Assembly (NCBI GenBank): GCA_937928595.1
Contig: CALGJV010000022.1
Location: forward strand, 62,001-126,000
Origin: an uncultured Phycisphaerae bacterium
Lineage (GTDB): Bacteria; Planctomycetota; Phycisphaerae; UBA1845; Fen-1342
Reading direction: 5' to 3'
Length of the DNA stretch: 64,000 nt
The translations under genes were made by a program, and so were the position numbers. Positions 1-64,000 of the stretch are shown here, piece after piece; positions within the stretch are counted from its first letter, which is position 1; every line of letters starts with the position of its first letter. The notes beneath the pieces are model-generated. The model saw only the letters and a program-made list of their open reading frames with translations. It had not been told where the DNA came from and made no database searches.

Positions 1-1
1 G

Positions 2-1330
2 GCGGGCGCGGAGGTGTTCAAGAAAGGCCTGGCGACCGGCGTGCCGCAGGAGACGCTCGACTCGATCGCGCGCAATCGGGTGGCGCTGAAAGGGCCGCTC
101 GAGACGCCGGTCGGCTACGGTGAGAAAAGCGCCAATGTCACGCTGCGCAAGCTGTTCGAGTTGTACGGCAACGTGCGGCCGTGCCGCGAGCTGCCGGGCA
201 TCCAGGCCGTGTTCGCCGGGCGGCAGATCGACCTCGTCGTGGTTCGCGAGAACGTCGAGGACCTCTACGCCGGGATCGAGCACATGCAGACGCCCGGCGT
301 GGCCCAGTGCCTGAAGCTGATCACACGGAAGGGCTGCGAGAAGATCGTGCGGCTGGCGTTCGAGCTGGCGCGGGCGGAGGGCCGGCGGAAGGTCACCTGC
401 GCGACCAAGTCGAACATCATGAAGAAAACCGAGGGTCTGCTGAAGTCCACTTTCGAGGAGCTGGCCCGCGACTATCCCGAGCTCCAGACCGAGCACGTCA
501 TCATCGACAACCTCGCGCACCAGCTCGTCCGCTGGCCTGAGCAGTACGACGTGATCGTCACGACCAACATGAACGGCGACATCATCAGCGACCTGACCAG
601 CGGTCTGACCGGCGGCCTGGGTCTCGCCCCGTCCGCCAACATCGGCAACGAGGTCGCGATGTTCGAGGCCGTGCACGGGTCGGCTCCCAACATCGCCGGC
701 AAGGACGTGGCCAACCCGACCGCCCTGCTGCTCTCGGCCGTGATGCTCCTCCGGCATCTGGGCCTTTTCGACGTGGCGGACAAGGTCGAGCACGCCATCA
801 TCGTCACGCTCGAGGAGGGCCGTCACCTGACCGTGGACCTCGTTGGTGACGACCGCGCCGCGACCTGCACGCAGTTCACCGAGACCGTCATCGCCAACCT
901 CGGCCGGCGCTCGCCGCACTGGACGACGCACCAGTACCGGCCCATCCGCCTGCCGCGCGTCGATCCCCGGCCGGACCTCGTCCACGCCCGGTCGCGGCGC
1001 GTGATCGGGGCCGACCTGTTCATCGAGTCGGGGCTCGATCCGCATGCGCTCGGCGAGAGCCTCGACCGGATCGTGACCGCCCTGCCGCTCAGGCTGAAGA
1101 TGATCAGCAACCGCGGCACGAAGGTGTACCCCGGCCCCCGGCAGATCACCGACTGCGTGGATCACCACCGCTGCCGGTTCGTCATGCGCGACGAGTCGCG
1201 CGAACTGAGCGACCACGACCTGGCGGTGCTGGTCGAGCGCGTCGGGGCGGAGCACCGCTGGATGCACCTCGAGAAGCTCCAGGTCTTCAACGGTGAGCCG
1301 GGGTTCACGAAAGCCCAGGGCGAGGACTGA
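2..1330 (+). CDS. icd: NADP-dependent isocitrate dehydrogenase, 5'-truncated by the window edge
   Basis: Oxidatively decarboxylates isocitrate to 2-oxoglutarate in the TCA cycle (cytoplasm). The frame is open from base 2, so the N-terminus lies outside the window; the GTG at base 14 is probably an internal Val. About 442 residues are visible. They carry the substrate loop [20 protein letters not shown], the [15 protein letters not shown] segment, and the metal/cofactor region [16 protein letters not shown] with [11 protein letters not shown]-terminal extension of about 150 residues ending in [12 protein letters not shown] matches the long Thermus-type enzyme rather than the E. coli type (recalled from family knowledge). 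A stretch of 86 bases separates it from the Mrp operon, so the two are probably transcribed separately. Confidence 0.95.
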
Positions 1331-1378
1331 GTCCGCGACAATCGCGACCGCGCGGCACCGCGCATCGCCGCGGACGTG

Positions 1379-1391
1379 TTACAATCCGCCC
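1379..1391 (+). promoter_or_regulatory. Probable -10 region of the mrp operon promoter
   Basis: TTACAAT lies 31 bases before the ATG of the first mrp gene, in an otherwise G+C-rich gap. There is no recognisable -35 at 17 bp. The following CCGCC makes an 11-base string, TACAATCCGCC, identical to one at 41,010, upstream of another gene. That repetition supports a real promoter element. It would give a leader of about 25 nt. Confidence 0.45.
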
Positions 1392-1416
1392 CGCGTTTCG
1401 ACGCGCGGGTGCCCGG

Positions 1417-4248
1417 ATGTTGTGGTTCGCCGTTGCAATTCCCTTCGTAGCAGCGCTCCTTCTGCCCTGGGCGGCGGCCCGGTGGGGCGGCGCGCTCGGC
1501 TGGGCGGCCGCCGCCGCGCCGCTCGCGGCCGGACTTGCACTCGTTGCGGCGCTGCCGCCCTACGATCCCGACGCGGAGCGCTGGCTGCCGGATGTTCGCG
1601 CCGTGGTGCCCTGGGTGCCCGATGTCGGCATCCACTTCGCGCTGCGCCTCGACGGCCTGTCGGCCACGTTCGCGCTGCTGATCGTCCTGGTCGGCACCCT
1701 CGTGGCCGTCTACGCCGGGGCCTACCTCGGCGATGACCCGCGCCGCGGCCGGTTCCTCGCCTATCTCGCGGGCTTCACCGGCGCGATGCTGGGGCTGGTG
1801 CTCTCCGACGACCTGTTCACGCTCTTCGTGTTCTGGGAACTCACGAGCGTCACGTCGTTCCTGCTGATCGGGTTCGACCACCGCAAGTCCGAGGCTCGGG
1901 CGGCCGCCCTGCAAGCGCTGCTGGTCACCGGCGCGGGGGGCCTGGCGCTGCTGGCCGGGTTCGTGCTCCTCCAGACGGCCGCGGCGAGCGCCGGGGTGCC
2001 GCCCGAGTACGCCGGACGAGTGTCGACGCTGATCGGCCTCGGGCCCGTCCCGGCCCCCGACCTTCGCGCGCAGGCGCTCTACATCCCCGCGCTGCTCCTC
2101 GTGCTCATCGGGGCCTTTACCAAGTCCGCGCACTTCCCCTTCCACTTCTGGCTGCCGGGCGCGATGGCCGCCCCGACGCCCGTCAGCGCGCTGCTGCACT
2201 CCGCGACCATGGTCAAGGCCGGCGTGTTTCTGCTCGCGCGCCTGGCCCCCGCGCTCGGCGGGACGGACCTTTGGCATTTCGTGGTCACCGGCGGCGGCGC
2301 CCTCACGATGCTGACCGGTGCGGTCCTCGCGGTCGGCCAGCACGACCTGAAGCGCATCCTCGCCTACACGACGGTCAGCGTGCTGGGCATCCTCACGATG
2401 CTGCTCGGGCCCGGCACCGACGCCGCCTTCAAGGCGCTCACCACCTTCCTCGTGGCGCACGCCCTTTACAAGGCCGCGCTGTTCCTCGTCGCCGGCAACA
2501 TCGACCACGCCACCGGCACGCGCGACGTCACCCGGCTCGGCGGGCTCATGCGGCTGCTGCCGCTGTCAGCCGCGGCCGGGCTGCTCGCGGCCCTCAGCCA
2601 GGCCGGTGCCCCGCCGCTGTTCGGGTTCCTCGGCAAAGAGCTGCTGTACGTCGCCAAGACGGACCTCGAAAGCGAGCTGCTCGTGGGCGTCGCGGTGGCG
2701 GCCAACATTCTTCTGACGGCGATGGCGCTGCAGGCCGGCGTACGGCCGTTCGTCGGCCAGCGGCATGAGACGCCGCATCCGCCGCACGAAGCGCCGCCGG
2801 CGATGTGGCTGGGGCCGCTCGTGCTGGGCGTCCTGGGCCTGCTCATCGGCCTGCTGCCGAAGTGGTTCGACGCCACCCTGGGCAGTGCGATGGCGACGGC
2901 GGTGGCCGGCCGCCCCCTCGTGCTCAAGCTCGCGCTGTGGCACGGGCTGAACCCCGAAGCGCTGGCCATCCTCGGCCTCAGCGCCGTGACACTCCTCGCC
3001 GGTTACGGAGTGTATCGCTGGCTGCGCCCGCGCGTGCGCACCGTGGGAGGCGTGGCACGCCGTCTTTCGCGCGTCGGACCGGAGGCGCTCTACAGCCGCC
3101 TACTCGACGGCGGACTGCGCGCGGCGCCGCGGCTCACCGAGCGGGTCTTCGCGCACCGCCCCCGTCACGATCTGCTGCTCTTCTTCACGGCGCTGGTCGC
3201 GCTACTGGGACTGGCGTTCCTCCAGGGCCTCACTTGGGGCGGCGCGCTGTTCGAGCCCGCCCCAGCGCTGCATGAACTGGGCCTGGCCGGACTCGCGCTG
3301 GCGGGGGCCTGCCTCACGGCTGCAGCCCCTTCGCATCTGGTCGCTATCGCGGCGCTCGGCCTGACGGGTACATCGGTCGCGCTGCTGTTCGCGCTCTACA
3401 GCGCGCCGGACCTCGCGCTTACGCTCTTCCTGACCGAGACGCTGACCGTCGTCCTGTTCGTCTTCGTGTTTCGACGCCTTCCGGAGCATCGGGCCCGCCG
3501 CAGCCGGCTGGAGCGCGGGCGAGATGCGCTCGTCGCGGGCCTGGGCGGGGCCACCCTCGCCGGGGTGCTGTTGGCCGCCGCCGGCGTGACGCCGCAACCG
3601 ACCGAGCTGTGGCGCTACTTCGCGGAGAAGAGCCTCCCCGAGGCCCTCGGACGCAACGTCGTCAACGTCATCCTCGTGGACTTCCGGGCCCTCGATACGC
3701 TGGGCGAGATCACCGTGCTCGTGATCGCGGGGCTCGGAGTGCTCGGGCTGGTGCACGTGCGGCCGCCGGCCGCCAACGGGGCCGGGCTTGCCTCCAAGCC
3801 CGCGACCGCGGCCCGCGGGCCGCTGCCGTCAATCATCCTGACCACGGCCGCGCGGCCCATCCTGCTGCTGCTGACCATGTTCTCGATCTTCATGCTCCTG
3901 CGCGGGCACAACGCGCCGGGCGGCGGGTTCATCGGCGGCCTCCTGGTGGCGGCCGGATTCGTCCTGTACATGCTCGCGGCCGGTCCGGCCGCCGCTCGGC
4001 ACGTGATAAGGACCTCTCTGGGCCGCTTCGCGGGGCTCGGTCTGGCAGTCGCGCTCGGCAGCGGGCTGGTCGCATGGTTGCTGGGCCGGCCGATCCTGAC
4101 GGGACTTTGGCTGCCGGTGCCCCTGCCGGGGCTCGGCAAGGTCGGCACGGTGCTGCTTTTCGACGTGGGCGTTTATCTCGTCGTGCTCGGGGCGGTCCTG
4201 GCGGTGCTGCTCACGCTCGCCGAACAATGGTCGGAGGAGCACGACTGA
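1417..4248 (+). CDS. mrpA: Na+/H+ antiporter MrpA-MrpB fusion (subunits A and B)
   Basis: Largest subunit of the multisubunit Mrp cation/proton antiporter in the cytoplasmic membrane; related to complex I NuoL. Of 943 residues, about 1-500 form the NuoL-like antiporter core. This includes the Glu-bearing helix [14 protein letters not shown] (about 133-146) and the [10 protein letters not shown]...[15 protein letters not shown] region (about 241-270). An MbhD-like segment ([15 protein letters not shown]) is near 658-672 and an MbhE-like segment ([20 protein letters not shown]) near 748-767. Residues about 806-941 are a complete MnhB/MrpB domain ([16 protein letters not shown]). Subunit B is normally a separate gene, so this is an A-B fusion. 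It heads an operon with subunits C to G, which supports the assignment. Confidence 0.95.
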
Positions 4249-4252
4249 CCCC

Positions 4253-4612
4253 ATGATCGCGATTCTGGCCATCACGGCGGGCGGGCTCTTCGCAGTCGGA
4301 GCGTATCTCCTGCTGACGCGCAGTGCCGTGCGCCTCGTGCTCGGGCTCGCGCTGCTGAGCCATGCCGCGCTGCTCTCGATCTTCGTTGCCGGCGGGCTCG
4401 TGCGCGCCAAACCGCCGCTCATCCCCGATGGCGCGATCGCGCCGCCGCCGGACGCGGCCGACGCCGTACCGCAGGCACTGATGCTCACCGCGATCGTCAT
4501 CAGTTTCGCGATCACGGCCTTCGCGGCGGTGCTGGTGCAGCAACTCGTCCGCGACGCCGGGCGGGACGAGTCGGACCCGCCGACGGCCCGCGACGCGGAG
4601 GACCGCGCATGA
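4253..4612 (+). CDS. mrpC: Na+/H+ antiporter subunit C
   Basis: NuoK-like small membrane subunit of the Mrp antiporter. The 119 residues hold three hydrophobic helices (about 4-22, 26-48 and 77-101). The typical family motifs are present: GAYLLLTRSAVRLVLGLALLSHA and the PQALMLTAIVISFAITAF stretch near the third helix. It starts 4 bases after mrpA-B ends and overlaps the ATG of mrpD by 4 bases, indicating translational coupling. The C-terminal tail is short and charged. Confidence 0.95.
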   Translation: MIAILAITAGGLFAVGAYLLLTRSAVRLVLGLALLSHAALLSIFVAGGLVRAKPPLIPDGAIAPPPDAADAVPQALMLTAIVISFAITAFAAVLVQQLVRDAGRDESDPPTARDAEDRA

Positions 4613-6162
4613 GCGTCCTCCTCGTCTTGCCGATCGTCCTGCCGCTCGCCACCGCCATACTCGGCCTCGTGCTGCCGCGTACGACGCGCGTCCAGCAGTC
4701 CGTCGCGGCCACCGGCGCCGTCGCGCATGCGCTGGCGGCCGCAGCCCTTCTGGCGGCGGTGGCCCGACACGGCGTACAGGCCGTACAGGCCGGCGGTTGG
4801 CCGGCGCCGTTCGGCATCACGCTGGTCGCGGATCTCACCAGTGCGCTGCTCGTGCTCCTGACCGGCGTCCTGGGCGTCGCGGTGACGGTCTACGCCCTGG
4901 CGGATGTGGATGCGGCGCGGCACCGCCGGGCGTTCCTGCCGGTGCTGCAAGTCCTCATCATGGGCGTCAGCGGCACGTTTCTGACCGGCGACCTGTTCAA
5001 TCTCTATGTCTGGTTCGAGGTTCTACTGCTGGCGAGCTTTGTGCTGCTGACACTGGGCGGCGAGCGCGCTCAGTTGCGAGCGGGCTTCCACTACGTCGCG
5101 CTGAACCTGGCGGGGTCCACCGTGTTCCTGATTGCCGCCGGGCTGGTGTACGGCAGCGCGCAGAGCCTGAATTTCGCCGACCTGGCGACCCGCCTGCCGG
5201 CCCTCCACGCGGAGCGGCCGCAGCTCGTCCTCGCGCTGGCGTTCCTGCTGCTCGTCGCGTTCGGGCTGAAGGCGGCGGTGTTTCCCCTCGGTTCGTGGGT
5301 TCCCCAGGCGTACCCCGCGCCGCCCGCTGCCGTCGCCGCGATCTTCGCCGGGATTCTCACGAAGGTAGGCGTATACGCTCTGCTGCGCGTGTTCACGCTG
5401 TGCTTCCCCCCCTTGCCGGCGCTGCAAGCCCTCCTGCTGTGGCTCGCCGGACTGACGATGGTTCTCGGCGTGATCGGTGCCGTGGCCCAGACCGATCTGC
5501 GCCGCGTTCTCGCGTTCCACAGCATCAGCCAGATCGGTTACATGCTGCTGGCCACGGCGCTCGTCGCCGGGGCGAGCCCGACGGCGCGCCCGGTCGCCGT
5601 CGTCGCCGTGCTGGTCTTCATGGTCCACCATGGCCTCGTCAAGAGCAATCTGTTCCTCGTCAGCGGCGCGGTCGGCACGCTCCGCGGCACGACACGCCTC
5701 CAGCCGCTCGGCGGTCTCGCCGGCGGCGCGCCGCTGCTGGCGGGGCTCTTCTTCGTCGCGGCCCTGAGCCTGGCGGGATTGCCGCCGCTGTCCGGCTTCT
5801 GGGCCAAGCTGACGGTCGTACAGGCGAGCTTCGGGGCCCGGCAGTGGGTGCTCGCCGCGGCTGCGCTGGGCACCGGCCTGTTGACCCTGCTGAGCATGGT
5901 GAAGATCTGGAACGAAGCATTCTGGAAAGCACCGCCGATCGAGCCGGCCGCACCCGCGCCGCCGCTGCGCGCGGCCCGCTGCGGCCCGATCATCGGACTC
6001 GTCGTTCTGACGGCGGCCCTGGGCCTGTGGCCCGCTCCGCTCCTGGACCTCGCCCGTCGGGCGGCTGACCAACTGCTCGCGCGCCAGGCGTACATCGACG
6101 CCGTCGGACTCGCCCGTCCGTTCGCGGCCGCCCCTCCGACCGTTGCGGAGGCCGCCCCTTGA
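4609..6162 (+). CDS. mrpD: Na+/H+ antiporter subunit D
   Basis: NuoN/NuoM-like proton-translocating subunit of Mrp, 517 residues with about 14 predicted helices. Visible family features are FNLYVWFEVLLLASFVLLT (about 129-147), GLKAAVFPLGSWVPQAYPAPP (about 219-239), QTDLRRVLAFHSISQIGYML (about 293-312) and LAGLPPLSGFWAKL (about 386-399). The conserved Glu and Lys residues expected for proton transfer lie in the first two. Its start overlaps mrpC and its stop overlaps mrpE by 4 bases. The length is normal for MrpD. Confidence 0.95.
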   Translation: MSVLLVLPIVLPLATAILGLVLPRTTRVQQSVAATGAVAHALAAAALLAAVARHGVQAVQAGGWPAPFGITLVADLTSALLVLLTGVLGVAVTVYALADVDAARHRRAFLPVLQVLIMGVSGTFLTGDLFNLYVWFEVLLLASFVLLTLGGERAQLRAGFHYVALNLAGSTVFLIAAGLVYGSAQSLNFADLATRLPALHAERPQLVLALAFLLLVAFGLKAAVFPLGSWVPQAYPAPPAAVAAIFAGILTKVGVYALLRVFTLCFPPLPALQALLLWLAGLTMVLGVIGAVAQTDLRRVLAFHSISQIGYMLLATALVAGASPTARPVAVVAVLVFMVHHGLVKSNLFLVSGAVGTLRGTTRLQPLGGLAGGAPLLAGLFFVAALSLAGLPPLSGFWAKLTVVQASFGARQWVLAAAALGTGLLTLLSMVKIWNEAFWKAPPIEPAAPAPPLRAARCGPIIGLVVLTAALGLWPAPLLDLARRAADQLLARQAYIDAVGLARPFAAAPPTVAEAAP

Positions 6163-6632
6163 GCTACTTTCTGGCGAACCTGGTCCTCGCGCTGGTCTGG
6201 TGGAAAGCGACCGGCCGCCCCGAGCCCGAGCCCGCCGGCGTCGGCTTCGTCGTCGGCTACGTGGTGTTGTGGTGGCTTCAGCCGGTGCTGGGACGCAGCA
6301 GCTACTTCCGCAAGCTGCCCGCGGCCCTGATGCTGGCGCTGGTGTTTGCGTACGAACTCGTCGTCTCGAGTATCCGCGTGGCGTGGGCGGTGCTCGCGCC
6401 CCGCACGCGGTGCCGGCCCGGTGTCGTCGCGGTGCCCCTCGACGCCGCGACCGACGCGGAGATTACGCTGCTGGCCAACCTGCTCACGCTGACGCCCGGA
6501 ACGCTCAGCCTCGACGTGTCGCCCGACCGGCGCACCCTCCATGTGCACGCGATGTTCCTGGACGACGCGGACGCGCTCTGCGCCGGCATCAAAGGCCGGT
6601 TCGAGCGTCGTATCCTGGAGCTGCTGCGCTGA
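6159..6632 (+). CDS. mrpE: Na+/H+ antiporter subunit E
   Basis: Membrane subunit E of Mrp, with no counterpart in complex I. The 157 residues begin with two or three helices (about 3-50 and 57-80) and continue into a cytoplasmic domain. That domain has the family hallmark TLLANLLTLTPGTLSLDVS (about 105-123) and LHVHAMF. The start is a TTG, TTGAGCTAC, overlapping the mrpD stop by 4 bases; no other start fits the spacing. It is followed by mrpF after 13 bases. Confidence 0.93.
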   Translation: MSYFLANLVLALVWWKATGRPEPEPAGVGFVVGYVVLWWLQPVLGRSSYFRKLPAALMLALVFAYELVVSSIRVAWAVLAPRTRCRPGVVAVPLDAATDAEITLLANLLTLTPGTLSLDVSPDRRTLHVHAMFLDDADALCAGIKGRFERRILELLR

Positions 6633-6645
6633 ACCGGAGACGCCC

Positions 6646-6909
6646 ATGACCCCGCTGCTCGACAGCCTGCTCGCGCTGCTCCTGCTCGCCTTCGCACTCG
6701 CGAGCCTGCGCCTGGCGCGCGGACCGAGCTTGGCAGACCGGGTAGTCGCGCTGGATGTCATCGCGGCCCTGGCCGTCGCCCTCCTCGCGCTGGCCGCCGT
6801 GCGCCAGCGGCTGCCGGTGCTGCTCGACGCTGCCCTGCTCGTGTCGCTCGTCAGCTTCGTGGGGACGGTGGCGTTCGCCCGCCTGATCGAGCGGAGGTCC
6901 GGGCGATGA
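6646..6909 (+). CDS. mrpF: Na+/H+ antiporter subunit F
   Basis: Small Mrp subunit with three helices in 87 residues. The start was set at the ATG of MTPLLDSLL, because upstream codons in this frame overlap mrpE and give a non-membrane sequence. The motif LARGPSLADRVVALDVIAAL (about 22-41) is the diagnostic MrpF/MnhF signature (RGPTxxDRVVALD). A stop/start overlap of 4 bases couples it to mrpG. Confidence 0.93.
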   Translation: MTPLLDSLLALLLLAFALASLRLARGPSLADRVVALDVIAALAVALLALAAVRQRLPVLLDAALLVSLVSFVGTVAFARLIERRSGR

Positions 6910-7280
6910 CGTTGCTCCACTGGGCCGCTGCGGGGCTTGCGTCCGCCGGTGTGCTGTTCGCGCTGGTGGCGGTCGTCGGCATCCTGCGACTCCCGGATCT
7001 CCTCACGCGGATGCATGCCGCCAGCAAGGCCGGCACGCTCGGCGCAATCTGCACCGTCCTCGCCGCCGCCCTGTTCCTCGGCGAGTGGGGCGTCGGCGTG
7101 CGCGGCCTCCTGATCATCGTCTTCATGTTCCTGACGGCCCCCGTGGCCGCGCACATGATCGCCCGCGCCGCCTACACCGCCGATGCGGCCGCACCCCCCG
7201 CGCCGCCGCCGGAGCGCGACGACGGATCCGCCGCGGACACGCCCTCGTCGCGGCCGGACGACGCGACCTCGACCGGCTGA
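6906..7280 (+). CDS. mrpG: Na+/H+ antiporter subunit G
   Basis: Last Mrp subunit, 124 residues. The first 85 or so contain three helices and the MrpG signature LRLPDLLTRMHAASKAGTLG (about 26-45), then the GEWGVGVRGLLIIVFMFLTAPVAAH region. The C-terminal 30 residues are a disordered Pro/Ala/Asp-rich tail not needed for the family fold. With C, D, E, F and the A-B fusion, all seven Mrp subunits are present. The operon should give sodium or pH homeostasis at the cytoplasmic membrane. Confidence 0.93.
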   Translation: MTLLHWAAAGLASAGVLFALVAVVGILRLPDLLTRMHAASKAGTLGAICTVLAAALFLGEWGVGVRGLLIIVFMFLTAPVAAHMIARAAYTADAAAPPAPPPERDDGSAADTPSSRPDDATSTG

Positions 7281-7354
7281 CAGGTCCGTCCCCTCAAGCG
7301 CGCCCGCGCCTCCGACCGATCAGAACCCTGCCGCCCGACAACGGCGCTCCAACC

Positions 7355-8530
7355 ATGCTGACACTCTCCCGCTACTGGCTGGCCGGCCGGCGGGTCGCGT
7401 CCGACGCCTTCGGCCGGCGCGCCGCCCGCGCCATCGATCTGAAGGCGCGCCGGGCGGCCGCCGTGGCGTGGCTGGCCTACGCCCAGGATGTCGGCGGCGA
7501 TGGGGGCGTTCCGGCGAGCTTCCACCTGCGCGAAGGCTGGTGCTCAAGCTACCCGGAGACCACCGGCTACATCGCCAGCACGTTCTTGCACCTGGCGCAC
7601 CTGCCGGACGTCTCCGACGTCGAGGCCGCCGACCTGACGACGCGCGCACGCCGCATGATCAATTGGTTGTTGACGTGCCAGTACGACGACGGCGGGTTTC
7701 CCGGCCAGTTTGGGGACCGCTCCCGCGGCCCGATTGTCTTCAACACCGGTCAGATTCTGTTCGGCTTGACCGCCGCGATCGAGGCCGGTATCGCCACGCC
7801 GGCAGTCGAGCGGGCCGCCGAGCGGACCGTGAACTGGCTCATCCGCCAGCAGGACGACGACGGCTGCTGGCGACGCTGCGAGCACCACGACACGCCTCAC
7901 ACGTACAACACGCGCACCGCGTGGGCCCTGGCCCGCTACGGCCGCCTCCTCGACGATCGGCGGGCCGCGGACGCGGCCGCGCAGAACCTGCGCTGGGCGG
8001 TCGGACGGTGCCGGGCCGACGGCTGGATCGAGCAGTGCGCGTTCCGGCCGGGTGAACCACCGTATCTGCACACCCTGGCATACGCCGTTCAGGGGTTGCT
8101 CGAGGGCGGGCGGCTGCTCGGATTTGAGCCGGCCGTGCGCGCGGCCGACCTCGCCGCCCGTCGCATTGCGGAGGACCTGAGCGAGACCGGGACGCTGCCG
8201 GGCGCATACCACGCCGGCTGGCGGCCGGCGGCCCGCTACCGCTGCCTGACGGGCGAGGTGCAGATGGCGATCGTCTGGGCGCGGCTCGCGGCCCAGGCGC
8301 GTGACGCTTATTTCGCCAGCGTGTGCGACACGGCGGTGCGCGCGGTCGCCGCCACGCAGGACCCGGACGGTCCACCGGAGACGCGCGGAGCGATCGCCGG
8401 TTCGTGCCCCATCTGGGGTCGCTACTCGCGCTTCGAGTTCCCGAACTGGGCCGCGAAGTTCTTCATCGACGCCGTCACCGCCCACGCGGCCCTGACGCGC
8501 GGCGACGGCGAGGTGCGGCCATGCGGGTAG
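7355..8530 (+). CDS. Alpha/alpha-toroid (terpene-cyclase/prenyltransferase-like) protein
   Basis: 391 residues with the helical-toroid repeat pattern of squalene-cyclase and prenyltransferase beta folds. Visible repeats are WLLTCQYDDGGFPGQFGD (about 103-120) and WLIRQQDDDGCW (about 159-170), with further helical pairs to about 330. The C-terminus has SCPIWGRYSRFEFPNWAAKFF, a motif I associate with toroid proteins encoded in bacterial exopolysaccharide clusters. The DxDD motif of squalene-hopene cyclases is not evident, so cyclase activity should not be assumed. The start is the ATG of MLTLSRYWLAG, 74 bases after mrpG. The stop overlaps the next gene by 10 bases, so the two are coupled. The substrate is unknown. 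Confidence 0.75.
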   Translation: MLTLSRYWLAGRRVASDAFGRRAARAIDLKARRAAAVAWLAYAQDVGGDGGVPASFHLREGWCSSYPETTGYIASTFLHLAHLPDVSDVEAADLTTRARRMINWLLTCQYDDGGFPGQFGDRSRGPIVFNTGQILFGLTAAIEAGIATPAVERAAERTVNWLIRQQDDDGCWRRCEHHDTPHTYNTRTAWALARYGRLLDDRRAADAAAQNLRWAVGRCRADGWIEQCAFRPGEPPYLHTLAYAVQGLLEGGRLLGFEPAVRAADLAARRIAEDLSETGTLPGAYHAGWRPAARYRCLTGEVQMAIVWARLAAQARDAYFASVCDTAVRAVAATQDPDGPPETRGAIAGSCPIWGRYSRFEFPNWAAKFFIDAVTAHAALTRGDGEVRPCG

Positions 8531-9396
8531 CGGTGCTGTGCGGGCCCTCGCTGCGCGCCATGTACGTCGCGAACGTACTGTGCGCCCGTCTGCCCGTCGT
8601 CCGCATCGTGCGCGAGACCGGCCGCGAGTGGTCGTGGCCGGCGCTTCGACGGGCCCTCCGGCCCGGAGCTTTGTGGGCCCGCGCGCGCCGCGCCCTGCGC
8701 CGGTCGAGATGCCGATTCGACGAGCGCAACTACTACTTCGCCGACCAGCCCGCGCGCTTCGACGCCGCGGAGCTCGTGCGCGAGTGCGCCCACATCAACG
8801 ATCCGGCCGTCGCGGCCGACCTGCGCGCTTGCGCGGCGGACGCCGTGGCCGTGTTCGGCACTTCGCTGATTCGCAATCCTGATCTGCTCAACCTCGCGCC
8901 CGACCGAATGCTGAACCTGCACGGCGGCATCTCGCCGGACTACCGCGGCGCGGACAGCACGTTCTGGGCGCTCCTGGCCCACGACTTCACCCGCATCGGC
9001 TGCACGATCCACCGGATCGATCGGCACATCGACCATGGCGACCTGATCGCACACGTTCACCCGCACGTCCGCCCCGGGCTGACCGAGGAAGAGCTCTTCA
9101 GCGCCGCCGTGCGCGACGCGGCCCCCGTGTTCGCCGAGGCATTCGTGCGTCTCGCGGCCGGAGATGTGCTCGGCCGACCGCAACCGCCCGGGGGGCGGTT
9201 GTTCCTCGTGCGCGACCGCCGCAGCCGCCACGACCGCGAACTGCGCGACCAGTATCGGCGCGGCAACTTCCCGCCGGTGGAGCTGCCGCCGCGGGCGGTC
9301 TGGTTTGCCGCCCCCCCGCCCGCACCGGCCGCGCTGACCGCTCCCTTTGCCGCGACGCCCCGCCGCCGGCTCGATCCCGTTCGTCGAAAAGCGTAA
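8521..9396 (+). CDS. Formyltransferase-like protein (methionyl-tRNA formyltransferase fold)
   Basis: 291 residues with a formyl-transferase catalytic core at about 90-220. The active-site Asn-His pair is in NLHGGISPDYRGADSTFWAL (about 136-155) and the catalytic Asp in IDHGDLIAHVH (about 173-183). Those three residues are the known N-H-D set for 10-formyl-tetrahydrofolate transferases. The N-terminal part (VLCGPSLRAMYVANVL) is shorter than in Fmt, and the tRNA-binding C-domain is missing. It is therefore more likely a sugar or polysaccharide N-formyltransferase than Fmt. It overlaps the toroid gene by 10 bases; the pair probably modifies a surface polysaccharide (inference). Confidence 0.78.
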   Translation: MRVAVLCGPSLRAMYVANVLCARLPVVRIVRETGREWSWPALRRALRPGALWARARRALRRSRCRFDERNYYFADQPARFDAAELVRECAHINDPAVAADLRACAADAVAVFGTSLIRNPDLLNLAPDRMLNLHGGISPDYRGADSTFWALLAHDFTRIGCTIHRIDRHIDHGDLIAHVHPHVRPGLTEEELFSAAVRDAAPVFAEAFVRLAAGDVLGRPQPPGGRLFLVRDRRSRHDRELRDQYRRGNFPPVELPPRAVWFAAPPPAPAALTAPFAATPRRRLDPVRRKA

Positions 9397-9402
9397 TCGG
9401 GA

Positions 9403-9431
9403 TTTGCATTCCTCCGCTGCGACGGCATAAT
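9403..9431 (+). promoter_or_regulatory. Promoter for the membrane zinc-ribbon gene
   Basis: TTTGCA and CATAAT are separated by exactly 17 bp, in a short A+T-rich patch between two G+C-rich genes. The -10 ends 65 bases before the ATG at 9497. A small palindrome, AGTATGTACT, lies just downstream near +5 and could bind a regulator or simply be chance. Confidence 0.45.
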
Positions 9432-9496
9432 GTAAGTATGTACTCACACGATCGCCCCGGTTTCCGGCTCGTGGGCCGAACCGGGCCGGCCGGAGC

Positions 9497-10507
9497 ATGC
9501 CCATGACGACCGCGACGCCCACCCCTGCCGATTCGGCCGCTACTCTGGCGCGGATCCGCCTGAAACGCTTGTTCCTGAGGGCGCTGGTCATCTCGCTCGC
9601 CACCGGTGCGCTGGTGGGTGCCGGGGCGTTGCTTCTGCCCATCCCGTTCAACCGGACGACGCAGAACATCCTCGGAACTCTCGCGGGGCTGGCCGTCCAT
9701 TGCGGCATGGCCATGAGCTACGCCGACGCGCTCGAGAAGCGGCGCTGGCCGCGTCTCAGCGCCACGATGCTGGTCCTGCTGGTGCCGTCTTTCGTCGTGC
9801 TCCTGGCGTGCATCTGGTACCCCTCGCCGCGCGACGACACGCTGGTCCGTGGAGTCTTCACAACGCTGATCCTGCTCCTCGCGTACCCGGTTGCGATCCC
9901 GAGTGCCGACCTGCTGGAGCGGGGTCAACGGCGCGCGCCCGCGGCCGTCGCGCTGAGCACCTGCGTCACCGCGGTGCTTCTGCTGCTCGTGGCCACGTGG
10001 ACCGACGGCTTCTTCGACGGCGAGACGTTCGGGAAGGTGACGGCGACCGCGTGCGTCGTCGCGTTTTCCTGCGCGCACATGTGTCTCCTCCTCCGCGTCC
10101 CCGGCAGCGCCATGCTCGGCACGTTGATGCACGCGACGGTCGGGTGCCTCTGGCTTGTCGCGGTACTCATCACCGGGGCGATCTGGGCGGAGATCGAGGA
10201 CGAGTGGTACTATCGCGTGCTCGGCGCGCTGGGCGTGCTCGACGTGGGCGGGTCGCTGGGCGTACTGGTTCTCGCGAAGCTCCGCCAGGTGAGCCGGCTC
10301 GAGACGCTCGAAACGACGGTGGCGCGCGTAGAGCTGCGCTGTCCGCGCTGCACCCTGCTCCAGACAATCGACGCCGGCGCGAGCCGCTGCTCCGGGTGCG
10401 GACTCAAGTTCCGGCTCGACGTCGAGGAACCGCGGTGCGAGAAGTGCGGCTACCTGCTCTGGCAGCTCCCGGAGCGCCGTTGCCCGGAGTGCGGGACGCC
10501 GTTCTGA
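9497..10507 (+). CDS. Multi-spanning membrane protein with C-terminal zinc ribbons
   Basis: 336 residues. About 25-260 hold seven or so hydrophobic helices. The remainder is cytoplasmic, with CPRC (about 280), CSGC (about 296), CEKCGY (about 314) and CPEC (about 330), enough Cys for two zinc ribbons. The last, CGYLLWQLPERRCPECG, is the C-terminal ribbon style recurrent in planctomycete membrane proteins and also seen in the protein at 17,300. No enzymatic motif is visible and I do not recognise a function. ATG at 9503 is an equally possible start. Confidence 0.75.
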   Translation: MPMTTATPTPADSAATLARIRLKRLFLRALVISLATGALVGAGALLLPIPFNRTTQNILGTLAGLAVHCGMAMSYADALEKRRWPRLSATMLVLLVPSFVVLLACIWYPSPRDDTLVRGVFTTLILLLAYPVAIPSADLLERGQRRAPAAVALSTCVTAVLLLLVATWTDGFFDGETFGKVTATACVVAFSCAHMCLLLRVPGSAMLGTLMHATVGCLWLVAVLITGAIWAEIEDEWYYRVLGALGVLDVGGSLGVLVLAKLRQVSRLETLETTVARVELRCPRCTLLQTIDAGASRCSGCGLKFRLDVEEPRCEKCGYLLWQLPERRCPECGTPF

Positions 10508-10523
10508 CGGTGCCGCCGCAGGG

Positions 10524-11144
10524 TCAGATGACCCAGTCGGCCCCGTCCAACGTCACCGTCGTGGCGAACGGGTCGAGCTTCACCGAGACCTCGAGCCCCG
10601 ACCCGATCGGCAACAACACGCTGCAGAAACGGGGATGCGCCCGGATGTGGGCGACGAACTCCGTCAACTCGGCCTCGTGCGACGTCACGTTGTCGGTCAC
10701 GATCGTCGCCCGGTGTGCCAGCTTCGGAAAGACGAGATCGAAGTATCCGCGCGTGCCGGACTTCTCGGCATCCAGGAACACGAAGTCGAACGGCCCCTCG
10801 AGCCCCGCGACCACGTCCTCCGCCCGGCCGTGGACAACCGTTAGCGCCTGTGCCAGCCCCGCGCGGCGGAAGGTCTCGCGACTCAGCGCCGCCTTGGCCG
10901 CGTTCATCTCGATCGTCGTCAGCAACCCGCCGTTGTGCGCCAGCGCAGCACCGATCCAAAGGGCGCTGTAGCCGTAACTCGTGCCGATCTCCAGCCCGCG
11001 GCGGTAGCCCCCCGCGAGCACCAGCGTGTGCAGGAACTCCGCCGAGACGCGCGGAATGGCCCAGGCGTCATCGCGCTCGGCGACGAGTCGCCCGACGCGC
11101 TCGATCTCGTTCCACGTCGCGGCCGTGATCGTGCTCGTGCACAT
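10524..11144 (-). CDS. Class I SAM-dependent O-methyltransferase (caffeoyl-CoA type fold)
   Basis: 206 residues, the usual length of the type 3 O-methyltransferase family. The SAM-binding glycine loop LEIGTSYGYSALWIG is at about 52-66, the acidic end of strand 2 in TTIEMN near 76-81, and the metal/active-site region FDFVFLDAEKSGTRGYFD near 119-136. The start was set at the ATG of MCTSTITAATW, not the 287-codon open frame. The extra upstream sequence is Arg/Gly-rich, and a TACAAT box sits only 6 bases before this ATG. The substrate cannot be told. It converges with the zinc-ribbon gene, 16 bases away. Confidence 0.85.
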   Translation of the reverse strand: MCTSTITAATWNEIERVGRLVAERDDAWAIPRVSAEFLHTLVLAGGYRRGLEIGTSYGYSALWIGAALAHNGGLLTTIEMNAAKAALSRETFRRAGLAQALTVVHGRAEDVVAGLEGPFDFVFLDAEKSGTRGYFDLVFPKLAHRATIVTDNVTSHEAELTEFVAHIRAHPRFCSVLLPIGSGLEVSVKLDPFATTVTLDGADWVI

Positions 11145-11156
11145 GCGGAGATTGTA
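11145..11156 (-). promoter_or_regulatory. -10 box placed for a leaderless transcript
   Basis: Read on the minus strand, TACAAT is followed by CTCCGC and then the ATG of the O-methyltransferase. Transcription starting the usual 6-8 bases after the -10 would begin on or next to the start codon, leaving no room for a ribosome-binding site. Confidence 0.4.
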
Positions 11157-12012
11157 GCCGGGCCCCCGGCCCACCGACCCGTGCCCCGCGCGGCCCGCCC
11201 GCCTAGGCCGCGCGGAATTCCCCACGAATCCAGCCCGGAAAAAGAAAGATGGAAGGTCCAGCCGTGGCGCGGGTCCGACCTTCCACCTGCGCTTCGCGGC
11301 CCGACGAGGGGCCGCGCCGCGGCGTGTCTCAGCACACGCCCATCGCGTATGCGCCCAATCTTGCGCGAATCCCCCGCGCGCTGGCAAGCGCTATTTCGGA
11401 AAATTCCGCGCGCCGCGCGGTGTGCCTGGTGCCCCGTTCGTGCCGCGCATCGCACGGCGCTCGCGGCGCGCAGCCGCGTCTCGCGCACGTTGCAGGCTTG
11501 CCGCGTCGCTGTCGCGATCGATCGGCGCGCGACGCGCCGCGTGACCACCGTGCGAGCACACGCCGCGCGGCAGCCACCGACTTGCGTCGCACTCGCGACA
11601 CCACCGGGTGCGCCGCCCGCACTGCCGTGCGTTCGCCGCGCGCGACTCTCTGCGCACGGCGGATCGCTTGCGCACCACCACCTGTCGCCGTTACGCGGCG
11701 CGAACTGAAGCGCCTCGCGCGAAGCCGCGCTTCCGTCGCGCCCGCGCAAGCCACCGCGCGGCCGGCATCGCAGCCGCGTCCACGGCGCGAAGCCGCGGAC
11801 AGCCGCCGCGGCCTCTCGACCGAAAGTTGGCGCCCCCCGCTTGCTCCGCACGATCGGCTTCTCGAACAGCGAATCGAGGACGCGTCCGCACACGCCGCGC
11901 GGCGGAGGCGGCTCGGCCCCCGTGCCGCGCACCGGGCCTCGGACCAAGGACACGACACCCACCGCAGAACCGTGCCCCACCGACCACCGGTCCAGTTATC
12001 GAGAGGTAAGAC
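11157..12012. other. Gene-free CpG-rich stretch
   Basis: About 850 bases with no convincing gene. Several open frames exist on both strands, but their translations are Arg/Ala/Ser-rich, overlap each other and show no domain. The DNA is unusually rich in CGCG, GCGC and TGCG words, for example around 11,400-11,560 and 11,620-11,800, and poorer in GG/CC than neighbouring genes. No tandem array, CRISPR or obvious structured RNA was found by eye. It could be decayed sequence or a nucleoid or regulatory region. Confidence 0.5.
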
Positions 12013-12084
12013 AGCCGATGGAGGGAGTTGAACCCTCAACCCCGGCTTTACGAAAGCCGTGCTCTGCCATTGAGCTACATCGGC
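12013..12084 (-). tRNA. tRNA-Thr (anticodon CGT)
   Basis: Read on the minus strand, 72 nt fold into a standard cloverleaf. The acceptor stem is GCCGATG/CATCGGC with discriminator T, the D-stem is GCTC/GAGC, and the anticodon stem CGGCT/AGCCG carries the loop TTCGTAA. The variable loop has 5 nt and the T-stem GAGGG/CCCTC has the loop TTCAACT. The anticodon CGT reads the threonine codon ACG. CCA is not encoded after the discriminator. It stands alone, and no integrase or attachment-site duplication is visible next to it. Confidence 0.97.
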
Positions 12085-12463
12085 GACGCCAACCGGCAGA
12101 CCGGTAGCTTAGGGCCGCTCCCGGCGCGAATCAAGGCCCGCGACGCCGCCCGCCCGTCAGGCTCGGGAACCGCACTCGCCCGTCGCAGCGGGCGCCACCG
12201 GGCAGGCGGTCGACGTTGCCGTTATCAGGCGGTACGCGCCCCGAATCGTCCCTCGGGAGTCCGGGCCCCCCTGAGTTTGGGATACACGTGTGGACGGGCG
12301 ACAGCGCGATCCGGCGTTCGCTACCGCATGGTCGCGCCGGGTCCTGCGACGGCGTCCGTCCGCGCGCTCGCTGCCCCCGGTGCGCAAGAACTCGCGGCGC
12401 GCTGTGGCAAGTCGCGCGGACCGAGCTGCGGCGACCCGCGCCGCTGTGCCGCAGGCACGAAGA
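12085..12463. other. Intergenic stretch between tRNA-Thr and the sigma-54 promoter
   Basis: About 380 bases with no gene I can support. A small perfect inverted repeat, ACCGG-caga-CCGGT, lies at 12,091-12,104 just upstream of the tRNA. The last part (12,360-12,460) has the same CpG-rich composition as the stretch on the other side of the tRNA. If the downstream promoter is sigma-54 dependent, enhancer sites for its activator would be expected here. Confidence 0.4.
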
Positions 12464-12494
12464 AAAACGTTTTATCAGTGGCACGTCCTTTGCT
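12464..12494 (+). promoter_or_regulatory. Putative sigma-54 (RpoN) promoter with adjacent palindrome
   Basis: TGGCACG at 12,479-12,485, four bases, then TTGCT at 12,490-12,494 match the -24/-12 consensus TGGCACG-N4-TTGCW at every core position. The GG and GC dinucleotides have the required 10-base spacing. The predicted start is A12505. The palindrome AAAACGTTTT lies at 12,464-12,473, immediately upstream. A TATAAT at 12,502-12,507 lacks a usable -35 and is less likely to be the promoter. Confidence 0.6.
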
Positions 12495-12504
12495 CGATAG
12501 ATAT

Positions 12505-12597
12505 AATGCAATGAACTGAGGAGCAGGCACCAAGCGACGGCCTCCCCCCTCCCTTCGGCCCGAACACCCCGGTCGTCGCTGCCTGCTCCTTCTTTTT
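12505..12597 (+). ncRNA. Candidate sigma-54-dependent small RNA or attenuated leader
   Basis: About 93 nt between the predicted start and a U tract. An 11-bp perfect stem (AGGAGCAGGCA at 12,519-12,529 with TGCCTGCTCCT at 12,580-12,590) continues after a 4-nt bulge into GCGACG/CGTCGC and then GCC/GGT. It is followed by TTCTTTTT. The apical part holds two C-rich single strands (CCTCCCCCCTCCC and CACCCC) around a 4-bp hairpin, TTCG-gcc-CGAA. C-rich loops of this type can pair with Shine-Dalgarno sequences. The only open frame inside is ATG-CAA-TGA. It ends 70 bases before the amidohydrolase start, so premature termination of that gene's leader is the alternative. Confidence 0.5.
12519..12597 (+). 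terminator. Rho-independent-type terminator
   Basis: Long G+C-rich hairpin (stem of about 20 bp with one bulge) followed by TTCTTTTT at 12,590-12,597. It is the clearest intrinsic terminator on the plus strand of this window. No protein gene on the plus strand lies between it and 10,507, so it must end a transcript that begins nearby. Confidence 0.75.
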
Positions 12598-12667
12598 AAC
12601 CCCGTTGCCGATCCACCCGCGCGTCGCCTGCTTGCAGCCCGAGCGGTTCCCGGTTAGACGTTCGAAA

Positions 12668-14302
12668 GTGCCTGCAAAACCAGCCCATGCCGACACGCTG
12701 CTCCTGGTGCGCCGCGTCCGGTTACCCGATGGTCGTGCGACGCCTCCGCGCGCGCTCGTGCTCGCCCGCGGTGCGGTCGTCGCGATGTGCGGTCCCCGCC
12801 AGGCGGCGGCGTGGCGCGCGCGCGGCACGCGTGTGCACGACCTGGGAACGCGCGTGCTCACCGCCGGCCTCACCGACTGTCACACGCACTTCTTCTACTG
12901 GGCCCTGAGCCGCGCGCTGGTCATCGACTTGACGCTGTTGACCGGGCTCGACAGCGTGTTGAGACATATCGACAAGCACCAGCGGCGTCGCCGCGTGGGC
13001 GAATGGGTGGTCGCCGCCGGATTCGACCCGAACCGCGCCGGCGGTTGGCCGACCGCGCGCGACTTGGACCGCGTCGTGCCCGACGCCCCGGCCATCGTCC
13101 GCACGCGCGACGTGCATTCCGCCTGGCTGAACACCGCCGCTCTGACACGTCTCGGCATCCGCCGCGAGACGCCCGACCCCGTCGGAGGGCGAATCGAGCG
13201 CGACGCGGACGGCCACCCGACCGGCATCCTGAAGGAACGTGCGGTCGAGCTGGTTCCGGATCCGGTTCGGGACCTCGCGCTTTGTACCGATAACGCGTCC
13301 GTGAGCGGTATACAGCGGTCTCTCCACCAAGCGGCCGCCGTGGCCCGGTCTGTCGGCCTCACCGGCGTACACAGCATGGACGACGGCCCGTCACTAGCAC
13401 ACTTCCAGAGGGCGCGACGCGGGCGCCACCTGGGGCTGCGTGTGGTTCACGCGGTACAGCTCGGCGATCTCGACCGGGCGGCCGCGCTAGGGCTTCGCAG
13501 CGGGTTCGGCGACGAGTGGGTGCGGATCGGAGGTCTGAAGATCTTCTCGGATGGCGCCCTCGGTTCGCAGACCGCGTACATGTTCGACGACTATCCCGAC
13601 CGCCCGGGCTATCGCGGTGTCCCGGTCGTCGCGGGCGAGGCCCTGTGTGACGCGGTACAGCGGGCGGCCGCGGCCGGCTGGGCCGTCTGGGTCCACGCGA
13701 TCGGCGACCGGGCCGTGAGCGAGACGATCGACGCAATTGCCGGCGTGAAGGGTGCGCGCGACCTGCCCCTTCCGCACCGGATCGAGCACGCCCAGTGCGT
13801 GCGGCCGCGCGATGCGCGGCGTATGGCTCGGCTCGGCATCGTCGCGTCGGTTCAGCCGTGTCACATCCCCGGCGACATCGCGACCGCCGACCGCCACTGG
13901 CCCCTGGTGCGCAAGTTCGCGTACCCGATGCGGACGCTGGCAAAAGCAGGCGTGACACTGGCGGCGGGGTCGGACGTGCCGGTGGAAAGCATCGATCCGC
14001 GGCGGAGCCTATGGGCCGCGACTTGCCGTACCGATGACGACGGGCAACCGCTCGGCGGGTGGTTCCCCAGCGAGCGGCTGACGCTGGCCGAGGCCCTGGG
14101 GGCGTTCACGACCGGCGCCGCTCGCTCCGAGGGGCGCGACGGCGCGGGCGACCCGTTCGCGCCCGGCGCGCGCGCGGATTTCACGCTGTGGGACGAAGAT
14201 CCGTTCGATGTCACGCCGGCCGAGCTGCGCGACGTGCCGGTGGCCGGATGCGTGGTGGGCGGGCGGGTCTATCTCGGGGAGGCCGCCGAGCCCGTGACCT
14301 GA
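12668..14302 (+). CDS. Amidohydrolase family protein (YtcJ/AepA-like)
   Basis: Metal-dependent hydrolase of the amidohydrolase superfamily, 544 residues, normal for the YtcJ/NfdA group. The strand-1 metal motif TAGLTDCHTHFFYW is at about 69-82. The central DGALGSQTAYMF, where the loop is expected, is near 295, HAIGDRAVSETIDAI near 343, and RIEHAQCVRPRD near 373. The conserved SDVPVE region is near 436. Proteins of this group hydrolyse formamides or other amides; the substrate here is unknown. The GTG at 12,668 was chosen over TTG at 12,605, because the extra residues are not family-like and would begin just after the terminator. Confidence 0.85.
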   Translation: MPAKPAHADTLLLVRRVRLPDGRATPPRALVLARGAVVAMCGPRQAAAWRARGTRVHDLGTRVLTAGLTDCHTHFFYWALSRALVIDLTLLTGLDSVLRHIDKHQRRRRVGEWVVAAGFDPNRAGGWPTARDLDRVVPDAPAIVRTRDVHSAWLNTAALTRLGIRRETPDPVGGRIERDADGHPTGILKERAVELVPDPVRDLALCTDNASVSGIQRSLHQAAAVARSVGLTGVHSMDDGPSLAHFQRARRGRHLGLRVVHAVQLGDLDRAAALGLRSGFGDEWVRIGGLKIFSDGALGSQTAYMFDDYPDRPGYRGVPVVAGEALCDAVQRAAAAGWAVWVHAIGDRAVSETIDAIAGVKGARDLPLPHRIEHAQCVRPRDARRMARLGIVASVQPCHIPGDIATADRHWPLVRKFAYPMRTLAKAGVTLAAGSDVPVESIDPRRSLWAATCRTDDDGQPLGGWFPSERLTLAEALGAFTTGAARSEGRDGAGDPFAPGARADFTLWDEDPFDVTPAELRDVPVAGCVVGGRVYLGEAAEPVT

Positions 14303-14365
14303 CGTGGCCCGCGGGTTAGTCAGACCCTATCATGCGGTCTTCTGCGCAACACGACGGGAGCAGCG

Positions 14366-15322
14366 ATGGCGCGCGGTTACACGATCGGCATCGACCTGGG
14401 CGGCACGAACATCAAAGGGGGTGTGTGCGACGCCGAATACCGCCTGGTGGCTCAAGAAGAGATCGAGACCCAGGCCGATCGCGGCCCGGATCACGTCATC
14501 GCCCGGATGGCAGGACTCGTCGCGACGCTGATTAGCAAGGCCGGACTCAGCGCGGCGGACATCGCGGGCGTGGGCGTCGGTGCGCCCGGCCCGATGTCGC
14601 ACTCCGCCGGAATGATCTACCACGCCCCGAACCTGCCGGGCTTCGTCAACGTTCCGTTGCGCGATCGCATGGCCGAGCTGACGCGGCTGCCGGTCACGCT
14701 GGAGAACGACGCGAACGCGGCGGCGTTCGGCGAGTTCGCGGCCGGCGCCGGCAAGGACGTTCGCGACATGGTGATGCTCACGCTCGGCACCGGTATCGGT
14801 GGCGGCGTGGTACTGGGTGGGCAGCTCTGGCGGGGTGCGTTCGACAACGCGGGGGAACTCGGGCACACGATCGTCGTGCCGGGCGGGCGCCCCTGCCCCT
14901 GCGGACAGAAAGGGTGCCTCGAGCGCTATGCCTCGGCCCACGCGGTGGCCGAGCGGGTTCGCGAGGCGGTACAGGCCGGAGAGCCCAGCAGCCTCCGGGC
15001 GAAAGCGCTGGCCGGCGATGATTTCGACGCCCGCGACGTGCTGGCGGCACAGGCCGCGGGCGACGCCCTCGCGCGGCGCATCTGGGACGAGGCGTGCTTC
15101 CATCTGGCGCTGGCGGCGGTGAACATCCAGCACTCGTTCAACCCGGAGCTCGTCGTGTTCGCCGGCGGCCTGATTCGCGCCGGTGAAGTGCTGCTCGGGC
15201 GCGTGCGGGCCCATTTCGAGGCGCTGAGCTGGACGATCGCGCCCGACCGGCCGCGGCTCGCCCTGGCGACGCTGGGCACCGACGCGGGGACGATCGGCGC
15301 CGCAGCACTCGCGCGCTCCTGA
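14366..15322 (+). CDS. ROK-family sugar kinase (glucokinase-like)
   Basis: 318-residue ATP-dependent sugar kinase of the ROK family. The N-terminal phosphate loop is IGIDLGGTNIKGGV (about 5-18). The substrate region LENDANAAAFGEF (about 112-124) contains the catalytic Asp in END, followed by LTLGTGIGGGVVLGG. The ROK zinc motif is CPCGQKGCLERYAS (about 175-188). These fit bacterial glucokinase best, although N-acetylmannosamine or fructose kinases share them. It starts 63 bases after the amidohydrolase and 12 bases before folD, so it is probably co-transcribed with folD. Confidence 0.92.
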   Translation: MARGYTIGIDLGGTNIKGGVCDAEYRLVAQEEIETQADRGPDHVIARMAGLVATLISKAGLSAADIAGVGVGAPGPMSHSAGMIYHAPNLPGFVNVPLRDRMAELTRLPVTLENDANAAAFGEFAAGAGKDVRDMVMLTLGTGIGGGVVLGGQLWRGAFDNAGELGHTIVVPGGRPCPCGQKGCLERYASAHAVAERVREAVQAGEPSSLRAKALAGDDFDARDVLAAQAAGDALARRIWDEACFHLALAAVNIQHSFNPELVVFAGGLIRAGEVLLGRVRAHFEALSWTIAPDRPRLALATLGTDAGTIGAAALARS

Positions 15323-15334
15323 CGAGGGCAGCCC

Positions 15335-16219
15335 ATGCCGGCAACAATCCTGGACGGCGCAGCGTACGCGGCCGAGATCCGCGCGGAGGTGACGCGCCAG
15401 GTCGCGTGGCACAACGCGCACCACGGGCCGATCAAACTGGTCGCCGTACTCGTCGGCAGCGACGCGGCCGGGCGCATCTACGCCGAGTCGCAGCGCAAGC
15501 TGAGCGTCAAGGTCGGCGTGCAGTACGAGCTCGTCGAGCTTCCGGACAGCGCGACCCAGGCCGAGCTGCTGACGGTGATCGACCGGCTGAACGCGGACCC
15601 GGGCGTAACCGGCATCATCCTCCAGCTGCCGCTGCCGCCGCACATCGACACGGCCGCGGCGCAGTACCGCATCGACCCGTACAAGGACGTCGAGGGCGTC
15701 AACCCGGCCAACATCGGCCTGTTGTTCTACGGCGAGCCGATCATCGCACCGTGCACGGCCCTGGCGGTGACCGAGCTGGTGCGGCGCAGCGGCGTGACGG
15801 AGCGCGGCGCCAACGCGGTCGTGATCGGGCAGAGCCGGATCGTCGGCAAGCCGGTGACGATGTTCCTGCTGGAGCGCATGGCGACCGTCACGGGCTGCCA
15901 CATCGCCACGCGCGACCTCGCCGCGCACACGCGGCAGGCGGACATCCTCGTGGTGGCCGTCGGCAAGCCGCGGCTCGTGGGGGCCGACCTCGTGAAACCC
16001 GGCGCCGTCGTCATCGACGTCGGGATCAACCGCATCAGCGAGCGCGACGACAGCGGCAAGGAAATCCGCCGCACGGTCGGTGACGTGGACTTCGAGTCCG
16101 TCGCGGCCGTGGCCGGTGCGATCAGCCCGGTTCCGGGCGGCGTGGGCCCCCTCACCGTGGCGATGCTGTTGCGCAACACGGTCGAGGCCGCCCGGAAGCA
16201 GCTCGCGCGCCGCATCTGA
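15335..16219 (+). CDS. folD: Bifunctional methylenetetrahydrofolate dehydrogenase/cyclohydrolase
   Basis: Interconverts 5,10-methylene-, 5,10-methenyl- and 10-formyl-tetrahydrofolate with NADP (cytoplasm). The 294 residues are the usual length. The catalytic Tyr and Lys are in RIYAESQRKLSV (Tyr49, Lys55). Other family segments are IILQLPLPPHID, KDVEGVNPANIG, the NADP site IGQSRIVGKPVTMFLL, and the C-terminal ISPVPGGVGPLTVAML. The usual PCTPxG is PCTALA here, a mild change in the loop after the folate site. The 10-formyl-THF it makes would supply formyltransferases such as the one at 8,521. Confidence 0.96.
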   Translation: MPATILDGAAYAAEIRAEVTRQVAWHNAHHGPIKLVAVLVGSDAAGRIYAESQRKLSVKVGVQYELVELPDSATQAELLTVIDRLNADPGVTGIILQLPLPPHIDTAAAQYRIDPYKDVEGVNPANIGLLFYGEPIIAPCTALAVTELVRRSGVTERGANAVVIGQSRIVGKPVTMFLLERMATVTGCHIATRDLAAHTRQADILVVAVGKPRLVGADLVKPGAVVIDVGINRISERDDSGKEIRRTVGDVDFESVAAVAGAISPVPGGVGPLTVAMLLRNTVEAARKQLARRI

Positions 16220-16246
16220 GCCGGATGCGCCGACGCGTGCCGTCGC

Positions 16247-17257
16247 CTACGCTCCTTCCGGCCGGGGGTGGCGTTCGAAGAAGTCCCAGATGAGCGCGGT
16301 GGCGTTGATGTCGTGCGACACCGCCGCCCCGGCTCGCCGGTAGCGCCACTTGTCGACGCCCGGCCACGTGTGTCCGCCGCCCTCGATGACGTAGAGCACG
16401 ACCTCGGCACCGGCCCGTCCCCCGGACCAGGTCTCGCGCGTCACGGTCGTGCCGTCGCGCGGGTCCAGGTCCGGCAGCGTCTCGCTCACCGGGGGCGCCG
16501 CACAGCCGTTCAGCTCGGCCCAGCGCCGGGCCGTGGCCCGCGCGCCCAGCACGCGCCCGCGGTCGCGAGCGACCGTGCCTCCCTCGAACGGCACCAGTGC
16601 ATCCGCCGTCCCGTTGAACGCGATCACGGATACCGGACCGTGCGGCAGCGGCGCGACCGCTTCGGGCTCGGGCAAACCGCCGGCCACCGGCGCGATCGCG
16701 GCGATCCGGTCGGAGAGGCGCAGTGCAAGGTAGTGACAGAACATCGCCCCGTTCGAGATGCCCGCGGCGTAGATCCGCCGCGGATCGATTCGGAACTCCC
16801 CCCCCAATGCATCCAGCAAGGCCGCGATGAACGCGACGTCGTCGACCCCGGCCACATTCTGGAAGCGCGCGTTGCGTCCGTCGATCCAGTGATGGTTGAC
16901 GCCGTCCGGGTAAGCGACGAGAAACCCCGCGCGCTCGGACAGCGCGTCGAACCCCGTCCAGCGCGCGGTGTTCGCCCCGCTGCCGCCGCCGCCGTGAAAC
17001 ACAAGGATCAGCGCGACCGGCCGCTTGCCGTCGTACGCGGAGGGGACATGCAGTTGATACGTGCGCGTGCGGCCGTCCACTTCGAGCGTGCCGGTGCGGG
17101 TGCCCGTCCGCGGCGGAATCTGCCGCGACGCCGCCGCGCGCTCCCCCGCCGTGTCGAAAGCGGCGAGCTCGGTCCGATCAGCCGCCCGAGGGCGAGCGCC
17201 GCCGAGCAGTGTGACGCACATCCCGATCCAGGCCAGGTGCCACGCGTTCGCGCGCAT
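16247..17257 (-). CDS. Secreted alpha/beta-hydrolase esterase (LpqC / PHB-depolymerase-like)
   Basis: 336 residues beginning with a signal peptide (about 1-26, cleaved near ARPRAADRT). The polyhydroxybutyrate-depolymerase/feruloyl-esterase group is shown by VFHGGGGSGAN (about 87-97, oxyanion region) and the nucleophile Ser168 in AAGISNGAMFCHYLA. Asp219 in FNGTADALVPF and His296 in GGGHTWPG complete the triad. All three catalytic residues are therefore present. It probably acts outside the cytoplasm on esters of plant material or polyesters; the substrate is not determinable. It is transcribed towards folD with 27 bases between the two stops. Confidence 0.88.
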   Translation of the reverse strand: MRANAWHLAWIGMCVTLLGGARPRAADRTELAAFDTAGERAAASRQIPPRTGTRTGTLEVDGRTRTYQLHVPSAYDGKRPVALILVFHGGGGSGANTARWTGFDALSERAGFLVAYPDGVNHHWIDGRNARFQNVAGVDDVAFIAALLDALGGEFRIDPRRIYAAGISNGAMFCHYLALRLSDRIAAIAPVAGGLPEPEAVAPLPHGPVSVIAFNGTADALVPFEGGTVARDRGRVLGARATARRWAELNGCAAPPVSETLPDLDPRDGTTVTRETWSGGRAGAEVVLYVIEGGGHTWPGVDKWRYRRAGAAVSHDINATALIWDFFERHPRPEGA

Positions 17258-17299
17258 CGAACACCTCCGTTCGGTCGGCCCAACGCCGCCGCGCCCGGC

Positions 17300-17761
17300 T
17301 TATTGCCGCGGCGCCGGCGGCGCAGCAGACCGGCCGCATTCAGGGCAGCGCCCGCTCACGTTGCCGGTCAGGTTGTAGCCGCATCCGGCGCAGTAGCCGG
17401 GCGGGACGCGGACCCGGGCCAGCCACGCGGCCGCCAGGCCGCCGGCCGCCAGCAGAAGCAGCGGCAGCCACAGCGGCAGCCAGCCGCGCCAGTAGGTGTT
17501 GGGCCCCCAGAGGACCGGAAAGGCGTTGAACAGGAATCGAATTTCGCCGCTCGGCCGTTCGATCAACCAGCCGGTCGGCCGCGCCGTAAGCGGGTCCGTG
17601 GAGAAGTACACGGCGCCCCGGTCGAGGCTCAGGTACAGGTCACGCGAGCCGTATGTCACCGACCACGCGAAGCTCGCCAGCCAGACAAGCAGGCCGAGTG
17701 CTGCGCTGCACAGCAGCACACGTGCCAGGAGCGACCAGTATGGGCGGCGCCGCGCGGCCAT
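17300..17761 (-). CDS. Small membrane protein with C-terminal zinc ribbon
   Basis: 153 residues with an N-terminal helix (about 11-32) and a second helix (about 93-116). It ends in a zinc ribbon, CAGCGYNLTGNVSGRCPECG (about 124-143). The region between the helices looks extracytoplasmic (YGSRDLYLSLDRGAVYFST). The ribbon sequence is the 'CGY-x-L-x-G ... RCPECG' type repeated in planctomycete genomes. No function is known to me. It probably forms an operon with the esterase downstream, 42 bases away. Confidence 0.72.
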   Translation of the reverse strand: MAARRRPYWSLLARVLLCSAALGLLVWLASFAWSVTYGSRDLYLSLDRGAVYFSTDPLTARPTGWLIERPSGEIRFLFNAFPVLWGPNTYWRGWLPLWLPLLLLAAGGLAAAWLARVRVPPGYCAGCGYNLTGNVSGRCPECGRSAAPPAPRQ

Positions 17762-17833
17762 CGCTGATCAGCATAGCCCCAGTCCGGTCGCCGGGCTGGA
17801 ACGGGGGGCTGTCGGAGGTTAGCTTCTGCCGCG

Positions 17834-18127
17834 ATGGTCACCGAGACCTACATTCCCTCCGAGGTGCACTTCGGCGGCCGGCCCGTCGCCGAGGTGTTCG
17901 CGCTCGTGCTGCACGATCCGGACAGCGACGGCCCGTACGGCTCACTCACCACGCATGCGCCGTTGCCCGCCGGCGCCCGTGGCCCGCTGGAGGCCGTTGC
18001 CACGCGCGGCGGCGAGCGCTGGCGGATCACGCTCGAGCAGATCGAGGTACACAACAGCACGGCCGTGGGCTGTGAGTTCGCGGTGTTCGGTCCGATTCGT
18101 CGCGAGCGTCTGCCGGCCGACGGCTGA
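17834..18127 (+). CDS. Small hypothetical protein
   Basis: 97 residues, acidic and soluble, without a signal peptide or helices. The composition (EVHFGGRPVAEVFALVLHD, WRITLEQIEVHNSTAV) reads as a compact beta-rich domain. Codon use matches neighbouring genes, and the divergent 72-base gap to the zinc-ribbon gene is a plausible promoter region. I do not recognise the family. Confidence 0.55.
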   Translation: MVTETYIPSEVHFGGRPVAEVFALVLHDPDSDGPYGSLTTHAPLPAGARGPLEAVATRGGERWRITLEQIEVHNSTAVGCEFAVFGPIRRERLPADG

Positions 18128-18264
18128 GCCCGCGCGTCGAAACGCGGCTCAAAAGCGTGTCAGGACTGCGACACGGGGTGGCTATCTCCCTGCGATCCGT
18201 GAAGTTGGAAACCGAAGGCCAAAGACTCCGGCGAAGGTCGGGGCGAGCACGAAGGGAGACAGTC

Positions 18265-19299
18265 ATGTGCACGAAGAACCCGCAAGCGCAGCTGGTCCGT
18301 CGGGCGATGGTGCCGGTGCTGCTGGGGCTCCTCGCGGCGGCCAACGTGTCGGCCGGAGACGCGACACTGGGGTTCACGGCCCCCAGCAACACGACCAAGA
18401 AAAACGTCAAGGTCACAATCACGTATCCCAACGACCAGACGTACACAATCTCCGTGGAAATTGCCGCGGGCGACACCGCGATCCAGAAGCGGGACAAGAT
18501 CGCCGCGGCGATCGACGCCCACGCGATTCCGAACTGGCGCGTGGAGAAGCACGCAACGGAGGCCGTGCTCACGATCAAGGACTTGCCCACCGGCGCGGTC
18601 GTCAAGTTCGACCCGGGCGAGACGGGCGAGATCGCCGACACGATCCGAGTCGGCAAGCTGGCGGTCGCGGCGGCCTCGTTCGAGGGCTCGTTCGATCCGT
18701 TGGACAGCGCCGGACACCCGGCGGTTTTCGTCGCCGGCCTCATGACGGAGCTGGGCGAGTTGCGGGTCCGCGTGTCGGCGGCGGAGCTGGACTTCCAGAC
18801 GGAAGGGCCGCGGATCTGCCAGGCGTTGTTCCAGCGGCTTGCGCCGCGCGCCCCGCAGTTCGGAGCGCTGGTCAACTTCGCCGGCGATCGTCTCGAGATC
18901 TACTTTGACCCGGCGTACACGGTGACGCAGGGCGGCCTCGTGTTCGGCACGAATTCGCGCAGTGCCGGGGCCTCCGGCCGCGCGACCGTGGTCGACGACA
19001 ACGACTGCAACGGCAACGGCATCGGCGACGTCGAGGACATTCTGAGCGGCAACAGCCGCGACCTGAACGAGGACCTGGTGCCGGACGAGTGCCAGTATCG
19101 GCTCGGCGACCTGAACTGCGACGGGCACGTGGACTTCGACGACATCGACCCGTTCGTCCTCGCCCTCGGCGGCGCGGACGCCTACGGGGCGGCCTACCCG
19201 GACTGCCAGTGGCTCAACGGCGACTGCAACGGCGACGGCACCGTCAACTTCGACGACATCGACGCGTTCGTGGCGGTGCTTTCCGGCCAAGGCGGTTGA
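18265..19299 (+). CDS. Secreted protein with C-terminal dockerin-like repeats
   Basis: 344 residues. The ATG follows GAAGGGAG with good spacing; the longer upstream frame is not convincing. The signal peptide runs to about residue 31 (LLAAANVSA/GDATLG). The middle is beta-rich with no recognised domain. After a hinge with DDNDCNGNGIGDVEDILSG, two Asp-rich calcium-binding repeats follow: LNCDGHVDFDDIDPFVLALG (about 284-303) and GDCNGDGTVNFDDIDAFVAV (about 320-339). This dockerin-like ending is common on planctomycete exported proteins. The export or anchoring role is inferred, as no cohesin partner is in the window. Confidence 0.8.
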   Translation: MCTKNPQAQLVRRAMVPVLLGLLAAANVSAGDATLGFTAPSNTTKKNVKVTITYPNDQTYTISVEIAAGDTAIQKRDKIAAAIDAHAIPNWRVEKHATEAVLTIKDLPTGAVVKFDPGETGEIADTIRVGKLAVAAASFEGSFDPLDSAGHPAVFVAGLMTELGELRVRVSAAELDFQTEGPRICQALFQRLAPRAPQFGALVNFAGDRLEIYFDPAYTVTQGGLVFGTNSRSAGASGRATVVDDNDCNGNGIGDVEDILSGNSRDLNEDLVPDECQYRLGDLNCDGHVDFDDIDPFVLALGGADAYGAAYPDCQWLNGDCNGDGTVNFDDIDAFVAVLSGQGG

Positions 19300-19328
19300 T
19301 CCCCCTCCTCTGCCGCCGGCGTCGGCCC

Positions 19329-19363
19329 GGAGGCGCGGTTCGTGTTTCGCGAGCCGCGCCTCC
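19329..19363 (+). terminator. Hairpin between the dockerin gene and the efflux operon
   Basis: A perfect 10-bp stem, GGAGGCGCGG with CCGCGCCTCC, around a 15-nt loop, 30 bases after the dockerin-protein stop. There is no T tract, so it may be a weak terminator or a Rho-linked 3' end. Confidence 0.45.
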
Positions 19364-19398
19364 CGCCGCGCGCCCGCGACCCCGCGGACGCCCGCGAC

Positions 19399-19404
19399 TA
19401 TAAT
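19399..19404 (+). promoter_or_regulatory. -10 box of the macAB-like operon
   Basis: A perfect TATAAT sits in a G+C-rich gap, 54 bases before the ATG of the adaptor gene. No -35 match lies at 16-18 bp, as for other putative promoters here. Confidence 0.45.
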
Positions 19405-19458
19405 GCGCCGCCGGCGAGTGCCGCCTGCGCTGCACCGCTGAAGCGGGATAAAAGACGG

Positions 19459-20652
19459 ATGCGAACGCTGCTCGTGCTCGTGGCGCTGGGGGCTCTGGGA
19501 GTCGGGGGTTGGTTCGGATATCGCAAGTGGCTCTCACCGCCGGAACCGGTGACGTACCGTACGGCCCCCATCAAGCGCGGCACCGTCGTCGCGACCGTCT
19601 CCGCGACGGGGACCGTCCAGCCGCTTCTGAAGGTCCTCGTCGGCTCGCAGGTCAGCGGCACCGTGACGCAGTGGTACGCCGACTTCAACCAGCGCGTCGA
19701 GAAGGATTTCGTGCTGGCGGTGCTGGACCAGGACCGTTTCAAGGCCCAGGTGGACCAGCGGAACGCGGCCGTGGCGGTCGCCCGCGCCCAGGTCGAGGAA
19801 GCCGAGGCGCGGTATGCGACGGCCGCGCTCGAGCGTGCGCGGATCGAAAGCGCGTTTCAGCGCACGGCCGCATCCGAGTTCGAGCTCGAGTCGACGCGCG
19901 CGGCCGAACGTGCCGCGCGGGCGGCGCTGCACGCCGCGCAGGCCCAGTTGACCGCGGCCGAGGCGGATGCGCGCATGGCGAAGATCGAGCTGGACAAGAC
20001 CATCATCCGTTCGCCCATCGATGGCGTGGTCATCTCGCGGGACGTGGACGCCGGGCAGACAGTGGCGGCCTCGCTGTCGGCGCCGACGCTGTTCACGATC
20101 GCGAACGACCTGACGCAGATGCAGGTCCAGGCGGCGGTCAGCGAGACGGACATCGGTAACGTCTGGGAGGGCATGGAGGCCGAGTTCCGGGTCGACGCCT
20201 TCCCGAACCGACGGTTCCGCGGGCGTGTCGCGCAGGTGCGCTACGCCGAGACGGTCGTCGACAACGTCGTGACCTACACGACGCTGATCAACGTGGATAA
20301 TCCGGACCTGCTGCTGCGGCCCGGCATGACGGCCACGATCCTGTTCCAGGTGGCGAAGGCCGAGGACGTGCTGGTCGTGCCGAACGCGGCGCTGCGGTTC
20401 AACCCGCAGGCCGACACGGCCGCGATCAACTGGAACCGGCCGGGCCGGGGGGCCCCGATGCAGCCGCGTGTGTTCCGACTCGAGGCGCAGAAGCTGGTCG
20501 AGGTTCCGGTGGAGATCGGCCTGAACGACGGGAGCTTCACCGAAATCCGCACGGCGCAGCTCAAGGAGGGGGATGACGTGGTGGTTGAGCAGACCATCCG
20601 GGGCGGCGGTGCCGTGCGCGCGGCGCCCGCCCAGCGCATGCCCAGGATGTAA
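19459..20652 (+). CDS. Efflux periplasmic adaptor (MacA/HlyD-type)
   Basis: 397-residue membrane-fusion protein of a tripartite ABC exporter. An N-terminal anchor helix (about 4-18, VLVALGALGVGGWFG) is followed by the lipoyl half RGTVVATVSATGTVQPLLKV. A coiled-coil hairpin spans about 95-180, with many Ala/Glu/Arg heptads, then the second lipoyl half (IRSPIDGVVISRDVDAGQTV) and a beta-barrel domain. These are the MacA features. The start is the ATG of MRTLLVLVALG. The next two genes encode its ABC partner; no TolC-like outer-membrane gene is adjacent. Confidence 0.9.
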   Translation: MRTLLVLVALGALGVGGWFGYRKWLSPPEPVTYRTAPIKRGTVVATVSATGTVQPLLKVLVGSQVSGTVTQWYADFNQRVEKDFVLAVLDQDRFKAQVDQRNAAVAVARAQVEEAEARYATAALERARIESAFQRTAASEFELESTRAAERAARAALHAAQAQLTAAEADARMAKIELDKTIIRSPIDGVVISRDVDAGQTVAASLSAPTLFTIANDLTQMQVQAAVSETDIGNVWEGMEAEFRVDAFPNRRFRGRVAQVRYAETVVDNVVTYTTLINVDNPDLLLRPGMTATILFQVAKAEDVLVVPNAALRFNPQADTAAINWNRPGRGAPMQPRVFRLEAQKLVEVPVEIGLNDGSFTEIRTAQLKEGDDVVVEQTIRGGGAVRAAPAQRMPRM

Positions 20653-21360
20653 ATGGATACGCCGCTGATCCGCACGGTGGACGCCTGGAAGACCTACCGC
20701 GTCGAGGAGATCGAGATCCCGGCGGTGCGCGGGGTGTCGCTGGAAATCGCAGCCGGCGAGTTCGTGGCCATCACCGGCGCCAGCGGGTCCGGCAAGTCGA
20801 CGTTCATGCACCTGCTCGGTTGCCTCGACCGGCTCGACCGCGGCCGGTACGAGTTCGAGGGCCGCGCCGTCGAGCGTCTCTCGCGTCGGGAACTGGCGCA
20901 CCTCCGCAACCGCCGCATCGGGTTCGTCTTTCAGAGCTTCAACCTGCTGGCCCGCACCAGCATCGTGGACAACGTGGCGCTGCCCCTGGCTTACCAGGGG
21001 GTCGGGCGCCGCGAGCGGCGCCGCCGAGCGGCATCGCTGCTCGAGCGCGTCGGCCTGGCCGACCGCCTGCGGCACCAGCCGAATCAGCTCTCGGGCGGTC
21101 AGCAGCAGCGTGTGGCCATCGCCCGGGCGCTGGTGACGGCCCCGGCCGTCGTGCTCGCCGACGAGCCGACGGGGAATCTCGACACCACCACGAGCCTCGA
21201 GATCATGCGCCTGTTGCAGGAGATGAATCGGGAAGCCGGGGTCGGCATCGTCGTGGTGACGCACGAGCCGGATATCGCCGCGTTCGCGCTGCGGCAGGTT
21301 ATGTTCCGCGACGGACAGGTGGTGCGCGACACCGCGTCGCAGAACCCGGTGGCGGCCTGA
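20653..21360 (+). CDS. ABC transporter ATP-binding protein (MacB/LolD-like)
   Basis: 235-residue ATPase. Walker A is GASGSGKSTF (about 40-49), the Q-loop FVFQSFNLL, the signature LSGGQQQRVAIARAL (about 146-160), Walker B VVLADEPTGNLD, and the switch His is in VVVTHEPD. It starts directly after the adaptor stop and ends one base before the permease start, so the three genes form one unit. In MacB proper the ATPase and permease are fused; here they are separate. Confidence 0.93.
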   Translation: MDTPLIRTVDAWKTYRVEEIEIPAVRGVSLEIAAGEFVAITGASGSGKSTFMHLLGCLDRLDRGRYEFEGRAVERLSRRELAHLRNRRIGFVFQSFNLLARTSIVDNVALPLAYQGVGRRERRRRAASLLERVGLADRLRHQPNQLSGGQQQRVAIARALVTAPAVVLADEPTGNLDTTTSLEIMRLLQEMNREAGVGIVVVTHEPDIAAFALRQVMFRDGQVVRDTASQNPVAA

Positions 21361-21361
21361 C

Positions 21362-22579
21362 ATGGGGCTCCTGACCGTTATCGCCGAAGCACTCCACAGT
21401 CTGGGCAAGAACAAGGTGCGCACCGCGCTGTCCGTGCTCGGCATCGTCATCGGCATCGGCGCCGTCATCGCGATGGTGGCCGTCGCCCGGGGCGCGCAGC
21501 GGAAAGTCGAGCGCGAAATCGCGGCCATCGGCGACGACTGGCTGGCGATCTGGTATACGGGCACGAGCCGCGGCGGGGTGCATCGCGACCAGACCACGCC
21601 GCCCAATCAGGCCAGGGAGGACGCCGAGGCGATCGAACGCGAATGCAGCGGCGTGCGGGCCGCCAGTCCGACCAACCGCGTCCCGGCCCAGGTCATCTCG
21701 CAATACGGCAACTATCGCACCGGCGTGATGGGCGTCTACCCCAACTTCTTCGACATCCGCCGCTGGAACGCGCAAGTCGGCCGGCTCTTCACGGTCGAGG
21801 ACATGGCCATGCAGGCCAAGGTCGCCTGCATCGGCACCACCGCCGCCCGCGAGCTGTTCGGCTCGGTCAACCCGGTCGGGCAGACGATCCGCGTCAACCG
21901 CGTCGCCTTCGAGGTCATCGGCCTGCTCGATTCCAAGGGCGTCGGCAGCGACGGCCGCGACTTCGACGACATCATCCTGTTCCCATTCACGTCGTTTCAG
22001 CGGCTCATCGCCGGCAACGAGCCGTCCGGCACGATCTTCGCGGCCGCCAAGCCGGGTGTTCCGCTGGCCGTCGCGAAGGAACAGATCCGGCAGCTCCTGC
22101 GACAGCGGCGCCGGCTGGCCGACACGGAGGAGGACACGTTCCGGATCATGGACCGCTCGCTGATGGCCGAGGCCAACGCCGCGGCCACGAACACGTTCAA
22201 CCTGCTGTTGACCTCGATCGCGTCGATCTCGCTGCTGGTCGGGGGCGTTGGCATCATGAACATTATGCTGGTGTCGGTCACCGAGCGGACGCGCGAAATC
22301 GGTCTGCGCATGGCGATCGGCGCCCACGGCACGCAGATTCTGGGCCAGTTCCTGTGCGAAGCGATCGTGTTGTGCGTGATCGGCGGACTGCTGGGCTTCG
22401 GGCTGGGCGTGGGCCTGGCGCAGGTCGTGGCCCAGTCCTTCCAATGGGAGACCGAGATCTCGTACTGGATGGCGGCGGTGGCGATCGGCTTCGCCACGCT
22501 GGTGGGCGTGTTCTTCGGGTTCTACCCGGCCTGGCGCGCCAGTCGGCTCAACCCGATCGACGCGCTGCGGTTCGAGTAG
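21362..22579 (+). CDS. ABC transporter permease (MacB-type, FtsX fold)
   Basis: 405 residues with four transmembrane helices. One follows the N-terminal KVRTALSVLGIVIGIGAVIAM; a large periplasmic MacB domain covers about 55-265; three more helices are at about 280-305, 330-360 and 370-395. The FtsX motif MNIMLVSVTERTREIGLRMAIGA (about 299-321) is typical. With the adaptor and ATPase it forms a MacAB-like exporter that moves substrates from the periplasmic side. Candidate cargo includes lipids, peptides or antibiotics (inference). Confidence 0.92.
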   Translation: MGLLTVIAEALHSLGKNKVRTALSVLGIVIGIGAVIAMVAVARGAQRKVEREIAAIGDDWLAIWYTGTSRGGVHRDQTTPPNQAREDAEAIERECSGVRAASPTNRVPAQVISQYGNYRTGVMGVYPNFFDIRRWNAQVGRLFTVEDMAMQAKVACIGTTAARELFGSVNPVGQTIRVNRVAFEVIGLLDSKGVGSDGRDFDDIILFPFTSFQRLIAGNEPSGTIFAAAKPGVPLAVAKEQIRQLLRQRRRLADTEEDTFRIMDRSLMAEANAAATNTFNLLLTSIASISLLVGGVGIMNIMLVSVTERTREIGLRMAIGAHGTQILGQFLCEAIVLCVIGGLLGFGLGVGLAQVVAQSFQWETEISYWMAAVAIGFATLVGVFFGFYPAWRASRLNPIDALRFE

Positions 22580-22588
22580 CGGCGGGCC

Positions 22589-23755
22589 TCAGAACGCCTC
22601 CACGCCCGTGATCTGCCGCCCGACGATGAGCTGGTGGATCGTCTCCGTGCCCTCGTACGTGATGACGCTCTCGAGGTTCAGCATGTGCCGCACCGGCACC
22701 TGCTCCACGCTGATGCCGCCCGCCCCCAGCAGGTCCCGCGCCTCCCGGGCCACATCCAGCGCCATGCGCACGTTGTTCCACTTGGCCAGCGACACCTGCG
22801 TGTGGTGCATGCGGTCCTGATCCTTGAGCCGACCCAGCTGCCACGCCAGAAGCTGGGCCGTCGTGATGCGCCGCAGCATGTCCGCCAGCCGCTGCTGGAT
22901 GATCTGCTTGTGGATCAGCGTCTGGCCGAAGAGGGTCCGCTGCTCGGCGAAGGTGAGCGCCTCCCGGTAGCACGCCTGCGCCGCCCCGATCGCGCCCCAG
23001 GCGATCCCGTAGCGGGCCTGGGTCAAGCAGCTCAGCGGCGCCGACAGCCCGGCGGCCTCCGGCAGCCGGTTGCGCTCCGGGACCCGACAGTCGTCGAAGA
23101 ACAGCTCCGAAGTGACCGACGCCCGCAGCGAGAACTTGTGGTGGATATCACGGGCCGTGTAGCCGGGCGTCCCCTTTTCGACGAGGAAACCGCGGACGCC
23201 GTCGTCCGTTCGGGCCCACACCACCGCCACGTCCGCGACCGTTCCGTTCGTGATCCACATCTTCGCCCCGTTCAAGACCCAGTCGCCGGCGGACTTTCGC
23301 GCGTGGGTCTTCATCGTGCCCGGATCCGAGCCGCCGTCGGGCTCGGTCAGGCCGAAGCAACCCACCTTCTCCGCCCGGGCCAGCGCCGGAAGCCACCGCT
23401 CCTTCTGCTCGGCCGACCCGTAGCGGTGAATCGGGTACATGACCAGGCCGCTCTGCACCGAGGCGAAGCTCCGCAACCCGCTGTCGCCCCGCTCCAGCTC
23501 CTGCATGATGAGCCCGTACGCGATGTTGCTCAGGCCCGCACAGCCGTAGTCCTTGAACGTCGGGCCGAACAGCCCCAGCGCGGCCATCTCCGACACCAGC
23601 TCGGTGGGAAAACGCTCGTGCTCGAAGCAGTCCGCGATGATCGGCAGGACGCGTTCGTCCACGAAGCGCCCCACGGCGTCACGCACGTGGCGTTCGTCGT
23701 CCGTCAGCAGGCCGTCCAGCTCGAGGAAATCCGGTGTGCGGGTGTCCGGGGTCAC
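22589..23755 (-). CDS. Acyl-CoA dehydrogenase, glutaryl-CoA dehydrogenase subgroup
   Basis: FAD enzyme of 388 residues, normal length. Visible segments are the FAD/substrate strand GCFGLTEPDGGSDPGTMKT, the KMWITNGTVADVAVVWA strand and the C-terminal active site YEGTETIHQLIVGRQITG. The catalytic base is Glu368. The 'YEGT-x-x-IH' context and the N-terminus (DDERHVRDAVGRFVDERVLP) point to the glutaryl-CoA dehydrogenase group, in lysine/tryptophan breakdown, rather than short-chain enzymes. No electron-transfer flavoprotein genes are nearby. It converges on the permease gene, 9 bases away. Confidence 0.88.
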   Translation of the reverse strand: MTPDTRTPDFLELDGLLTDDERHVRDAVGRFVDERVLPIIADCFEHERFPTELVSEMAALGLFGPTFKDYGCAGLSNIAYGLIMQELERGDSGLRSFASVQSGLVMYPIHRYGSAEQKERWLPALARAEKVGCFGLTEPDGGSDPGTMKTHARKSAGDWVLNGAKMWITNGTVADVAVVWARTDDGVRGFLVEKGTPGYTARDIHHKFSLRASVTSELFFDDCRVPERNRLPEAAGLSAPLSCLTQARYGIAWGAIGAAQACYREALTFAEQRTLFGQTLIHKQIIQQRLADMLRRITTAQLLAWQLGRLKDQDRMHHTQVSLAKWNNVRMALDVAREARDLLGAGGISVEQVPVRHMLNLESVITYEGTETIHQLIVGRQITGVEAF

Positions 23756-24032
23756 GTGATTGTGCTCCGATCAGCAGGGTCGGGCCCCCAACCGTCGCGC
23801 GACGACCGCGGCGTCGCGAAATCGGGAGTGGCGCCCGCGGCGCGCCGGCGTCAACGCCGCGCGCGCTCGGATTCTAGGGTCCATCCGTCCGACCGGCGAC
23901 CCCACGGCTTCCCCCGGCCGACCGGTCGGCCGAGCGCCGCTTGCGGGGCAGTGCCCCGGGGCCTAAAAAGCAGGTGGCGGCCGATCCTGCGCGGGCGTAG
24001 CCCAATCGGCCGGTCGCGAAGCCGAGCCTTCG

Positions 24033-25952
24033 ATGCCGTTGAAGATCCGGTGTCCGCACTGTCGCCGTGTGCTGATCGCGGAAGACGACGTAGCCGGGCA
24101 GACCAAAGCCTGCCCGGCCTGCGGACGTGTCCTCAACGTGCCGCTGCCAACGATCCCGGAGCCGGCCGAGCCCCAGGCCCCGCCCCGGCTCGCCTGCCCC
24201 CACTGCGGTATCGAAGTGGCACCGGCGGCCGCCGTCTGCCACCAATGCTACACCGACCTGATCACCGGACGCCGTCTGCCGCTGCGGCAGCGTTGGCGCC
24301 GGTACTCCTGGCGGCGGTGGGGCGCGGTCGGCATCACCGCGGGGCTGCTGATCGGGGGCGTGCTGCTCGGGCTGCACTTCCGCCGCCTGCGCACCGTGAG
24401 CCCCGAGCTGGTGTACCGCCCCCCGCCGCCCGTCGCCGTGCCCGCAGCGGAACTGGCCGCCGAGTTGCTCGGCGCCCGCGATGAGACCGGCCGCCGCGCT
24501 GCAATCGCCCGGCTGGAGCCCCACGGCGCGGCCATCGCCGACGCGCTGGCCGAGGCCCTCGTCGAGTCCCTCCGAGCAGTGCCGGACGCGGCGCGTACCG
24601 GCAGCCAGCTCGCCGCGATCGACCTGCTGGGACGCTGCGGCGCGACCGCGGACGGCGCCGGCGTGCGGGCGGCACTGTCCGCCTGTGAATCACAGCCCGC
24701 ACTCCGTGCCGCCGCATTGCGGGCGCGCGGGCTTATCGGCGACGCCGCGGCGCTCGAGGCCCTGGCTGCGGTCTGGGTCGGCGAAGTCCGGCGGGCCGCG
24801 TTCCTGGCACGGCTCGAGCGCGTATCACCGTCGGGGGACAAGGACGCCCGGCGGGTTGCGAGCGACATCGTGCGTCGAGCCCAGGCCCGCGCAGGCGACG
24901 GTTTGCGGGCGCTGGCCGTCGATTCCGCGCCGGCGGTCTTCAGCGCCGTCCTGGCGCCGTACTGGGAAAGCTGGTCCTGGCTGGGGCACACACGGGGCGA
25001 TGCGCTGGCGGACGCCGTGTTCGAGCTTGCGCGTCCGGCGGAGGGTTCGCTCGATTTTCGGGCGGACGACGTGCGCCGTCCGCGTGATGTCCTGCGGCGC
25101 GTGGGACAGCTCGCCGCCCCGGAGACCCGGGCGGCGGCGGGACTCGCACTGCTGCGGCGCGGCCCGCAGTACCAGAGCGTGTACGCCGAGATCTCCGCGG
25201 CCCTCGGCGCCGCGCTGGCCGGCGCCCCCCCGGCAACCCAGCAGCGCCTGACTTGGTCAATCGCCGTCCTGCGCGGCAAGCTCTTCGGCAACGTCGCCCG
25301 CGACCACCCGTTGGACGTGAGCGCGAGCGAGGTCGCGGAGGCCCTCGCTTGGGCGGGGGTGGACTCCCCGGCCGGCTCGGGCGGCGTTGCGTACCCCGAG
25401 ATGCCGATCTTGACCTGGCGGGCCCGCACCGGGCGCGCTGAGGCCGAACGGGCCCTGCTCGCCGAGTTCGCACGCGGCTGGCCGGCCGTGCCGGCTGCGC
25501 TGGACCGGTGGCGGGCGGCCGGACTCGGCTCGTCCCCCGCCGTTCACGCACTGCTGGACCCCGGGCAGCGCACGCCGCAATATCCGGCCGTCGCGGCGGC
25601 GCTCGTCATCGCCGCCGAAGCCGGCGATCGGGCCGTGCGGCCCCAGCTGGAGCTATGGGTCGAGGCCGTGGACCAGCCCGCCTGGTTGCGGGCGATGGCC
25701 TACACTGTGTTGGGCAGCCTGGACGCCCGGGCCGGCGCGTGGGACAGCGGTTGGCCGGCCGGCCTGACGCTCGACCCGGCCGCCCTGGAGAGCGGAGCGC
25801 CGGGGTGGGACCTGTTCGGCCGGATCATCGCGGCGGGCGGCCCGGCGGCGGTCCGGCGGCTCGAGGAAACGAAAAGCGCTTCGCTGTCGACGGAGGTGCG
25901 GAGCCGGCTGGTGCAGGCGGCCCGACGCGCCGCGGAGCGAACCGGGCCGTGA
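24033..25952 (+). CDS. Zinc-ribbon membrane protein with HEAT-like repeats
   Basis: 639 residues. Two N-terminal zinc ribbons are visible (CPHC...CPAC at about 8-33, CPHC...CHQC at about 51-70). A transmembrane helix follows at about 92-112 (WGAVGITAGLLIGGVLLGLHF). The long C-terminal part (about 135-630) consists of Ala/Leu-rich helical pairs resembling HEAT/armadillo repeats, for instance LLGRCGATADGAGVRAALSA. No catalytic motif is visible; a scaffold or protein-interaction role is the most that can be inferred. The rhomboid gene starts 21 bases later, so the pair may be one operon. Confidence 0.72.
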   Translation: MPLKIRCPHCRRVLIAEDDVAGQTKACPACGRVLNVPLPTIPEPAEPQAPPRLACPHCGIEVAPAAAVCHQCYTDLITGRRLPLRQRWRRYSWRRWGAVGITAGLLIGGVLLGLHFRRLRTVSPELVYRPPPPVAVPAAELAAELLGARDETGRRAAIARLEPHGAAIADALAEALVESLRAVPDAARTGSQLAAIDLLGRCGATADGAGVRAALSACESQPALRAAALRARGLIGDAAALEALAAVWVGEVRRAAFLARLERVSPSGDKDARRVASDIVRRAQARAGDGLRALAVDSAPAVFSAVLAPYWESWSWLGHTRGDALADAVFELARPAEGSLDFRADDVRRPRDVLRRVGQLAAPETRAAAGLALLRRGPQYQSVYAEISAALGAALAGAPPATQQRLTWSIAVLRGKLFGNVARDHPLDVSASEVAEALAWAGVDSPAGSGGVAYPEMPILTWRARTGRAEAERALLAEFARGWPAVPAALDRWRAAGLGSSPAVHALLDPGQRTPQYPAVAAALVIAAEAGDRAVRPQLELWVEAVDQPAWLRAMAYTVLGSLDARAGAWDSGWPAGLTLDPAALESGAPGWDLFGRIIAAGGPAAVRRLEETKSASLSTEVRSRLVQAARRAAERTGP

Positions 25953-25973
25953 CGGGCCCCAAGGAACCCCGGC

Positions 25974-27158
25974 ATGTTGATTCCGATCGGGACCGAGTAC
26001 CGCAGCCGCGTAACGCCGCTCGCGAACTATGCGATCGTCGCGCTCAACGTGCTCGTGTTCCTGTTCACCGACTGGCTGGGAGGTGAGGCGGGCCAGCAAC
26101 TCAAGACGTTCTACGCCCTCGACGCGGCCCGGCCGACGCTCCACCAGTACCTGACGTACCAGTTCCTGCACGGCGACGTGCTGCACCTCGGTGGGAACAT
26201 GCTGTTCCTGTGGATCTTCGGAAACGCGGTCTGCTCGCGAATGGGGTCGCTGCCCTACATCATCTTCTACCTCGCGGGCGGCGTCTGCGCGGGCGTCGCG
26301 TTCACAGCCACCGCGGACAACCCGCTGGTCGGTGCGTCGGGCGCGATCGCGGCCGTGACAACGGCCTTCCTGGCGCTGTTTCCGCGGGTGCACGTCACGC
26401 TGTTGGTCTGGATGTTCTTCATCTTCACGTTCCAGGTGCCCGCGATGATCCTGATCGTGTTCAAGATCATCCTGTGGGACAACATCGTAGCGCCGTCGCT
26501 GGAGCAGGGAGCGGCCTCCAACGTCGCCTACTCGGCGCACCTCGGCGGCTACGCGTTCGGGTTCTCCGTGGCGATGGGACTGCTGGCGCTGCGGGCCCTG
26601 CCCCGCAACCAGTTTGACCTGCCCGCCCTGTGGAACCGGTGGAGCCGGCGCCAGGGGTGGGTGCCGGTCGCGGCGCCGACCGCCCGCCCGGTGGCGGTCG
26701 AGGAGCTGGGCTCCCGCCCGCTGCAAGCGCCCCCGCTGACGCCGGTCGAGGAGGCGCGCGAACGCATCGCGAACGCGCTCGCACAGCGCGACCCCGAGGC
26801 CGCTGTGCAGGGCTACTTTCGGCTGCTCGAGCTGGACCCGACTCAGGTGCTCGCACGCACGCAGCAGCTCGAGATCGCCAACTACCTCGCGCAAAGCCGC
26901 CAGTACGAAGCGGCCGCCGCTGCGTACGAGGCGTTCCTCGACGCGTACCCGGGCACGGCCGATGCTGCGCCGGTGCAGCTCTACGTCGGGCTGATCTACA
27001 GCCGCTATCTCCAGCGGTACGACAAGGCGGCGTTGCACCTGCGGCGGGCCCTCGAGGGGCTCCAGCTCGACGCCCAGCGCACGCTGGCCGAGGAGGAGCT
27101 CCGCGTGGCACTGGCCCGGCTGGTGGGTGGATCCGGCACGCCACCACCCGATGCCTGA
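25974..27158 (+). CDS. Rhomboid-family intramembrane serine protease with TPR tail
   Basis: 394 residues. The rhomboid domain covers about 10-205, with six helices. The catalytic dyad is Ser122 in the VGASGAIAA motif and His189 in YSAHLGGYAFGF; the conserved HLGGNMLFLWIFG is near 71-83. Residues about 250-385 form tetratricopeptide-type helical repeats (PEAAVQGYFRLLELDPTQ, QYEAAAAAYEAFLDAYPG). All residues needed for cleavage inside the membrane are present. The fusion to TPR repeats suggests cytoplasmic partner binding (inference). Confidence 0.9.
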   Translation: MLIPIGTEYRSRVTPLANYAIVALNVLVFLFTDWLGGEAGQQLKTFYALDAARPTLHQYLTYQFLHGDVLHLGGNMLFLWIFGNAVCSRMGSLPYIIFYLAGGVCAGVAFTATADNPLVGASGAIAAVTTAFLALFPRVHVTLLVWMFFIFTFQVPAMILIVFKIILWDNIVAPSLEQGAASNVAYSAHLGGYAFGFSVAMGLLALRALPRNQFDLPALWNRWSRRQGWVPVAAPTARPVAVEELGSRPLQAPPLTPVEEARERIANALAQRDPEAAVQGYFRLLELDPTQVLARTQQLEIANYLAQSRQYEAAAAAYEAFLDAYPGTADAAPVQLYVGLIYSRYLQRYDKAALHLRRALEGLQLDAQRTLAEEELRVALARLVGGSGTPPPDA

Positions 27159-27243
27159 CGCGGCCGCCGATTGAAATCGCGCGGTTGGCCCCCGACAATC
27201 GCTGGGCGCGCAGCGGTTCGGCCCGCTGCCCCGGAGGTACCGT

Positions 27244-28188
27244 ATGAGCCGCCTGTTCGACGACATCACCCGTACCGTCGGCGGTACGCCGCTGGTACGC
27301 CTGAACCGCCTGATTCCCGCCCCGGCGACCGTCTACGCCAAGCTGGAGTTCTTCAACCCGCTCAAGAGCGTCAAGGACCGCATCGGCGTGGCCATGATCG
27401 AGGACGGTCTGCGTCGCGGCGCCATCACCGCCGACACGACGATCATCGAGCCGACGTCCGGCAACACGGGCATCGCCCTCGCGCTGGTCTGCGCCGCCCG
27501 CGGACTCAAGCTCGTGCTGACCATGCCCGAGAGCATGAGCCTCGAGCGCCGCGCGGTGCTGCGCCATCTGGGCGCCGAGCTTGTCCTCACGCCCGCCCCG
27601 GAGGGCATGAAGGGCGCGATCGCCAAGGCCGAGCAGCTGGTCGCGTCCACGGCCAACTCCTACATGCCGCAGCAGTTCTCCAACCCGGCCAACGTCGAGA
27701 TCCACCGGCAGACGACGGCCGAGGAGATCTGGCGCGACACCGACGGCCGCGCCGACGTGCTCGTCGCCGGGGTCGGCACGGGCGGAACCATCACGGGCGT
27801 CGGCGAGGTCATCAAGCAGCGCAAGGCGTCCTTTCGCTGCGTCGCCGTGGAACCGGCCGCGTCACCGGTCATCACACAGGCCCGCGCCGGGCAGCCGTTG
27901 GCTCCGGCGCCGCACAAGATCCAGGGCATCGGCGCCGGTTTCATCCCGCGGAATCTGAACCTCGACATCGTCGATGACGTGGTGACGGTGTCCAACGACG
28001 ACGCCTTCGCCTGGGCCCGCCGCGCGGCTCGCGAGGAGGGCATCGCCTGCGGCATCAGCTCCGGCGCCGCGCTGTGCGCCGCCCACGCGCTGGCCGGCCG
28101 GCCCGAGTACCGCGGCAAATTCATCGTCGTGATTCTGGCTTCGGCCGCCGAGCGCTACCTCTCCACGCCGCTGTTCGAGCAAGGCTGA
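27244..28188 (+). CDS. cysK: Cysteine synthase (O-acetylserine sulfhydrylase)
   Basis: PLP enzyme that makes L-cysteine from O-acetylserine and sulfide (cytoplasm). 314 residues, typical. The PLP-binding Lys44 is in [11 protein letters not shown], the substrate loop is TSGNTG (about 71-76), the phosphate loop [12 protein letters not shown] (about 177-188), and the C-terminal ISSGAA contacts the PLP ring nitrogen. The start is preceded by GGAGGTACCGT, a strong ribosome-binding site. It stands alone, 85 bases after the rhomboid gene. Confidence 0.95.
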
Positions 28189-28490
28189 GCCCGAGCGGAT
28201 ACGGTGCATGAGAGCCTGCCTGTAGCGGCCGATGCCCCTGTCGGCTGAGCACGCAACGGCCCCTCGCCTGCTCCCGGCGCACGCGCGGGATGTCCGGCGC
28301 TCCCGAGCGCGAAGCGCCGGCGGGCGATGACACCACGGCGGTCGCAGCCCGACCATGGCCCTGCAACGGCCCTTGACCGGTGCCACACCGGCACACCGGC
28401 ACACCTCGCGTGCCGGACGCCCTCGCGTCCCGCGTCGACGCGAAGAACGCCGGCCATGTCCCGAGCCGCCCACGCGAGTATCATGCCCCC
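28189..28490. other. Intergenic stretch after cysK
   Basis: About 300 bases without a gene. It includes a short tandem CCGGCACA-type repeat (around 28,382-28,405) and a hairpin-prone segment near 28,222-28,245 (GCGGCCGATGCCCCTGTCGGCTG). The rest is ordinary G+C-rich spacer. Confidence 0.4.
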
Positions 28491-28566
28491 ATGCCTATCG
28501 AGCCCATGCAGCCGGCCGACCACGCCGCGGTGAGCGCGTTGGTCCGCGCATGCTTTGACTGGCCAG
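28491..28566 (+). pseudogene. GNAT acetyltransferase N-terminal remnant, cut by an IS element
   Basis: The frame starting at ATG 28,491 reads MPIEPMQPADHAAVSALV and on to RACFDW. This is the typical first strand and helix of a GNAT N-acetyltransferase. It then runs directly into the left end of the IS1182-like element. No continuation of an acetyltransferase is recognisable beyond the right end at 30,115, so the rest of the gene has been lost. Confidence 0.55.
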
Positions 28567-30032
28567 CAGTCCGTTGTAGAAGTCGTCTTGCCGCGCTCGC
28601 TTACGCGGCAAGCGCCGATTCGGGCCAGCGGCCGGGTTTATCTGCAGATCGCGCGCAGAGGCGATTGTCAAGACCGCAACGACGCGCCAGAGCGCGTAGC
28701 CAGCCGGCGCAGGCGAAGCCGCCGCCCGGGCCGCGTCCACCCAGCCCCGCGGCGTCCCGTGGCCGGTCCGCTTCCGCATCAGCAGCCCCAGAGTGAAGCC
28801 GGCGATGTGGATCACGCAGCGTTTCGCGATCTTCTCCCGCCCCTTCAGCCAGACCCGCCGCATGCCTCCATCGTCCAACGCGTGTTCGAACGTCCGTTCC
28901 ACCTATTCGCCGCGCCGCCGATGCAAGCGTTTGGAGCGCGCCCCGCGCCGCCGCCGCCGGTTGCGGTCCACCGCCTGCTGCGCGCGACGCTTGTATTCCT
29001 GCTCATCCGGATCGTCCGCCATGCAACACTGCCGCCCGCGGTCCGGCTCCGCAATGCAGCCGCGAATGTCCAGCTCTTCCAGGTTCACGAGCGTCCGGGC
29101 ACTGTGGTACCCCTTGTCCTGAACCGTGGCCTGAATGTGCCGTTGCTCTTGCGGAGCCGGCCCCCCCGTTGGCCTGACAGGTCGCCTGCCCCTGAGCGTC
29201 TTCGCGGACATCCTGGAGCGAGGTCGCCGCCTTTTCCAGCGTGCCCCACATCGTGGTCGTGTGGCCTTCGTTCGCCAAGTGAATCTCCGCCGCCACGATC
29301 GCGCGCGTGTCCAGGTCCACCGCGTGCTCGTTCTTATCGGCGAAATGCACGGCCGTCCTTCATTTTGGTGATCTTGGCCTCGGGATCGTTCGGGTTGAAC
29401 CAGTCGTCGTTGCTGGTACGCTTGTCCTTCCGCTGGCGATCGAACTTCGCCAGCTGTTCCGCCGTCGGCGTTTCAATCCCCGACGCCTTCGCCAACTCCG
29501 TCAGGAACTCGCGATAGCTCTGCCCGCTGTCCCGCCGCACGATCGACTTCAGCGCCGCATCCGCTTCCAGCGTGCTGGCATCGATGCCCAGGGTCTGGCC
29601 TTTCAATAAGCCCTGTTCCCTCAAGCGCTCGAGCACCCAGTCGAAGACCGCCTGGTGCGTCTCCAGGTCGATCCGGTTCCGCGTCCGCGACAGGCTGGAA
29701 TGGTCCGGCGTGCCCTCGTCCACCCGGTAGCCCAGGAAGGCCCGCAACGCCAGCGAGTCCGCACACCGCCAGGCGATCTCGCGCTCGCTGTCGAGCTTTT
29801 CGAAGTAGCCCAGCAGCCGCATGCGGAAGTACACCCCCGGCGGAATCGAGGGCCGCCCCAGGGTGGCGGCGTAGAACTGCTGGCAGCTGGCCTAGCAGAA
29901 CAGATCGAACCCGGCCGCCGCCAGCAGGGCGTTGAGCTGCTGGTAGAACGCGTGGGCCGGCGCGGGGGCCAGCCGGTCCGTCGCGATCCACAAGTCCGCC
30001 TGCCGTTGCGCGGGCCGCTGTCCCATCGCCAT
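28567..30032 (-). pseudogene. IS1182-family transposase pseudogene
   Basis: DDE-type transposase in pieces. It begins at the ATG of MAMGQRPAQRQADL, after GGAGG. An in-frame TAG follows after AGFDLFC (near 29,893). The core then reads RMRLLGYFEKLDSEREIAWR, GIDASTLEADAALKSIVRRD and the RKDKRTSNDDWFNPNDPEAK segment typical of IS1182. A frameshift near 29,345 moves to ADKNEHAVDLDTRAI (second catalytic Asp), another near 29,200 to VQDKGYHSARTL. A second TAG before VERTFEHALDDGGMRR removes the region with the last catalytic Glu. Two stops and two frameshifts mean it is inactive. Confidence 0.85.
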
Positions 30033-30115
30033 GACGCCATCCTCCGTGACCATTCGATCGGGCCGTATTCTAGCATTCCTAGTTCATGCGGTCCAGCGAC
30101 TCTTGCAACGGACTG
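28567..30115 (-). mobile_element. IS1182-like insertion sequence, decayed
   Basis: Terminal inverted repeats of 19 nt match at 16 positions (CAGTCCGTTGTAGAAGTCG at the left; CAGTCCGTTGCAAGAGTCG read inward from the right), with one transposase gene on the minus strand between them. No convincing target-site duplication is visible in the flanks, which suggests later change or deletion on one side. The element interrupts an acetyltransferase gene and abuts a degenerate repeat on the right. It is about 1.55 kb, the expected size of the family. Confidence 0.82.
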
Positions 30116-30447
30116 TTAACTCGCCCGCATCACCTCCCCCGGTTCCGCGCACTCAAGCCCCCACTTCCCGCCTGGGCTCCCGAACGGCCTCCAACGTGCC
30201 GCCGCGGCCGCGTGCCGCCGCGCCCGCGTGCCGCCGCGCCCCCAATTCTGTGCCTGTGTGCCCCGCAGCTTCGCGCTCTCCGCTTCACGCCGCTGCGCTC
30301 TCCTGCTTTGCGCCCGCGTGCCTCCGTCGCTCCGCAGCTCCGCGGCTCTCCCTGTTGTAGCCGCGTGCCTTCCCTGCGCTCCTGGCTTACTACTTCGAGC
30401 CTCCGTGCCTTCTTGCCTTCGTGCCTCTCTGCTCCCTGCCTTCCCTC
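30116..30447. repeat. Degenerate tandem repeat ('GTGCC' array)
   Basis: Three 16-bp copies in a row lie at 30,194-30,241 (ACGTGCCGCCGCGGCC, then GCGTGCCGCCGCGCCC twice). Looser copies sharing CGTGCCT or CGCTCC continue to about 30,440 (near 30,320, 30,364 and 30,400-30,420). On the minus strand it reads as repeated AAGGCACGAAGGCACGGAGG, a low-complexity pattern I have seen in intergenic DNA of many bacteria. It lies just downstream of the isomerase gene and abuts the IS right end. No gene is supported here. Confidence 0.6.
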
Positions 30448-31236
30448 TCACCCCCACCGCTTCCGGATCCGTTCCGCCCCCCACAGGCACACCTCCCACA
30501 GGTTCGCGATCGGCTGCCGCGTGTACGGCAGCGTGGGCATGTACCCCGGCGGGCCGTATTCCGGCGTGAACGTCAGCGTGGCCGCGCCGGCCGCCCGATG
30601 CGCGTCGCGGATTCGGTCCCACAGCTCCTCGTGCCGCGCCACGTAGTGCGCCACCTCCGGCGCTCGCGGATCGGCCACCTGCGGCCCCTCCTCCCAGCCC
30701 ACGCGCCCGTGAATGTGGATCGCGCGGCGGCACGCCTGCGTGACCCAGTCCTCCATGTCCTTCAGCAGCGACTCGCACACGCAGCACCAGTGGCTGAAGT
30801 CGGCGCAGAGCTTGAGGCTCGGAAACTCGTCGAGGTACCGCACGGTCGTCCACGGCGCGAAGAACAGCCGGTGCCGATGCGTCTCGTGCGCCACCGGAAT
30901 CCCGATATCCTGCTCGGCACTGAGCGCCGCCCGCAGGAACTTGCAGCCTTCCTCGAACGTCATCTTGTCCCGGCCGCTGTGCATCGTGACCTTCGAGGGG
31001 CCGTACGCGGCGATCTGCCGCAGAGCCGGTGCGATCTCGCCCGCGTCCATGGGGAAAACCATGCCGATGAAATCGAGCCCGAGCTCGCCGCACCAGTCGC
31101 GCCACGCCGTCGGCTCGACGCCGGGTACGCCGAATTCGATCCCGTCGTATCCGGCGGCCCGGATCCGCTGAAGGTCGTCGCGCGTCGCGCGCGCCTCCGC
31201 ATCACCCCACAACGCCTTATATACCTTGAGCTGCAC
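30448..31236 (-). CDS. Sugar phosphate isomerase/epimerase (xylose-isomerase-like TIM barrel)
   Basis: 262-residue TIM-barrel protein of the AP-endonuclease-2 superfamily. The N-terminus is IRAAGYDGIEFGVPG (about 27-41). Metal-binding segments are HETHRHRLFF (about 117-126), LCADFSHWCCV (about 143-153) and HIHGRVGWEEG (about 174-184); together they supply the expected His/Asp/Glu set. There is no signal peptide, so it acts in the cytoplasm. Members of this family isomerise or epimerise keto-sugars. They are numerous in planctomycetes and their substrates are usually unknown. Confidence 0.82.
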   Translation of the reverse strand: MQLKVYKALWGDAEARATRDDLQRIRAAGYDGIEFGVPGVEPTAWRDWCGELGLDFIGMVFPMDAGEIAPALRQIAAYGPSKVTMHSGRDKMTFEEGCKFLRAALSAEQDIGIPVAHETHRHRLFFAPWTTVRYLDEFPSLKLCADFSHWCCVCESLLKDMEDWVTQACRRAIHIHGRVGWEEGPQVADPRAPEVAHYVARHEELWDRIRDAHRAAGAATLTFTPEYGPPGYMPTLPYTRQPIANLWEVCLWGAERIRKRWG

Positions 31237-31264
31237 CGTCGTCTCCCGTGAGTTCCGCCGCGCC

Positions 31265-31639
31265 TCAGGCCGGCTCCGGGCAGTACGCCGCCCAGCAGCC
31301 CGCCTCCTCCTCGACCTCGACCCGCGTCAACCGCGCCCCCGGCCCGACCGCGGGCGCCAGGGCCCGCGCGATATGCACCGCCACGCGCTCGGCCGACGGG
31401 TTGCCGTCGCCCAGACCGGGAACAATGTTCAGGTTCTGCCCCTCGAGCGCCCCGAGCACCCGCCGGAGGTGCTGGCGCAGCGGCACGAAATCGACGAGCA
31501 CATCCATCGCGTCCAGTTCCGGTCCGGCACAGGTCACCCGCACATGCCACTCGTGCGCGTGCAACTGCTCGAGCGCACCGTCCAGCAGGCGCAACTGATG
31601 CACCGCATGAAACTGTCCGGCCAGCATCACCTCGAACAT
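31265..31639 (-). CDS. 6-pyruvoyl-tetrahydropterin synthase/QueD-like protein with altered active site
   Basis: 124 residues, normal for the T-fold PTPS family. The zinc triad is intact: His14 in FHAVHQL and His27/His29 in EQLHAHEWHV. The catalytic Cys four residues before the first HxH histidine is Leu here, and Glu24 gives an E-x-x-H-x-H arrangement like the PTPS-III type. The Asp-His dyad (LDHxxLN in QueD) is replaced by LEGQNLN. The usual QueD reaction is therefore doubtful; a PTPS-III-like or divergent pterin role is possible. The start is the ATG of MFEVMLAG. It lies 28 bases upstream of the isomerase start in the same direction. Confidence 0.78.
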   Translation of the reverse strand: MFEVMLAGQFHAVHQLRLLDGALEQLHAHEWHVRVTCAGPELDAMDVLVDFVPLRQHLRRVLGALEGQNLNIVPGLGDGNPSAERVAVHIARALAPAVGPGARLTRVEVEEEAGCWAAYCPEPA

Positions 31640-31886
31640 CGCCAATCCGCGCTCGGCCCGGGGACACATGCCGCCGCGGCGACGCCGCCCGCGGCCGGCC
31701 GGCACCCCGCGGATGCCGCGTCGATTGTAGACCTGCCGCCCGCCGCGGCCCATCGCGGCCTCTGTTTCAACGTCGGCCACCGGCCGGCCGATAGAACCTG
31801 CGCGGCCCCCGCGGGCGTCCCGAGGCCGAGGCGCCGCGGAGCACGGCCGAAGGCGTCCGCCGCGGCGCGACGAGGCCCGAATCCTC

Positions 31887-32189
31887 ATGCCGTCAACTTC
31901 GAGAAACCCCGCCGGCGCGTGTCCCCTGTCTTCGCCGGGGCGTATTCCGCGTCTGGCGCGGCCGGAAGCGCACGCGCACGGGCGCCCGGGGTTCGTCCGG
32001 CCGTCGGTGCTGCTGATTGCCATGACGTCGGTCGTGAGCGGGTGCAACAACAACGCCGACGTGAACTACAACCGTTACGCGACTCTCGACAGCAACCTGC
32101 CCGCGCTCGAATCGGCCGACGCCGCGGTCCAGTGGTGCGAAGACCGCATCTACGATCTCGACGAGCGGTTGGAACTGTGGCTGTATTGA
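31887..32189 (+). CDS. Small putative lipoprotein
   Basis: 100 residues with a hydrophobic stretch, SVLLIAMTSVVSGC, ending in a lipobox with Cys53, then a short acidic mature part, YRYDLDERLELWLY-like at the C-terminus. The 52 residues before the Cys are long for a signal peptide, so the true start may be the in-frame GTG just before LLIAMTSVVSGC. It converges on the minus-strand RNA-like element. I do not recognise the mature part. Confidence 0.45.
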   Translation: MPSTSRNPAGACPLSSPGRIPRLARPEAHAHGRPGFVRPSVLLIAMTSVVSGCNNNADVNYNRYATLDSNLPALESADAAVQWCEDRIYDLDERLELWLY

Positions 32190-32225
32190 GCCCCCTCGGC
32201 TGCTGCGGCTCGCAAGCGGCGCATG
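32190..32225. other. Short gap between the lipoprotein stop and the RNA unit
   Basis: 36 bases of G+C-rich spacer separating the two convergent transcription units. Nothing else is seen. Confidence 0.4.
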
Positions 32226-32262
32226 AAAAAAGCGACGCGAGGAACAGCGAACCGCTCGTCCG
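32226..32262 (-). terminator. Probable 3' end of the structured RNA
   Basis: On the minus strand, an AGCG-GTT-CGCT hairpin and a looser outer pairing (GACGAG with CTCGCGTC) are followed by GCTTTTTTC, six U residues at 32,231-32,226. It also faces the plus-strand lipoprotein gene. Confidence 0.45.
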
Positions 32263-32266
32263 ACCC

Positions 32267-32355
32267 TTCAGAGTATTCGGTCACGTTGCTCGCACCACCG
32301 GCGTTCCCGCCGCGGCGCGTCCGCTCGGAATTAGCTGCCCGTTCAGAGTATCCGG
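32267..32355. repeat. Direct repeat of a 14-mer, 75 bp apart
   Basis: TTCAGAGTATTCGG at 32,267-32,280 and TTCAGAGTATCCGG at 32,342-32,355 differ at one base. Both are A+T-rich for this genome and lie within the 3' part of the RNA-like unit. Confidence 0.5.
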
Positions 32356-33296
32356 CCCGTCGAAGTACCGCGGTCATGGGTTCCGCGATCCCGCTCTGCC
32401 GTTGGCCGTTTCCCCGGCTGTGCGGTGTTTCCTCGACGCGCTGCGCCAGCCACAGTTAAGCGACCGGTGCGTCCTCTCTTCGGGTTTCGCGTTCCTCCAG
32501 CGTCTTGCCCAACGTGCCCTAGCCAACCCGCCGCAGCGAACCGGCTCCTCTCATGGGCTTTCGTTCCCTTCAGCACTCGCGGGTTCGGAGGTCCACAGTC
32601 CGCGGGCTTTGCCTGCCCGCTCCGTTCCGCCCTCAGGGTTTGGCTACCCTCTCGGCGGCTTACTCCCTCCGAGCCCCTGCCGGCTCTTTTTCACGCCGGC
32701 GGCGCTCTTGGGATTCACCCTTCGGAGCTTCCTCCTCCCGGAAGGTATCCGCCGCGTTTCCGCGGGGAAGGGCCCACATACCGTTTCTCCTGCCGGTTTT
32801 CCCGCCGCCGAAGCGGTAGGCCGGCCCAGCAGGCCGCGGTTCCTGGGCTTCAACCCTTCCGGGAGTCCCTGGCGACCGGACGCAGGATTAGTACGCCGAC
32901 CGCTGGCTGCTCCCTTGGGCTTCGCCCTTCCAGGGTTCCCCAGCGAAGGCCTGGCCCGGGATTTCGCCCGGACTCCTCCCACGCGCTTCCGCGAACACCG
33001 AGCCTCACGGCCCGGAGACGCCGGCGCCTCGGAGTCTCAATCAGCCCTCGCCCGGTCCCACCCACGCCACCCGGCAAACCGGGTTCGACGGGCGGAACGA
33101 CCCTCATAGGGTTCTGGCACCGGGACGCTCCCGACCGTTCGAGCCAGCCGCCATCCGGGCTATGTGTTCACCTCGCGCCGTGCCGTACATCGCTGCCGAC
33201 TACCGACGCTCTTTGGATGACGGACCTCGCTCTGCCGGAGCCGCTCGGGACAGTCCTGAGGTGCCGAGCGTTCGCGACCTCAACGTCGCAAGAGCA

Positions 33297-33325
33297 AATA
33301 TAGCCGCGCTTTGCGCGAGTGCCAA
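33297..33325 (-). promoter_or_regulatory. Near-consensus sigma-70-type promoter for the structured RNA
   Basis: Read on the minus strand, TTGGCA (33,325-33,320), a 17-bp spacer and TATATT (33,302-33,297) each match the consensus at five of six positions. Transcription would begin near 33,290, at the edge of the hairpin-rich element. It is the best -35/-10 pair I found in the window. Confidence 0.6.
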
Positions 33326-33643
33326 AGAAAAACGCCCACCTGCCCGCGTTGACACGCTGTCACAAACGACTTGCGCACGTCCCATAGCGCGCAACCCGCG
33401 GCGCGCACGGCGCTAGGCGAACGCGTACGATGCGCAAGAATCTCGCAAAAACTCGAGAATTCACTGCTTGTCCACAACCCGTCCCCGAGAGGCCCCCCGG
33501 CAGTGCGCGCTCCCGACCGGCCAACCCGGGCGTCCGTGCTTGTTTCCCGCAACGCACTCGGCCACAATACACCCCGGCTTGGTGAGTCGGCCTAGGATGA
33601 AACGGTTAACCAGCCGTATTCGCAGCCTTAATGCGAGAAGCTC
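33326..33643. other. Upstream spacer between the RNA promoter and the URO-D-like gene
   Basis: About 320 bases with no gene. It contains a palindrome, TGACA-cgc-TGTCA (near 33,350), a stretch of CpG-rich sequence, a DnaA-box-like TTGTCCACA at 33,468-33,476 and CACAATACACC near 33,562, which resembles other -10 regions here in its ACAAT core. The promoter of the next gene should lie in this stretch. Confidence 0.4.
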
Positions 33644-34711
33644 ATGACCAGCCGCGAGATTGTCAAACGCGCGATCACCTTCCAGAACCCGCCGCGCTTG
33701 CCCATGAAGTTCGACATCGTCGGCGTCAACGACTGCTACGACGTCTGGACGATCGATCCGACCGGCTGGGAGTGGGGCTTCAAGGGTCGCACCGTCGACG
33801 AATGGGGTTGCGTCTGGGGCGTCACCGACGTCTCCAACACCGGCCAGGTCATTGAGCACCCGCTGGCAGACATCACGCAACTCAAGCACTATCGCTGGCC
33901 CGACCCGGATGACCCGCGCCGTTACAAGGGCTTCGCCGAACAGATGGCCGGGGCCGGCGAGAAGTTCGTCATGTTCTGCTTTGGGCAGGGCATCTGGGAG
34001 CGGCTGCACATGCTGCTCGGCATGGACAAGGCGATGCTCGCGTTTGTGCGGCACAAGGACGAAGTCCACGAGATTCTCGATCACGTGCTCGACCACCACA
34101 TCCGCGTGCTGCGGCGCTGCCATGAAATCGCCGGCGGGCGGCTCGACGCGGCCGCGATGGCCGACGACTGGGGCGTGCAGGACCGGGCGTTTGTGAGCCC
34201 GAAGATGTTCCGCGAGTTCTTCAAGCCGCGCTACGCGAAGTGGTTCGCGGCGATCAAGGAGCTCGGGCTGCACACGTGGATGCACTCCTGCGGGAGGATC
34301 AACACGATCGTCCCCGAACTCATCGAATGCGGCCTGGAGGTAATCAACAATCAGCAGCCGAACACGGTCGGCCTGCGCGAGTTCGGTGCCGCCTTCCGGG
34401 GCAAGATCTGCTTCGAGGCCATCGTGGACACGCAGAACACGCTGCCCCGCGGCACCTACGACGAAATCCGCCAGCAGGCGTACGACATCATCGAGTACTA
34501 CGGGACGCCGCAGGGCGGCCTGATCGCCAGCGACTACAACGACGCCGAGGCGATCGGGGTCACAACCGACCGCCGGTACGTCATGTTCGAAGCGTTCGCC
34601 TCGCGCGGGAACTACCCCAACTACCAGGAAATCCTGGAGCGCGCCCGGCGTGGCGAGGTGGAGCGCGGCCACCTGTGGGGCCGGGCCACCGAGACGGCCT
34701 CGCCGACGTAG
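33644..34711 (+). CDS. Uroporphyrinogen decarboxylase (URO-D) family protein
   Basis: 355 residues, TIM barrel of the URO-D/corrinoid methyltransferase superfamily. Visible segments are MADDWGVQDRAFVSPKMFREF (about 168-188), HTWMHSCGRINTIVPELIECG (about 206-226, with the HSCG metal-type motif) and the INNQQPNTVGLREFG region. The N-terminal Arg-rich decarboxylase motif of HemE is absent. It is probably a methyltransferase-like or unassigned member, as is usual for the expanded planctomycete set, and not the heme enzyme. It is followed by dapF after 82 bases. Confidence 0.85.
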   Translation: MTSREIVKRAITFQNPPRLPMKFDIVGVNDCYDVWTIDPTGWEWGFKGRTVDEWGCVWGVTDVSNTGQVIEHPLADITQLKHYRWPDPDDPRRYKGFAEQMAGAGEKFVMFCFGQGIWERLHMLLGMDKAMLAFVRHKDEVHEILDHVLDHHIRVLRRCHEIAGGRLDAAAMADDWGVQDRAFVSPKMFREFFKPRYAKWFAAIKELGLHTWMHSCGRINTIVPELIECGLEVINNQQPNTVGLREFGAAFRGKICFEAIVDTQNTLPRGTYDEIRQQAYDIIEYYGTPQGGLIASDYNDAEAIGVTTDRRYVMFEAFASRGNYPNYQEILERARRGEVERGHLWGRATETASPT

Positions 34712-34753
34712 GTTCACACGCCCCGCGGCCGGGCCGCGACGCCGCGCGAATCG

Positions 34754-34775
34754 GCGCGCCCGGCCACCGGCGCGC
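34754..34775 (+). terminator. Hairpin between the URO-D-like gene and dapF
   Basis: A perfect 7-bp stem, GCGCGCC with GGCGCGC, around an 8-nt loop, 43 bases after the URO-D-like stop. It has no T tract and lies just before the dapF -10 box. Confidence 0.35.
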
Positions 34776-34778
34776 GGT

Positions 34779-34784
34779 TACACT
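34779..34784 (+). promoter_or_regulatory. dapF -10 box close to the start codon
   Basis: TACACT ends 9 bases before the ATG of dapF. The predicted transcription start would leave a leader of only a few nucleotides. Confidence 0.35.
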
Positions 34785-34793
34785 GCGCGCACC

Positions 34794-35651
34794 ATGCCGC
34801 TCCGCTTCACGAAGATGCACGGCCTCGGCAACGACTACGTCTACGTCAGTACGTTTGAGCAGGTCGTGCCCGACCCGCCGTCGCTCGCGCGGGCGCTGAG
34901 CGACCGGCACCGCGGCATCGGCAGCGACGGGTTGATCCTCGTTGCGCCGCCGGCGGTTCCCGACGCCGATGTACGCATGGTCATGTACAACGTCGACGGC
35001 TCGCGGGGGCAGATGTGCGGCAACGGGCTCCGCTGCGTCGCCAAGCTGGCCTACGAGCGCGGCCTCGCGCGACGCAACCCGTTGCGCGTCCAGACCGACC
35101 GCGGCGTCCTGACACTCGACCTCACGCTCGTTGGGGGCCGTGTGACCGAAGTGCGTGCCGACATGGGCCCGCCCATTCTCGACCCACAGCGCATTCCCGT
35201 CGCGCTGCCGGGGAAGCTTGCGGTCGATGTGCCGTTGCCCGCCGACGCGCCGGGGGCGGCCCAGGGCCTGCGTCTGACAGCCGTTTCGATGGGCAATCCG
35301 CACGCCGTACTGTTCGTGCCGAACACGGCGGCCGTGCCGCTGGAGGAGTGGGGCCCGCCGCTCGAGCGGCACCCGCTGTTCCCCGAGCGGGCGAACATCC
35401 ACTGCGCGCAGGTGCTCGGGGCGGACCGGGTGCGCATGGTCACCTGGGAGCGCGGCAGCGGCATCACGCAGGCGTGCGGGACCGGCGCGGCCGCGGTCTG
35501 CGTGGCGGGCGTGCTGACCGGGCGCAGCGGGCGCGCGGTCACGGTGGAACTGCCGGGAGGCGAGCTGCGCATCGCCTGGGATGAAGCCAGCGGGCACGTC
35601 TTCATGACGGGCCCCGCGACGGAGGTATTCACCGGCGAGTGGCCGGACTAG
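34794..35651 (+). CDS. dapF: Diaminopimelate epimerase
   Basis: Converts LL- to meso-diaminopimelate for lysine and peptidoglycan synthesis (cytoplasm). 285 residues, normal. Both catalytic Cys are visible: Cys75 in GQMCGNGLRC and the second in QACGTGAAAV (about 226). The N-terminal KMHGLGNDYVYV and NPHAVLF segments are typical. The ATG of MPLRFTKMHGLGN is the first possible start for the fold. Having dapF fits a planctomycete with a peptidoglycan wall. Confidence 0.96.
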   Translation: MPLRFTKMHGLGNDYVYVSTFEQVVPDPPSLARALSDRHRGIGSDGLILVAPPAVPDADVRMVMYNVDGSRGQMCGNGLRCVAKLAYERGLARRNPLRVQTDRGVLTLDLTLVGGRVTEVRADMGPPILDPQRIPVALPGKLAVDVPLPADAPGAAQGLRLTAVSMGNPHAVLFVPNTAAVPLEEWGPPLERHPLFPERANIHCAQVLGADRVRMVTWERGSGITQACGTGAAAVCVAGVLTGRSGRAVTVELPGGELRIAWDEASGHVFMTGPATEVFTGEWPD

Positions 35652-35680
35652 CGGCGGTCGGCAACGTCCGTCGGTCGAAG

Positions 35681-35696
35681 GCGGCGGGCACGCCGC
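35681..35696. terminator. Hairpin between convergent genes
   Basis: GCGGCG-GGCA-CGCCGC, a perfect 6-bp stem in the 48-base gap between the stops of dapF (plus) and the second URO-D-like gene (minus). It could act in both directions. Confidence 0.4.
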
Positions 35697-35699
35697 GTC

Positions 35700-36785
35700 T
35701 CAGTACACACATTCGCGGGCGGCCTCGGCGTACGCGTGCAGGTTCTCGACCGGCGTCTCGAAGAAATGATCGCTGGGCGAGCAGATGTACCCGCCGCCGG
35801 CGCCGTAGGTCTGGAACAGGCGAAAGACCTCGGCCCGCACCGCGTCGCGCGTGCCGCAGTCCAGCACCTGGAACTGGTTGAGCCCGCCGATCAGCGCGAC
35901 CTGCCCGCCGATCCGCCGCTTCAGCTCGACAGGGTCCGCGTCGCCGCTCATGCCGGGCGGCGTGAGCGTCTCGCTGGCCGCGCAGCCGTTCGCGACGATC
36001 AGCTCCAGCAGCGGCATCATCCCGCCGCAGGTGTGGTACACGGCCGGCAGGCCGATCGCCCGCAGCGCCTCGTGCTGCTCACGGTCGTACGGCAGGCAGA
36101 ACTCGGCGTGCAGCTTGGGCGAAATGCACGTGCTGGAGGCCGCTCCGCCGCCCGTTTCGATCAGGTCGTATTTCGCCCCGGTCAGCGATTGCTCGATGAA
36201 ACGCAGCTTCTTCTTTTGGAGCGCGCGTAGAAACGCGTGGACCCAGGCCGGATCGCGCTTCGTCGCGAGGATCAGGTTCTTCAGACCGTACAGCTCGGCC
36301 GCATGCTGCCAGCACCCGCCCTGCAACCCCCACACGAACCCCCGCAGGATCCCGTCGTCGCCGACGCGGTCGTATTCCCGGGCGATCGCCGCCTTGTCCA
36401 GCCGCGGGACGGGCATGTAGCGGTCGATGAGTTCCACATCCTCCGGCCGCTTCACGAGATACTCGGTCATCCACGCGGTCGTCGGCTGCACCTCGACCTT
36501 GTAGGTGAGCGTTCCGCCCGGCGTGTGAATCGTGTGCTCGTACAGCGGATAGCCCTGCGGCGAGGTCGTGCGACGCACCTCGTCACGCCAGTCGGGCGAG
36601 GGCTCCTCCAGCGCGGGAAAGCACGGAATGGCGGCGTCGAGCCCAAAGTGGCGGAACGCGGCCAGGCTCTCCATGCCGCCCAGGTATTTCTCGCGGTGAT
36701 AGTCGAGCCACTGGTGGACGGACGCCGGCAGCCGGTCCGGCTGCTCGCGCCGCAGCGCGCAGAGCAGGCGCTCTTTGCTCGTCAT
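35700..36785 (-). CDS. Uroporphyrinogen decarboxylase (URO-D) family protein, second copy
   Basis: 361 residues of the same superfamily as the 33,644 gene but only distantly alike. Key segments are the N-terminal MTSKERLLCALRREQPDRLP (typical start of corrinoid-linked members), ETGGGAASSTCISPKL, VYHTCGGMMPLLELIVANGC with the HTCG motif, and TLTPPGMSGDADP. The start is the ATG of MTSKERLL; the longer frame adds non-family residues. Members are often methylcobamide:CoM-like methyltransferases or uncharacterised; no corrinoid protein gene is adjacent. The substrate is unknown. Confidence 0.83.
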   Translation of the reverse strand: MTSKERLLCALRREQPDRLPASVHQWLDYHREKYLGGMESLAAFRHFGLDAAIPCFPALEEPSPDWRDEVRRTTSPQGYPLYEHTIHTPGGTLTYKVEVQPTTAWMTEYLVKRPEDVELIDRYMPVPRLDKAAIAREYDRVGDDGILRGFVWGLQGGCWQHAAELYGLKNLILATKRDPAWVHAFLRALQKKKLRFIEQSLTGAKYDLIETGGGAASSTCISPKLHAEFCLPYDREQHEALRAIGLPAVYHTCGGMMPLLELIVANGCAASETLTPPGMSGDADPVELKRRIGGQVALIGGLNQFQVLDCGTRDAVRAEVFRLFQTYGAGGGYICSPSDHFFETPVENLHAYAEAARECVY

Positions 36786-36874
36786 TCCGCGATTCTGACG
36801 CGCGGCGGATGGCGAGGCAACTCCCGGCGCGGGCCAGCGCTCACGCCGCCGCGCGATCCGCCGCGCCGCTGACG

Positions 36875-37636
36875 TCAATCCTGCAACGAAAACGGCGTGA
36901 AGTCCGTGTCTCGGTCGTAGTAGTCCTCACCTTCCACGCGCTTGAGCCAGTTCACGACGAGGTAAGTCACCGGCGTGAAAACGACCTCGACGCTCACCTT
37001 GAACAGCCAGTTGAACATCACGACCCGCAGCAGGGTGTTGCCGTCCCAGATGCCCGCGAACGCGATGGGGTAGAACAGCATGCTGTCGACCCCCTGCCCG
37101 AGGATCGTCGAGCCGATCGTGCGGGTCCAGAGGAACCGGCCGCGCGTCAGCAGCTTCATCTTGGCCAGCGCGTACGAGTTCACGAAGTCGCCCACCCAGA
37201 AGGCAAGGATCGAGCCGACCACGATGCGCCAGGTGTTCCCGAAGACAATCTCGAGCGCGGGCTGGATCTTCGCGTTGAACGGCTCGGCCGGGTCCGGCGT
37301 GAAGTGGATGACCGCGAACGACATGATCGTGGCGAAGATCATCGCGCCGAAGCCGGCCCAGATGACCTTGCGGGCCCGGGCATAGCCGTACACCTCCGTC
37401 AGCACGTCGCCGAAAATGTATCCGATCGGAAAAAAGAGATTGCCCGCGCCGAAGGTCAACGGGAGTCCGATCAGCGGCAACGTCAGGATGCAGGTCTTCC
37501 CAGGCCCGATCAGGTTCGAGCAGAGCAGCACCGTCACGAACGCCGCCATCACGAGGTCGTAGTAGCGATAATGCCGGACGTTGGACTGGTGGCTCGGCGA
37601 GGCGGCGGCCGGTGGCACAGCAGGCGAATGCGACAT
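36875..37636 (-). CDS. Queuosine-precursor transporter (YhhQ/VUT family)
   Basis: 253-residue membrane protein with about six helices. The family pattern is clear: VTVLLCSNLIGPGKT (about 34-48), FGAGNLFFPIGYIFGDVLTE (about 62-81), SILAFWVGDFVNSYALAK and the IGSTILGQGVDSMLF segment. In E. coli this family imports the queuosine precursor preQ0/preQ1. Here it may salvage deazapurine for tRNA modification; no other queuosine gene is adjacent. The PTPS-like gene lies 5 kb away. The long, soluble N-terminus (about 25 residues) is unusual but plausible. Confidence 0.9.
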   Translation of the reverse strand: MSHSPAVPPAAASPSHQSNVRHYRYYDLVMAAFVTVLLCSNLIGPGKTCILTLPLIGLPLTFGAGNLFFPIGYIFGDVLTEVYGYARARKVIWAGFGAMIFATIMSFAVIHFTPDPAEPFNAKIQPALEIVFGNTWRIVVGSILAFWVGDFVNSYALAKMKLLTRGRFLWTRTIGSTILGQGVDSMLFYPIAFAGIWDGNTLLRVVMFNWLFKVSVEVVFTPVTYLVVNWLKRVEGEDYYDRDTDFTPFSLQD

Positions 37637-37718
37637 CGTGCGTTCCTATGAGACGGGCCCGGTACGGCGACGAATGCCGCAATCATAGGCGCGCCCGGTC
37701 GGAACGCCGAACCCCTGC

Positions 37719-38321
37719 TCAACGACGGGCCGTCAGCAGAAAGAGGTCCTCCCGGTCCTCGAGCCTCGCGAGCATGAGCTCCGCCGCGCGCAGGAGCCCC
37801 GGCCAGGCGTCCGGCGGCGGAAGGTGGTCGCCCGCCACCGGCGGACCGAGCGAATCGTGAAACCGGTTGATCCGTTCCCAGTGATCGAGGTGCAGCACGA
37901 TCAGCCGTCCGCCCGGCCGCAGCGCCCGCGCGAACCGTGCCAGCGCCGCCGGCAGGTCGCGTAGGTGCGGCACCACGTGCATGCAGAACACCGCGTCGTA
38001 CCGCTCTGCGCCGAGCTCGTCGGCCAGCACGTCGCAACAAGCGAAGTCGGCCGGCACCCCGCGGGCCCGGGCCGCCGCGATCATCGCCGGAGCGAAGTCC
38101 ACCGCCGTGACAAGCCCCGGCCGAACCTGGTCGCCGAGCCAGCCGGTCACCGCGCCGGTGCCGCAGCCGACTTCGAGCACCGCATCGCCGGACCGCAGCG
38201 GAATCAGCGGGCGCAGCGCGTCGAGCCGCGCGAGGGTCGCCGCCGGGGGCGGCCCGGCCGAGTCCCAGGTTGGCGCCAACCGGTCGAAAAACGCTCGGCG
38301 GGCCTGATCGGTGCCGGACAT
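37719..38321 (-). CDS. Class I SAM-dependent methyltransferase
   Basis: 200 residues. The SAM-binding motif I is VLEVGCGTGAVTGWLG (about 48-63), with an acidic residue in VTAVDFAP, ARYDAVFCMHVVPHL-like motif IV and LRPGGRLIVLHLDHWERI. These define a small-molecule methyltransferase of the Methyltransf_11 type; the substrate is not apparent. It is divergent from the zinc/manganese importer with a 100-base shared upstream region. Confidence 0.88.
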   Translation of the reverse strand: MSGTDQARRAFFDRLAPTWDSAGPPPAATLARLDALRPLIPLRSGDAVLEVGCGTGAVTGWLGDQVRPGLVTAVDFAPAMIAAARARGVPADFACCDVLADELGAERYDAVFCMHVVPHLRDLPAALARFARALRPGGRLIVLHLDHWERINRFHDSLGPPVAGDHLPPPDAWPGLLRAAELMLARLEDREDLFLLTARR

Positions 38322-38355
38322 CGCGGCCGTCTCCTTGCGAGTTCGCTCCCGCGTG

Positions 38356-38380
38356 TATTACGATTGTCCGAAGGTTAATA
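38356..38380. promoter_or_regulatory. Inverted repeat in the divergent promoter region
   Basis: TATTA at 38,356-38,360 and TAATA at 38,376-38,380 flank 15 bases (GATTGTCCGAAGG inside). It is a short A+T-rich semi-palindrome between the methyltransferase and the metal-binding protein. Metalloregulators such as Zur, MntR or DtxR use repeats of this size, but the sequence is not a clear match to any consensus. Confidence 0.35.
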
Positions 38381-38421
38381 TCGCGCCCGCACGCATGGCA
38401 AGCGCGCGGGCGGGAGCGGTG

Positions 38422-39243
38422 ATGGCGTCGCGAATCTGCATCCTGGCCCTGCTTGTTGGCGGCCTCGCCGGGGTGGCCGGCGGCTGCCGGCGAGCCCCCG
38501 GCGCGTCCCCTGCCCCAGTCGTGGCCGTGACCGGCAGCACGCTCGAATCCGCGGTACACGACCTGCTCGGCCCCGTTCCGGTCCTGCGGCTCGCCGAGCC
38601 GGGGACCTGCCCCGGGCACTTCGACCTGCGCGCCAGCCAGGTCGCAGCGCTGCGCCAAGTCCGATTGATCGTGCGTTTCGATTTCCAGCAGGCGCTCGAT
38701 GCGAAGCTACTCAGCACGGGGGCCCCGGCGGTGGCACCGATCCACGCGGACGGCGGCTTGTGCGAACCGGAGACGTATCGGGCCATCTGCGCCGCCGTGG
38801 CGGATGCGATGGTTGCGCGGGGTCTGCTCTCCCCCGACCACGCGCGCGAGCGGCTGGCGGCCGTCGAGGCCGAGCTACGCGAGCTGGACACTTGGATCCA
38901 GCGGACCCTCGCGGAGTCCGGCTGGCTCGGCCGACCGGTGATCGCCAGCGCGCACCAGGCGGCGTTCTGCCGGACGCTGGGGCTCGACGTGCGGACGACG
39001 TTCGGCGCCGCCGAAGCAGCCACGTTCAACGGGTTGAACCGTGCGTTGGACGACGGCCGCGCAGCGTGCCTTGTCGTGGCGAACCTGCCCGAGGGGCGCC
39101 GCATCGCGGATGCGCTCGGCGAGCGGCTCGGCGTCCCGGTCGTCGTCTTCGGCAACTTCCCGGATGACGTGCGGCACGGCGGCCGCGTGCCGAACCTGAT
39201 CCGCGACAACGTGCGGCAACTCGTCGCGGCAGGCGCACCGTGA
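38422..39243 (+). CDS. Metal ABC transporter substrate-binding lipoprotein (ZnuA/TroA-like)
   Basis: 273 residues. The signal peptide ends in a lipobox, VAGGC (Cys near 19). The TroA/ZnuA fold is shown by the metal-site segments GHFDLRASQVAALRQV, IHADGG and ASAHQAAFCRTLGLDV, with His ligands. The His-rich loop typical of many ZnuA proteins is absent, so manganese or iron are possible besides zinc. The ATG at 38,422 was chosen because GGGAG precedes it; the ATG at 38,395 also gives a signal peptide. Overlaps the ATPase gene by 4 bases. Confidence 0.88.
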   Translation: MASRICILALLVGGLAGVAGGCRRAPGASPAPVVAVTGSTLESAVHDLLGPVPVLRLAEPGTCPGHFDLRASQVAALRQVRLIVRFDFQQALDAKLLSTGAPAVAPIHADGGLCEPETYRAICAAVADAMVARGLLSPDHARERLAAVEAELRELDTWIQRTLAESGWLGRPVIASAHQAAFCRTLGLDVRTTFGAAEAATFNGLNRALDDGRAACLVVANLPEGRRIADALGERLGVPVVVFGNFPDDVRHGGRVPNLIRDNVRQLVAAGAP

Positions 39244-40049
39244 GCGCCCCACTGACCGCCTCGAACGTGCGCATCACGGCCGGGGATCGCACGCTGCTGT
39301 CGATCGACCGGCTCACCGTCGAAAACGGCACACTGGTCGGCGTACTCGGCCCGAACGGCGCCGGCAAGACCACGCTGCTGCGGGCGAGCCTGGGCCTGCG
39401 GCCGGTGCAGGCCGGGCGAATCGAGCTGCTGGGGGCGGACATCACCCGCTGCGGGCCTGCCGAGCGCGCCCGACTGCGGTGCCGGGTCGGCTATGTCCCG
39501 CAGGCGCTTGTGGGCCACGGCTTGCTGCCGCTCACGCTCCGCGAGGTCGTGGCCATCGGTTGCACCGGCCGGGCCGGCCTCTTCCGTCCCCTGGTCGCCG
39601 CGGATTGGCGCAGTGTGGACGCCTGGCTCGAGCGCTTCGGTCTCACGCCCTATCGCGACGAGTTGTACGCCCACCTGTCCGGCGGCGAGCAGCGCCGGGC
39701 TTTGCTGGCCGCCGCGCTGGTGGGCAACCCGGAACTGCTGCTTCTCGATGAACCTGCTGCGCACCTCGATCTCGCCGCGCGCGAGCAGATTGTCACGCTG
39801 CTTTCCGAACTGCACGTCGAGCGCGGCCTGACAACCGTGCTCGTTTGCCATGAGCTCGAAGTACTCCCGGCCGCCTGCGAGCGCGTGGTGCTGCTGGCCG
39901 AGGGCCGGATTATCGCCGACGGCCTGCCCGCGACGGTGTTATCGGGTGAGCGGGTCGCCGCGCTCTACGGCCCCGGGCTGCGGGCCGTGCATGCCGGCGG
40001 GCGACATGCGGTCGTGCCGGCGGTGCTGGCGGAGGCCGCCCCGCCATGA
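39240..40049 (+). CDS. Metal ABC transporter ATP-binding protein
   Basis: 269-residue ATPase. Walker A is GPNGAGKTTLLRA (about 39-51), the Q-loop YVPQALV, signature SGGEQRRALLAAALV, Walker B LLLLDEPAAHLDL and switch VCHELEV. The GTG start overlaps the preceding stop. Its order between a TroA-like lipoprotein and an FecCD/ZnuB-like permease identifies it as the energising subunit of a zinc or manganese importer. Confidence 0.93.
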   Translation: MSAPLTASNVRITAGDRTLLSIDRLTVENGTLVGVLGPNGAGKTTLLRASLGLRPVQAGRIELLGADITRCGPAERARLRCRVGYVPQALVGHGLLPLTLREVVAIGCTGRAGLFRPLVAADWRSVDAWLERFGLTPYRDELYAHLSGGEQRRALLAAALVGNPELLLLDEPAAHLDLAAREQIVTLLSELHVERGLTTVLVCHELEVLPAACERVVLLAEGRIIADGLPATVLSGERVAALYGPGLRAVHAGGRHAVVPAVLAEAAPP

Positions 40050-40876
40050 TCGACTTCGGCTTCTGGCTGCCGGTCGCACTGGGGGGACTCCTGTCGGGCG
40101 GTTCATCGGGACTGCTGGGCGTGTACGTGGTCGGCATGCGGATCCCGTTCCTGGCCGTCTGCGTGGCGCACGCGGCGCTGGCGGGGGCGATCTTCGGGGC
40201 GCTGGCCGGGCTGGCCGCCGAACATCTGACGCTGCCCGCGCTCACCGCCGCTATCCTCACGGCGCTGGCCCTGGGCCGCGTCGCGGACCGCAGCCCGGCC
40301 GGCGACGCGAACGTCGCACTCGGCGTGCTGTTCTCGCTCTCGATGGGGCTCGCGTTCCTCGGACTCGGGCTCTTTCCGGTGCTGGGGCGCAGCGATCACG
40401 ACGTGCGAGCGCTGCTGTGGGGCAGCCTCGCGTTGTGCCGGTGGCGTGACGTCGGCTACATGGCGGTCGTCGCCGTCGCCCTGGGGCTGTTCGTGCTGCT
40501 GTTCGGCAAGGAACTGCGGGCCCTGCTGTTCTCGCGCGAGTACGCTGCGGCCGCGGGCGTGCGCGTCGGCCTCGTGTGGGCGTTGTTCCTCGTGCTCGCC
40601 GCGATCGCGCTGACGGTCAACTTCCAGACGGTCGGCGGGCTCATGATCTACAGCCTCGTGACGAACCCGGCGGTGGCAGCGGCACTGCTCGTGCGCGGGC
40701 ACGCGCGGGTCATCTTCGTGTCGGTTGGACTGGGGGCAGGCGTCAGCCTGGGCGGCTTCCTGGTGGCCGCCCTGACCGACCTGCCGACGGGCGCCACCAT
40801 TGTCCTGCTTTCGTCCGCGTGGGTCGGCGCGGCAGCTTTGTGGCAGCGCCGCCGCGTGCGATGCCGCGCATCCTGA
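40046..40876 (+). CDS. Metal ABC transporter permease (ZnuB/MntB-like)
   Basis: 276 residues with eight or so helices in the ABC-3 family pattern. SSGLLGVYVVGMRIPFLAVCVAHAALAG (about 15-42) matches the conserved N-terminal region, and LAAIALTVNFQTVGGLMIYS (about 185-204) the second conserved segment. It starts within the stop of the ATPase gene. With its partners it should import zinc or manganese across the cytoplasmic membrane. Confidence 0.92.
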   Translation: MIDFGFWLPVALGGLLSGGSSGLLGVYVVGMRIPFLAVCVAHAALAGAIFGALAGLAAEHLTLPALTAAILTALALGRVADRSPAGDANVALGVLFSLSMGLAFLGLGLFPVLGRSDHDVRALLWGSLALCRWRDVGYMAVVAVALGLFVLLFGKELRALLFSREYAAAAGVRVGLVWALFLVLAAIALTVNFQTVGGLMIYSLVTNPAVAAALLVRGHARVIFVSVGLGAGVSLGGFLVAALTDLPTGATIVLLSSAWVGAAALWQRRRVRCRAS

Positions 40877-41008
40877 CAGCCGCTGCCCCCGACACGGACT
40901 GCTCCGCGGCCGACGCAGCGGACTCCGCTATCGTCACCGCAGTTGCCGGCGCGGGCCGGGTCGCCGCCCGGGGGAACCCAAACACCCCGCCGACGGCCGG
41001 CTCGGGCG

Positions 41009-41020
41009 ATACAATCCGCC
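41009..41020 (+). promoter_or_regulatory. Probable -10 region of the phosphodiesterase-like gene
   Basis: ATACAATCCGCC shares TACAATCCGCC with the mrp upstream region at 1,380. It lies about 50 bases before the ATG at 41,068. Confidence 0.4.
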
Positions 41021-41067
41021 AACGCCCGCCGCGTGGCGGGCCGACGCACTTGCGGGATTCGAACCGC

Positions 41068-42618
41068 ATGACGACTCCCCCGTCCGTCGCGCGGCGCTGC
41101 CGTGCCGCCGGCGTCACGCTCGTTCTCGCGCTGGCCGGAACAACCCTCACCGCGTGCCGGACGTCCGTCCCGCAGTGGCCCGCCCCCGCCCGCACGTTGA
41201 CGCGCGGCGACGACACGTATCGCGCGTACGACCTCGACGACGATGGCCGGCTTGATTACCTCCAGCGGCTCCGCGCGGGGTACATCGACCGGCTCTACTT
41301 CCCCTCGGCACGCGGCGGGCCGCTCCGTGACCGCGTCGTCCGCCCCGCCGCCAACCCGCAGCACACGCCCCTGCTCGTGCTCCTGCTCGACGGCGTCGCC
41401 TTTGAGCGGATCCAGGCGCTGCACGCGCGCGGCCGCTTCCGCCTGTTCCATCCGCCGACGCCGGTCGTGTCGGTCTTCCCGACGCTCACCGACCCCGCCT
41501 TCGACCTGCTTTTCGACACCGGCCCGACCGACGGCTACGAGGCCGGCTCTTTCGACCACGCCGCCGGCCGCGTCACCGACGGCGTCCGCGTCTACCTCTC
41601 CGGGCGGTTCGAGCGCTGGGTCCGGATGAGCGACTATCGTCTGAACTTCATCGAAGACGCCGTGATGTACGTCCTCCCGCGGGGGGTCTACGCCCGTGAG
41701 CTGCACCGAGCCCGCAAGATCATCGACCGCCGGCTCGCCGCCGGGGCCCGCGATGTCGTCATCTACCTGCTCTCGACCGACGGTCTCGGCCACCGCCTGC
41801 CGGCGGCCGAGCTCGAGTCCGAGCTGGTCCGGCTCGACGATTTCGTCGAGCGGCTCGTCTACGACCATCGCGGCCGACTCGAGGTCGCCATGCTGGCCGA
41901 CCACGGCATGAGCGCCGTGCCGGTCGGTCGGCCGCCGCTCCGCCGGTGGGACATTGTGGCGACGCTCCGGGCCGCCGGCCTTCGCGTGACCGACCGGCCG
42001 ACCCGCCCCGGCGACGTGGCCGTCCCGCTGTTCGGACTGTTGGACGTGGCCCGGGTGCACACCAGGGACGCCGACACCCGGAGGCAGGTGGTGGCGGTTC
42101 TGCGGGGGCGTCCCGAGTGCGAGCTGGTGGCGGAACGCGACGGTGACGTCGTCCGGGTCCATGTCGGGCCGGACGTCGCCGAAATCCGCAGCCGACCCGG
42201 GCCGGACGGCCAACCCGTCTACGCCTACCACCCGGTGGCGGGGGATCCGCTGGGCGTGGGGTCGGGGCCGCCCGAGGCCGATGACGACGGCTACGCTCCG
42301 GCCGCCGCGTGGCTGGCGGCCACCCACGCGGCGGCGTTTCCCCACGCGGTGCCCCGGCTGTGGGACGGGTTTTTTGTGCTGACCCGGGAACATCCCGACG
42401 TGGTCGTGAGTATTACCGATGAGTGGTATGTCGGTAGCGGCACGTTCAGCCGGGTCGTCACACTCTGGGGCACGCACGGCGGCATGCACCGGCGCGTAAG
42501 TGGGACGTTCCTGATGACCACGGCCGGCCGCGCCGACGGTCCACTGGACCTGCCGGCGGTCGGCCGGCGGCTCCGGGAGGTATTCGGCTGGGAGCCGCGG
42601 GTCCGGCCGGGCCGCTGA
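41068..42618 (+). CDS. Lipoprotein of the alkaline-phosphatase superfamily (type I phosphodiesterase-like)
   Basis: 516 residues. The signal peptide ends at a lipobox, LTAC (Cys near 30). The metal-binding residues of the superfamily are all visible. The first Asp is in LLVLLLDGVAF (about 104), the nucleophile Thr in FPTLTDPAF, Asp and His in STDGLGH, Asp-His in MLADHGMS and a last His in GTHGGMHRR. These are the features of nucleotide pyrophosphatase or phosphodiesterase enzymes. It is anchored outside the cytoplasmic membrane; the substrate is unknown. An Asp-rich sequence near residue 50 (DLDDDGRLDYL) resembles a calcium-binding loop. Confidence 0.82.
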   Translation: MTTPPSVARRCRAAGVTLVLALAGTTLTACRTSVPQWPAPARTLTRGDDTYRAYDLDDDGRLDYLQRLRAGYIDRLYFPSARGGPLRDRVVRPAANPQHTPLLVLLLDGVAFERIQALHARGRFRLFHPPTPVVSVFPTLTDPAFDLLFDTGPTDGYEAGSFDHAAGRVTDGVRVYLSGRFERWVRMSDYRLNFIEDAVMYVLPRGVYARELHRARKIIDRRLAAGARDVVIYLLSTDGLGHRLPAAELESELVRLDDFVERLVYDHRGRLEVAMLADHGMSAVPVGRPPLRRWDIVATLRAAGLRVTDRPTRPGDVAVPLFGLLDVARVHTRDADTRRQVVAVLRGRPECELVAERDGDVVRVHVGPDVAEIRSRPGPDGQPVYAYHPVAGDPLGVGSGPPEADDDGYAPAAAWLAATHAAAFPHAVPRLWDGFFVLTREHPDVVVSITDEWYVGSGTFSRVVTLWGTHGGMHRRVSGTFLMTTAGRADGPLDLPAVGRRLREVFGWEPRVRPGR

Positions 42619-42681
42619 CCGTGACGCAAGAACAACCGTGACAAATGGTTAGGCTGACATCCGCGCGAACGAAAAACGTGG

Positions 42682-42687
42682 TAAACT
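42682..42687 (+). promoter_or_regulatory. -10 box upstream of the secretin-like gene
   Basis: TAAACT lies 49 bases before the ATG. Transcription would start near 42,694, four bases before a strong stem-loop. Confidence 0.4.
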
Positions 42688-42697
42688 AAGCGAGGGT

Positions 42698-42718
42698 GCG
42701 TGCCCGAGCGGGGCACGC
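42698..42718 (+). promoter_or_regulatory. 5'-end stem-loop in the mRNA leader
   Basis: GCGTGCCC and GGGCACGC form a perfect 8-bp stem with a 5-nt loop at the predicted 5' end of the message. It is followed by the GGGAG ribosome-binding site at about 42,724. It could protect the 5' end from degradation or modulate initiation. Confidence 0.4.
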
Positions 42719-42736
42719 CCCGCCGGGAGACTGACC

Positions 42737-43522
42737 ATGAACCGTCGCTTTCTCCTGCTGACCGTGCTAACGATCGGGGTCACCGCGACCGCCTGGGCCC
42801 AGAACAGCGGGGCGGGCTCGCGCGCGGGGCAGCCTCGGAGCACGTTCGACATCCTGAACCAGCGGATTCCGGAAGTCGAGTTCGTGAACCAGCCGCTCGA
42901 TTCCGTCATCGAGTGGCTGGGGGACCTGACCCAGCTCAACATCGTGGTGCGCTGGCAGACGCTGGCGGACGCGGGGATCGAGCGCGACACGCAGATCAGT
43001 ATCAAGGTCCGCAACCTGCGGCTTTCGCAGGTGCTCTGGCTGATCATGAACGAAGTGGGCCATGGTGAACTGGAGCTCGCCTATCGCGCAAGCGGGTCGT
43101 TGCTGGTCCTCTCGACGGAGGCCGATCTCGGCAAGGAGCTGGTGACGAAGGTGTACGACGTGTCGGACCTGCTGGTCACCATCCCGCGGGCGCAGCGGCG
43201 CTCGTCGTTCGACGTCACGCAGGGCATGGGGCAGGGGCGGACGGCCGGAGGTGGCGGGGGGGGCGGGTCCGGGATGTTCCAGCAGGGCTCGCAGAACCAG
43301 AACCAGGAAGACCCGAACAACCAGACCGGCGCCTCGGCGGTCGCCATGCAGCAGCTCATCGACCTGATCATGGACACGGTCGAGCCGGACTCATGGGCGG
43401 CCAAGAGCGGCGGCAACGGCACGATCCACGCCTTCGGCCGACTGCTCGTGATCCGCAACACGATTCTGGTTCACCAGCGGCTGGGTGGGTACCTGAGCGA
43501 GGACGAGGTGTCCGGGCCGTGA
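42737..43522 (+). CDS. Exported secretin-N-domain-like protein
   Basis: 261 residues. A signal peptide (about 1-21, ending ATAWA/QNSG) is followed by an STN/secretin N0-like domain. Its features are PLDSVIEWLGDLTQLNIVVRWQ (about 55-76) and ISIKVRNLRLSQVLWLIMNE (about 91-110). A glycine-rich linker (GGGGGGGSGMFQ) leads to a short helical C-terminus. No secretin beta-domain is present, so it is not a full outer-membrane secretin. The family's role in type II/IV systems is suggestive only. It is 47 bases upstream of the SHOCT protein gene. Confidence 0.68.
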   Translation: MNRRFLLLTVLTIGVTATAWAQNSGAGSRAGQPRSTFDILNQRIPEVEFVNQPLDSVIEWLGDLTQLNIVVRWQTLADAGIERDTQISIKVRNLRLSQVLWLIMNEVGHGELELAYRASGSLLVLSTEADLGKELVTKVYDVSDLLVTIPRAQRRSSFDVTQGMGQGRTAGGGGGGGSGMFQQGSQNQNQEDPNNQTGASAVAMQQLIDLIMDTVEPDSWAAKSGGNGTIHAFGRLLVIRNTILVHQRLGGYLSEDEVSGP

Positions 43523-43569
43523 CGCCACGCGGGCGGCAGCGCTCCGCACAGGAACTCCGGTAGGACGGC

Positions 43570-43881
43570 ATGCCGAAGACACACGACCTCTGGTCGCTCT
43601 TTATCGTTCTGGGAATCGTGGCGGTCGCCGGGCTGGTCGGCTTCTTCATCGCCATGTGGGTGCGGCGCTGGGCGGCGAAAGACGAGCCCGGCGCCGCCTT
43701 CACGTTCCAGGACCTGCGCGACATGCGCGCCCGCGGGGAGATCACCGACGCCGAGTTCGCGGCCATGCGCAACGCGCTGCTCGGCAAGCTTGACATGCCC
43801 GGCAGTCCGCCCCCGGCACCACCCAACCGGCCGCGGCCGGAGCCCCCACCGCGTCCGTCGGAGGATGCGCCGGGCGTGTAG
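43570..43881 (+). CDS. Small membrane protein with SHOCT domain
   Basis: 103 residues. The N-terminal helix is LFIVLGIVAVAGLVGFFIAM (about 10-29). A SHOCT-type helical hairpin, TFQDLRDMRARGEITDAEFA (about 45-64), and a Pro-rich C-terminus follow. SHOCT domains join membrane proteins to oligomers; the function here is unknown. It may be part of the same operon as the secretin-like gene. Confidence 0.75.
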   Translation: MPKTHDLWSLFIVLGIVAVAGLVGFFIAMWVRRWAAKDEPGAAFTFQDLRDMRARGEITDAEFAAMRNALLGKLDMPGSPPPAPPNRPRPEPPPRPSEDAPGV

Positions 43882-43982
43882 CCCCGTACGCACCCCTGCC
43901 ATCTCCCGTCCGCCCGCGTAGAATGCACGGCTCGGCGCCGCTCGGCAGAAGCCCCGGTCCGGCGCCGCCTCGGAGTCCGCCC

Positions 43983-46847
43983 GTGTCGCGTACCGCCGCC
44001 CAGATCCGCCGGGAGTTCATCGACTTCTTCGTGCAGAAATGCGGGCATACGTTCGTGCCCAGCTCGCCAGTCGTGCCGCACGACGACCCGACGCTGCTGT
44101 TCACGAACGCCGGCATGAACCAGTTCAAGCCGTACTTCCTCGGCACGCAGGCACCACCGTGGCGCCGCGTCGCCAACACGCAGAAGTGCATCCGCGCGGG
44201 CGGCAAGCACAACGACCTCGACGATGTCGGGCACGACACGTATCACCACACCTTCTTCGAGATGCTCGGCAACTGGTCGTTCGGCGATTACTTCAAGGCT
44301 GAGGCGATCGCATGGGCCTGGGAACTGCTGACGCAGGTCTGGGGCATCGATCCGACCCGTCTGCACGCCACGTACTTCCGCGGCGACCCAGCAGAGCAGC
44401 TCGAACCCGATCTCGAAGCCCGCGACCTGTGGCTGAAGATCCTGCCTCCGGATCGCGTGCATGCCGGTTCCAAGAAGGACAACTTCTGGGAGATGGGCGA
44501 GACCGGCCCGTGCGGACCGTGCAGCGAGATCCACATCGACCGCACCCCCGACAAGAGCGGCGGCCGGCTCGTCAACGCCGGCGACGCCCGCGTGATGGAG
44601 ATCTGGAACCTCGTCTTCATCCAGTTCAACCGCGGCTCGGACGGCCGCCTCTCCCCCCTGCCCGCGCGGCACGTCGACACGGGCATGGGCTTCGAGCGCG
44701 TCACGGCCGTGCTCCAGGGCCACCGCAGCAACTACGACACCGACGTGTTCATGCCGCTGTTCGCCGCCATCCGCGAAGCGACGCAAGCGCCGCCCTATCA
44801 GGGCCGGCTCGAGAGCGAAACCCGCGACCCGGGCGTGCTGATCGACGTCGCGTACCGCGTCATCGCCGACCACATCCGCACGCTCACGTTCGCGATCACC
44901 GACGGGGCCGTGCCCGACAAGGACGGTCGCGGGTACGTCTTGCGCCGCATCCTGCGGCGGGCCGTCCGCTACGGCTGGCAGTACCTCAATGTGCACGAGC
45001 CGTTCCTCTACCGGATCGTTCCCACCGTGATCGCCGGACTGGGTGACGCGTTCCCCGAGCTGCGGAGCAAGCCGGCCGAGGTGACGAGTGTCATCCGCGA
45101 CGAGGAGGAGTCCTTCGCGCGGACGCTCGGCCGGGGCCTGGCGCTGTTCGAAGAGGCTGCGACCACCGCGGCCCGGGACCACCACGGGGAGATTCGTGGT
45201 GAGGACGCTTTCCGACTCCACGACACCTACGGCTTTCCGATCGATCTGACGCAGATCATGGCGGCCGAGCGCGGGCTGCGGGTCGACATCGGCGAGTACG
45301 AGCGACTGATGGAGGAGGCTCGTGAGCTGGCCCGTGCCGCCGGCAAAGGCGATGGCGCCGGCTTCGAGCACCTGCCGCAAACCATTTCCGACCGCATCGT
45401 CGCGACCGACGACCGCTTCAAGTACGAGACCGAGACGCTCGCCGCCCGCGTCGTGGCCATCATCCGCCGCACGGCGGACAGCGCGTTCGTGCTCCTGGGC
45501 GATCAGGAGCAGCTCCGTCCGGGCGAGGATGCCGTAGTCGTGTGCGACCGCACTTGCTTCTACGGCGAAGCCGGCGGGCAAATCGGCGACCGGGGCAACA
45601 TCACCGCCACGGACGGCACGCGCTTCGAGGTGTCCGGCACGCTGAAACCCGGCCACTACGTTCAGCACGTCGGCACGCTGATCATGGGATCGCTCGGTGT
45701 CGGCGATTCGGTCGAGCTGACCGTGGATCCGCAGCGCCGGGCGACGATGAAGAACCACACCGGCACGCACGTGCTCAACTGGGCGCTGCGCGCGGTGCTG
45801 GGCGAGCACGTCATGCAGAAAGGGTCGCTCGTCGACCCCGAGAAAACACGCTTCGATTTCGCCCATCCGAAAGCCCTCACGCCAGAGGAAGTCGAGCGCG
45901 TCGAGCGCCTGGCGAACGAGCAGATCGCCCGCGGCCTGCCGGTGCACATCAAGGAGATTCCGCAGGCCGAAGCGCTGCGGATCAACGGCCTGCGGGCGGT
46001 GTTCGGCGAGCGCTACCCGGAGATCGTGCGCGTCATGTCGATCGGGGTGCCGGTCGAGCAGCTCGCCGCGGACCCCGGCAACGCTGCCTGGCGTGATTAC
46101 TCGATCGAGTTCTGCGGCGGCACGCACGTCCGCAACACGCGCGAAATCGAGCACCTCGCCGTCGTCGCCGAGGAAGCCATCGCCAAGGGCGTGCGCCGCA
46201 TCGTCGCGTACACCGGGCGCGCGGCGCAGGTGGCCGACGAGATGGGCGCCGCGCTGGTCCAGCGCGCCACGACCCTGCTTCGTCAGCCGCCGCCCGGCGA
46301 AGAACTGGCCGCCGCGACCGCCGAACTCGCCAACACGCTTGGCACCGCCACGATCCCGGTGCGTTGTCGGGCCCGGTTGCGGGAGCTGCTGACCGAGCTT
46401 CAGAAACGCGTCAAGGAAGAGCAGAAAGCCGCGGCCGGCGACGCGGCCGCCGCGCTGGCGACGCAGCTTGGGGAGCGGCTGCGGGGCGCGCCGCGCAGCG
46501 GCGACGTGGCGGTGCTCGTGAGCGAGCTGCCCGAAGCGCCGGCCGACCAGATCAAGCAGGCGATTGACGCCGTGAAGCCGAAGTGCGGCCCGGCGGCGAT
46601 CGTGGTCGGAACGCGGACGGCGGCCGCGGGCGACGAACCCGGCAAGGTGACGCTGGTCGTGGCGTTCACGCCGGACCTGGTGAAGCGGGGCCTGAAGGCC
46701 GGCGACCTGGTGAAAGTCATCGCGCCGGTGGTGGGCGGCGGCGGCGGCGGTCCGCCGACGATGGCACAAGCCGGCGGCAAGCACCCGGAGAAGCTCGCGG
46801 AGGCACTGGAGACGGCGCGCGAGTGGATTCGGACGCGGCTGGGGTAA
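43983..46847 (+). CDS. alaS: Alanyl-tRNA synthetase
   Basis: 954 residues, slightly longer than E. coli AlaRS. The synthetase core has FFVQKCGHTFVPSSPVVPH and TNAGMNQFKPYFLG (about 17-57). The editing-domain zinc site has HTGTH (about 592) and CGGTHVRNT (about 711). The C-terminal glycine-rich GGGGGGPPTMAQAGG closes the C-Ala domain. The GTG at 43,983 has GGAG eight bases upstream; the longer frame from 43,923 adds Pro/Gly/Arg-rich residues atypical of the family. It charges tRNA-Ala in the cytoplasm. Confidence 0.94.
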   Translation: MSRTAAQIRREFIDFFVQKCGHTFVPSSPVVPHDDPTLLFTNAGMNQFKPYFLGTQAPPWRRVANTQKCIRAGGKHNDLDDVGHDTYHHTFFEMLGNWSFGDYFKAEAIAWAWELLTQVWGIDPTRLHATYFRGDPAEQLEPDLEARDLWLKILPPDRVHAGSKKDNFWEMGETGPCGPCSEIHIDRTPDKSGGRLVNAGDARVMEIWNLVFIQFNRGSDGRLSPLPARHVDTGMGFERVTAVLQGHRSNYDTDVFMPLFAAIREATQAPPYQGRLESETRDPGVLIDVAYRVIADHIRTLTFAITDGAVPDKDGRGYVLRRILRRAVRYGWQYLNVHEPFLYRIVPTVIAGLGDAFPELRSKPAEVTSVIRDEEESFARTLGRGLALFEEAATTAARDHHGEIRGEDAFRLHDTYGFPIDLTQIMAAERGLRVDIGEYERLMEEARELARAAGKGDGAGFEHLPQTISDRIVATDDRFKYETETLAARVVAIIRRTADSAFVLLGDQEQLRPGEDAVVVCDRTCFYGEAGGQIGDRGNITATDGTRFEVSGTLKPGHYVQHVGTLIMGSLGVGDSVELTVDPQRRATMKNHTGTHVLNWALRAVLGEHVMQKGSLVDPEKTRFDFAHPKALTPEEVERVERLANEQIARGLPVHIKEIPQAEALRINGLRAVFGERYPEIVRVMSIGVPVEQLAADPGNAAWRDYSIEFCGGTHVRNTREIEHLAVVAEEAIAKGVRRIVAYTGRAAQVADEMGAALVQRATTLLRQPPPGEELAAATAELANTLGTATIPVRCRARLRELLTELQKRVKEEQKAAAGDAAAALATQLGERLRGAPRSGDVAVLVSELPEAPADQIKQAIDAVKPKCGPAAIVVGTRTAAAGDEPGKVTLVVAFTPDLVKRGLKAGDLVKVIAPVVGGGGGGPPTMAQAGGKHPEKLAEALETAREWIRTRLG

Positions 46848-47006
46848 TCGCCCGCCGCAAGGGTCCCTCGCCGGGTACAGAGAGCGCCGCGCGGCTCACG
46901 GCGCTGCTGCTCTGGCCCCCGGCCGCGGGCGCTGGTAAGTTTCCGCTGTGGCCGAAGCGACACACTCGTTGTCGCCCGACTGTTTCGCCCCGTGAGGAAG
47001 TGATTC

Positions 47007-47732
47007 ATGCTGCGTTGGTTCACGTACGTTCTGGCGTTCGTCGGTGTAGCGATCCTGCTGAATGCCTTGGCCGGCTGCGAGCAGGCTCCGCCGACGACCA
47101 CCGTCCCGTCGTCCGCCGCCCCCACCGCCGAGGACCGGGCCGCCGTCGAACGGCGACTGGCCCAGCAACCCTCGGCGGCGACCGACCCCGCGGCCGGTCT
47201 GCCCCCGGGCCACCCCCCGATCGGGCCCGGTGATACCACCGGCCCCAGCGCCGGCCCCCTGGACGGCGCCGAACTGCAATACACGGCGCCGCCGCGCTGG
47301 GTGTCTCAGCCCCCCGCGACCCCGATGCGGCGAGCCCAATTCCTGGTGCCTCGGGCGGAGGGCGACACGGCCGACGGTCTGCTGACCGTCTCGCACTTCC
47401 CGAGGACCGGCGGCTCCACCCAGGCGAACCTCGACCGCTGGATCGGCCAATTCTCGCAGCAGGACGGCTCACCGGTCCCCCGCGACAGCGCCACGTTTTC
47501 CACGTTCGAGGCCAACGGCCTGAAGGTCAGCACGGTGGATGTCACGGGCTACTTTTTCGACAGCAACGTCATGGGCGGGTCGGGTAAGCGCACCGAGACG
47601 CCGTATCGCCTCCTCGGCGGCATCGTCGAGATGCCCAACGGTGCGTGGTTCTTCAAGCTCACCGGGCCCGAGGCGACCGTCACTGCCGCCCGCGATGAGT
47701 TCATGGACCTGCTGAAGTCCGTGCATCCGTGA
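47007..47732 (+). CDS. Lipoprotein of unknown function
   Basis: 241 residues with a signal peptide ending at a lipobox, ALAGC (Cys near 24). A disordered Pro/Thr/Ala-rich stretch (about 30-95) leads to a compact domain (about 100-240) of beta strands, with PNGAWFFKLTGPEATVTAARDEFMDLL at the end. The last part resembles the C-terminal helix of small stress or lipid-binding folds, but I cannot name the family. It overlaps the sialidase gene by 4 bases, so the two may act together at the cell surface. Confidence 0.62.
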   Translation: MLRWFTYVLAFVGVAILLNALAGCEQAPPTTTVPSSAAPTAEDRAAVERRLAQQPSAATDPAAGLPPGHPPIGPGDTTGPSAGPLDGAELQYTAPPRWVSQPPATPMRRAQFLVPRAEGDTADGLLTVSHFPRTGGSTQANLDRWIGQFSQQDGSPVPRDSATFSTFEANGLKVSTVDVTGYFFDSNVMGGSGKRTETPYRLLGGIVEMPNGAWFFKLTGPEATVTAARDEFMDLLKSVHP

Positions 47733-48871
47733 GTCGGCGAACCGCGCCGCCGCGCCCGCCGACGGGCCGGGCGTGGCGCTGCCGCGGGTGGGCGGGCGGC
47801 CTTGCGGCGGCGATTTTCATGGCAGGCGGCTGCCCATGGTCGTGGTCGCCGTACGCCATCGTCGATTTCGAGTTCAACGTCGCCGCACCCCGAACTCCGG
47901 TGGACACCGCCGACCCGCCGGTGTTCGCCGCCGCGCCCGTGTTCACGGCCATCCCCGGCCGCTCCGGTCACCACGCGCCGACCATCACCGCCCTGCCGGA
48001 TGGGACGCTGCTGGCCGCGTGGTACTCCTACATCGGGCCGGGGGAGCGCGACGGTGCGGCGATCTACCTCAGCCGCCGGGCCCCGGACGCCCCCGCTTGG
48101 GATGCGCCGGTACTCCACATCGACCGGCCCGAAACGGACGGTAATCCCGTGCTTTACAGCGAAGGCGACCGCGTGTGGCTGTTCCAGGCCGTCGTGCCGG
48201 GCGGCTGGAGCACGGCGCACATCGAGGTTCAGCAGTCGCACGACGGCGGGCTGACGTGGTCTGCGCCGGCCGCGATCGCCGGGCCTGTGGGGGCGAACGT
48301 GCGCTTTCCCCCTGTACGAACCGCGAGTGGCGCGCTGCTTCTGCCCGCGTACGACGATCTGTTTCAGCGGTCGCTGTTCTTCGTGTCCGAGGACGGTACG
48401 AACTGGCGCGAGCTCAGCGCGGTCGTGACAGCCCCGCCTCGCCAGAACCTCCAGCCGAGCATCGTCCGACTTCGGTCGGGCCGACTGCTCGCGGTGCTGC
48501 GGAACTCCGGCGGCGGGTGGCTGTGGGTGACGGCCTCCGACGACGACGGCCGCACCTGGGCGCAACCGCGGGATGCGGGTTTCCCGAACCCCGACAGCCC
48601 GGCCGTATTGCTCGGGCTGGCGAGCGGTCACCTGCTCCTCGCGTACAACGATAGCTCCGCAGCGCGACGACCGCTGGTGGCCGCGCTTTCCGCGGACGAA
48701 GGAGTCACGTGGCATCGCGCCCGCGTGTTGGCGGACGGTCCGGGCGCTTACGCCTACCCGGCGGCCGTGCAGGGCCCCGATGGCGGCATCCACGTCGTGT
48801 ACTCGGACGACCGCGCGGGCATCACGCACGTCGAGTTCAACGAGGCGTGGCTCGTGCAACGGGAACCGTGA
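47729..48871 (+). CDS. Exported sialidase-like protein (BNR repeats)
   Basis: 380 residues. An N-terminal signal (helix about 15-31, AAIFMAGGC, possible lipobox) precedes a six-bladed propeller. The Asp-box repeats SHDGGLTWSAP (about 170-180) and SDDDGRTWAQP (about 270-280) are clear, and SADEGVTWHRARV gives a third. It belongs to the GH33/BNR superfamily that cleaves terminal sialic acids or related sugars. The catalytic Arg triad and Tyr were not confirmed by eye. A GTG start overlaps the preceding gene. Confidence 0.78.
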   Translation: MSRRTAPPRPPTGRAWRCRGWAGGLAAAIFMAGGCPWSWSPYAIVDFEFNVAAPRTPVDTADPPVFAAAPVFTAIPGRSGHHAPTITALPDGTLLAAWYSYIGPGERDGAAIYLSRRAPDAPAWDAPVLHIDRPETDGNPVLYSEGDRVWLFQAVVPGGWSTAHIEVQQSHDGGLTWSAPAAIAGPVGANVRFPPVRTASGALLLPAYDDLFQRSLFFVSEDGTNWRELSAVVTAPPRQNLQPSIVRLRSGRLLAVLRNSGGGWLWVTASDDDGRTWAQPRDAGFPNPDSPAVLLGLASGHLLLAYNDSSAARRPLVAALSADEGVTWHRARVLADGPGAYAYPAAVQGPDGGIHVVYSDDRAGITHVEFNEAWLVQREP

Positions 48872-48940
48872 AGGCCTTCCTTCCGCCGCGCGAGCCGGAG
48901 TGACGGCCGCGACGCGCACCGCAGTGTCCGTCAACGAGCG

Positions 48941-48970
48941 ACGCCGCGGCGCTTGCTGTCGCCGCGGCGT
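48941..48970. terminator. Bidirectional hairpin between convergent genes
   Basis: ACGCCGCGGCG (48,941-48,951) and CGCCGCGGCGT (48,960-48,970) form a perfect 11-bp G+C stem around an 8-nt loop, CTTGCTGT. It lies midway between the stops of the sialidase (plus) and DUF1573 (minus) genes. Confidence 0.55.
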
Positions 48971-49015
48971 CCCACCTGTCAACTTCTCGTTCTCGGTCCG
49001 CAACCGGTCACCCGG

Positions 49016-50641
49016 CTAGTTCGCGGCGGGGGGTCCGCTCGGTTGCGCGGGCGGAGCCGGAGGCGGCGCGGTGGGCTGTCCGGCTGCGGGCGGAGGCGGG
49101 GCCGGCTGCCCCGGCGCTGCGCCGGTCGGTGGAGCCGGAGGGCCGGCCTGGGCGCCAGCAGGCACAGGCCGTGCGGGCCGCGCAGCCTGCTTGACCACGG
49201 GGATGCTGATCTTCTGGAACTCGGCCTGCGATGAGTCGGTGCCGATCTCCACCTTTGCGTCGTCGGGCAGTTCCTCGTACGCGGGCAGCTTGATCTTGAT
49301 GGAGTAGGCCGCCAGCTTGCTGTTGGGCTGCGGCGTCTCGTTGGGCTGCATTTCGTACTGAATCGTACCCGGCGTCACGTTCACGCCGGTGATGTGGATC
49401 GGCTTGTCGAGGCGGTACTGGATCCGGATGGTCTGCTCCAGGGCCTGCGGGCGATTCGGCATGACGAACAGCCGCGGCGGAATCACGACGACCGGCGGCT
49501 GCACGTTGGCCATCACCGGGATCGTGATGGTCGGCACCTTCTCCAGCGGCGTCTCCAGCACGATGTTCGCGCCGTTGTAGCCCATCTGAAGCGGCGGCTT
49601 CGTCGTCGCCGTCAACTCATAAACCTTGCCCTCCTCGATCTCCTGGAACTTCACTTCATACCGGCCGAAGTCCTGCCCTTCCCGCAGCTTGAGCTTCAGC
49701 GGGCTGCCGTACTTGTTCTCCAGCCGCAAGGTCTGCGTCAGCACCGACTCCACCTCGGCCTCGTTAAACATCACGCGGTCGGCAGGCGTCATGGCGAAGA
49801 TCGGCTTGACGGTCCCCTTCACCGGGATCACCACCGTCGGATGCATGGGGTCGTTCGTGGTCAGGGTCGCTGTCTTGCCGGCGACCGGGCCCGGGTGCGT
49901 CGTGCTGTACTTCACCACGAATGTCGTGGTCTCGCCCGGCTCCAGCGGACTCTTCGGCTGCGTGGCGGGAGTACAGCCGCAACTCGTCGTCACCTTCAGC
50001 GTCGCGGGCCCCTCGCCCGTGTTCTTGACGGTGAATTCCCGTTCTGCGGGAAAGCCCTGCCAGACCTCCCCAAAATCGAACTCCGTCGGCGACACCTCGA
50101 TCTTGGGCGGCGGTCCGGCCGGGGCGGTGGTCGCCGTTGCAGCAGCCGCGGGCGGCGCGGCGGGCGCCGGAGTCGGCGGGGGGGGCGGCGGAGCCGGCTT
50201 GGGCGGATCGGCAGTCGGGGCCGGCTTCGGCGGGTTCGCCGCGCGTTCCTTCAGGCGCTCCTCGATGGCCCTCCGGATCGCCTCACGATCGGGCTGCGTG
50301 CTCGGAGGCGTCTGGCCCACCGGCTGCGCCGTGGGGCGCGCCGCGGGGGCCTCGGCGGCCGTCGCCTGATCGGACGGTCGATCCGCCGTCGACACGTTCG
50401 CCGGCGGCGCTTCCGCCGCCGTCGCATGTCCGGCCGGTCGCGCGCTCGCGGCCGGAGCCGTCCGCGCCGCGGCGGTATCGGCCGGCATGGCCTGCGGGGT
50501 GTGCGTTGTCGGCGGCGGAGCGACAGTCTCCGCCGGCTCCATGACCGATTTCGTATTGCTGGACTCCGTCTGGCAACCCAACGCCACTCCCAGTGCTGCG
50601 ATCGCGACGAAACTCATCCAAGCGAGCCTGCGTGTCGACAC
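49016..50641 (-). CDS. DUF1573 lipoprotein with repeated Ig-like domains
   Basis: 541 residues. Start is the GTG preceded by AGGAG at nine bases. The signal peptide ends with a lipobox, ALGC (Cys near 23). A Pro/Ala-rich low-complexity region spans about 40-180. The DUF1573 domain follows: VSPTEFDFGEVWQGFPAERE (about 190-209) with the TSCGCTPA Cys pair and VVIPVKGTVKP. Further Ig-like domains of the same style run to about 500, and a Pro-rich tail ends the protein. DUF1573 domains are typical cell-envelope modules; binding partners are unknown. The coiled-coil gene upstream may be its neighbour in one transcript. Confidence 0.8.
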   Translation of the reverse strand: MSTRRLAWMSFVAIAALGVALGCQTESSNTKSVMEPAETVAPPPTTHTPQAMPADTAAARTAPAASARPAGHATAAEAPPANVSTADRPSDQATAAEAPAARPTAQPVGQTPPSTQPDREAIRRAIEERLKERAANPPKPAPTADPPKPAPPPPPPTPAPAAPPAAAATATTAPAGPPPKIEVSPTEFDFGEVWQGFPAEREFTVKNTGEGPATLKVTTSCGCTPATQPKSPLEPGETTTFVVKYSTTHPGPVAGKTATLTTNDPMHPTVVIPVKGTVKPIFAMTPADRVMFNEAEVESVLTQTLRLENKYGSPLKLKLREGQDFGRYEVKFQEIEEGKVYELTATTKPPLQMGYNGANIVLETPLEKVPTITIPVMANVQPPVVVIPPRLFVMPNRPQALEQTIRIQYRLDKPIHITGVNVTPGTIQYEMQPNETPQPNSKLAAYSIKIKLPAYEELPDDAKVEIGTDSSQAEFQKISIPVVKQAARPARPVPAGAQAGPPAPPTGAAPGQPAPPPPAAGQPTAPPPAPPAQPSGPPAAN

Positions 50642-50871
50642 GGCTTGCTACTCCTGAGTCATTCCTGCCCTTCGGAACCAAAACACGCGCCCGCTCGGCG
50701 GACGAGCCCGCAGTCGGGTCAACGGGCCGCCAAGGCGGGCACAAACAGTCAGACCATGACCCGAAGACGTGAGTTTACACGCCGGCCCCCGACGTTGCAA
50801 TCGCGAGCCTCCGTCGCGCGGGGCGCACAAAAACCGCTGCCGGAAGCTCTTAACGGATGACGGGAGAGACG
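50642..50871. other. Intergenic stretch between coiled-coil gene and DUF1573 gene
   Basis: 230 bases, G+C-rich, no gene. It contains the start region and ribosome-binding site of the DUF1573 gene at its lower end. Confidence 0.35.
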
Positions 50872-52650
50872 TTACGGCGACTCAGGCGCGGCACCGCGGC
50901 TCTCGCGCACCAAGCCGGCCAAACGTTCGAAGTACTCGCGCAGCACCCGGTCATACTGCCGCGGCACCGCGTTCCGCTCGATGGCATCCGAAGCCTCACG
51001 CACGCCCGCTTCGGCCGCCGCGAGCGCTTCGGCCGACGCCTGGCCCGGCAACTGCGGCCCGTCGATGAGCATCTGGCCGGTCACGGCACCGCCCTCGTAG
51101 CGCGTCTTCGCCTTGGTCGGATCGAGCTGGTGAGCCACGGTCTCCTTGCCGATTCGTTCACCGCGGCCGAGCCCGTACTGCGCTCCCTGGTTATCGATTC
51201 TATTGGGATCTCCGCTGAGACCGTCGCCCGGCTTGCCCCCTTGGCACGCGCTGTCGCGCAGCCGCTCCAAGTCGGAAAGCTGAGCCCTCAACTCGCTCAT
51301 CATCGATTCGGCCAACTCGAGTTCGGAGAGCTGGCTCGCGGCCTCGGACAGGCCGGCCTGGGCCTGTGACTGGCCTTGGCCGCCACTCCCCGGACTGTTG
51401 CAGGCCTTGCAGCCTGCGGACGCCTTGCTCAAAGCCTGCGCGAGGTTCTTGCAGGCCTTCTGGGCCTTCTGCTGCTGTTGAAGCTTCTGCGCGATCTGCT
51501 TGATCTGCTGAGGGGACAGCCCCTTCTCACCGAGCCGCTTCTGGAGTTCCTCCTGGAGCTGCTGGGGGTTCCTCTTGGCGAGTTCTTCGAGCAGCTTCTT
51601 CGCCTCTTCCGGCGTCAGGCCCGCCTTGTTCTCCAGGTCCTTCTGGACCGACAGCGTTTCGCTCAGCTTCGCCAGTTGTTCGGCGAGCTGCTTGAGCTGC
51701 TGCTCCATCTCCTGGAGCTTGCGCTGCGCTTCCGGATTGTCGGCGGCCTTTGCCGCCTCGTCGAGCTGCTTCTGCATGTCCTGCAATGCCTTGGCGGCCG
51801 CCGCGAAATCGCCCTGCCCCAGGGCCTCGCTCAGCTTGTCGCTCTGGCGGCTGGTCCCTTGCGGATCGACGCGGGCCAGCATCTTCTTCAGCTCCGACAA
51901 CCCGCCCATTTCGCTCCGCTCCAGCTCGCGGCGCAGCTTCTCACTGACGTCGTCGATGCGCTTTACCGCCTCGCGCCGGACATCCTCCGGGCTGGGCGGC
52001 GGCGCGTTCGGTGCAACGAGCGGCTCCGGATCCGGCAGCGACTCCTTCAGCTCCGGCTTCTGCTCAGCCAGCGCTCGCAGCTTCTCCATCTGCTTCTGCC
52101 ACTGCGACTCCAGCCGGACCCGCTCAGCCTCGACGGCCTTCGGATCCGCGGCCGATTCCGACTGCTCTCTGGCGAAGAGGTCCAGCCGCGGCATGAACGC
52201 CGCCAGCAACACGGCTGCGACCATCGTGGCCGCGGACCACGGCAGCAGACGGGGTGTCTCGAACCGGATGTGCGCCGGCACATGCAGCCGCCCCGCCAGC
52301 CGATCCGCGTCCTGGACCGCCGCTTGCGCGTACGGATCGCCGCTATCGGCCACGACCAAGGCCGTACTGAGCCGCTCCTTCAGCCCCGCCGCGGCATCCA
52401 GCGCTACCGCGGCCCGCAGCAGCGTCGGTCGCCGGATCCACGTGAGCACCGCCGCCGCCAACAGCCCGGCCCCCCCTGCGGCCCACGCCCCGTGCCACAC
52501 GGAGAGCGGCAGGCCGAACGTCCGGACAATGAGGATTCCAAGCGTCCACCCCCCGGCGGCGGCCAAAAAGCACTGGCAAAGCCGCTCCAGGAACGCGTTG
52601 GTCGTCAGCCGGCGCCGGGCGTGCCACACCTGCTGTTGCACGGTGGACAT
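50872..52650 (-). CDS. Membrane protein with long coiled coil (DUF4175-like)
   Basis: 592 residues. Start at the ATG of MSTVQQQVWHARRR; the longer frame is less family-like. Two N-terminal helices (about 25-45 and 53-72) and a third near 152-167 anchor it. From about 175 to 490 the sequence is rich in Gln/Glu/Lys/Leu heptads (QQLKQLAEQLAKLSETLS, KLQQQQKAQKACKNLAQAL) and forms an extended coiled coil with a Cys-rich break (CKACNSPGSGGQGQ). The C-terminus (DPTKAKTRYEGGAV) is the segment I associate with DUF4175-type proteins. Function unknown; it might span the periplasm. Confidence 0.72.
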   Translation of the reverse strand: MSTVQQQVWHARRRLTTNAFLERLCQCFLAAAGGWTLGILIVRTFGLPLSVWHGAWAAGGAGLLAAAVLTWIRRPTLLRAAVALDAAAGLKERLSTALVVADSGDPYAQAAVQDADRLAGRLHVPAHIRFETPRLLPWSAATMVAAVLLAAFMPRLDLFAREQSESAADPKAVEAERVRLESQWQKQMEKLRALAEQKPELKESLPDPEPLVAPNAPPPSPEDVRREAVKRIDDVSEKLRRELERSEMGGLSELKKMLARVDPQGTSRQSDKLSEALGQGDFAAAAKALQDMQKQLDEAAKAADNPEAQRKLQEMEQQLKQLAEQLAKLSETLSVQKDLENKAGLTPEEAKKLLEELAKRNPQQLQEELQKRLGEKGLSPQQIKQIAQKLQQQQKAQKACKNLAQALSKASAGCKACNSPGSGGQGQSQAQAGLSEAASQLSELELAESMMSELRAQLSDLERLRDSACQGGKPGDGLSGDPNRIDNQGAQYGLGRGERIGKETVAHQLDPTKAKTRYEGGAVTGQMLIDGPQLPGQASAEALAAAEAGVREASDAIERNAVPRQYDRVLREYFERLAGLVRESRGAAPESP

Positions 52651-53011
52651 CGCTAGCCTCCTGCGCAGTTCGAACGGGGGATGCGGTCCCGCGTCCTGTC
52701 TGTTCTCATAGTAGATCGGCCCAGGTCGCGACTCAATCAGCTTCCACCCAGCGACAGGCAGCAGGGTGGCAGACTTTGGAGACCACAGCAGACCCGGGTG
52801 GCCGCGGAAGCGGTAGAAATCGTGGCCACGAACCGCCGCAGGGTCGGGAGGGCTCACACTGTACGGCGGCCGAGATGGGGTTCGCCTCGATCAGGTCAGA
52901 AGCCCCCTGACCGTGCCAGCAATAAATCCCGCGTGGGGCCGTTTTTCCGTCAGGCCCCTTGTTGGCCGAGCGCGACCGTCGCGCCCGTTCGCGGGCCGCA
53001 GGCTCGCGCGG
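52651..53011. other. Divergent intergenic region with two hairpins
   Basis: 361 bases between divergent genes. GGTCAG-AAGCCCC-CTGACC lies at 52,894-52,912 and GGGGCC-(12 nt, T-rich)-GGCCCC at 52,935-52,958. Both lie on the side of the DUF1549/1553 gene. They could belong to its leader. No gene is supported. Confidence 0.4.
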
Positions 53012-54595
53012 ATGGAGACGATGAACCGGGTTGCCGGGCGAATCACGGCGTACGCGGTGCTTACGGCCCTCGGGGCCGCCGCGGCAGCCCGCGCGCAGCC
53101 GGTGCTGCCGTTCGAGCAGGCGGACTGGACATCGCCACCGAACGCGATCGACGAGGCGGTGCTGTCGCGGCTGCGGGCCGAGCAGCTCGAGCCGGCCCGC
53201 CCCTGCTCCGACGCGGTTTTCATCCGGCGTGTGTACCTCGACGTGCTGGGTACGCTCCCGACCGCGGCGGAGGTCGAGGCATTCCTGGGCGACGCCGCCC
53301 CCGATAAGCGGGCGGCGTTGGTCGACGCCGTGCTCGCCCGGCCCGAATACGCCGACTACGCGGCCCTGCGCTGGTGCGACATCCTGCGCGTCAAGGCCGA
53401 GTTTCCGATCAACCTCTGGCCGAACGCCGTGCAGGCGTACCACCGCTGGGTGCGTGACGCGTTCGCCCGCAACATGCCGTATGACCAGTTCGCCCGCGCC
53501 CTGCTGACGTCCAGCGGGAGCAACTTCCGCGTGCCGCCGGTGAACTTCTACCGCGCCATCCAGGGCCGCGAACCCGCCGCCCGGGCCGCGGCCGTCGCGC
53601 TGACGTTTCTCGGCGCGCGGATCGAGACCTGGCCGACCGAGCGGCGCGCCGGGCTCGAGGCCCTGCTGTCGCGCGTGGCCTACAAGACCACGGCCGAGTG
53701 GAAAGAGGAGATCGTGTTCCTCGACCCCGCGCCGGCCGGCCCGCTCGAGGCGGTGCTGCCGGACGGCTCGACGGTGTGCGTGCCGCCGGATACCGATCCG
53801 CGCCGCGTGCTGGCCGACTGGCTGATCCGGCCGGACAACCCCTGGTTCGCGCGGGCCGCCGTCAACCGCGTATGGGCCTGGCTGCTCGGGCGCGGCATCG
53901 TCCACGAGCCCGACGACTTCCGCCCGGACAACCCGGCCTCGAACCCCGAGCTCCTGACGGTGCTCGAGCGCGAGTTCGTCGCGACGGGCTACGACTTGCG
54001 GCAGCTTCACCGCCTGATCCTGAACTCGCGGACGTACCAGCAATCGGCTCACCCCGCCCGCCCCGCTGCTCGCGTCGCAGAGCTGTTCGCGCACTACCCG
54101 GTGCGGCGGCTGGACGCCGAGGTCCTCATCGACGCCCTCTGCCAGGTCTTCGGCGGCGGCGAGAGCTACACGAGCCCGATTCCCGAGCCGTTCACGATCA
54201 TCCCCGAGGGGCAGCGCACGATCACGCTCGCCGACGGCAGCATCACGAGCCCGTTCCTGGAGCTGTTCGGGCGGCCGCCCCGTGACACGGGGCTGATGTC
54301 CGAGCGCAACAACCAGCTCACGGCCGCCCAGCGGATGCACCTGCTGAACTCCAGCCACGTGCAGAAGCGGATCGAGGGCAGCGCCCGGCTGCGGGACCTA
54401 CTCGCCCGTCACCGGGCCGACCGCGCGGGCCTCGTCCGCGCGCTCTACCTGACGCTGCTTTCGCGGCCCCCGACCAGCGCCGAGCTGGCGGCCGCGACGG
54501 CGTACCTCGCCGGCCGGGGCGCGCCCTCGCGGGCGGACGTGAACGACCTGGCGTGGGCGCTCGTGAACACGAAGGAGTTTCTGTATCGGCACTGA
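53012..54595 (+). CDS. DUF1549/DUF1553 domain protein (planctomycete cytochrome-associated type)
   Basis: 527 residues. A signal peptide runs to about residue 32 (AAARAQ/PVLPF). DUF1549 is seen in DAVFIRRVYLDVLGTLPTAA (about 68-87) with DYAALRWCDILRVK. DUF1553 is seen in WLIRPDNPWFARAAVNRVWA (about 270-289) and LRQLHRLILNSRTYQQSA. These are the typical planctomycete pair normally followed by DUF1501. A cytochrome c domain is missing. ATG at 53,021 is an alternative start. It is 34 bases from the DUF1501 gene and is probably co-transcribed. Confidence 0.87.
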   Translation: METMNRVAGRITAYAVLTALGAAAAARAQPVLPFEQADWTSPPNAIDEAVLSRLRAEQLEPARPCSDAVFIRRVYLDVLGTLPTAAEVEAFLGDAAPDKRAALVDAVLARPEYADYAALRWCDILRVKAEFPINLWPNAVQAYHRWVRDAFARNMPYDQFARALLTSSGSNFRVPPVNFYRAIQGREPAARAAAVALTFLGARIETWPTERRAGLEALLSRVAYKTTAEWKEEIVFLDPAPAGPLEAVLPDGSTVCVPPDTDPRRVLADWLIRPDNPWFARAAVNRVWAWLLGRGIVHEPDDFRPDNPASNPELLTVLEREFVATGYDLRQLHRLILNSRTYQQSAHPARPAARVAELFAHYPVRRLDAEVLIDALCQVFGGGESYTSPIPEPFTIIPEGQRTITLADGSITSPFLELFGRPPRDTGLMSERNNQLTAAQRMHLLNSSHVQKRIEGSARLRDLLARHRADRAGLVRALYLTLLSRPPTSAELAAATAYLAGRGAPSRADVNDLAWALVNTKEFLYRH

Positions 54596-54629
54596 GCCGG
54601 CGCGGCGACCCGGCCGGAGGCACCCGGAC

Positions 54630-55973
54630 ATGCAAACCCCGCACGAGCAGCGGCTTACACGGCGTGAAGTGCTCCAGCGCGGCCTCGCGGGGGCCGCGGG
54701 CGTCGCGCTGCTCGGACCGCGCGGCCTGTGGGCGCAAGACGCGCCCCCCGCGACTCCCACGCCGCGGGCGACGGCCGTGATCCAGGTGTGGCTGTGGGGC
54801 GGCGCGTGCCACCTCGACACGTTCGACCCGAAGCCGGACGCGGGCGCGGACTACTGCGGGCCGCTGGCGAGCCCCGTCGCCAGCAACGTGGACGGAATCC
54901 GCATCGGCGAGCTGCTCCCGCAGCTCGCCCGGCAGGCGGACAAGTACAGCCTGATCCGCAGCCTGACGCACGGCATCAACGCCCACGAAACCGCGGCGTA
55001 CCTCGTGCAGACGGGGCGGCAAACCGACCGGCTCGTGTTCCCGTCGGCCGGCGCGGTCGTTTCGGCGCTGCGGGGGTACGACCACGGCTACCGCGGCCCC
55101 GTTCCACCGTACATCGTGCTGACGCAGCCGCAGGGGCGCTTCTCGGAGGCCGGGTTTCTGGGGCCGCGCTACAAGCCGTTCGCGACCGGAGGCGACCCGA
55201 ACCAGGCCCGTTTCGCGGTCGAGGGGTTGGTGCAGCCGGGCCTGACGGACGAGCGGCAGCAGCGGCGGCGGGCGCTCCTGCGCGCGCTCGATACCCTCGG
55301 CGCGGCGCTGGCGGACGAGCCGCAGTTCGAGCACTTCGCGGCCTGCGAGCGCCAGGCCGACGAGCTGATCTACGGCGCTGCACGGCGGATCTTCGACCTG
55401 AGCTCGGAACCGGCGGAGCTGCGCGACCGCTACGGGCGGAACACGTTCGGGCAGTGCTGCCTCGTCGCCCGGCGGCTCGTCGAGGCCGGCGTGCCGTACG
55501 TCACGATCAACTCACCCGGCTGGGACACGCACAAGCAGCACTTCCAGGCGATGCGCCGCAAACTGCCGGAACTGGACCAGGGCCTCGCGACGCTTCTGGC
55601 CGACCTGGCGGACCGCGGGCTACTCGAGCGGACGATCGTGTGGTGCTGCGGCGAGTTCGGCCGGACGCCGCGGGTGCAGTGGGAGCCGCCGTGGAACGGC
55701 GGGCGCGGGCATTTCGGCGCGTGCTTCTCGGCCCTCGTCGCGGGCGGCGGGTTCAAAGGCGGGCACGTGGTCGGCGCGTCGGACGCGCGGGGCGAGCGCG
55801 TCGCCCAGCGCCCCGTGTACCCGCGCGACCTGCTCGGCAGCATCTACACGCTGCTCGGCATCGACCCGCAGCAGCGCCTGCCCAACGCGCGCGGCCTCGA
55901 CGTACCGATCCTGCCGTCGCCGGAAGACGGCCCGAAAGGCGGCGGCCTTCTGCGGGAGATCATGGACGCATGA
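54630..55973 (+). CDS. DUF1501 family exported protein (sulfatase-like fold)
   Basis: 447 residues. A Tat signal peptide with TRREVLQRGLAGAAGVALLG (about 8-27) directs export. The core shows IQVWLWGGACHLDTFDPKPD (about 50-69), SLTHGINAHETAAYLVQTG and the C-terminal VWCCGEFGRTPRVQWEP. DUF1501 is an alkaline-phosphatase/sulfatase-like fold and is paired with DUF1549/1553 throughout the Planctomycetes. The substrate is unknown. Stop overlaps the start of the next gene (ATGA). Confidence 0.88.
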   Translation: MQTPHEQRLTRREVLQRGLAGAAGVALLGPRGLWAQDAPPATPTPRATAVIQVWLWGGACHLDTFDPKPDAGADYCGPLASPVASNVDGIRIGELLPQLARQADKYSLIRSLTHGINAHETAAYLVQTGRQTDRLVFPSAGAVVSALRGYDHGYRGPVPPYIVLTQPQGRFSEAGFLGPRYKPFATGGDPNQARFAVEGLVQPGLTDERQQRRRALLRALDTLGAALADEPQFEHFAACERQADELIYGAARRIFDLSSEPAELRDRYGRNTFGQCCLVARRLVEAGVPYVTINSPGWDTHKQHFQAMRRKLPELDQGLATLLADLADRGLLERTIVWCCGEFGRTPRVQWEPPWNGGRGHFGACFSALVAGGGFKGGHVVGASDARGERVAQRPVYPRDLLGSIYTLLGIDPQQRLPNARGLDVPILPSPEDGPKGGGLLREIMDA

Positions 55974-58342
55974 GCACGCGTCGCGGAGCCCTGCTGGCCT
56001 TGTGGCTGCTCGCGACGGTCGCCGCCCGCGCGCAGACCGAGCGGCGCGATCCGCACATGGGCTACCTGTATCCGGCCGGCGGCCGCGCGGGGGACGTCGT
56101 GCTCGTGACAGTCGGCGGTCAGAACCTCCGCGGCGTCAGCGCGGTGCATCTCACGGGGACCGGCGTGCAGGCGAAGGTGCTGCGGCACTACCCCCCACTG
56201 CGGAACCTGGACCCCGAGCAGCGCGAGGCGCTCGCCGCCCGCTTCCACGACCTCGTGGAGCAGCGTTGGGCCGAGCTCCACAAGGCGGGCCGCGTCGGCC
56301 CGACGCCGCCGTGGGGCGCGCTCGGGCTCCGTCGGCCGGCGCGCCGCGGGCGCGACGCCTCGGCGTCGCCGCCCGCCGAGCTGCCGGCCCACCCGCTGCT
56401 GTACGACCTCGAGCACAAGAGCCTGCGCGAGCTGCTGCACGTCCGCACGCTCCTGGCCAGCCTCCGCAAGGGCGGCCAGACCAACCCTCAGATCGCCGAG
56501 TCCGTGCTGCTGGAAGTGACGGTCGCGCGCGACGCCCCGCTGGGCGAGCGCGAACTGCGACTGCGCGGCCCGCTCGGCCTGACCAACCCGCTCACGTTCG
56601 AGGTCGGCGCCCTGCGCGAGTTCGGCGAGCTCGAAACCAACGACCCCGGCTTCGTCGACCCCCTGCCGCCGGAGCCGCCGCTCGAAACCCCCATCGCTCT
56701 CAACGGCCAGATCACACCGGGTGACGTCGACCGCTTCCGCTTCCGCGCGACGCAGGGCCAGCGGCTGGTCATCGAAACGCACGCCCGTCGGCTGATCCCC
56801 TACCTCGCCGATGCCGTGCCCGGCTGGTTCCAGGCGACCGTGGCCGTCTACGGCGCCGACGGGCAGGAGCTTGCGTTCGCCGACGATTACCGCTTCGACC
56901 CCGACCCCGTGCTGTGCTACGACGTACCGGCCGACGGCGAGTACGAACTCGAGATCCGCGACGCGCTCTACCGCGGCCGGCAGGATTTCGTGTACCGCGT
57001 CCTGCTGGGCGAGCGGCCGTTCATCACGTCCCTGTTTCCGCTGGGCGGCCGCGCCGGCCAGAGCCGCTACGTCTCCATCGAAGGCTGGAACCTGCCGACC
57101 GACCGGCTGTTCCTTGACGCCGAGAGCGGCGCGGACGGCATTCGGCAACGCTGCCTGGGCCTGGGCCGGCACACGTCGAACCGCGTCGCCTACGCACTCG
57201 ACCCGCTGCCGGCCGAGAACGAAATCGAGCCGAACGACACGCCCGCCGCTGCGCAGCGGATCGTGCCCGGGCGGATCGTCAACGGCCGGATCGGCACTCC
57301 CGGCGACAGCGACGTGTACCGGTTCAGGGGGAAGCGGGGCGACCGGATTGTGGCCGAGGTGGTGGCACGCCGCGTGAACTCGCCGCTCGACGCGCTGGTG
57401 CGGCTGACGGATGCGTCCGGCGCGGTGCTGGCGTGGAACGACGACTTCGAGCACAAGGACGGCGTCCTGCACCCGGACGACGGCGTGCTGACGCACAGTG
57501 CCGATTCGCTGGTCCGGGCGGAGCTACCGGCCGACGGCGAGTATTGCGTGTCCATCACCGATGCGCAGGGCGCCGGCGGCAGCGCATACGGCTACCGGCT
57601 GCGGATCGGTCCGCCGCGCCCCGACTTCGCGCTGCGCGTCACCCCGTCCGCGCTCAATGTCCCCGCCGGCGGAAGCATCCCGCTGACCGCCTTCGCCCTG
57701 CGCAAGGACGGGTTCGACGGCCCGATCGAGCTCGTGCTGCGGGATGCGGCCGCCGGCCTGCGCCTCGCCGGAGCGCGAGTTCCCGCCGGACGCGACCGCA
57801 TCCAGTTCACGCTCTCCGCGCCGCTCACGCTGAGAAATCGGGTTCTCGCGTTGGTGATCGAGGGCCGCGCGACGATCAACGGGCGGCTCGTCACGCACAC
57901 CGCCGTGCCGGCCGACGACGTCGAGCAGGCATTCCTTTACCGCCACCTCGTACCGGCCGGGGAGGCGCTGCTCGCGGTCCTGGGCGGACGTCTTGCAGCG
58001 GCCGAGCAGCCGGTCGTGCGGACCGCGCCCGTGCGCATTCCGAGCGGCGGAACCGCCGAGGTCCGGATCGGCGTCCCGGCCCGCCTGCTCGCCCGGCAGC
58101 CCGAGTTCGTGCTCCATGCCCCCCCGTCCGGCATCACGCTCGTGCAGTCCGTCGCGGCCGATCAGGAGGTCGTCCTGACGCTGAAGGCGGACGCGGAGAA
58201 AGCGCCCCCTGGAACAACCGACAACCTCATCATCGAGGTCTTTGCCACCTTTAACCGCCCGCAGCGCGGCGGCGGCGAGCAACCGCAGAGGACGGCACTG
58301 GGCTTCCTCCCGGCCGTGCCCGTGGAGATCACCGGCCCCTGA
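55970..58342 (+). CDS. Exported protein with pre-peptidase C-terminal (PPC) domains
   Basis: 790 residues. Signal peptide to about 22 (VAARAQ/TERRD). An N-terminal IPT/Ig-like domain (YPAGGRAGDVVLVTVGGQNL, about 32-51) leads to two PPC domains: ITPGDVDRFRFRATQGQRLV (about 246-265) and TPGDSDVYRFRGKRGDRIV (about 443-461), with NPxD-type calcium loops. The rest is beta-rich. Starts in the stop codon of the DUF1501 gene, making a three-gene operon. It is probably cell-surface or secreted; no protease domain is present. Confidence 0.8.
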   Translation: MSTRRGALLALWLLATVAARAQTERRDPHMGYLYPAGGRAGDVVLVTVGGQNLRGVSAVHLTGTGVQAKVLRHYPPLRNLDPEQREALAARFHDLVEQRWAELHKAGRVGPTPPWGALGLRRPARRGRDASASPPAELPAHPLLYDLEHKSLRELLHVRTLLASLRKGGQTNPQIAESVLLEVTVARDAPLGERELRLRGPLGLTNPLTFEVGALREFGELETNDPGFVDPLPPEPPLETPIALNGQITPGDVDRFRFRATQGQRLVIETHARRLIPYLADAVPGWFQATVAVYGADGQELAFADDYRFDPDPVLCYDVPADGEYELEIRDALYRGRQDFVYRVLLGERPFITSLFPLGGRAGQSRYVSIEGWNLPTDRLFLDAESGADGIRQRCLGLGRHTSNRVAYALDPLPAENEIEPNDTPAAAQRIVPGRIVNGRIGTPGDSDVYRFRGKRGDRIVAEVVARRVNSPLDALVRLTDASGAVLAWNDDFEHKDGVLHPDDGVLTHSADSLVRAELPADGEYCVSITDAQGAGGSAYGYRLRIGPPRPDFALRVTPSALNVPAGGSIPLTAFALRKDGFDGPIELVLRDAAAGLRLAGARVPAGRDRIQFTLSAPLTLRNRVLALVIEGRATINGRLVTHTAVPADDVEQAFLYRHLVPAGEALLAVLGGRLAAAEQPVVRTAPVRIPSGGTAEVRIGVPARLLARQPEFVLHAPPSGITLVQSVAADQEVVLTLKADAEKAPPGTTDNLIIEVFATFNRPQRGGGEQPQRTALGFLPAVPVEITGP

Positions 58343-58370
58343 GGGGCGCATCGCCGGGACACACCGGACC

Positions 58371-59549
58371 ATGGAGCACCTCTCCTTCCAACCCGCCGAC
58401 GTGCCCGCTACCGTGCAGGTCGCGCGATTTCGCGGCCGCGGCGGCGTCACGGAAGTGCAACTGCTGTTGCGGCCGACGGCGCCGGGGCCGCCCGCCACAC
58501 AGCTCGCCTGGATCGAGCAGGCGTACCGCGCGGCGCTCGCATGGAGCGGCTTGGCGTCAGGAACGGCCCTCTGGCGGCGGGTGTTCGCCGCGGACCTCGC
58601 CGCGCAGACCTCGCAGCTTGCGGACCACCCCGTTACCAGCCGTACGCGGCCGGACGAGCCGTGCGCGGTGTCCTGGGTCGAGCAGGCGCCCGAGCCGCCG
58701 GCGACGCTCGCGCTCTGGGCGTACCATGTGCAGGACCCGGCCCGGCCCCTCGACAAGCGGCGGGAGGGCGACACGCTCGCGTGGACGCGCAACGGTCTGA
58801 CCCATTGCTGGACAACCGGCCTTGCGGCGCCGGCCGCGCCGAACGCGTACGACCAGACCCGCGCCGCGCTCGAGCGCTACGACGACGTGCTGCGCGGGCA
58901 CGCCATGACGCTGGCGCGCCATGTCCTGCGGACCTGGTTGTTCGTCCGCGACATCGACGCGCACTACGCGGAGATGGTCCGCGCGCGGCGCGAGCACTTC
59001 GAGCGACACGGTCTGACGCCGCAGACGCACTACATCGCCAGCACGGGAATCGGGGGCGGCGGCCCGGACCCGGCGGCACTTGTGACACTCGACGCGCTCG
59101 CGATCGCCGGCATCCGGCCGGCCCAGGTCCATTATCTGGCGGCGCCGACGCACCTGTGCCCGACGTACACCTACGGCGTGACCTTCGAGCGCGGCACGGC
59201 CGTGCGCTACGCCGACCGCACGCACGTGCTGATCTCCGGCACCGCCAGCATCGACGCCCGCGGCGAGGTGCTCCACCCCGGCGACGTGGCGCGGCAGGTC
59301 GCCCGCGCGGTCGAGAACATCGCCGCGCTGCTGACGACGGCCGGTGCGACGCTCGGAGACCTGGGCGTGCTGCTCGCGTACGTCCGCGAGCCGGAGCACC
59401 GCGGCGTGGTGCGCCGCCGCTTGCGCGAGCGCTGCGGCCGGGTGACGCTCGAAGTGGTCGTCGGCCGGGTCTGCCGGCCGACGTGGCTGGTGGAGATCGA
59501 AGGGGTCGCGGTTCTCGACGCCGAGCGCCCGGACCTGCCCGCGTTCTGA
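58371..59549 (+). CDS. Chorismatase/Rid-superfamily protein
   Basis: 392 residues. The C-terminal half (about 215-385) is a Rid/YjgF-like fold: THVLISGTASIDARGEVLHP (about 286-305), LLAYVREPEHRGVVRRRL and the terminal TWLVEIEGVAVL, whose Glu matches the catalytic Glu described for chorismatases such as FkbO/Hyg5. The N-terminal half (about 1-200) resembles the chorismatase N-domain by position only. Possible substrates are chorismate or an imine; assignment is by fold. It starts 28 bases after the PPC gene, in the same direction. Confidence 0.68.
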   Translation: MEHLSFQPADVPATVQVARFRGRGGVTEVQLLLRPTAPGPPATQLAWIEQAYRAALAWSGLASGTALWRRVFAADLAAQTSQLADHPVTSRTRPDEPCAVSWVEQAPEPPATLALWAYHVQDPARPLDKRREGDTLAWTRNGLTHCWTTGLAAPAAPNAYDQTRAALERYDDVLRGHAMTLARHVLRTWLFVRDIDAHYAEMVRARREHFERHGLTPQTHYIASTGIGGGGPDPAALVTLDALAIAGIRPAQVHYLAAPTHLCPTYTYGVTFERGTAVRYADRTHVLISGTASIDARGEVLHPGDVARQVARAVENIAALLTTAGATLGDLGVLLAYVREPEHRGVVRRRLRERCGRVTLEVVVGRVCRPTWLVEIEGVAVLDAERPDLPAF

Positions 59550-59665
59550 ACGGGCGCCCCGTCCGGTCGGCGCAGCGCGTGGCGGTGGCCGCGCGGGCGG
59601 GCCCAATCCGTGGTCGAGACCGCGCCGGAGCGGAACACACCCGGGGTTCTCCCCGCAACAGCCCC

Positions 59666-61195
59666 TCACAAGCTCCGGTCGAGCCGGCGGTACTGAATCG
59701 CCTCGCTAATATGCACCGCGCGGACGTCCGGCTCGCCGGCCAGGTCCGCGATCGTCCGCGCCACCCGCAGGACTTTGTCGTGCGCCCGCGCGCTCAGCCC
59801 CATCTCGTTCATCGCCTGCCGCAGGATCTTCTCACCCTCACCGTCGATCTTCGCGTAGCGGCGCAGCTCGCGCGGCGACATCCGCCCGTTGAACGTCGTC
59901 GTATCCGCGCCGAACCGCTGGCGCTGGATCGCCGCCGCCCGGGCCACCTGCTCGCGCAGCGTCGCGCTGTCCGTGCCACTCTGTGCGTCACGCAGCGCCG
60001 CGATCGGCACGGCCGGCACTTCGATATGGATGTCGATCCGCTCCAGCAGCGGCCCCGACACGCGGGCCAGGTAACGATCGATCTGCGGTGCCGAACACTT
60101 GCACGGCTTGCGCGGGTCCGTGAAGTAACCGCACGGGCACGGGTTCATCGCCGCCACGAGCAGGAAGTCGGCCGGGAAGTCCACCGCGCTGTGGGCCCGC
60201 GCGATCGTGACCACGTGGTCCTCGATCACCTGCCGCAGCGATTCCAGCACGCTGCGGTTGAACTCCGGGAACTCGTCGAGAAACAGCACGCCGTGGTGGG
60301 CCAGCGACACCTCGCCCGCCTGCGGGATCGTCCCGCCGCCCACCAGCGCCGCCGTGCTGATCGAGTGGTGCGGCTGCCGCACCGGCCGCGTCGCCACGAG
60401 GCTGGTTTGCCCCGGGAGCTTGCCGGAGGCCGAGTAGATCCGCGTCGTCTCCAGCGACTCCTGGAGCGTCAGCGGCGGGAGAATCGTCGGCAGCCGCTTG
60501 GCCAGCATCGTCTTGCCGGTGCCGGGCGGGCCGATCATCAGCACGTTGTGCCGCCCGGCCGCCGCCACGAGCAGCGCCCGCTTGACGTGCTCCTGTCCGC
60601 GGACGTCGGCAAAATCCACGTCGTAGCGCGACGCCACCGCGAACAGGCTCTCCAGATCGACCGTGGTCGGCTCCAGCGGCAGCTCGCCCGCCAGCAGCCC
60701 GATCGCCTCCGTCAGCGTCGCGACCCCGTACACCTCGACCTCGCGCACCACGGCCGCCTCGGCCGCGTTGTCGCGCGGCACGATCAGCCCACGAAACGCG
60801 TGCTCCCGCGCGAGCAACGCCATCGACAGCGCCCCGCGGATCGGCCGCACGCGCCCGTCCAGCGCGAGCTCGCCCGCCACGAGGTACTGCTCGACGGTCT
60901 CGCTGCGGAGCTGGTCGTCCGCCAGCAGCAGGCCGAGCGCCATCGGCAGGTCGTAGGCCGGGCCCTCCTTCTTCAGGTCGGCCGGCGCGAGATTGATCGT
61001 GGTTTTGCTCCGCGGCAGCGCGAAGCCCGAGTTCGTGAGCGCACTGCGGATGCGATCGACGCTTTCCTTGATGGCCGAGTCGGCCAGGCCGACGATGGTC
61101 GGGACCCCGAAACCGCGCCCCGTGACGTCCACCTCGATCTCGCACGGCCGGGCGTCGATCCCCGCGAGCGCCATGCTATGGATGCGCGCGAGCAT
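59666..61195 (-). CDS. Mg-chelatase-like AAA+ ATPase (ComM/YifB family)
   Basis: 509 residues. The N-terminal ChlI-like domain (about 1-190) has PCEIEVDVTGRGFGVPTIVG and SKTTINLAPADLKKEGPAYDLP. Walker A is GPPGTGKTMLAKRLPTILPP (about 221-240), Walker B is VLFLDEFPEFNRSVLESLRQ (about 301-320), with MNPCPCGYFTDPRKPC and a C-terminal helical domain. In naturally competent bacteria ComM is a helicase for branch migration in DNA uptake. The length and motifs are normal. Confidence 0.93.
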   Translation of the reverse strand: MLARIHSMALAGIDARPCEIEVDVTGRGFGVPTIVGLADSAIKESVDRIRSALTNSGFALPRSKTTINLAPADLKKEGPAYDLPMALGLLLADDQLRSETVEQYLVAGELALDGRVRPIRGALSMALLAREHAFRGLIVPRDNAAEAAVVREVEVYGVATLTEAIGLLAGELPLEPTTVDLESLFAVASRYDVDFADVRGQEHVKRALLVAAAGRHNVLMIGPPGTGKTMLAKRLPTILPPLTLQESLETTRIYSASGKLPGQTSLVATRPVRQPHHSISTAALVGGGTIPQAGEVSLAHHGVLFLDEFPEFNRSVLESLRQVIEDHVVTIARAHSAVDFPADFLLVAAMNPCPCGYFTDPRKPCKCSAPQIDRYLARVSGPLLERIDIHIEVPAVPIAALRDAQSGTDSATLREQVARAAAIQRQRFGADTTTFNGRMSPRELRRYAKIDGEGEKILRQAMNEMGLSARAHDKVLRVARTIADLAGEPDVRAVHISEAIQYRRLDRSL

Positions 61196-61249
61196 GGGGC
61201 GGATTGTACGGGGGCGGTGGCGGGGCCACTACCGGCGGCGGGCAGCGCG

Positions 61250-63517
61250 TCAAGGGTCGGTGAAGAGTCGCTGGAACACGGCCGCGTCCGCCAGATCGAC
61301 GTCGCCGTCACCGTCGAGGTCGGAATCGGCGAAACGCTGCGCGGTGCAGCCGCCGGGGCAGGGGTTCCCAGGGCCGCCGAGGCAGCCGCCGAAGAGCGCG
61401 AAGTCCGCGGAATCGACGTCGCCGTCGGTGTCGAAATCGACCTCGTAGTACAGACCGATCGCGCGCAGCGCCGGCGCGATCTCGGCGTTCGACATGAACA
61501 GCCGCCAGCACAGGCCGCTGCGGTAGTTCTCGATCATCGGCACGATCGGACCCTGGTCGATCGCCAGATAGCCGGGTGCGAACCAGCCCTCGTCGAGGTT
61601 GAAGGCGTCGCGGAAGCCCGAGCCCCCCCATAGGTACGGGCCGTACACGTCGTAGTACTGCCGCGCCGCGGCCAGTGACTCGGCGGGCGTATAGGGCATG
61701 GCGCTCAGCGCCGCCGTGGGCGCGATCGTGCCGTTGTCGTTGGTCGGGGAGTGGGCGTCGTAGCCCCAGGGGTTGGCGCTGGCCGTCAGTCCCCAGACGT
61801 AAGCGTTGTAGCCGCCGAAGCCGAGCGGGTTCGACGCGCAGTACGCCTGGTGGATGCGCGAGATGTTGCGGGCGTTGTCGAAGTAGTTCGCATACGCGTC
61901 GCGCTTGTACCGGGGATCGAAGCCGAGGTTCGAGTAGTGCGTGAAGAACAGCGGCCCGCCGTAGGCCGGTCCCACCCAGATCGTGTGACCGTAATAGCTT
62001 TGCCCGTTCACGTAGCCGCCCCCGCCCGCCCAGCCGTTGTGGTAGCTCGACGCCGGCATCGGGTACGTCGGCGAGGCCACCGCCAGCAGGTACACGATTT
62101 GCGCCTCGTTGTACCCGCGGATGGGGTGGTTCAGGGCCCAGCCGTAGTTCGGCGACCAGTGCCAGTAGAGCACGTCGCTGCCGGGGTAACGGCGATACCA
62201 GTTCCACTCCACCCCGCGCCACAGGCGGGTCGCGCGCGTGCGGATCTCGCTTTCCACCGCGTCGGCGGGATCATCGAAGTACTGTCGGACCGTCAGGAGG
62301 CCCTGCACGAGGAACGCCGTCTCGACGAGGTCGCCGCCGTTGTCCTGGTAGCCCGCGAACGGGATCGTCGCCCCGGTCACGCCGTGGTAATGGTGCGACC
62401 ACGCCCCGTGGTAGCGCGGTGTGACGTCCTCGAGGAAGGCGAGGATCGTGCGGACGCGGGCCGCGGCCTGCGCCCGCGCGATGAAGCCGCGCTCGACGCC
62501 CACCACGATCGTCATCAGCCCCATGCCCGTGCCACCGGTCGTCACCGTGTCGGGGGAATGGCCCAGCCCCACGCCCTCGCGGGCCAGTCCGCACACGGGG
62601 TGCGCGTCCTCCCAGAAGTACCGCAACGTCGCCTGCTGGATCACGTCGAGCAGCTCGTCGTCGTGCAGGCCGTTGTACAGCGCCGAAACCGTCGCGGAGG
62701 GCGACGTCTCCGTGCCGCCGACGACCGCCGTCACGTAGTAGTAGTACCGCGGGCTGCCGGCGCCGACCGGGTCCGTGTACGTCGCGCCGCCGACCGGCGC
62801 GCCGTTGAGCTTCGCGAACGGTCCGGCCTGCGACGTCGCGCGGTAGACGTTGTACCCCGCCAGGCCAGCCACCCCCAGCGGCCGCCAGACGAGCGTTACC
62901 CGGTCGGCGTGGGCGTTCGCGGCCACGCCCGTCACGCTCACCCCGCTGCCGGGGCGACGGAATCGCAAGTTGTCCAGGTACAGGACGCCGCTGGTGCCGG
63001 CGAGATTCTCCAGCACCAGCGCCCAGATCTGGCTCAGCCCGACCTGCTCGCGCGCCGAAACGTCGAACACGATCGTGGTCCAAAACCCGGTGTTGGTCGG
63101 GATCCCCGTGGCCGGCTGCCAGGCGCTCGGTGGGTTCCAGTTGGCATCCCAGATGCCGACCAGGCCCGGCAACGCCCCGGCGGACGCGACGTACACATCG
63201 GCGAGCAGTTGCTCCTGCCCCGCGAGGTCGTACGTGTGCGCGGTCCAGAAGTGCCGAAACTCGACCTTGCGATCGGCCTCGTTCGTGATGGTCACGCGCA
63301 GGACGCACGCCCCGTCCGTCGCGACCGGCGCCCCGCCGGTGCCGCCCGCCACGCGTGCGACCGCCAGCCCCGCATCCCCGGCGTTGGCCACCACGCTCAA
63401 GTCGGTTTCCGACGGCTCGTAGCTGGCCAGCGGCGTGATGATATCGGGCCACGCCGGCGCGGCCGCGGCTAACACCGCACCCGCCGCCAGCACCAATGCG
63501 CGTCGGACGGCGTGCAT
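61250..63517 (-). CDS. Secreted glycoamylase/GH144-like glucanase with dockerin-like C-terminus
   Basis: 755 residues from the ATG at 63,517, which has AGGAG at six bases; the GTG at 63,520 is too close to it. Signal peptide to about 24. A beta-rich domain and an Fn3-like module (VTGVAANAHADRVTLVWRPL) precede an alpha/alpha barrel. The latter has LLDVIQQATLRYFWEDAHP (about 290), TGGTGMGLMTIVVGVERGF and WHWSPNYGWALNHPIRGYNE, typical of PF10091/GH144. GH144 enzymes act on beta-1,2-glucans. It ends with DFDTDGDVDSADFALFGG and DSDLDGDGDVDLADAAVF, dockerin-like repeats. Confidence 0.83.
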   Translation of the reverse strand: MHAVRRALVLAAGAVLAAAAPAWPDIITPLASYEPSETDLSVVANAGDAGLAVARVAGGTGGAPVATDGACVLRVTITNEADRKVEFRHFWTAHTYDLAGQEQLLADVYVASAGALPGLVGIWDANWNPPSAWQPATGIPTNTGFWTTIVFDVSAREQVGLSQIWALVLENLAGTSGVLYLDNLRFRRPGSGVSVTGVAANAHADRVTLVWRPLGVAGLAGYNVYRATSQAGPFAKLNGAPVGGATYTDPVGAGSPRYYYYVTAVVGGTETSPSATVSALYNGLHDDELLDVIQQATLRYFWEDAHPVCGLAREGVGLGHSPDTVTTGGTGMGLMTIVVGVERGFIARAQAAARVRTILAFLEDVTPRYHGAWSHHYHGVTGATIPFAGYQDNGGDLVETAFLVQGLLTVRQYFDDPADAVESEIRTRATRLWRGVEWNWYRRYPGSDVLYWHWSPNYGWALNHPIRGYNEAQIVYLLAVASPTYPMPASSYHNGWAGGGGYVNGQSYYGHTIWVGPAYGGPLFFTHYSNLGFDPRYKRDAYANYFDNARNISRIHQAYCASNPLGFGGYNAYVWGLTASANPWGYDAHSPTNDNGTIAPTAALSAMPYTPAESLAAARQYYDVYGPYLWGGSGFRDAFNLDEGWFAPGYLAIDQGPIVPMIENYRSGLCWRLFMSNAEIAPALRAIGLYYEVDFDTDGDVDSADFALFGGCLGGPGNPCPGGCTAQRFADSDLDGDGDVDLADAAVFQRLFTDP

Positions 63518-63823
63518 CACGGTCTCCTGTGAACCGGGGCCGGAACCGCGGGCGCAACGCCCACGGGCTGCCGTTGCGAGCAGGATGCCGAGCCAGTGGC
63601 CTTGGCCGTCGCCCTCGGTTTCCGCCTTCCCAGCTTCCGCTCAGCCCGGCGCACTTTTCATTATACCGTGGCCGCCGGACCGTTCGGCGCGGCGTGGCGG
63701 GCTTCCGTCGCGTCGGAAGCCCGTTTGCCCGGCCGGAGCCGCCGGGGCTAGCATGCCGCCCAGTCCGCGGCGCTGCGGGCGGCAACCGAGCGTGTGTCGG
63801 CCGCCGCGCGATGCCGCGGCGGG
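63518..63823. other. Divergent intergenic region
   Basis: About 306 bases. A TATAAT on the minus strand (63,665-63,660) could be the -10 of the glucanase gene, giving a leader of about 140 nt. A perfect 10-bp hairpin (CGGGCTTCCG with CGGAAGCCCG) is at 63,698-63,723, followed by TTT on the plus strand. No other gene is supported. Confidence 0.45.
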
Positions 63824-64000
63824 ATGCCGCGCATGCCGCACCTGTCTCTGCCGCTGGAAGCGCCGCTCTTCGAGTCACCGCCGGCGCTGCTGGCGTTTCT
63901 GGCAACACTGCTGGCGCTGATTCTCGGGCTGGCGCGGCTCCCCCGGCTCCAGCGGTTCTTCCACTACTGCCCGCCGCTGATCTGGACGTACTTCGTCCCG
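63824..64000 (+). CDS. DUF819 family membrane protein, 3'-truncated
   Basis: First 59 residues of an inner-membrane protein that continues beyond the window. The opening helix LLAFLATLLALILGLARLPR (about 22-41) and the following HYCPPLIWTYFVP match the N-terminus I know from DUF819 (YjcL-like) proteins. The start could be the ATG at 63,824 or at 63,833, both in frame. Function of the family is not established. Confidence 0.6.
   Translation, partial: MPRMPHLSLPLEAPLFESPPALLAFLATLLALILGLARLPRLQRFFHYCPPLIWTYFVP

Follow-up and report, generated by a model that had tools for sequence, protein, structure and literature searches.

What does the intergenic kilobase at positions 32226 to 33325 encode? 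It lies within the window, the whole 64,000-nt stretch of DNA analyzed here (G000:C22:62001-126000, from a source genome of 3.69 Mb), and the original prediction assigned it to a long structured RNA of about 1 kb. That assignment holds up: in a full-length alignment of homologues both ends of the unit are conserved, covariation is strong, and the reading frames are noncoding. From this comparative evidence, the locus is almost certainly a genuine noncoding RNA gene that stands alone and whose product is structured and conserved. The RNA proper spans 1,065 nt, from 33290 (5′ end) to 32226 (3′ end) on the minus strand; the remainder of the predicted extent (33291-33325) is promoter and lies outside the RNA. 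A divergent gene for a URO-D-like protein (33644-34711, plus strand; Pfam URO-D, 3e-14) lies outside the RNA gene and is not a conserved neighbor. Overlapping minus-strand ORFs at about 28900-30080, some 2 kb away from the RNA's 3′ end, have the look of a broken transposase, perhaps IS1182-like.

Nucleotide homologues were found across the home order and in other classes. In a blastn sample of 61 genomes (the source genome and 60 relatives), matches were returned in 37, of which 36 are real; a 41-nt match in G030 was rejected, being without covariance-model support. In the closer relatives the match spans from just past the -10 box through the U-tract, which marks the transcript itself as the conserved unit. 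A covariance model built on the core region 32560-32718, referred to as R1, detected the RNA in 47 of the 114 genomes of the home order (Phycisphaerae), at one copy each; it was missing from all sampled genomes that belong to the same class but not to that order. Elsewhere in the Planctomycetota it was found in 32 of about 245 sampled genomes, from 11 families of other classes. Scanning 84,980 species for the exact core motif, a narrow pattern, returned 30 contigs, all from planctomycete MAGs and mostly labelled Phycisphaerae, so the earlier suggestion of conservation in many phyla is unsupported. Two genomes of 12.3 and 9.3 Mb, G318 (L125, L129) and G417 (L140, L143), carry two copies each.

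The distribution within the order is patchy, and the RNA is therefore not essential in general. It also has no universal gene neighbor; its neighbors are clade-specific and include PhoH2, rnpA, recA, and others. In six genomes of one family (L027, L028-L030, L033, and L034), the RNA has upstream, on the opposite strand, a gene from a single cluster, whose L027 member (3571-5298) was identified as the RNase P protein gene rnpA; the neighbor in L166 is recA. Patchiness and changing neighbors are what a mobile intron or other selfish element would produce. However, the gene is chromosomal, intergenic, present as a single copy in nearly every carrier, equipped with its own promoter, and free of any associated ORF. 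It carries no intron signature and had no match in the collections of viral contigs, phages, and plasmids that we searched, making a selfish origin very improbable. A group I or group II intron was rejected specifically, given the lack of an Rfam match, the intergenic position, and the RNA's own promoter and terminator.

Searching the whole window against Rfam 15 at the gathering cut-off returned nothing besides a tRNA. This sole tRNA match (12013-12084, minus strand, 69.7 bits) is far from the RNA gene. Across the RNA region itself, a search at E ≤ 5 gave one chance match only, and of 13 homologue loci (12 in other classes) none matched a family. The prediction that the RNA would fit none of OLE, GOLLD, ROOL, and HEARO was thus correct, and the same result extends to the intron families. 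Neither the RNA nor the repeated homopurine module described below was found in open-access full text. The RNA is likely absent from earlier records, as far as these are represented by Rfam and open-access text.

Both ends of the gene are well defined. The predicted minus-strand promoter, TTGGCA-17-TATATT (33325-33297), keeps its register in 36 homologues, with the -35 box (TTGGCA, 33320-33325) appearing as TTGNC/TTGCC and the -10 box (TATATT, 33297-33302) lying 5-6 nt before the RNA. This places a σ70-type promoter 5-6 nt ahead of the first conserved base, and its match score over the 36 homologues was 8.5 out of 12, compared with 6.5 ± 1.0 for shuffles. Immediately downstream, the first ~12 nt of the RNA (33278-33289) form a closing helix, P1, with the last ~11 nt (32232-32242), and this consensus pairing is kept in distant members despite sequence change. 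The U-tract follows at 32226-32231, and all 43 homologues have at least four T within 8 nt after P1. The original prediction had paired a hairpin, AGCG-GTT-CGCT, with U6. The U6 is present at 32231-32226, but the hairpin is 14 nt away from it. Directly before the U-tract is instead the 3′ strand of P1, the only strong stem adjoining it, whose partner is the extreme 5′ end of the RNA.

Because the U-tract lies right behind P1 in 43 of 43 sequences, and because the P1 duplex is stronger than any fold inside the last 30 nt in 42 of 43, the terminator stem is probably P1 itself, with the two extreme ends of the RNA as its strands. Termination may then depend on pairing between the 5′ end and the nascent 3′ end, in which case proper ends would be given to folded molecules only. 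An identical layout is found at L118, from a distant class: TTGACA-17-TATACT, the P1 helix, 1,064 nt, and then T7.

The original prediction also held that the stretch has no credible gene, and the comparison of homologues agrees. Candidate frames on both strands are broken in most homologues, one short antisense frame excepted, leaving no conserved open frame at the sequence level. Among 46 sequences, every candidate frame has about 90% of its indels in lengths not divisible by three, and substitutions are flat across the three codon positions, with no codon periodicity. The exception, at 32553-32819, is open in 41 sequences; since 139 of its 153 indels are frame-breaking, its openness reflects composition. 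An opposite-strand protein gene (the "FLGFNPSGSPW" reading) has in its favor that antisense ORFs of 292 and 627 aa are open in the source genome. However, these frames stay open in only 6 and 3 of the 46 homologues, respectively, and the indel pattern indicates that the antisense "proteins" are spurious. With frames unconserved, indels not in threes, and periodicity absent, we rejected a protein gene in either the sense or the antisense orientation, and the antisense reading in particular is next to impossible.

The fold of the RNA was derived with RNAalifold from 43 non-redundant sequences, giving a consensus of 309 pairs. We scored all ~566,000 column pairs for covariation against a tree-based null in which the observed substitutions were re-thrown. 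Twenty-two column pairs scored above every null score; 19 of these are predicted pairs, and the other three lie no more than two positions from one. As a further check, we applied the earlier structure, made from 36 home-order sequences, to loci of other classes, none of which had contributed to it. These loci formed 65% standard pairs, compared with 40-48% when the partners were slid, and the core helices were 83-99% paired.

The overall plan consists of P1 (33289-33278 with 32242-32232), P2, and then domains I-V, all on the minus strand. Domain I, the 5′ domain (33117-33264), contains a near-invariant AGGUGAACNCAUAGCCC loop and a GNRA loop. It aligns poorly in other classes, where its fold may differ from that in the home order. 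Domains II (32925-33111) and III (32717-32920) are defined by the alignment fold and covariation, and domain V (32263-32558) by these together with out-of-sample pairing. Domain IV (32565-32713) is the most conserved core and the source region of R1; its core helices are 97-99% paired out of sample. Several variable tips retain GNRA or UUCG-type loops.

The minus strand folds strongly (z = -3.8; plus strand, z = -1.75). Most of the "perfect hairpins" reported earlier are not conserved helices. The ACCCT/AGGGT hairpin (33112-33100) turns out to supply a single strand of a long-range helix, interrupted by an internal loop, and to pair with about 32925-32935. The CGGGA/TCCCG hairpin (33,121-33,133) is split between long-range helices, and CCCGG/CCGGG (33083-33070) sits in a variable tip. 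Local GGGxGAAxCCC hairpins between domains were likewise rejected because their fourth base pair covaries with a long-range partner. Neither covariation outside the nested fold nor conserved complementarity, both of which we examined, supported any pseudoknot or loop-loop contact.

Within domain I (33116-33290, minus strand), a 9-nt loop, GAACNCAUA, flanked by AGG and UAGCCC, is nearly invariant across families and is a candidate protein- or ligand-binding site. A tRNA- or tmRNA-like reading of this domain (CUCCGGUAGAGC, CUCGAAC) was dropped, as the D-stem-like pairing is not conserved in the alignment. Domain IV has diverged in L019 and L031, which have lower R1 scores and an altered GGGAGNAA linker and keep the GAGGGU...AAACCCU hairpin. 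A second, weaker R1 match adjoins the main one inside one RNA at L113 (3854-3992, 42.7 bits) and at other loci too, which suggests that the RNA contains domains that arose by internal duplication.

The fold is deeply conserved, and loops in domain I (AGGUGAACNCAUAGCCC) and in the domain IV core are nearly invariant, as could be expected of a large ribozyme or other catalytic RNA. We consider this improbable, given that none of the Rfam families for ribozymes, group I/II introns, or RNase P matched the RNA and that no compact invariant catalytic core was recognized. Replacement of RNase P RNA was rejected: RF00010 matches only G000:C3 in the source genome, and this is an ordinary RNase P RNA.

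The consensus also contains nine 3 × 3 internal loops of an unusual kind. Each has A·A or G·G at both border positions, which switch jointly, and a free middle position. In the source genome, the 5′ and 3′ sides of these loops (minus strand) are AUG 33105-33107 and GGA 32929-32931 (loop 1); GAG 33028-33030 and GUG 32980-32982 (loop 2); AAG 32914-32916 and GAA 32721-32723 (loop 3); GGA 32841-32843 and AUG 32777-32779 (loop 4); AAG 32707-32709 and GAA 32569-32571 (loop 5); GAG 32651-32653 and GAG 32632-32634 (loop 6); GGA 32496-32498 and a shortened side near 32326-32327 (loop 7); AAG 32478-32480 and GAA 32342-32344 (loop 8); and ACA 32419-32421 and AGA 32395-32397 (loop 9). Over the nine loops, the inner border is G·G in 247 cases and A·A in 112, with A·G in 0 and G·A in 3; the outer border is A·A in 210 and G·G in 143, with A·G in 4 and G·A in 1. 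Thus, 8 mixed A/G cells were observed, compared with 134 expected for independent columns, and parsimony places the number of A·A/G·G switches at about 58. When all column pairs of the RNA were searched for A·A/G·G exchange, 11 were returned, 8 of them from the 3 × 3 loops.

The same pattern holds in other classes, which were not used in its discovery (inner border: G·G 143, A·A 48, mixed 2; outer border: A·A 98, G·G 88, mixed 4). The alignment used sequence alone, so the pattern is not imposed by the method. Ninefold A·A/G·G covariation amounts to a rare natural experiment in non-Watson-Crick isostericity, one that should be useful for RNA 3D prediction.

The size of the RNA, its GNRA- and UUCG-capped arms, and its conserved joints resemble those of OLE, ROOL, and GOLLD, all of which have been shown to form homo-oligomers (PMC12286853). 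By analogy, the RNA might self-assemble into a homo-oligomer or cage for which protein is not needed. However, conserved loop-loop complementarity and covariation outside the nested fold, either of which could mark such contacts, were not found. The RNA is also chromosomal rather than phage- or plasmid-borne, and its linkage to PhoH2 in the home order points to a protein partner. Overall, we regard self-assembly of this kind as unlikely.

PhoH2 is a widely conserved enzyme whose role is unclear. A PhoH2 gene (PIN_4 + PhoH) adjoins the RNA gene upstream and codirectionally in 15 genomes of three families. In the source genome, as in others, the two are unlinked, with PhoH2 on a different contig, yet both are retained; in five home-family genomes that lack the RNA, PhoH2 is also missing. 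Among the 114 genomes of the order, 39 have both, 8 have only the RNA, 2 have only PhoH2, and 65 have neither. Some of the RNA-only and PhoH2-only cases are fragmented MAGs (e.g., G515 beside its near-twin G037), and no PhoH2 was detectable in the RNA-only genomes G032 and G036, which are single contigs.

We examined this association on an RpoB tree of 100 genomes, with PhoH2 as the one gene covered by the co-occurrence test. Dependent evolution was favored over independent evolution by the Pagel test (LR 61, p 1.7e-12), and the observed phi of 0.82 was reached by none of 5,000 independent simulations. Of at least 16 changes in the RNA and at least 14 in PhoH2, 10 fell on the same branch in the same direction. 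The RNA gene is gained and lost together with PhoH2 in the home order; the co-loss could come partly from a shared third factor or from the two genes being deleted together where they are linked. No such association is seen beyond the order: at E<1e-60, PhoH2 matches were found in 10 of 32 genomes with the RNA and 52 of 213 without it. Since PhoH2 does not track the RNA in this phylum-wide sample, it was rejected as an obligatory partner.

The fitted dependent model puts the loss rate of PhoH2 about ninefold higher in the absence of the RNA, and only 2 of the 41 PhoH2-bearing genomes of the order lack the RNA. Both observations are compatible with an RNA that restrains PhoH2 as a decoy or antitoxin-like partner of a PIN-nuclease/helicase. 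One report (PMC7390352) describes the mycobacterial PhoH2 as an ATP-dependent RNA helicase and RNase and as a toxin-antitoxin protein, which fits the same idea. Nevertheless, the RNA persists without PhoH2 in many families and in eight genomes of the order, PhoH2 often occurs in the phylum where the RNA is missing, and an elaborate 1-kb fold exceeds what a decoy would need. Restraint of PhoH2 therefore appears distinctly unlikely.

On balance, and arguing from comparative analysis, we lean toward a large RNA scaffold of a new class whose fate in the home order involves PhoH2. The RNA itself would be the product, serving as the large, rigid scaffold of a stable RNP or of an RNA-only particle. 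The nine homopurine modules would serve as structural joints and fix how the arms are arranged in space, and in the home order PhoH2 may act on the RNA or together with it, by remodelling or trimming. More tentatively, and with slightly less than even confidence, the RNA can be described as a kilobase-scale RNA machine of a new class, with nine non-canonical 3 × 3 A·A/G·G modules, an end formed by its own 5′-3′ helix, and a PhoH2 partner in one order. Its co-evolution with PhoH2 provides a direct, testable hypothesis for the substrate of that enzyme. The RNA has a well-defined fold, is missing from Rfam, and occurs widely in a phylum whose cell biology is unusual.

To our knowledge, very few non-rRNA bacterial RNAs near 1 kb have been described, and OLE, ROOL, and GOLLD each opened unexpected biology. 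RNase P RNA and the group I/II introns share with the present RNA a large multi-domain fold, and it matches none of them in Rfam. HEARO and raiA-motif RNAs are likewise large structured bacterial RNAs; the planctomycete RNA is much larger, matches neither in Rfam, and has no recognized HEARO-type nuclease gene among the neighbors examined. OLE RNA, from extremophilic Firmicutes, is also large and structured and works with proteins (PMC12286853), but it is 577 nt rather than 1,065 nt, belongs to a different phylum, and gives no Rfam match here; no OLE-type protein partners were recognized among the neighbors examined. ROOL and GOLLD are similar in size range (659 nt to over 800 nt), in their many arms, and in being noncoding. 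They are phage and prophage RNAs found near tRNA islands (PMC12286853), whereas the planctomycete RNA had no counterpart in the phage, plasmid, and viral collections that we searched and does not match the model of either. The mycobacterial PhoH2 (PIN-PhoH) systems involve the same protein family, an RNA helicase plus RNase, but the partner named in the available part of that account is a small protein, PhoAT, and no large RNA partner is described there. The broad kind, a large structured bacterial RNA, is already known, whereas this particular class, with its recurrent module and its partner, appears not to have been.
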